IMG/VR virus record: IMGVR_UViG_3300025151_000329
Coordinates: 1-22,733 of that record
From: a virus
Strand: one strand, 5' to 3'
DNA: 22,733 nucleotides
Shown here piece after piece: positions 1-22,733 of the stretch. A program made the position numbers and the translations under genes. The notes below the pieces were generated by a model. The model was not told the DNA's origin. It worked only from the letters and a program-made list of their open reading frames with translations, and searched no databases. Position 1 is the first letter of the stretch; the number at the start of each line of letters is the position of its first letter.

Positions 1-549
1 ATGGATAGCCCAAGGTTTGAGGTGTTGCAGGATGGTTTCATCTATGGATGCTTCCATCGTTTGCACTTCGCCTTGGTGTTTGCCGATGTTTTGTGTGGTC
101 GTCAGTGGAACCCCTCTGTCGATCAGATAACGATATATGACCGTGAAAGCGGTTGGATAAAAGAAAGGGAACCAATGATCAATCATCACAATGCGCCTTC
201 CTACGCTTACTTAGGATTTACTTACAAGCCTGTTATCGAACATGAGGATGATGACGGCATTCGCAAAGCAACCCATTATGTTCACCGTAATGGTCATGAC
301 AGACACGACTTTATTGTTCACGCATCACCATATCGGTGGTTGACCTTGGATAGCTTTCAGCATGCCGTGGACATGCACTGCGATGGTGTTCCATTGGTTA
401 CAGAAGACGAGGTGCAAGATCAGTATTTGGCTGATGGACTAAAAGCGTCTACGCTTGTAACTGTGATCACTGAACTGGCTAATGGGGATCTATCCCCATC
501 AGAGTTTCGTAAATTTATTCTTTCGGAGGTGGAAGATGGAAACGATTAA
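1..549 (+). CDS. Hypothetical phage protein, possibly 5'-truncated
   Basis: A 182-residue acidic, soluble-looking protein with many aromatic and histidine residues and no signal peptide or membrane segment. I do not recognise a family. The first ATG is at base 1 of the window, so the ribosome binding site cannot be seen and the real start may lie further upstream. The stop (TAA, 547-549) overlaps the next gene by 14 nt, which suggests a translationally coupled operon of small accessory genes (1-929). Its C-terminal third is helical-looking and rich in Glu and Asp. No function is proposed. Confidence 0.7.
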   Translation: MDSPRFEVLQDGFIYGCFHRLHFALVFADVLCGRQWNPSVDQITIYDRESGWIKEREPMINHHNAPSYAYLGFTYKPVIEHEDDDGIRKATHYVHRNGHDRHDFIVHASPYRWLTLDSFQHAVDMHCDGVPLVTEDEVQDQYLADGLKASTLVTVITELANGDLSPSEFRKFILSEVEDGND

Positions 550-727
550 ACAGATGTTCTTCTGGTCGTTTGTTGTATTCTTGGGCCTGATGATGACCGC
601 TGCTGGTGCAAGCTATATGGAAAATCCAAACAATCATTTTTTCATTGGCATGGCAGTTTTGTATTCTGGCATGTTTGTGTTTGTCATGGGCGTCATCCAA
701 CTTTTAAGGAGAGATAGAGATGGATGA
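536..727 (+). CDS. Small two-helix membrane protein
   Basis: A 63-residue protein with two hydrophobic segments, about residues 7-25 and 37-57, separated by a short polar loop containing Asn and Pro, and ending in a basic/acidic tail (RRDRDG). This fits an inner-membrane hairpin protein. I chose the ATG at 536 because a strong Shine-Dalgarno (cggaggtgg) ends about 6-8 nt upstream; a longer in-frame reading from 482 lacks one and would run far into the previous gene. It overlaps the preceding gene by 14 nt and the next by 8 nt. Small phage membrane proteins of this form include holins and superinfection-exclusion proteins, but nothing here decides between them. It is far from the lysozyme gene, which argues weakly against a holin. 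Confidence 0.65.
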   Translation: METIKQMFFWSFVVFLGLMMTAAGASYMENPNNHFFIGMAVLYSGMFVFVMGVIQLLRRDRDG

Positions 728-929
728 CAATCTCAATATCCAACAGGCTAAGGAAGCCTACATCAAGGAATGTCACGATCTTGGCGTCATGCCTCGCTCT
801 GTAACCTACATGACCTTTGACAATTACAGTGAGCAATATACAATCGGCAACAGTCGAGATGGTGATATAGCAGATCTACAACCCAATGGATTTGTTCTTC
901 GTATGCACTGGAACTCACCGAAAAACTGA
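720..929 (+). CDS. Hypothetical phage protein (69 aa)
   Basis: A 69-residue protein, third in a run of overlapping genes. Its ATG at 720 overlaps the previous stop (725-727) and is preceded by an aaggagaga Shine-Dalgarno. The N-terminal third looks helical (an Ala/Glu/Lys-rich stretch), followed by a Thr/Tyr/Asp-rich part that could form strands. No known domain is recognised. The stop codon (927-929) lies inside the left arm of a long inverted repeat (924-934 with 979-989), so the transcript may fold across its end. Confidence 0.6.
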   Translation: MDDNLNIQQAKEAYIKECHDLGVMPRSVTYMTFDNYSEQYTIGNSRDGDIADLQPNGFVLRMHWNSPKN

Positions 930-989
930 GGGGGAGGTTGAACGGTAGTGCGAGGATGCCGGTAAAAGCGTGGTCATGCCCTCTCAGTT
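924..989 (+). terminator. Inverted repeat spanning the stop codon of the left plus operon
   Basis: The arms 924-934 and 979-989 pair over 11 positions with one G-U pair and enclose a 44-nt loop. The stop codon of the preceding gene lies in the left arm. There is no T-rich tail after the right arm, so this is not a classical intrinsic terminator. It may be an end-of-transcript structure. Confidence 0.3.
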
Positions 990-1015
990 CTCCGATCATG
1001 TCACGCACCTCGCCC

Positions 1016-1047
1016 AAATAAAAGAGGTGGCCTTTATGGGCCACCTC
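1016..1047 (-). terminator. Intrinsic terminator of the primase operon
   Basis: A perfect 9-bp GC-rich stem (1024-1032 with 1039-1047, 6-nt loop). Read on the minus strand it is followed directly by TTTTATTT (1023-1016). This is a standard rho-independent terminator placed about 90 nt after the primase stop at 1136. On the plus strand the same hairpin lacks a good U tract but could still help stop the convergent left operon. Confidence 0.75.
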
Positions 1048-1088
1048 AGTTTGTGCTTGGGAGGAACCACGAAATCATCGTGACCTCA

Positions 1089-1106
1089 AAAGTTATATAT
1101 AACTTT
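1089..1106. promoter_or_regulatory. 18-bp palindrome, site 1 of 6
   Basis: AAAGTTATATATAACTTT is a perfect palindrome (20 bp if the flanking A and T at 1088 and 1107 are included). It belongs to a set of six sites that share AAAGTTA-N4-TAACTTT. It sits between the primase stop (1136) and its GC-rich terminator hairpin. It is likely a binding site for a dimeric regulator; an RNA-processing or termination role is the alternative. Confidence 0.6.
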
Positions 1107-1135
1107 TTATTTGTCAACTACTATCATCAATCTGC

Positions 1136-2887
1136 TCAGAATGGCGTGTCGTATTCTGGCGATGTCAAATCCTCAAAAGGATCATCCCTATCTTGTGAAT
1201 AGGTTGAAGTGACAGGATTGAAATACAGGCTAGTTTTGCCTTGTTGTCCCACCCATGAAAATCGACACTTCCAAATATGAATTTCACTTTCTGTACCTTC
1301 TGGTTGTGGTCTATGCACAGTCAGCCCAACATCTGCCTTGGCGAACCATGCGGCAGACCCAGATATGTCATAGCCCTTCGGTGGTGGCACGTTGCCGTCA
1401 GCATCACGCATCATCTTCGTAGGATGCGCCACAAACCAGAGATGTATGCCATGTGACTGAGCAAACACCCTCAGCTTTGTCAACATGTCTGATATCCAGT
1501 CTGTCTCTGGGATATCCCTTTTCTTCGATATGTAATTGTATGGGTCGATGATCGCGCCCTTGATGCCATTACGCATCACTGCAACCTTCAGTCTTTCGAT
1601 GATCCCATCGATTGTCGCCATAGACCCATCAGCCTGATAGACAAAAGAGAAATGCTTTTGCACAAAGTGCTTGCCTTTTTCTAACTCGCCCTTGGTCATG
1701 CGTGGCGTCAAACCCTCAAAAAAAGGTTTCTCAAAATACTTCGATATCAACTTGGCTATGTGGAGCCGTGGTTCGTTCTCAAACGAGCATATGCCAAACT
1801 TCCAATCGTGCCTGACCGCTAGGTTTACCATCAACTGGTCGATCAATTCTGACTTGCCGCATGATGGATGCCCAGTGACAACAGTAAGCTGGCCCTCTAC
1901 CACGCTGTAGAGTTCATCAAGGCTGGAGTATCCTGTTCCAAGACCCTTTGCCATACCCTTTTCGTAAATGTCATCCAGTTGTTCGTAAAAATGCGCGGCA
2001 TCGTAGAGACCCGCAACCGGCCAAGGTTTGCAAAATGCCGTGATGTCATTCAGCTTCTTCGCGCCGTGCTTCATCAGAACATCGTTGGCATCCTTGCAAT
2101 CTTCTGGGTACTCAACCTTCCAGCAACGATCCCTTCCTATGCGCCTTGCCATTTCCTCTGCCATGGCTTGGCCGGGACCATCTGCATCTGTTGCAATAAT
2201 TATTTTACCAGCTTGGTCAAGTTCGTCCTTAGCGTCCCACAAGAAACGAAATTTATTGTCCTCTTCTGGATCGATATCATTGTCAACAACCTTCATCACT
2301 GCACCGTTTGGCACTGACACAACGCTAGTCCAACCGGCCTCTACGAATGAGGCAACATCCATCTCACCCTCGCAGATAATAAGATCACCATCAGGCTGAA
2401 CGCTATCAATATTGTAAAAAGATTGTGGGCTTCCACTGCATGAAAAACCCTTCTCAGAAATGCTTCTGATCTTAGAAGCGTAACTCGTTCCCTTGTTGAT
2501 GTACGGGAACACAACGCACTCTGTTTCTTTTTCAACAGAACGGATATATGTGTTTGATGTTTTAAGATTTAGCTTCTGTGCGGTATTCTTTGATATACCT
2601 CTTGTCTTGAGCCAAGCCACTGATTTATTTGAAAGTTCCATGTAACTTTCTTTGGAAACCAGTTGCATGTAAGTTCTCCTCGCTCTCACCTCTCGGCTTT
2701 CTATTTTTAGTTTTCCAGACTCCTCGCAATGATGGCAGTTGTAGAGAACCTGATTTTTCTCAACATTTATTGCCATATCTTTTGATGTTTTGTTTCGCCT
2801 TGTAGACGAGCAAAATGGACACCGAACTCTGTGTTGACCGGTGCCTAATCTAGACGCATCATTTTGTAGTGAATTTTCCTGTTTCAT
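1136..2887 (-). CDS. T7 gp4-like DNA primase-helicase
   Basis: A 583-residue bifunctional replication enzyme that makes RNA primers and unwinds DNA at the fork. In order: an N-terminal zinc finger (C23, C26, C51, C54); a TOPRIM primase core with an ICEGEMD motif near residue 170 and a TDADGPG motif near 235; then a RecA/DnaB-type helicase with Walker A GHPSCGKS near 350, a Walker B-like AIIDPYN near 455 and a later FVAHPTK motif. Length and order match T7 gp4. I chose ATG 2887 over an in-frame ATG at 2908 because gggaggga (2901-2894) lies at normal spacing before 2887, and the likely promoter places transcription start near 2908. No DNA polymerase is visible in this window. A copy of the 18-bp palindrome (2632-2649) lies inside the gene. 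Confidence 0.93.
   Translation of the reverse strand: MKQENSLQNDASRLGTGQHRVRCPFCSSTRRNKTSKDMAINVEKNQVLYNCHHCEESGKLKIESREVRARRTYMQLVSKESYMELSNKSVAWLKTRGISKNTAQKLNLKTSNTYIRSVEKETECVVFPYINKGTSYASKIRSISEKGFSCSGSPQSFYNIDSVQPDGDLIICEGEMDVASFVEAGWTSVVSVPNGAVMKVVDNDIDPEEDNKFRFLWDAKDELDQAGKIIIATDADGPGQAMAEEMARRIGRDRCWKVEYPEDCKDANDVLMKHGAKKLNDITAFCKPWPVAGLYDAAHFYEQLDDIYEKGMAKGLGTGYSSLDELYSVVEGQLTVVTGHPSCGKSELIDQLMVNLAVRHDWKFGICSFENEPRLHIAKLISKYFEKPFFEGLTPRMTKGELEKGKHFVQKHFSFVYQADGSMATIDGIIERLKVAVMRNGIKGAIIDPYNYISKKRDIPETDWISDMLTKLRVFAQSHGIHLWFVAHPTKMMRDADGNVPPPKGYDISGSAAWFAKADVGLTVHRPQPEGTESEIHIWKCRFSWVGQQGKTSLYFNPVTSTYSQDRDDPFEDLTSPEYDTPF
2632..2649. promoter_or_regulatory. 18-bp palindrome, site 2 of 6 (inside primase gene)
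   Basis: AAAGTTCCATGTAACTTT matches AAAGTTA-N4-TAACTTT at 13 of 14 half-site positions with the same 7-4-7 spacing. It lies within the primase-helicase coding sequence, about 240 bp after its start. Confidence 0.5.
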
Positions 2888-2915
2888 ATCATGTCCCTCC
2901 CAGAACATCTCAAAG

Positions 2916-2942
2916 ATTATGTCCAGAGTAGGATGATGTCAA
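2916..2942 (-). promoter_or_regulatory. Sigma70-type promoter for the primase gene
   Basis: On the minus strand a perfect TTGACA (2942-2937) is followed after 15 bp by CATAAT (2921-2916). A weaker TAATCT gives 17-bp spacing. The predicted start of transcription, near 2908, leaves a short leader carrying the Shine-Dalgarno for the ATG at 2887. Confidence 0.55.
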
Positions 2943-2975
2943 CATGGCTTTACGGATGGGTTATAATCACTTGCT

Positions 2976-2991
2976 ATATATTATAATATAT
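2976..2991. promoter_or_regulatory. AT-only 16-bp palindrome
   Basis: ATATATTATAATATAT is a perfect palindrome that lies 8 nt after the RusA stop (2999) and about 35 bp upstream of the primase -35 box. It may be an operator, an upstream promoter element or simply AT-rich spacer. Its half-site differs from that of the AAAGTTA palindromes. Confidence 0.3.
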
Positions 2992-2998
2992 TATGATT

Positions 2999-3391
2999 TT
3001 AACTTGCCTCTAAATACTCAGGCATTAAACCATCTTCGATGGGGCAAACTCTAATTACACATCGTGGCCTCTCTTTGTCCAATCCCCAAAAAACATTCTT
3101 ATGCTTCACCTGTCTGTCGTTTTTGTAGATAAGGCCTTGCATCAAATCCAATACGAGGCTTTCATCAAGATCAGGCCTTCTGCTGGCATAAAATATTTTC
3201 ATGTGGACAGCTAAATCACCCTCCATCATCTCATCTAGTTTTGGGCATTGAGACTGAAATGTCTTTTCATATTTTCTCGCTTTTTCGCTTTTAATCAACG
3301 CTGGTCTTTTCCCGAACGATACGATCTTTCGACTGTTTGATTTTGAGGCTGGCTCCCCCTCGACAACAAACTGACAGTAATTAGAGATCAT
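2999..3391 (-). CDS. RusA-like Holliday junction resolvase
   Basis: A 130-residue protein with the RusA architecture: a short N-terminal strand region, then RRPDLDE with D74 and D76, and a third acidic residue in YKNDRQV (D92). These line up with the catalytic D70, D72 and D91 of E. coli RusA, a dimeric magnesium-dependent enzyme that cuts four-way junctions. It would resolve branched DNA made during replication and recombination before packaging. The start ATG is preceded by aggtgg at good spacing. It is divergent from the exonuclease operon and lies upstream of the primase on the same strand, though the primase seems to have its own promoter. Confidence 0.85.
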   Translation of the reverse strand: MISNYCQFVVEGEPASKSNSRKIVSFGKRPALIKSEKARKYEKTFQSQCPKLDEMMEGDLAVHMKIFYASRRPDLDESLVLDLMQGLIYKNDRQVKHKNVFWGLDKERPRCVIRVCPIEDGLMPEYLEAS

Positions 3392-3404
3392 TTAAAACCA
3401 CCTA

Positions 3405-3433
3405 TTGACATGTATTAACAACTGCATTATTCT
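3405..3433 (+). promoter_or_regulatory. Sigma70-type promoter of the recombination operon
   Basis: A perfect TTGACA (3405-3410), an ideal 17-bp spacer and TATTCT (3428-3433, 4 of 6 consensus). The first gene of the operon starts at 3459 with gggagag just before it. The promoter lies in a 67-bp divergent intergenic region shared with the RusA gene. It suggests reading by the host sigma70 holoenzyme. Confidence 0.65.
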
Positions 3434-3458
3434 GCGCTATGTACTTGGGAGAGTATAG

Positions 3459-4328
3459 ATGAAAATTACAAATGATTATGGGCTTCCGCAGTCCTTTGTC
3501 AACTTTGCACGGAACGACAAATATTCCAAAGGCAAGGCTGACATATCTGTTACCTCAGTTATTGATAGTCCACGCATACGACTGATGCGTGACCAACATC
3601 GTGATCAGATGACATCTGATGTTAGCGACATGATCTGGCCGCTCTTCGGCACCGCTGTACATCATGTCCTTGAGAGCGCATCATCTGATGATAATATCAC
3701 GATAGAAGAGCGTTTATTTAAAACGGTGAACGACTGGGTTGTTTCCGGTGCGATTGATCATCAAAAAATAGATGGAGATCAAATACACATAAGTGACTAC
3801 AAGGTCACCAGTGTTTGGTCTGTAATTCACGGCAAGATCGAATGGGAATATCAGCTAAACTGTTACGCATATCTTGTCGAACATGCCAAGAAAATGCCGG
3901 TCAAATCGTTACAGGTTGTCGCGATACTTAGAGACTGGAACAGAAGGGAGGCTGGGCGGCGTCCAGACTACCCACAAGCCCCTGTAATGACCATAGACGT
4001 ACCCCTTTGGCCTAAGTCCCAGAGAGACCGGTATATGGGCGACAGAGTGGCCCTGCATCAAGAGGCTCAGATCGCTTTCGACTTAGGCAACGAATTGCCT
4101 GAGTGCAGCGATGAGGACAGATGGAAACGTGGTGAGGCATGGGCTGTAAAAAAGAAAGGAAACAAAAGAGCGCAAAGAGTGTTCGACAACGAAAAATCAG
4201 CGCATGAGTTTATCGGAGATCAAGCTAATTTGGAGATAGAACACCGCGAAGGTGAATATGTCCGATGTAATGGCAACTACTGCGGTGTTGCCACATTTTG
4301 CTCACAATATACAGGAGATCAAAAATGA
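3459..4328 (+). CDS. PD-(D/E)XK exonuclease (Cas4/RecB-like)
   Basis: A 289-residue nuclease. The core is readable: a GTAVHH motif (64-69), then GAID (D100), then SDYKVTS with D113 and K115 as the D-x-K catalytic pair, and a QLNCYAY motif (Q132, Y136) as in RecB-family nucleases. Three cysteines near the C-terminus (C270, C275, C281) resemble the Cas4/AddB iron-sulphur cluster, but no matching N-terminal cysteine is seen, so the cluster is uncertain. It heads the plus operon and shares a 4-bp ATGA overlap with the annealing-protein gene. This is the classic exonuclease-plus-annealase pairing, in which it would resect ends to single strands. Confidence 0.85.
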   Translation: MKITNDYGLPQSFVNFARNDKYSKGKADISVTSVIDSPRIRLMRDQHRDQMTSDVSDMIWPLFGTAVHHVLESASSDDNITIEERLFKTVNDWVVSGAIDHQKIDGDQIHISDYKVTSVWSVIHGKIEWEYQLNCYAYLVEHAKKMPVKSLQVVAILRDWNRREAGRRPDYPQAPVMTIDVPLWPKSQRDRYMGDRVALHQEAQIAFDLGNELPECSDEDRWKRGEAWAVKKKGNKRAQRVFDNEKSAHEFIGDQANLEIEHREGEYVRCNGNYCGVATFCSQYTGDQK

Positions 4329-4987
4329 GCAGTATTTGGGAGACCTTATCAAAGGTCGATGTTTCGGAACACACGGAAAAAAAGAATGGTCTAACCTATC
4401 TGAGTTGGGCATGGGCGTGGGGTAAAGTGAAAGATCACTATCCTAATGCTTCCTTTCACAAACATATGTTTGGGGATATAGAAGGGGAAAAATGCTTGCC
4501 ATACACATGTGATGAACATGGCTTTGCATACGTTATGGTAACCATAAATATAGAAGACCAGCACTTAACTGAGGTTTATCCTGTTCTTGATTACAGGAAC
4601 AAAGCTGTGCAGAACCCAGATAGCTTTCAAGTTAATTCTGCCTTGCAGAGATGTTTAGCTAAATGTTGTGCCATGCACGGACTTGGACACTACATCTATG
4701 CCGGTGAAGATTTGCCTCAAGGCAATGGCGTAGACCATGATGTAAAGGTTACAGTCGAGTCCCACGATGGCAAAGAAAATGTTGTTGAAGGTTTGGACTT
4801 GGTGGCTGAGGTCTTTGAAACATTCATACCAGAATGCACAGATGTAGATACCCTTCGGGGGTTCTGGGGCAAGAACAAAGATGCCTTAGATATACTGAAG
4901 AAGGGTGATGAGAAACTATACCAGAAAGTTCTAGGTAACTTTACTGCGCGTAGTGAAATGCTGAAAAAGAAAGGAGAAGCAGCATGA
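4325..4987 (+). CDS. SAK3/DUF1071-type single-strand annealing protein
   Basis: A 220-residue protein with the DUF1071 (SAK3) signature near the N-terminus: TYLSWAWAWGKVKDHYP at about residues 25-41. The middle contains the AVQNP...NSALQRCLAKC...GLG pattern usual in this family. SAK3 proteins are Rad52-like annealases that pair complementary single strands during phage recombination and replication. The start ATG at 4325 overlaps the exonuclease stop as ATGA and has aggaga at good spacing; an in-frame start at 4298 lacks such a site. The stop overlaps the next gene as ATGA. A copy of the 18-bp palindrome (4925-4942) falls in the 3' part of the gene. Confidence 0.85.
   Translation: MSSIWETLSKVDVSEHTEKKNGLTYLSWAWAWGKVKDHYPNASFHKHMFGDIEGEKCLPYTCDEHGFAYVMVTINIEDQHLTEVYPVLDYRNKAVQNPDSFQVNSALQRCLAKCCAMHGLGHYIYAGEDLPQGNGVDHDVKVTVESHDGKENVVEGLDLVAEVFETFIPECTDVDTLRGFWGKNKDALDILKKGDEKLYQKVLGNFTARSEMLKKKGEAA
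4925..4942. promoter_or_regulatory. 18-bp palindrome, site 3 of 6 (inside annealase gene)
   Basis: AAAGTTCTAGGTAACTTT matches AAAGTTA-N4-TAACTTT at 13 of 14 half-site positions with identical spacing. It lies inside the SAK3-like gene, 43 bp before its end. Confidence 0.5.
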
Positions 4988-5277
4988 GTGATTATCCACC
5001 TTCTGGAGTTTTGTTTGCCAATAAAAAGAAAACAAAAGAAACATCCCCTGATTATACAGGGAACCTTGAGTTATCAGATGAGGTTGTCAATGACCTTGTT
5101 GCTCAGATGGAAAGAGGCGTAGAAAAGCCTAAAGTATCTCTTGCTGGATGGAAGAAAAAAGCCAAGAAGTCGGGTGATACATTTTTGTCTTTGAGAGGGT
5201 CCAAGCATGAAGAGCGAGGACAATACTCAAACAACTATTCATCTGCACAAGTGATTGATGATGACCCTCCGTTCTAA
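4984..5277 (+). CDS. Probable phage ssDNA-binding protein with SSB-type acidic tail
   Basis: A 97-residue protein, coupled by an ATGA overlap to the annealase. The N-terminal part (GVLFANKKKTKETSPDYTG) and a later SLAGWKKKAKKSGDTFLSL segment resemble small phage proteins of the ssDNA-binding/DUF736 type, judged from memory. A disordered Ser/Asn/Tyr-rich linker leads to a C-terminus ending IDDDPPF. This closely mimics the acidic tip of bacterial SSB (DDDIPF in E. coli), which recruits replication and recombination partners. Tail, linker, size and position next to an annealase and exonuclease all fit an SSB. The OB fold itself I infer; it is shorter than cellular SSB. Confidence 0.6.
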   Translation: MSDYPPSGVLFANKKKTKETSPDYTGNLELSDEVVNDLVAQMERGVEKPKVSLAGWKKKAKKSGDTFLSLRGSKHEERGQYSNNYSSAQVIDDDPPF

Positions 5278-5539
5278 ACGGATAAGGTCAAAGAAATATC
5301 TACAGTCCTTGCGAGGTAGCCCTTGTTTGGTCTGTGGGTATGACGCAGAGGCGCATCATATTATGTTCGCAGAGCCTAATGCTATGGGACTGAAAGTGGG
5401 AGACAACTGGTGCGTTCCTCTGTGTCACTCATGTCATATGAAACTTCATCATTACGGTGATGAGAGGACTTGGTGGGATCTTAAAGGAATAGATCCTATT
5501 GAGTGGGCTAAATATAATTGGGAGACATTTAATGACTGA
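5258..5539 (+). CDS. HNH-type nuclease, DUF968/Ref-like
   Basis: A 93-residue protein with a zinc-ribbon HNH pattern: C23-x2-C26, H33-H34, then C56-x2-C59-H60-x3-H64, and a WW pair after the core. The order (paired cysteines, AHH, GD-W-VPLC-CH-LH, then G.E..WW) resembles DUF968 proteins and the C-terminal nuclease of phage P1 Ref, a RecA-dependent endonuclease. The start is one of two tandem ATGs (5258 or 5261) overlapping the end of the SSB-like gene by about 20 nt. No Shine-Dalgarno is evident, so it probably depends on translational coupling. Its place suggests a role in processing recombination intermediates. Confidence 0.75.
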   Translation: MMTLRSKRIRSKKYLQSLRGSPCLVCGYDAEAHHIMFAEPNAMGLKVGDNWCVPLCHSCHMKLHHYGDERTWWDLKGIDPIEWAKYNWETFND

Positions 5540-5768
5540 AAAAATTCCACCGGGTTATGAGTATTACCAGACATTCGATGTAAAAGTTCACGTTACCTAT
5601 GAAAAAAACTACAAGATTAGGGCCATGAACGATGACCATGCGTTTGCTCTGGCAAAAGACAGGTTAAAGAAACGCAATAAATCAACAAAAAGAAAAGGCT
5701 TGAGTTTTGTTGACGCTGTTAGCGTGAACACTAAGCGTATTTGTGAGGATGAAAATGGAACAAGTTAG
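5532..5768 (+). CDS. Hypothetical basic protein (78 aa)
   Basis: A 78-residue Lys-rich protein. The start ATG at 5532 overlaps the HNH stop (5537-5539) and has gggaga about 6-9 nt upstream; an earlier in-frame start at 5499 would run 41 nt into the HNH gene without a better site. The N-terminal half predicts strands (YYQTFDVKVHVTYEKNYKIR); the middle is helical and strongly basic (AKDRLKKRNKSTKRK), which could bind nucleic acid. I do not recognise a family. It is transcribed with the recombination genes. Confidence 0.6.
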   Translation: MTEKIPPGYEYYQTFDVKVHVTYEKNYKIRAMNDDHAFALAKDRLKKRNKSTKRKGLSFVDAVSVNTKRICEDENGTS

Positions 5769-6186
5769 AGATGCTGCGGTAAACTTTGAGGCTGTTAAAA
5801 TATCTATGTCGCAAGACAAGAATGGCATCACTCTTCGTTTATCTCTGCATCCAAATGAATGTCCACCTAGCCTACACACAGATTGGGTAGGCTCTCGCTA
5901 TATGGTGGCGATGGTCAAACTTAATGATCAGGATGAGCCAGAGGTATCTGATCAACAAAGAGAGATAAAGACCATGATCGCCAGCGCAGGGATGCTTTGT
6001 AGAAACGATGAGTTCGCAGTGTTTCTTGGCGTGTCTGGTGGAGAGGATGCCGTGGCTGAGGTTCTAAGAGAGAGGCTCGGTATAAAATCTAGAACTGAGT
6101 TTAACAACAATTCAGAAGCTAGAGAAAAATTCAAAGCGTTAATTGAGGAGTATGAACGATGGAAAAAAGCAGGGATGGCAAGGTAG
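5755..6186 (+). CDS. Conserved-looking phage protein of unknown function (143 aa)
   Basis: A 143-residue protein. An N-terminal strand-rich domain contains GITLRLSLHPNECPPSLHTD and WVGSRYMVAMVKLND, which I recall from other marine and alphaproteobacterial phage genomes without a known function. A mid-region SAGMLCRNDEF is followed by a helical C-terminus rich in Arg, Glu and Lys. I chose ATG 5755 for its gagg at 6-nt spacing; it overlaps the previous gene by 14 nt. It precedes and overlaps the HTH gene by 28 nt, so the two may act together, perhaps in regulation or replication. Confidence 0.65.
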   Translation: MEQVRDAAVNFEAVKISMSQDKNGITLRLSLHPNECPPSLHTDWVGSRYMVAMVKLNDQDEPEVSDQQREIKTMIASAGMLCRNDEFAVFLGVSGGEDAVAEVLRERLGIKSRTEFNNNSEAREKFKALIEEYERWKKAGMAR

Positions 6187-6425
6187 GGGCTGAACTGCTG
6201 GATGTAAATGGATTGGCAGCAATGCTATCCATGTCCAGAACGTCTCTATATAAAATCCGAACCACCGATGTGTCTTTTCCAGAGCCAGCTTTTAAGAAGC
6301 CAAGGCGATGGACAAGGACACAGATCATCAACTGGATAGACTACAAATCCAAAGGTGAAGACGATGCTGAACAAGCTGGTAAGGAAGCCTATGGAAATGT
6401 GGAAATGACCACTGATGAAAAATAA
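6159..6425 (+). CDS. AlpA/excisionase-like winged-HTH DNA-binding protein
   Basis: An 88-residue protein with a helix-turn-helix of the AlpA/MerR-like excisionase type at about residues 12-60: LLDVNGLAAMLSMSRTSLYK (helices), then FPEPAFKKPRRWTRTQIINW (wing and last helix). The acidic C-terminal tail is probably disordered. Such proteins act as transcription regulators or DNA-bending factors. The start has ggag at good spacing inside the upstream gene. It is the last gene of the recombination operon and the only clear DNA-binding regulator in the window, so it is the first candidate to bind the 18-bp palindromes, though AlpA-type proteins often bind direct repeats instead. Confidence 0.8.
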   Translation: MEKSRDGKVGAELLDVNGLAAMLSMSRTSLYKIRTTDVSFPEPAFKKPRRWTRTQIINWIDYKSKGEDDAEQAGKEAYGNVEMTTDEK

Positions 6426-6449
6426 TGTAAAATAATGTGTTTATAGGGG

Positions 6450-6478
6450 TTGACACTGCCATATAGGTGTATTACTTC
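6450..6478 (+). promoter_or_regulatory. Candidate promoter for the array-locus gene
   Basis: A perfect TTGACA (6450-6455) lies about 60 bp before the ATG at 6514, in an 88-bp intergenic gap. The -10 is weak: TACTTC at 17-bp spacing, or TATTAC at a short 14-bp spacing. A promoter here would make the cassette an independent transcription unit. Confidence 0.45.
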
Positions 6479-6513
6479 TGTAATCATTGAAACCGATACG
6501 AAAGGAGGCTGTT

Positions 6514-7275
6514 ATGGCTGTATCGAAAAAGACTAGTGAGACTATGGAAATCCACGCATTAAAGCAGGGACATATTAAGTTGCGTATGATTGGTCAGACA
6601 CCAATGTATTTCAACTCTATGGGTGCTAAGGCATGGCGTGATCTTCTCGTTGGTGGTGGTAAGAAGACCGCCGCTCAGAAAAAAGATATTAAGCACAATC
6701 CAGAAGCTGAGTTTCGTGACAGTGTCTACAAGAAAGATACTGGCAGCACTTATCTTTGCTTTCCTGCTGCTGGCGTTAAGGGTGCTATGGCTACTGCCGC
6801 ACTTGAAACCGGCGGCATTACAAAAACCAGTGTTCAGCGCCTGATCTTTCTTCCCGAAAGTCACATTCAGATCTGGGGCAAGCCCTTCTTGAAGATGGAT
6901 ATTGTTCGCTCTGCTGATATGAACAAGACGCCTGATGTACGCACTCGCGCATATCTTCCTAACTGGTGTGCAGAAGTGGAGATCAAGTATGTCGTTCCAA
7001 CACTGAGCGCACACTCCATTGTTTCTCTTCTGTCTAACGCAGGTGCTATCGTTGGTATCGGCGACTTCCGTCAGGAAAAGGGTCGCGGCTCTTACGGCAC
7101 CTTTGCAGTCGCTGGTGCTGAGGACATGGGAGACCATCAGGAAGCATGGGATCTGATCACTCAGGAAGATCGTGAGGTTCAGAAGCTGTCTATGGAACAG
7201 CCGATCTGTGCAGATGAGCAGACGGCAGAACTCATGGAGTTCTTACAGGAAGAGCGCCTTCGTAGGGCAGCTTAG
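6514..7275 (+). CDS. Phage protein with RAMP/Cas7-like sequence features
   Basis: A 253-residue protein with the best ribosome binding site in the window (aaaggagg, 5 nt before ATG 6514). Features in order: a first strand KLRMIGQTPMYFNSMG (23-37); a FPAAGVKGAMATAA helix start (83-96); VRTRAYLPNWCAEVEI (142-157); and a Gly-rich loop GIGDFRQEKGRGSYGTF (181-197). This order resembles RAMP-fold Cas7/Cas5 proteins, where a P-x-S-x-KGA helix and a late G-x-G-rich loop contact RNA. I recall similar phage proteins labelled hypothetical, so RAMP assignment is inference. No cas gene is nearby. The gene is followed by a palindrome, a hairpin and the pentamer array, and lacks the tight overlaps of the preceding operon. 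A shorter role as an ssDNA-binding or recombination accessory protein is possible. Confidence 0.75.
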   Translation: MAVSKKTSETMEIHALKQGHIKLRMIGQTPMYFNSMGAKAWRDLLVGGGKKTAAQKKDIKHNPEAEFRDSVYKKDTGSTYLCFPAAGVKGAMATAALETGGITKTSVQRLIFLPESHIQIWGKPFLKMDIVRSADMNKTPDVRTRAYLPNWCAEVEIKYVVPTLSAHSIVSLLSNAGAIVGIGDFRQEKGRGSYGTFAVAGAEDMGDHQEAWDLITQEDREVQKLSMEQPICADEQTAELMEFLQEERLRRAA

Positions 7276-7289
7276 TTACCTGTAACTTT
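7272..7289. promoter_or_regulatory. 18-bp palindrome, site 4 of 6
   Basis: TTAGTTACCTGTAACTTT matches the AAAGTTA-N4-TAACTTT consensus at 12 of 14 positions. Its first bases form the TAG stop (7273-7275) of the RAMP-like gene. Its central CCTG is identical to that of site 5. Confidence 0.5.
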
Positions 7290-7296
7290 TAAATTA

Positions 7297-7321
7297 GAGA
7301 GGGGCGATATTCGCCCTTCTC
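7297..7321 (+). terminator. Hairpin after the RAMP-like gene
   Basis: An 11-bp stem (7297-7307 with 7311-7321, one G-U pair) closed by a TAT loop. It follows the palindrome at 7272 by 7 nt. No T tract follows, so termination efficiency is uncertain; it may define an RNA 3' end or allow read-through into the array. Confidence 0.5.
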
Positions 7322-7350
7322 AAGGGTCGCGGTTAAATATGTTTAGGACT

Positions 7351-7910
7351 GGTATGGCGAGGCGGTCTAGGTACGGCCTGTTACGGCTAGGTGGGTTAAG
7401 GCGGTTCAGTTCTGGTTCGGTTAGTTAAGTTTTTGTCTGATTGGGCGTGGTAAGTTTAGGCGGTTCTGGTAGGTCAGGTCTGATAGGTTTAGGCTGGTGG
7501 GTCAGGGCGGTCTCGGTATGGTCAGGGCTGGTAGGGCTAGGCGTCTCTAGGCATGGCGGTTAAGGTATGGCGTGATCCTTTTAGGACTGGCATGGCGGTT
7601 TCGGTATGGCTTGTTGAGTTCCGGTTATGTGCGGCAAGTCTAGACGGTTATGGTGCGTTTCGGTTGGGTCGCGTAAGGTTCGACTGGTTAAGGTCGGGCA
7701 AGGCGGTTTTGGTCGAGTGCGGCGGGGTACGGAAAGGTGTGGCTTGGTGGGTCAGGGCGGTTGAGGCGGGGCATGTTATTGTTCGGTGCGTCAAGGCGAG
7801 TTTAGGTCGGGCGAGGCGTGGCATGGCGGTTGAGTTAAGGCTGGGTGACGTTAGATATGGTGTGGTGGGTTTTGGCGAGGCGAGATGTGATGTGGCATGT
7901 CGGTCTAGGT
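7351..7910 (+). repeat. Degenerate pentamer array (NNKKY, mostly NNGGC/NNGGT)
   Basis: About 560 bp of non-coding sequence with a 5-bp period: two variable bases followed by G/T, G/T, C/T. In 7370-7437 the triplets fall every 5 bp with 13 of 14 units matching. In 7765-7827 all 13 consecutive units match. Elsewhere single-base indels shift the register, but GGC/GGT at 5-bp steps stays dominant. The plus strand is rich in G and T and poor in A, with C mostly at the last unit position. Longer words recur: a 17-bp exact repeat at 7495-7511 and 7745-7761 (250 bp apart), gcatggcggtt at 7551, 7590 and 7821, and tttaggactgg at 7342 and 7580. No ribosome-bound gene fits. This region holds everything seen in the long gap 7276-7973. 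Confidence 0.85.
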
Positions 7911-7973
7911 GAGTAATGTTGGGTCTCGTCACGGATTGGCAAGACAAAAACTTTTGTGTAAAGGGAGATTAAA

Positions 7974-8480
7974 ATGAAGAAATCAGTGCGCTTTTCTAAA
8001 GACACTAAACAGCGGATCATTGATGAGTATCTTGCATCCACTGGATTAAATACGTATCGGGCTGATGAGTTTGTTGATTGGCTCGCTAATCAGCCTGAGC
8101 ATGAAGCCTATGCGGCTTTCTATGGGATGACTGATGAACATGCTGCTCGTCAGTATCGCATCGACATGGCTCGTGATATGGCTAGTGGTCTTCGCATCGT
8201 TGCAAAGACTGAGGTCATTGAAAGCGGTGTCAGCACTATTAAGGTAACTGAATATCCAGCCTACATCTCTCCTGTGAAGGGACGTAAGGATGGTGGTGGC
8301 TATGAGCCTTTTGATCCTAGTGATGAGGAGGCTCAGGCTGAGTTACGCCGTCAGGCTGGTGTTCAGCTTGCCGCGTGGCTCAATCGGTATCGTGGATCTG
8401 CCGAAAATATCGGTCTTGATATGACGCCCATTGAAGATATGGTGCGTGTGCTTCGGGACGAAAAAGAAGAAGCAGCATAA
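7974..8480 (+). CDS. Conserved-looking phage protein downstream of the pentamer array (168 aa)
   Basis: A 168-residue, acidic, largely helical protein. ATG 7974 is preceded by aagggaga at good spacing. The N-terminal half carries a recognisable pattern, IIDEYLASTGLNTY, then FVDWLANQPEHEAY, YGMTDEHAARQYRI and MARDMASGLRI, which I recall from other alphaproteobacterial phage and prophage proteins without assigned function. A Gly-rich linker (about 101-110) separates a C-terminal helical part ending in KEEAA. It is the second protein gene flanking the array and has the same ending as the first: stop codon, AAAGTTA palindrome, GC hairpin. A promoter in front of it is not clear; it may be read through the array from 6450. 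Confidence 0.7.
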   Translation: MKKSVRFSKDTKQRIIDEYLASTGLNTYRADEFVDWLANQPEHEAYAAFYGMTDEHAARQYRIDMARDMASGLRIVAKTEVIESGVSTIKVTEYPAYISPVKGRKDGGGYEPFDPSDEEAQAELRRQAGVQLAAWLNRYRGSAENIGLDMTPIEDMVRVLRDEKEEAA

Positions 8481-8496
8481 AGTTACCTGTAACTTT
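8479..8496. promoter_or_regulatory. 18-bp palindrome, site 5 of 6
   Basis: AAAGTTACCTGTAACTTT has perfect 8-bp arms around a CT centre and overlaps the last two bases of the TAA stop (8478-8480) of the preceding gene. It is a full consensus copy. Confidence 0.6.
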
Positions 8497-8517
8497 AGCC
8501 TCCCCTTTGGGGGGGCT
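8497..8517. terminator. Bidirectional hairpin between convergent transcripts
   Basis: A 9-bp GC-rich stem (8497-8505 with 8509-8517, one G-U pair, TTT loop) directly abuts the palindrome at 8479-8496. It lies between the plus-strand array cassette and the stop (8516-8518) of the minus-strand giant gene, so it probably serves both directions. The T-rich tail is poor on either strand. Confidence 0.6.
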
Positions 8518-11500
8518 ATAAGGTTTTCATAATGATATTGCCTCTAAGAATTAAGGCATCTACTTGCTTGCTCATTCTTTCTATTATTTTACTTTTTTGT
8601 TCTTCTGGTATTCTTGGATTGTCTTTTATTTGAGCCATTCTACGCAGAAGACTGTTGCGTCCGTTATTTATAGACTTGATAACACCAGCTATTTTCAGTT
8701 CATCTTTATACTTTGATCTGGCTCTTTGTATTAGATTTGAGTCGCCTCTTTTTATAGCGTCATTCAAAACTTCTCTAGCTTGAAGAACTCTGTCTCTCTT
8801 ATCTATGAAAGAACCAAGATCCTCTCTTTTGGAAACAGAGTATACAACTTTTCTTCCAAAAGGTATTTGTCTAATCATCTCATCTGAGAAGCCCTCCTCC
8901 ACAGCCTTTGGCAGTGTAGAGAAAGCAAAGTCACCTGATCTCTGGACAAACCTTCCAATGCCACCTGTCAGGTAATCTACCCAGAACTCAATGACATCAG
9001 GGGACACATCAAGAGTTCCCTTCTCTACTGTTGATCCATCTAGGCTGTTAAGCCACTGGGCAATCCACTTCGCTGATGGAGATGTGGTTGACCAGTATAG
9101 TTGACTGTCCGGCGGAGGCGTGGGATCAAATGGAGATGTCTCTTTGTATATTGGCTTGTTAGCAAAGTCTTCGTTCTCATAGAGATCAATTATAGGATCA
9201 ACAACTGTAGGCATTACAAAGTTAATGAAACTCTCTGTGCCACCAAGTGGATTGAGAGTGTCTATCATGGTCATCATTGCAGAATCCGCTGCCTCCGCTG
9301 GAGTGTACCCACCCCTTGCGGCTCTGCTTAAAGATCTGCCTATATTAACAGCCATATTGAGACCATACGGCATCGGTATAACTATGTGAGACCGCTCCGT
9401 AATGCCAAACGGATCTCTGAATACAAGGTTATGTTCCAGAATATAGTCCGGTATTTTATCAGCCATAAGCTGACCGTCCTCATCTTCGTCTGAGGTGAGA
9501 GCAAGAAGCTGATCTTGCAACACACCAGCTACCATGAGACCAACCCATATTTTACGAACCTTCTTAGACCTTGCCGCCGCACTCAACATGGCGAATGAGC
9601 CTTGCAATGATGCGTTGTAGAATAGGTACATGGAGTTCATCAGGGTCTTGTATTCACCACCCTTGGCAAAATCCACCGTGACATTACGAGCGGCAAAAGC
9701 TGCTCTCTGTTCTCCAATCCTTGGAGCCAAAGCCTTAAATGTAGCTACGCGAATAGCGTTCTCAGCGACAGTGTTGTAGTCCTCTAAGAACTTCAACATT
9801 GAGCCAGTCTTCTTGCCAACAAAGCTGTTCTTAACAGCGTTCCACTGACCTCTTGCCCCCTGCTCTGCGATGTCGTCTGTCAGCTTCTTGATGTTAGCGA
9901 TTTGATCACTAAGATCACTGATCTGGTTTGTTGCGTTCTGACCACCGGCCCTCTGAAATCTTCTGAATAGAGCCGCTCCTGTTAGTTCTGACACAGGTAT
10001 GCTCGGATCATCAACGGCGTCTATATCCTCTCTAACGACTTGCCTTACAGACTTAAAGGCATCAATAAAGTTACGTCTAACTTCTGAGACAATACCCTTC
10101 TCTTCATACTGGTTGATATTCACGCCAGCGGTCTGAATATCCCTGAGCATGTTGGTGATGAAGAACTCTGGGTTCAGAGATGTGTTGATGTTGGAAAGAT
10201 ATCTATTGATCTTTCCAAGACCTCTGACTACAGCGTTTGATGTCTGGGCAGACACACCAGCACCACCCTTGAGGGCGTTGGCAAGTCTTTGATCTCTCAC
10301 CCGTATGTAAACGTGCTTTCCATTTTCCTTGACAGCAAAAATGTTTGGATCATTAAGAGCGTTTCTATCTACTATAGTCCTGACGGAACCCTTCACTAAT
10401 CCTCTGGTGAGGGGAACGCTTTCTATCTCCTCTGCAAACTGACTAGTAAGACGCTCATCAGCCCTTAATAGATTAAGGAAAGACAAACCAACTTTATTTC
10501 TCTCAGCCCTAATAACAGCATTTTGATTTTGTAAGAAAGCGGCTGCAAGTATGTTGGTCGCATACTCTTGACGGCCTAAAGCCCGCCTGTCTTCTCTGCC
10601 GCGCACAGAGTATCCTTGAGTGGTTGCAGACCTTGTGTAGGAGGCGTCCTCTGTTGCCTCACCGTCTGCATCAAATATCCCTCTAAGAGGCACATAGTTT
10701 TCATATTGTGGAGGCTGTACAATCTCTCCGCTCTCTAAAACAAGAGGCTCGTTGCTGTTGAAGTCTGGGGTGAGGCCAGATGCAACCCTGATTGCATTTG
10801 TATCATCAATCACCTGACGGACTCTCTGCTGTACGTCAGCTATGATCTGCTTGTTGCCTGACCCAAGCGAGTCAACCCAAGACAGAATGTAGTCTGCCTC
10901 AGCATCTGTCATACCAGATCCATTATTAAGATCGTTGTTGATCGATCTGATATATGCGTTTCTCTCCTTGGCATGAAGCGCATACAGATATGCGTCAACT
11001 ATAGCTAGTCTCTTGCTACCAGTTTCTTTGAATGATTTAGCAGCGTAGTTACCGCCCTCAAAATCACTGTTGAAACCTCTCCCGGTCAGTCTAGAAAACT
11101 CAGCGTCAGAAACTTCTAGATCTTTAACAAGCCTTGCAAGAGGCTCGTACATATCTTTTTGTTTTGAGTTAAGTATGTCGCCTGTCTTGCCGTGGAACAG
11201 TGTTTCTTGAAGATATGTGTCCATGCCATCAGTGATGGTCATGCCCTGCTTCTTCAAATTGTCAATCATCACACCGACAGGCAAGAAGGTATCTTGGAAC
11301 TTGGTGATAAAAGACTGAGATATGTCTCTTGCTTTTTGGTCGCTGACTAAACCCCCTAGCCCAAGAATCTTTGATATCGTGTTATGCGCGGCAGAATATG
11401 AAATGTGATTGTTATTATGATTAACTATGAAGTCTGTGGAGCCAGTGTCCACATTAGCAAAGGATGTTCTTGAGAAAGATCTACTGAGTTTTTTCGCCTT

Positions 11501-14500
11501 TAAATCTGGATAGCTGGTTCTTACTGAGTAAACACCAACAGGATTCCTGAATCCAAACTGAGAAAGAATTTCAGGATCTTGCAATCTTCCATATTGAAGA
11601 GAAAGAACAATTTTTGGAGAACTGTGAGATGGCCGCAACCACTCAAGTCTTAGATCTCTTCTGCCTACTGGTATGAAGGCATCACTAACCGCAGGACCAC
11701 CGCCTCCATCAGGGAACGAAACAACATTGGGGCCGTCTTTATGACCCTGCTTGTGCCAAGCAAACATCAACTGCTGCACAGCAGTCTCTACGTCAGGAAA
11801 CTTTGAGTTTTCTACTATCTCTTTCTCGTGGCCGCGCTCTTGTATGTGATACTTTCCAAATCCAAAAGCCCTTCCAGAAGAGTCCACACCGTGATTTCCT
11901 GCAAAGAAAAGAACAGGAATCATATTATTGTTTTCTTTTATCACGCCAAAAAGAGAATCGTATTTCTCAAATCTAGGAAACCTTTTAGGAGCGTTTATAG
12001 TGGAGAAAGCATTGGACGGAGCAGTAGAAAACTTCCTTGTTGACTTCGGAAGCGTTTCCAACATGTCCATTACAGACTTTAATTCTTGTTCTTGATCTGG
12101 TGTTATCTCACCTAGAGTTGCCTCTTCGTTTTCAAAAAGCTGTATCACCTCTGCGCGGCTAGTATCTAGCTGTCTGTTAATAGAGGAAGGATTTAAAGCA
12201 GCACCGTTCTGAGCATCTACAGCATCATCATAATCTAAAAATACTTCTCCTTCTTGATCGCCATTCTTGTATGTAAACCTCCTCTTAGGGTTGTAGTACA
12301 TAAAGACAACATCAGGCTCACCATTATTGAAATCTGAATATTCTTCTTTATCCCAGCCATCTGGAGCAAACTCATCATTCCATGTTGTGCGGGATCTAAT
12401 GGTGAATCCATTTGCGCTGTATACGCCCGGTAGAAAAGTGTCAAAGGCGTCTAGCTTGTTTCCACCCTCATCAACTGCCAGCCTGATAGCAGGATATGAG
12501 AACCCCCTGTATGCGTCTGGAGTGTTGAATACAGAGACGATGTCAACAAGACCATCTATCTCACCCTCTTTTAGGGCAAAGCCAGCTTTACCATCTCTTG
12601 TGAGGAACAGGCGCATGTCTGCATAACCTGTCTCGTCTGCCGTTGTTTCTACAGGATAAACGTATACAGATGAGCCTATTGGACCTTGAGCTATTCTAGC
12701 TCTGTCAATCGCCTCAGCAAACTGCTGTGCTGACCTCATCGTTTGAGCCAACTCAAATATGGCTGGAGTCTTTACGCCCTGTTCGTTAAATAGTCTTGCG
12801 GCATATGGAGCTATCTTGTACTCAGCAGCTACATCATATTGGCCCACTTCTCGGCTTGATCTCTTCCTACGCCATACTCGTCCATTATCCCCTGCACCAA
12901 TCCTGACGGCGATGGCCGCAGCTTTTGCTGGGCTGACGCTGTACTTGAGGTTAGCGGCGGTATCGTTTTCAGCAGACTCTCTGCTAATTCCTTCATCTTG
13001 TCGTCTGGCACCTGAGTCAGGATAGACTCTGTCTCTGTCTGTTGGGGGAAGTGCTTCTGCGATTTGGTCATCTGTGAATCCCTCTCTTCTTGCATATGCT
13101 ATCGCGCCGTCAACGTAATCGTTATCAGCGCCTGTGCTTTTTGTACCCATAGAGGCTAGTAGCCTCTTCTCATGATACCACATGAGTGCTTGGAAATCGG
13201 CATTGTTGATATCAATGCCAGTCTTCTCTTTCAAAAGTTCCCTAGAACTTTCTGCTGCGTCCCTCATCACCTGACGCTCAGTGCCATTCCTAGGCGTAGC
13301 TTGCTCAAACTTGCCACTCAAATTTTGCGAGTGCGTATCTGCCGCTTGGAATAAAGGAGTTTTTTCTGGCCTTTGATCTGCTTCTGCGGCAGAAAACTTA
13401 TTAAATATTCTTTGGAATTTTTTATTAAGGGCGACAGCGAACTGATCAATATTCTGACCTTCAAGAGAGTCAAGCCCTTCATCTAACATAGTATCTTCTA
13501 CTAAGCGCTGCTCAAACTCTGTGAGATCTCCCTCAACAGCTTCTTGTATTCTTTTTCTGTTTTTATTGTTTGTAGCATCTGTAGGCTCTTTAAATGGTTT
13601 GCCTATGATGCGATTCCACATACGCATCCACCACATATCCATAGTGAGGGCGTCAAACTCACCATTAAGATTCATGTAGAATCCGTTGCCTATTTTTGCA
13701 CCTAAGACATGAGCAACCCTAACCTTTGTATCTTGAAGCTCTCCACTAGGTATCTCTATGCCTAATTCCTGAATTACAGGATCTTTTTTTAACTGTCGTA
13801 CTGTAGTTTCTTGAGTAAGGTACTCCTGTATTTGAACATCAGTCATATTCAAATCGCGCTTTAAGGTATTGTAGAAAGCAAAAGATTTACGCATTGCTTC
13901 CGCGCCTTTGCTTCCATATCCGTCAGCCTTAAAAAGTCCGGTTTCTTTCCAAACTTTGTATTCTTCCATTGCGCTGACAAAATTCTGATTTACAGACAAG
14001 CCATTTGATGTGACGGCCATGGCAAATGTAAATGCAGCCCTAGCATCTGGGTCATTTAGTATCTGTTGGTTGCCGCCCTCAATCTTGCCCATGAACTCAA
14101 ACATGGTTGCGACTTTGTCTTCGTACCAACCGATGGCGTTCTTATCACCGCGCAGGGCGGCCTCTGCCTCTGCCGCCATGATCATAACGATCTTCTTGAA
14201 GTCTTTCGGGTCTAGAGGATCGAGGGTTATATTGCCCTTCTCTTCCTGCAAAATACGCAGTGAAGTTGCCACCCGTGGTGCGACTACCTTGCCCTTTTCA
14301 TTGAACACTCGTGTGTCGATGAACTCATTGTTCTCATCAATTCTGTGAAGGGCAGATGCTTGAGCCAGCTTTTGACTGATGCCTAACTGAGACTTGGCAA
14401 CATTTGCCTTGACCCTTTCAGGCGTTGATCTGAAGGGTTCGATGGTGCTTTTTTGGGTTGAGTACAGGAAATCCTTCTTCGGCGCAAATACAGGGTTCTT

Positions 14501-17500
14501 CGCCAAAACAAGTGGTCCAACCTGTATCACTCTGTCGGCCCCAATCACCGGCTGTGTCGTCATCCTGTCGTAAAAATACGAGTGCCTAAATGGATCAAAT
14601 CCAACTTGCACATAGCTTGGGTCATTCAACGCTCTCTGCGCTTCTACAAATGCTGCGTCAGGCGTTGTTTGTTCTAAGCTACCTGTTATTGTGGCATACG
14701 GACCCTTGGCAGCCCCTGCGGCTATCCTCAGACCTGCCCTCTGTAAGCCCTCTTTCATTAAAAGATCTGCGTTATTAACAATAGCCACGCTCTCGTGGGC
14801 TATGACTTGATTTCTTTTGAAGCCCAAAGGCACGGTTGCGTTTGTCCCATGTATGGTGGGAATCCAAACGCCCTTGTCCCTGTACGCTGGAATATCTAAG
14901 CGCAACTGAACCTCAGTGCCTTCTGGGATAGATGACGACTGATTGAGTTTTTCTAGCTGATTAGTCTGCAACCCATCCCGCATTTCTTCTATTGTTGCCG
15001 GTGCGGGTACGGTCTTGTAGGGCATGATAGGCTTTACATCATTGACCAGCTTGTCATAGGTCTCGTAATCAATTTCGTTATTGACTAGCTTCTTGGCGGC
15101 CTCTGTCATTTCATCGATGCGTTTGGTTACATCTTTGAAAGACTGATTGATGCGCTCTATGTTGCCCCTGTCAGGCTCAATATAGCCAGCCACTATGCCA
15201 GCAGTAGAATACTTTGCGTTGCTCTTTGGTGGCGTGAACTGCCCACGCTTCCTAGCGCCTAACTGCTTTGTCTTGTCTTGTGTCTGTATGTTCTCAAATA
15301 TTGATGCCGCAGAGTCAAAGCCCTCGTCAAAGTGAGCGCCGCCAAGAGCCTTGAAGAACTTTACTATCCTGTCGAGGAGGTTTTTCGGTTTGCCGACTAT
15401 CTTGAGACGACCATCCGCATAGGCGCGGAACATCTCTGCAATCGCCTCTTCTTCCAAAAGAGCCTGCATCTCAGTCTCACTAAGATTTTGATCTTTTGGG
15501 TTCAGTAGTATTGCGCGGTCAAGAAATGTGTATGCTCTTTTCTCACCTTTGCCCTGCTTTATAGCAACATACTTTGTGTTGCTTGCAGCTTTGACTAGAG
15601 TCTTGTATTCGGCATTTGTGAAGAGACCAATATCTTTTATGGCATGTATAATCTCGTGATTGAGAACATTCCTGAGAGATACATACAACTCATCATCTGT
15701 AACAGATGGGTCATATATTGACATGGCAAGAGATATTGATCTCTTACTAGGATCAAAAACACCCTCAACATTTGGATCTTTGAGGCCAGCTTCTCGCTCT
15801 ATGTAATCATCTATCTTGAGTCCAACATCACCCAAGCCAAGACCACGCATATACTTTCTTAGCCTAGCAGCAACCTTCTTGCGCTTCGTCTGATACTCGT
15901 CACGATACCTTGCAGATTCGGCCTGCATTGCGAGCTTGCTCGCTTCTTCAGCCTCCTCACGCTCTGTCTTGGCTACTCTTTCGTCAGCCGCATCTCTTTC
16001 TGCTTTTTCTTTAGCGTTGATGCTTTCCTCAGCCTCTGCAAGAAGCCTCTTAGGCTCTTCAACTGAAGACTCTATACTTTCAATTTCTTGATTTAGATTT
16101 TCTGCTGCAACAGGATTATTTTCTTTAAGAGCTTTGTCTCTAAGTCTTATAGCCTCTTGTTTCGGGGCTTCCAGCTTTGCAATATCTGCTCTTGCTTTAT
16201 CCCTTTGCTCTTTTTCTTTATACAGAGGATCAAGTCTTTTATCTTCAGGAAGAACGTATCTGCCACGTTCCAAATGTTTGACAGAACCCTCAGCCTCTAA
16301 CTCTCTTAGAATTTCATCAACAACTTCTGTTGAATCAGTTTTGATGGCTCTTTTAATTTGACCTTTGTGGACTCTGCCTCTTCTCTGTATTTCTTTTTTA
16401 GCATCATCCTTTTGTTTGACAGAAAATATCGGAGCCGCTGGCTTTGCTGCTATATCTGGCCTTTGTAATCTATCAAACTGATCGGCTATATCTTGACCAA
16501 ATATTTTTGTTATTTCTTCTTTTGTAACATCAGCATCAGGCACGATGCCTGTGCCTTCTCTTGATCTTCTTATTTCAGCAGCAGCATCTGGCTGAAAATC
16601 TTTTAATGGAACAGGAATAAACGGTCTCGTAGCCTGCTTTGCAGCATTTGCTAGACTTAAATTCTTTTGACCATCTGTAAGATTTGTATCAGATATCTCA
16701 GCAACAACTTCTGGCTGCGCTTCTTCTTCTATTGGCTGACGTAGATCAAAGCCAACTTTCCCTGCTCTTATTCTTGCGTCTGCACGACCGCCCTCTTCTA
16801 TGGCGTCTTCTTGTAGCTGTCTTTTTGCCTCTGCCTCTTCTTGCTTTTTAATGTCGCCACCGACAACTCCGACAGCACCTTTAACTGTGCCGCCGACTAA
16901 TCCAGCAGCTACAGCAACCTCTACATATTCATCCAAAGCCTCATCACTGGTTATGCTCTGACCAGCTTGAAGTCTCTCTATAACTTGTTGTCCAACTTCT
17001 GTAGGCACCTCTACTGTAGCACCGGCACCCACACCCTTAACGCCTCGACTGAACAGTCCCCCACCCCTGATCATTTTTGGAGTAAGAAATCTGCCAACTA
17101 TGAATCTGTCAGCTATGAGATCAAGAGATGCTTGCGGTAGAGAAGCAAGCAACGCAACGCGATTATCTACCTCTACAGGTCTGCCAGCATCTACATCTGC
17201 CTGTTTTTGGGCCTCTCTATTGCCACCAAAGAAAAATGGTATGTTGGCGGCAAGACCGCCCACAACAGTACCTACAGCGCCACCAACTAATGTGCCGCCC
17301 GGACCAAGTCCAGTTCCAATAGCTGCCCCCGCCTTACCACCGGCAACGCTGCCTGCTATGGTAGTGGCAAGATTAGGAAGTTGTTCGCCAAGGGTCTCCA
17401 CAAAGAAGTCAAGGCCAGAGCCAATATCCTTTACATCTTCAAGCCTAGTGGCATTTGCACCAGACTCTTGCAGTTCTTGCTTGTTTGTTTCTACGATGTC

Positions 17501-17776
17501 AGAGCCGATGTCCTTGATGGAATCGATGCCTGTTGACTCTCCCACACCCTCAAGTGCAGAGCCGTAAAGCATTTGCACTGTATCTACGCCAGCACCAAGA
17601 GCGCCGAGGAAGCCTCGACTATCTTCTCCACCGCCACCAATAAGGGCTTCGTCAGGATCACCGAGGCCTTGAAGATACTCTCCAATTCTGGCTCTCTCAG
17701 TTTCTGAGATCTCTGCACCCTTTATCTTAAAGGGATAGACCTTGCCGGAGGTGCCTTGAGCATAATATACGCCCAT
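8516..17776 (-). CDS. Giant polyvalent virion/ejection protein (3086 aa) with LPD38-like C-terminus
   Basis: A 3086-residue multidomain protein, last gene of the ejection operon, in the place of T7 gp16. Visible parts: a glycine-zipper hydrophobic stretch (about 135-182) that could insert in membranes; a possible winged helix (458-512); a charged coiled coil (515-640); a zincin-like HEIIH (707-711) with a possible third ligand E781; a block with VQLRLDIPAYRDKGVW (about 955) and VIQVGPLVLAK (about 1080) that recurs in phage polyvalent proteins; a GNAT-like region (1690-1835); a PBECR nuclease-like region with GKYHIQERGHEKE (about 1975); and an LPD38-like region (about 2600-2860) containing KGGEYKTLMNSMYLFYN. 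It is probably injected with the DNA and may carry several enzymes. ATG 17776 was chosen over the TTG at 17779; agggggt lies upstream. Domain names other than LPD38 are tentative. Confidence 0.85.
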   Translation of the reverse strand: MGVYYAQGTSGKVYPFKIKGAEISETERARIGEYLQGLGDPDEALIGGGGEDSRGFLGALGAGVDTVQMLYGSALEGVGESTGIDSIKDIGSDIVETNKQELQESGANATRLEDVKDIGSGLDFFVETLGEQLPNLATTIAGSVAGGKAGAAIGTGLGPGGTLVGGAVGTVVGGLAANIPFFFGGNREAQKQADVDAGRPVEVDNRVALLASLPQASLDLIADRFIVGRFLTPKMIRGGGLFSRGVKGVGAGATVEVPTEVGQQVIERLQAGQSITSDEALDEYVEVAVAAGLVGGTVKGAVGVVGGDIKKQEEAEAKRQLQEDAIEEGGRADARIRAGKVGFDLRQPIEEEAQPEVVAEISDTNLTDGQKNLSLANAAKQATRPFIPVPLKDFQPDAAAEIRRSREGTGIVPDADVTKEEITKIFGQDIADQFDRLQRPDIAAKPAAPIFSVKQKDDAKKEIQRRGRVHKGQIKRAIKTDSTEVVDEILRELEAEGSVKHLERGRYVLPEDKRLDPLYKEKEQRDKARADIAKLEAPKQEAIRLRDKALKENNPVAAENLNQEIESIESSVEEPKRLLAEAEESINAKEKAERDAADERVAKTEREEAEEASKLAMQAESARYRDEYQTKRKKVAARLRKYMRGLGLGDVGLKIDDYIEREAGLKDPNVEGVFDPSKRSISLAMSIYDPSVTDDELYVSLRNVLNHEIIHAIKDIGLFTNAEYKTLVKAASNTKYVAIKQGKGEKRAYTFLDRAILLNPKDQNLSETEMQALLEEEAIAEMFRAYADGRLKIVGKPKNLLDRIVKFFKALGGAHFDEGFDSAASIFENIQTQDKTKQLGARKRGQFTPPKSNAKYSTAGIVAGYIEPDRGNIERINQSFKDVTKRIDEMTEAAKKLVNNEIDYETYDKLVNDVKPIMPYKTVPAPATIEEMRDGLQTNQLEKLNQSSSIPEGTEVQLRLDIPAYRDKGVWIPTIHGTNATVPLGFKRNQVIAHESVAIVNNADLLMKEGLQRAGLRIAAGAAKGPYATITGSLEQTTPDAAFVEAQRALNDPSYVQVGFDPFRHSYFYDRMTTQPVIGADRVIQVGPLVLAKNPVFAPKKDFLYSTQKSTIEPFRSTPERVKANVAKSQLGISQKLAQASALHRIDENNEFIDTRVFNEKGKVVAPRVATSLRILQEEKGNITLDPLDPKDFKKIVMIMAAEAEAALRGDKNAIGWYEDKVATMFEFMGKIEGGNQQILNDPDARAAFTFAMAVTSNGLSVNQNFVSAMEEYKVWKETGLFKADGYGSKGAEAMRKSFAFYNTLKRDLNMTDVQIQEYLTQETTVRQLKKDPVIQELGIEIPSGELQDTKVRVAHVLGAKIGNGFYMNLNGEFDALTMDMWWMRMWNRIIGKPFKEPTDATNNKNRKRIQEAVEGDLTEFEQRLVEDTMLDEGLDSLEGQNIDQFAVALNKKFQRIFNKFSAAEADQRPEKTPLFQAADTHSQNLSGKFEQATPRNGTERQVMRDAAESSRELLKEKTGIDINNADFQALMWYHEKRLLASMGTKSTGADNDYVDGAIAYARREGFTDDQIAEALPPTDRDRVYPDSGARRQDEGISRESAENDTAANLKYSVSPAKAAAIAVRIGAGDNGRVWRRKRSSREVGQYDVAAEYKIAPYAARLFNEQGVKTPAIFELAQTMRSAQQFAEAIDRARIAQGPIGSSVYVYPVETTADETGYADMRLFLTRDGKAGFALKEGEIDGLVDIVSVFNTPDAYRGFSYPAIRLAVDEGGNKLDAFDTFLPGVYSANGFTIRSRTTWNDEFAPDGWDKEEYSDFNNGEPDVVFMYYNPKRRFTYKNGDQEGEVFLDYDDAVDAQNGAALNPSSINRQLDTSRAEVIQLFENEEATLGEITPDQEQELKSVMDMLETLPKSTRKFSTAPSNAFSTINAPKRFPRFEKYDSLFGVIKENNNMIPVLFFAGNHGVDSSGRAFGFGKYHIQERGHEKEIVENSKFPDVETAVQQLMFAWHKQGHKDGPNVVSFPDGGGGPAVSDAFIPVGRRDLRLEWLRPSHSSPKIVLSLQYGRLQDPEILSQFGFRNPVGVYSVRTSYPDLKAKKLSRSFSRTSFANVDTGSTDFIVNHNNNHISYSAAHNTISKILGLGGLVSDQKARDISQSFITKFQDTFLPVGVMIDNLKKQGMTITDGMDTYLQETLFHGKTGDILNSKQKDMYEPLARLVKDLEVSDAEFSRLTGRGFNSDFEGGNYAAKSFKETGSKRLAIVDAYLYALHAKERNAYIRSINNDLNNGSGMTDAEADYILSWVDSLGSGNKQIIADVQQRVRQVIDDTNAIRVASGLTPDFNSNEPLVLESGEIVQPPQYENYVPLRGIFDADGEATEDASYTRSATTQGYSVRGREDRRALGRQEYATNILAAAFLQNQNAVIRAERNKVGLSFLNLLRADERLTSQFAEEIESVPLTRGLVKGSVRTIVDRNALNDPNIFAVKENGKHVYIRVRDQRLANALKGGAGVSAQTSNAVVRGLGKINRYLSNINTSLNPEFFITNMLRDIQTAGVNINQYEEKGIVSEVRRNFIDAFKSVRQVVREDIDAVDDPSIPVSELTGAALFRRFQRAGGQNATNQISDLSDQIANIKKLTDDIAEQGARGQWNAVKNSFVGKKTGSMLKFLEDYNTVAENAIRVATFKALAPRIGEQRAAFAARNVTVDFAKGGEYKTLMNSMYLFYNASLQGSFAMLSAAARSKKVRKIWVGLMVAGVLQDQLLALTSDEDEDGQLMADKIPDYILEHNLVFRDPFGITERSHIVIPMPYGLNMAVNIGRSLSRAARGGYTPAEAADSAMMTMIDTLNPLGGTESFINFVMPTVVDPIIDLYENEDFANKPIYKETSPFDPTPPPDSQLYWSTTSPSAKWIAQWLNSLDGSTVEKGTLDVSPDVIEFWVDYLTGGIGRFVQRSGDFAFSTLPKAVEEGFSDEMIRQIPFGRKVVYSVSKREDLGSFIDKRDRVLQAREVLNDAIKRGDSNLIQRARSKYKDELKIAGVIKSINNGRNSLLRRMAQIKDNPRIPEEQKSKIIERMSKQVDALILRGNIIMKTL
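10067..10084. promoter_or_regulatory. 18-bp palindrome, site 6 of 6 (inside giant gene)
   Basis: AAAGTTACGTCTAACTTC matches AAAGTTA-N4-TAACTTT at 13 of 14 positions with the same spacing. It lies within the coding sequence of the giant protein. I find no further copies between here and the right edge. Confidence 0.4.
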
Positions 17777-17787
17777 CAATTAACCCC

Positions 17788-19695
17788 CTATTCGTCTTCA
17801 AATCCAGCCATGGCATTAGAATCACCTGCAATAACGCCAGCATCAGCTAATAAACGTCTGGCCGCCATCTCATATTCTCTAGCCTGCTGTAAGGCTGCTT
17901 CTGTGCCGACATTTTCTCTTAAATTTTTAGCCATAGTTTGCAAATCACCAGCCCTCTGTATCATCTGATTTGCTGTGAAGGAAGATGTTTTGCTTGTCAA
18001 CTTTGCTCTGGCGTTAATTAAATCAATAACACCCTCTTGATACCTATCTTGTGCCTCACGGAAAGATGTAAGGCCACTAATGCCAGCCTCACCGATTGCG
18101 CCAAGTAATGTTGGCTCTTTTGATGACATGAGAGCCAATCCAGCTTGGGCCAAAGCTAGATATTTATCTGTTTCTTTGTCTTTATCTAGCTTATCCTGCA
18201 ATGCTTTTATTTCAGATGCTAAACTCCCAGCCTGATATGTTGAGGCATCACCACCTATGCTAATAATAGGTGGTTGTGTTGATGTTTCTTTAGCATTGGC
18301 ATCATCTGACTCTTCATCTGACTCTTCTTTAGCGCTAAAGTCAGGCTGTGCTTTAATTTGGGGGTCGTCCTTTGGGACCAAAGCGCCAGTGCCTTGCCGA
18401 TCAGGGACGATTGTAATTGGTAAATCAGCATCTGGGTGATCCTCTGAAACAATCCCAGCTTGAGCCTGCGTAATTGGCTCACCGTCCTCCGTTTGCAGCA
18501 ATGGAGGTATTATCACTTCATCGCCTTCTTTGTTCTGAGGAAAGATGGTTTTTGGCTGTATATCACCCCCGATATTGGGGCTATCAATAACCGCACTTCC
18601 CGGCCCAGCAATCATATCTTTCATTTGATTTAAGCCGGGATAGTTTTCAGCCTTGGGGTCATTAAGGCGTAATAAATTAAATATAGATTCAACAACTCCA
18701 CTCTCATCAGCCGAATCCTGCATTGGAGGACTCATTACTGGTTGTGACTGTTTTGAGAAACTTGGATCGAGAGCTTGTATCTCTGAGAGATTTGCAGCAG
18801 AAGCTGATGGAATTGCAGCCTCAGCAACTTTGCTACCGACAGATTTTGCAGCATCCGCTACGCGACTTAAAACTTTTTTCACATAATCAAAACCAGATGG
18901 GTCTTCTAAATTAGCGGCAGCGTCCGGTCCTACGTTATATGCCGCTAATGCACGATTAGGATCGCCGGGAAACTCTTTGCTCATAGCTGTTAAGTAATCT
19001 CGACTGAAAGATGTAGATCTTTCTGGATCTATAAGACCCGAATCAACTAATTCTTTATTGTCTTCATATGCTTTTTGTACAGCGTCAGCCACGCTCATCT
19101 TATTGGTGTCGTACTTTTTCCCCGGCCCTATGAGGCTAGAAATTTCTGGAAACATAGATTGAACGCCATATCCCGGCATTATTGCTGTGCCGGGACGTAT
19201 TTGGGTTAAACCCACTTCGTCTTTAGAACCCCTAGCCATGGGGTCGCCACCACTTTCCTGACCTATAAGTGCTGCAATTCCTTCTTCTGTGGGCGTCCCA
19301 TCAGGTCTAAAAAACATACCAATGTTGGCTTTAATTACACCCCCTTCTGCCATTGGGATGGCATCATCTGTCGGGGCAGGCATGGTCTGTGGACGCATTG
19401 ACTGTGGCATGATAGAGCCGATGCCGCCCTCAGCAACTGCTGCTTGAGGTGCCATAGCCTCAGACATGCCCATAATGCCGCTCTGAGGCACACCAGCGGC
19501 TGCTATAGCCTCTTGCGCCACCGTAGGCTGGTTTGCAGCCTCACGCTTCATGAAGTCATCGCGCACACGCTTACGGCGTTTGATCTCACTCAACACCAAG
19601 AACTGCGGCGCAGAGCCTGTAGGCATCTGCATCTCTGAAATAAGCTGCTGCTCTGAGAAGTTCTTTAGCTGATCCTGTATGTCGATAATGTTCAT
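17788..19695 (-). CDS. Internal virion protein with lytic transglycosylase domain
   Basis: A 635-residue protein. Residues about 135-275 form a soluble-lytic-transglycosylase (SLT) domain: IGQESGGDP with the probable catalytic E147, VGLTQIRPGTA just after it, and ALAAYNVGP near 250. The rest is low-complexity and Pro/Asp/Glu-rich, with a helical C-terminus (Ala/Arg/Glu-rich). In T7-like phages an SLT domain on an internal protein (gp16) opens the peptidoglycan locally during DNA ejection; here it is on a separate protein directly before the giant one. Its ATG overlaps the upstream stop as ATGA, and 11 nt separate it from the next start. It could instead act in lysis, but the ejection-gene setting favours entry. 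Confidence 0.85.
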   Translation of the reverse strand: MNIIDIQDQLKNFSEQQLISEMQMPTGSAPQFLVLSEIKRRKRVRDDFMKREAANQPTVAQEAIAAAGVPQSGIMGMSEAMAPQAAVAEGGIGSIMPQSMRPQTMPAPTDDAIPMAEGGVIKANIGMFFRPDGTPTEEGIAALIGQESGGDPMARGSKDEVGLTQIRPGTAIMPGYGVQSMFPEISSLIGPGKKYDTNKMSVADAVQKAYEDNKELVDSGLIDPERSTSFSRDYLTAMSKEFPGDPNRALAAYNVGPDAAANLEDPSGFDYVKKVLSRVADAAKSVGSKVAEAAIPSASAANLSEIQALDPSFSKQSQPVMSPPMQDSADESGVVESIFNLLRLNDPKAENYPGLNQMKDMIAGPGSAVIDSPNIGGDIQPKTIFPQNKEGDEVIIPPLLQTEDGEPITQAQAGIVSEDHPDADLPITIVPDRQGTGALVPKDDPQIKAQPDFSAKEESDEESDDANAKETSTQPPIISIGGDASTYQAGSLASEIKALQDKLDKDKETDKYLALAQAGLALMSSKEPTLLGAIGEAGISGLTSFREAQDRYQEGVIDLINARAKLTSKTSSFTANQMIQRAGDLQTMAKNLRENVGTEAALQQAREYEMAARRLLADAGVIAGDSNAMAGFEDE

Positions 19696-20624
19696 CCGCC
19701 TGTTATCCCCTTATACAGACCAAGTGCAGAAACGCCTGTGCCAAGAAGCTGTTGGACAGGATTATATGCTTGCATTGTGGTGGTTTCTGTAGATGGAGTT
19801 ATCGGCACACCTCTCAAGATTGAGGACAAAAACTGCAAGTTTTCTCTTGGGAAGTCTCTCTGACGCACAAAGTCTTGATAGGCAAGATCAAGACCAGCCT
19901 GCTCTCTTGCTGTTATGCCCTGACCAACTTGTTCCAAAAGACGAGCCGACTCAATATCTCCTGCTCTTGCCATGGCTCCAAGATCAGCTAGGCTACGGGC
20001 CTGTTGACCAGCCGACTCCCCAGCGCCAATCCCTATTCTTTCTGCCTCTGCTCTTGCAGCCCTGTCTCTTTCAAACTGTTGCTGTGCCTGCTCAAATGCT
20101 TGTTGCTGCCCCGAAGCCTGTATCTCTGCAAGCTGTCTGCCGAGCGCCTCACCAGCAAGGGCTTCTTGTACTGCTGATCTACTACCGCCAAACGCTCCCG
20201 CTTGGACAGCGTCTGCGGCTCTACCCGCCCCCTGTCTCTGAGCGTCCAGAATCGCTCTTTCTTTTTGGACATCTACCACCTGTTGCATGTAAGGAGACAT
20301 ATATTGTGCAGCAGCACCAGAATCGAATTGACCAGCTTCAAAACCCATGCCTTGTAAAGCGCGGCCAATACCTGCGGTTGTAGCTGCTTGCGCGGTTGGC
20401 AAGCCCTCTATGCCTTGACCAGCAACCTGCCTAGCCCTTTCTCTTGCGGCTGCGGTGTCTTGAGCCTCATCAGCTAAACGCTGACCCTCAAACGGCTCAT
20501 ATTCACGCAGAGACTCAGCCTCTGTTCTGTCAAGAAGGCGTTCAAAGTACGGCCTAACATACTTTGGCAGATTAGACTGAACAACAGTCTGATCTGATGG
20601 TACTGATGACTTACCTTTGCCCAT
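19692..20624 (-). CDS. Coiled-coil internal virion protein (T7 gp14-like position)
   Basis: A 310-residue protein dominated by Ala, Gln, Glu, Gly and Arg. Long helical runs (for example about residues 120-215, including QQQAFEQAQQQFERDRAARA) suggest coiled coil. The C-terminus is Gly-rich and hydrophobic. The N-terminus carries LPKYVRPYFERLLDRTE, a start I associate with marine phage internal or tail-associated proteins. It lies between the GNAT-like gene and the transglycosylase gene, the position of T7 gp14, an ejection protein forming an outer-membrane channel. Homology to gp14 is not visible by eye. The start overlaps the previous stop by 14 nt and has ggag at usable spacing. Confidence 0.7.
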   Translation of the reverse strand: MGKGKSSVPSDQTVVQSNLPKYVRPYFERLLDRTEAESLREYEPFEGQRLADEAQDTAAARERARQVAGQGIEGLPTAQAATTAGIGRALQGMGFEAGQFDSGAAAQYMSPYMQQVVDVQKERAILDAQRQGAGRAADAVQAGAFGGSRSAVQEALAGEALGRQLAEIQASGQQQAFEQAQQQFERDRAARAEAERIGIGAGESAGQQARSLADLGAMARAGDIESARLLEQVGQGITAREQAGLDLAYQDFVRQRDFPRENLQFLSSILRGVPITPSTETTTMQAYNPVQQLLGTGVSALGLYKGITGG

Positions 20625-21036
20625 TACCCAACTCCATTCTGTAGGCTATATATTCAGGCTTCCATCCATACTTCTCTAGGATTCTGCCCCATGCTTTTCT
20701 GCCATAACCCTCTATGTGCTTGCATCCACAATCTGTAGCATAGTTTTGCAAAGTTTCTAGAATAGAAGGCAGCCACTTATTCATATGCTTTCCCCCTACC
20801 CAATCAAGAGCCATTGCTCTTCTTCCGGGATATTCTATAACCCTGCTTGTCAAGGCGGCTATAACTTCCCTTCCTTCCATAACCAGCCAAAGAACCAACA
20901 CTCCATCCTCTAAATCTTTTTTTAAGTCCTGCACCTTAAACTTACCGGCTGATGTATCTACGGACTTTTTTAAAACCTTGGTAACATCTTCCCAAACTAT
21001 ATCTACCCCTTCAATAGGGACTGCCGTTATCATCAT
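20611..21036 (-). CDS. GNAT-fold protein (T7 gp13-like position)
   Basis: A 141-residue protein with the pattern of a small GNAT domain: strands around VLVLWLVMEGREVIAALTSR, then ALDWVGG and a helix, then CKHIEGYGRKAWGRILEKYG and a final strand YIAYRMEL. The usual acetyl-CoA pyrophosphate loop (R/Q-x-x-G-x-G/A) is not obvious, so catalysis is doubtful. T7 gp13 is of similar size and position, directly before the internal core genes, and is needed for their assembly. Start 21036 (or the adjacent ATG at 21033) overlaps the upstream stop as ATGATGA without its own clear Shine-Dalgarno. Confidence 0.7.
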   Translation of the reverse strand: MMITAVPIEGVDIVWEDVTKVLKKSVDTSAGKFKVQDLKKDLEDGVLVLWLVMEGREVIAALTSRVIEYPGRRAMALDWVGGKHMNKWLPSILETLQNYATDCGCKHIEGYGRKAWGRILEKYGWKPEYIAYRMELGNGQR

Positions 21037-22061
21037 GCTGGCAGCATCATATCCTGTGGCACTTGATCAGGCTGCTCTTTCATGCCTGTTCTCATCTCTC
21101 TGACCCTATCCATCATCTCGTAAAGGGATTTTGCGCCAGCGTCAGTAGAGCCATTGCCAAGCCCACTAACAACGTCAGCCGGTACGATGAACTCTCCATC
21201 AGATAAAACAACATCCTGTTCACCCTCAAGAGTGGCAGGTATCATATCATCCATTCCATCACCAATGCCCTCTACCATGCCTTCTGTAGTCTGTGCGTTA
21301 TCATCAAACTCACCACTACGGACACGGCCCACCAAGTCTCTCAAGGCTTCTTCGCCGTAAGTAGACACAAATATAGCTAAAGAGCGCTCTGGTTGCGGGT
21401 CTATACCTTTGATTGCATTAACAGCGTTATTTATGATTTCTTTGTCGTTAGGTCTTGATACCTCACCACCCTCTTGGAATGGCTGGAAATAACTGAACTC
21501 TGGATCAAATCCGGGTCTGTAGCCGGGTAACATCGGATTACGTTTGCGCCTTGCAGGCTCTGCCTCTGGAATGTATGGGTAATCGTCAGTTTTAAAATCC
21601 ATCTTTGGCGGCTTAGATGCCTCAATAAGGCCTGTTGTCCCTAAAGCTCCAATAGTCTCTGGCTGTTTTAAAGCGCTTAATGCCCCCGGCAAGCCTGATT
21701 TTGCACTCTCTAAAGCAACATTTTGAGTTGCCGCCTCAAGAGCTGGGGTAGCTGCCATTCCAGCACCAGAAGCCCCTGCTGTAGTGCCTGCTAATCTCAT
21801 TGGATCAGCTAAATCAACCCCAGATCCAACAATATTACCTGCCTCTGATCCAGCAGATTGTCCTGCTTTAAATAAATCAGTACCACCTAGAGCCTTGCCA
21901 CCAAGATAAGACAATATACCTGTGCCGATGGCTGTTTCAAAATCATCACCTTGAGCAAGGCTTCCTAAACCAGATCCTACAGCCCCAGCGGTAAGAGCGC
22001 TCACACCCAATGTTGGAGCAAGTGCCGACCCAGCTAATCCTAATAACAATGGTAAAGCCAT
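21033..22061 (-). CDS. Gly/Ala-rich virion-associated protein with conserved SDGEFIVPADVV motif
   Basis: A 342-residue protein. The first 60 residues are hydrophobic and Gly/Ala-rich (glycine-zipper-like, no cleavable signal apparent), so membrane association is possible. The middle is Pro-rich with an YRPGFDPEFSYFQPF segment. The acidic C-terminus contains VVLSDGEFIVPADVVSGLGN followed by GAKSLYEMMDRVREMR, a motif I recall as frequent in marine podovirus and siphovirus structural proteins of unknown role. It lies between the lysozyme and the GNAT-like gene. Start ATG 22061 has gaggag at proper spacing, partly inside the lysozyme stop region. Confidence 0.75.
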   Translation of the reverse strand: MALPLLLGLAGSALAPTLGVSALTAGAVGSGLGSLAQGDDFETAIGTGILSYLGGKALGGTDLFKAGQSAGSEAGNIVGSGVDLADPMRLAGTTAGASGAGMAATPALEAATQNVALESAKSGLPGALSALKQPETIGALGTTGLIEASKPPKMDFKTDDYPYIPEAEPARRKRNPMLPGYRPGFDPEFSYFQPFQEGGEVSRPNDKEIINNAVNAIKGIDPQPERSLAIFVSTYGEEALRDLVGRVRSGEFDDNAQTTEGMVEGIGDGMDDMIPATLEGEQDVVLSDGEFIVPADVVSGLGNGSTDAGAKSLYEMMDRVREMRTGMKEQPDQVPQDMMLPA

Positions 22062-22063
22062 GA

Positions 22064-22519
22064 TTACTCCTCTGAGGCGGCTAACGCCCTCATCCTGTCA
22101 ACTAATCTTCTAGCACGATTTGGAACTTGCGTATACCACCGCGAGTCCACCATCTCGTCAGCAGCCTTATTCCAATCCCCTGCATCTACACCAGCCTTCA
22201 TACCCTTGAATTTTGATAGACGCGGTCTACCCATATTAAACATCATATTCGCTATGATATGCTGACACTCTTCGGGCAGATCGTCAAAGTTAGGATACAG
22301 AACTTTGCACTCGTCTACAGTCACAGTCATATCAAGAGCAAATACCTTTTGCACTCTTTCCTGTTCTATTACTGTACCAACAGGCTTGCCATACTCCTCA
22401 TCATCCTTGGTAATTAAATGACCAATTCCGAAAGTTGGGAGGTGCAAGTGATCTAAATAAATTTCGTACTTACACCCCTCATCTTCTGCGATCTCTGTCC
22501 TTAACTTATCTACGTTCAT
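22064..22519 (-). CDS. T4-type lysozyme (GH24 endolysin)
   Basis: A 151-residue muramidase. The N-terminal catalytic set of phage T4 lysozyme is readable: E14 in EDEG, D23 in YLD, and T29 in LPTFGIGH, equal to T4 E11, D20 and T26. The C-terminal lobe contains NMMFNMGRPRLSKFKGM and SRWYTQVPNRARRL, also standard. Length matches the family. There is no signal or SAR anchor, so release would need a holin. It lies among structural genes and not with obvious holin or spanin genes; a virion-associated role is possible. ATG 22519 overlaps the upstream stop by 14 nt with agga upstream. Confidence 0.92.
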   Translation of the reverse strand: MNVDKLRTEIAEDEGCKYEIYLDHLHLPTFGIGHLITKDDEEYGKPVGTVIEQERVQKVFALDMTVTVDECKVLYPNFDDLPEECQHIIANMMFNMGRPRLSKFKGMKAGVDAGDWNKAADEMVDSRWYTQVPNRARRLVDRMRALAASEE

Positions 22520-22733
22520 CAGAATCTCCTGATAGCGCGGCGATTATATTTTCAAGAAAACTGCCTTCGCGCTTGCTTGCTTCATATTTTGCTCTGCCTT
22601 GAGCAGCCGTGGGTATACCACCGGGCAGGCTGTCAGCCTCAATCATCTTCATTGTTTCTTGAGGCAAAATCCTAGCTATACCACCAAGTCCGGGGATCAA
22701 CTCTGCAATGCTTCTTTGTGAGCTTTTAGGTAA
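22506..22733 (-). CDS. Hypothetical protein, 5' end cut by the window edge
   Basis: The reading frame is open from the right edge to the stop at 22506, giving at least 75 residues. An internal TTG at 22700 could be read as a start but has no reason to be preferred, so I treat the gene as partial. The visible part contains IPGLGGIARILPQET, then DSLPGGIPTAAQGRAKYEA and an acidic end. It looks like the tail of a structural or lysis-associated protein, but no family is recognised. It is coupled to the lysozyme gene by a 14-nt overlap. Confidence 0.55.
   Translation of the reverse strand, partial: LPKSSQRSIAELIPGLGGIARILPQETMKMIEADSLPGGIPTAAQGRAKYEASKREGSFLENIIAALSGDSDERR

Follow-up and report, generated by a model that had tools for sequence, protein, structure and literature searches.

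A G(G/T)Y-NN repeat array beside a RAMP-family gene in an uncultivated phage, very probably a VIPR guide array

Described VIPR systems and the genes of the locus

The closest described systems are named Viral Interference Programmable Repeat (VIPR) and are known from one 2026 preprint (PMC13142463); a literature search for VIPR beyond this preprint found no other paper mentioning it. According to the main text of the preprint, VIPR systems consist of small phage-borne RAMP proteins and guide RNAs of GGY/NN repeats (YNNGG, 9-16 per guide), the guides recognise double-stranded DNA as dinucleotides separated by one skipped base, and double-stranded DNA binding and repression from either strand were shown for the system of Escherichia phage SUSP1. 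Seven VIPR types are distinguished there, and the system described here may be one of them.

In the window (the whole stretch of DNA analysed, 22,733 nucleotides, positions 1 to 22,733 of the IMG/VR record IMGVR_UViG_3300025151_000329), a vipr gene of the RAMP family is followed by a long G(G/T)Y-NN array and then by a possible accessory gene. With one base skipped per dinucleotide, several guides of the array spell conserved codons of other phages' genes. The array at 7326-7947 almost certainly holds the guide RNAs of a VIPR system. By the features tested, the window system is VIPR, but not of the SUSP1 type.

The vipr gene is located at 6514-7275 (+) and encodes 253 aa from the ATG at 6514 (262 aa from the TTG at 6487, the start used in the ORF list). 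Its product is a RAMP protein with a C-terminal G-loop (..GAIVGIGDFRQEKGRGSYGTF..) and an extra C-terminal helical extension. The structure was modelled using AlphaFold2 (pLDDT 88.6), and the model was searched against the PDB using Foldseek, where 50 of the 50 matches listed were CRISPR effector structures, mostly Csm3/Cas7 complexes, with E-values from 1.7e-6. The model and these matches give the window protein the small RAMP fold expected of a Vipr (RRM core and G-loop), and the GxG-rich loop is conserved. Kinship to a demonstrated Vipr (SUSP1, PDB 36pp) was found by profiles, with E=2e-27 for the family profile and E=8.6e-5 for the profile of the window's own clade; the reverse search recovered the SUSP1 vipr gene (E=8e-39), which has GGYNN tracts beside it. 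Comparison of the single window sequence with SUSP1 Vipr gave barely a match (E=0.13).

As described in the main text of PMC13142463, the type II VIPR of SUSP1 and of a Pseudomonas fulva prophage has in common with the window system a phage-borne RAMP protein with a G-loop, an adjacent GGY/NN repeat RNA, the 1-nt skip at codon wobble positions, and targets that are genes of other phages. The layout differs in that SUSP1 has separate vrRNAs of ~100 nt, each with a tail, whereas the window has a continuous array of ~11 guides with the 1-nt spacer GGC-G-GTY; the invariant structured 3' tail carried by each type II vrRNA was not found in the window, where only the 1-nt spacers are present. The triplet is relaxed to G(G/T)Y compared to GGY in SUSP1, the window Vipr is about 50 aa longer than that of SUSP1, and the accessory gene is of a different family, with no homologue among the SUSP1 proteins. 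The SUSP1 guides are directed at satellites or lysogeny regulators, whereas those of the window match catalytic-motif codons and a tRNA gene, an aim of which the main text of the preprint makes no mention. The staggered-array VIPR types (PMC13142463, fig. S18), which have overlapping vrRNAs, may have the layout of the window, a likeness that follows their mention in the main text.

With Class 1 CRISPR-Cas, the system shares the RAMP backbone fold (Csm3/Cas7), a guide RNA, and a multi-guide array, but its code is non-contiguous. CRISPR-Cas identity was rejected, as the array parse found no CRISPR repeats in the array region, and no cas family was found in the window proteins scanned using Pfam and PADLOC, with no cas1 or cas2 recognised. 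The exonuclease at 3459-4328 had one PHROG match described as CRISPR/Cas system associated.

The candidate vap (accessory) gene at 7974-8480 (+) encodes a helical protein of 168 aa with one long beta-hairpin, for which no fold match was found in PDB or BFVD. Of the 95 loci at which homologues were found, 27 belong to the 120 array-pattern matches listed. The palindrome AGTTACCTGTAACTT is present at 7273-7288 and 8482-8497, directly after the stop codons of vipr and the candidate vap, and is a putative operator or small terminator common to both genes. An 11-bp hairpin (GAGAGGGGCGA-TAT-TCGCCCTTCTC) at 7297-7321 (+) separates the vipr stop codon from the array, and relatives have hairpins of different sequence in the same place (GGGGCGG..CCGCCCC in locus L003 and GGGGCAG..CTGCCCC in locus L012); judged from its letters, the hairpin may be a terminator or the end of the precursor RNA. 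A promoter/terminator consensus scan near the array found nothing above shuffles. A PD-(D/E)XK exonuclease and a Sak single-strand annealing protein are encoded shortly before the VIPR genes, at 3459-4987 (+), and this recombination pair might drive the guide shuffling seen between relatives. The 3087-aa protein encoded at 8516-17779 (-) matches phrog_14770, phrog_616, and phrog_6958, which are PHROGs of very large proteins, either unknown or from virions. Its neighbours are a DNA ejection protein and a protein with a transglycosylase domain, and it is probably a giant internal virion protein.

Rhythm, segments, and relatives of the array

The array was delimited by Viterbi parsing of an HMM, which gave 127 units of G(G/T)Y + NN at 7326-7947, with 113 steps of 5 nt and 13 steps of 4 nt. 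The first-pass annotation had described a long array with a 5-bp rhythm at 7351-7910; the array is real and slightly longer, and the 127 units agree with its statement that spacing and base class are kept and not the individual units. It had also named two stretches in exact register, of which 7370-7437 is so overall, with one break at the 4-nt unit at 7400-7403, and 7765-7827 is so up to 7824 but not beyond. Autocorrelation and Fourier analyses versus dinucleotide shuffles were carried out as it had proposed. The GG dinucleotide (7341-7935) recurred at lags 5, 10, 15, 19-20, 24-25, and 29, and the counts at lags 5, 10, and 15 (36-37, z 4.5 to 4.9) were above all 2000 shuffles (maximum 34, at lag 10). 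The chain score for G[GT][CT] every 5 nt was 54 versus ≤7 in 1000 dinucleotide shuffles, in agreement with a rhythm far beyond chance. The plain Fourier signal at period 5 was weak, at 1.42 compared to 0.72 on average in shuffles, as the phase is moved by a 4-nt unit once in every 7-14 units.

The 4-nt units, mostly GGCG followed by GTY, are not noise; they split the array into an opening segment and ~11 guide segments of 7-14 units each, parted by the one-base spacer GGC-G-GTY. Across related loci, the commonest spacing of the GGCG-GTY pair is 9-13 units. The segments are non-coding YNNGG (GGY/NN) tandem repeats next to vipr, with the triplet relaxed to G(G/T)Y, position 2 of the triplet being T in 34%. 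Two ORFs are listed inside the array, at 7553-7912 (+) and 7648-7947 (-), and look spurious, the period being 5 and not 3. The earlier call of a non-coding array was right. The predicted RNA folding of the array was about that of its shuffles (z=-1.2). No match was found in an Rfam search of the array or in an ordinary nucleotide search of the array region versus annotated phages. The minus strand is C-rich and was considered for Rho utilisation, a reading set aside in favour of the guide reading.

All segments are on the + strand and are given here with their NN letters. The leader segment (7326-7364; GC TA AT TA CT AT GA) is similar in 11 distinct module variants. The HMM parse then gave guide 1 (7365-7403; TA AC CT AC TA GG AA + GGCG), guide 2 (7404-7462; CA CT TC TA AA TT CT TG GT AA TA + GGCG), and guide 3 (7463-7509), which is irregular with two extra 4-nt units. 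Guide 4 (7510-7558; TC AT CA CT AG TA GT TA AT) is followed by guide 5 (7559-7597; AA AT GT CC TA CT AT + GGCG; HMM parse), guide 6 (7598-7646; TC AT TT GA CC TA GC AA TA), guide 7 (7647-7705; AT GC TC TG CG AA TC TG AA CG AA), guide 8 (7706-7759; TT CG GC GG AC AA GT TT GG AG), guide 9 (7760-7828; GA GG AT AT TC GC AA GA TA CG GA GT AT), guide 10 (7829-7902), and guide 11 (7903-7947; HMM parse), which is the degenerate end of the array.

Related phages were compared and phage genomes searched for similar tracts, both of which had been suggested in the first-pass annotation. For the relatives, 80 IMG/VR loci were fetched with the 262-aa ORF upstream of the array, and an array of the same type was found in the same place in most of the relatives' loci among those listed. 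Among the loci of the closest Vipr relatives, the window included, the intergenic array was present in 80 of 81. The first-pass annotation was right in proposing selection on the array. In the reverse direction, the DNA pattern (GGYNN)7GGY alone was searched in IMG/VR viral contigs and found at ≥120 loci; GGCNN-like tracts, which the first-pass annotation had mentioned, do exist in other phages. A Vipr-family protein, i.e., one of the family of the upstream protein, was encoded in 87 of the 120 matches listed. These 87 loci and the arrays in the relatives indicate that array and protein belong together. Homologous guides in divergent relatives keep the NN letters while the triplets vary in the examples compared, which matches the prediction for information-bearing NN.

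Named genomes with clade members were mostly alphaproteobacterial (for example Pararhodobacter, Methylobacterium, Microvirga, and Bradyrhizobium). The cultured Gordonia phages UmaThurman (locus L358, gene 39, with integrase and repressor genes near) and Ecliptus (locus L359, gene 19) encode homologues of the window Vipr, annotated as hypothetical proteins. Very long arrays were seen in L150 (-) at 1092-2432 (268 units) and L056 (+) at 5328-6398 (218 units), in strand coordinates, with ~20 guides each.

Decoded targets of the guides

Six guides (starting at 7510, 7598, 7647, 7706, 7760, and 7829) were decoded into gapped patterns using the published 1-nt skip and searched in IMG/VR viral contigs. 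The six were not a random draw, the first ones having been picked as common to relatives and with protein-like decoded letters, and the whole-collection scans were made at skip 1 only; the argument is one of coherence, with many matches in one motif and one codon phase. For guide 7, 49 of 49 matches were in the tyrosine recombinase motif (F/L)HD(L/F)RHEAI(S/T)R, as FHDLRHEAI or a one-residue variant, antisense and with the skip base at the wobble position. Twelve sites matched all 22/22 guide bases, both of the two target proteins checked in Pfam were Phage_integrase, and the integrase guide shows, in NN column 10, the variants CG=R, GT=T, and TG=H, which correspond to residues present there in natural integrases. 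The 8-NN core of guide 9 matched the phage portal motif G(L/A)ISANEYR(D/E) in 14 of 19 cases, in sense orientation and wobble phase, with a best whole-guide match of 23/26 bases. Eight of nine exact matches of guide 6 were the YFAYGSNM motif of AIG2-like gamma-glutamylcyclotransferase (GGCT). Guide 4 had 37 exact IMG/VR matches, about 33 of them with tRNA-like sequence (5' end of a tRNA-Arg gene); ARAGORN, run on 19 loci, placed 14 at the 5' end of a called tRNA-Arg (13 TCT and 1 GCG). Guide 8 was weaker, with two of six matches in the QueC motif PNTFVPARN, antisense and in wobble phase. The core of guide 10 gave 15 matches in mixed genes and phases with no coherent target, which is the picture of chance and serves as an internal negative.

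With the 1-nt skip, four guides therefore point to a single motif each, the three protein targets among them in codon phase, a fifth does so weakly, and one is incoherent. The two bases called variable in the first-pass annotation hold information on the target when read by the published 1-nt-skip code. Of the five target families, four (integrase, GGCT, QueC, and tRNA-Arg) were matched on the strand complementary to the transcript. All five, including portal, were found on viral contigs, as expected of mobile-element targets, and the target phages presumably compete with the guide-bearing phages; clade phages were also present in only 4 of 44 integrase-target samples. The integrase and portal guides had no match within 3 mismatches in 10 near-relative records (which may be partial), as expected for non-self targets. 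Searches of Rhodobacteraceae and other genomes with the tRNA and integrase guides were negative. The tRNA guide had no match in 12 host-type genomes, and for the integrase pattern 199 genomes from the family that includes Pararhodobacter marinus gave no exact match at any of skips 0, 1, and 2, so that this search does not discriminate between skips. A bulk skip test on the collected loci using ~1000 guides of relatives gave 12 words at skip 1 versus 4-6, from too little DNA and with low-complexity matches, and the slight excess was absent on repeat after excluding the scanned families.

Alternative readings and significance

The first-pass annotation had offered periodic protein contacts, a periodic RNA, or avoidance of secondary structure as reasons for the array, and the periodic RNA is the part that is supported. 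Helically phased protein-binding sites on DNA (an origin, partition, or packaging site) would account for a strict period near half a helical turn in an intergenic position; however, such phasing is lost at the 4-nt units, which come every 7-14 units, the NN letters decode to conserved gene motifs, and the adjoining gene encodes a CRISPR-effector RAMP fold, so that this reading, already disfavoured by the decoded targets, is scarcely credible. A sponge or decoy RNA that binds a G/U-specific protein, or a spacer that avoids structure, in either case acting without guide function, is very improbable. The RNA is indeed G/U-rich and repetitive, and TRAP-type binding arrays are an analogue for such a sponge, but homologous modules, in the examples compared, keep NN and vary the G(G/T)Y triplets, the opposite of what a sponge would do; the Rfam search speaks against both sponge and spacer, and folding like that of shuffles speaks against structure avoidance. 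Guides acting on RNA (antisense to mRNA or tRNA) and not on DNA are a more serious alternative, though an unlikely one. The complementary strand of four of the five target families and the presence of RNA-targeting Csm3 complexes among the closest folds are in its favour, but 14/14 portal matches are in sense orientation, so that this guide could not pair with portal mRNA, and PMC13142463 reports for SUSP1 that double-stranded DNA is bound and that repression works from either strand.

Under the VIPR reading, and by analogy with the main text of PMC13142463, the array would be transcribed into vrRNAs, Vipr subunits would line up along each vrRNA and grip the G(G/T)Y triplets, the exposed NN pairs would bind double-stranded target DNA, and the complex, once bound, would keep the target gene of competing phages or prophages from being transcribed. 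With the wobble base skipped, one guide would match a catalytic motif in most of its synonymous codings and could therefore reach a whole gene family. On balance, the system is probably a tail-less VIPR variant with a continuous one-base-spacer array, whose guides read codons of catalytic or structural motifs and hit whole phage gene families (integrase, portal, QueC, and GGCT) and a tRNA gene, not one rival strain. The kind of system is known already; what seems to be added to VIPR is the arrangement of the guides and their direction at codons of catalytic motifs.

The locus supports the VIPR code independently, by sequence, in a further branch of the family, here in uncultivated phages with relatives located in alphaproteobacterial genomes, and supplies decoded natural targets for this code. 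A likely reading is now available for GGY/NN tracts in unannotated gaps of phage genomes. For a guide that reads codon positions 1 and 2 of a catalytic motif, wobble changes give no escape and protein changes hardly any, and the system could therefore restrain many temperate rivals at once.
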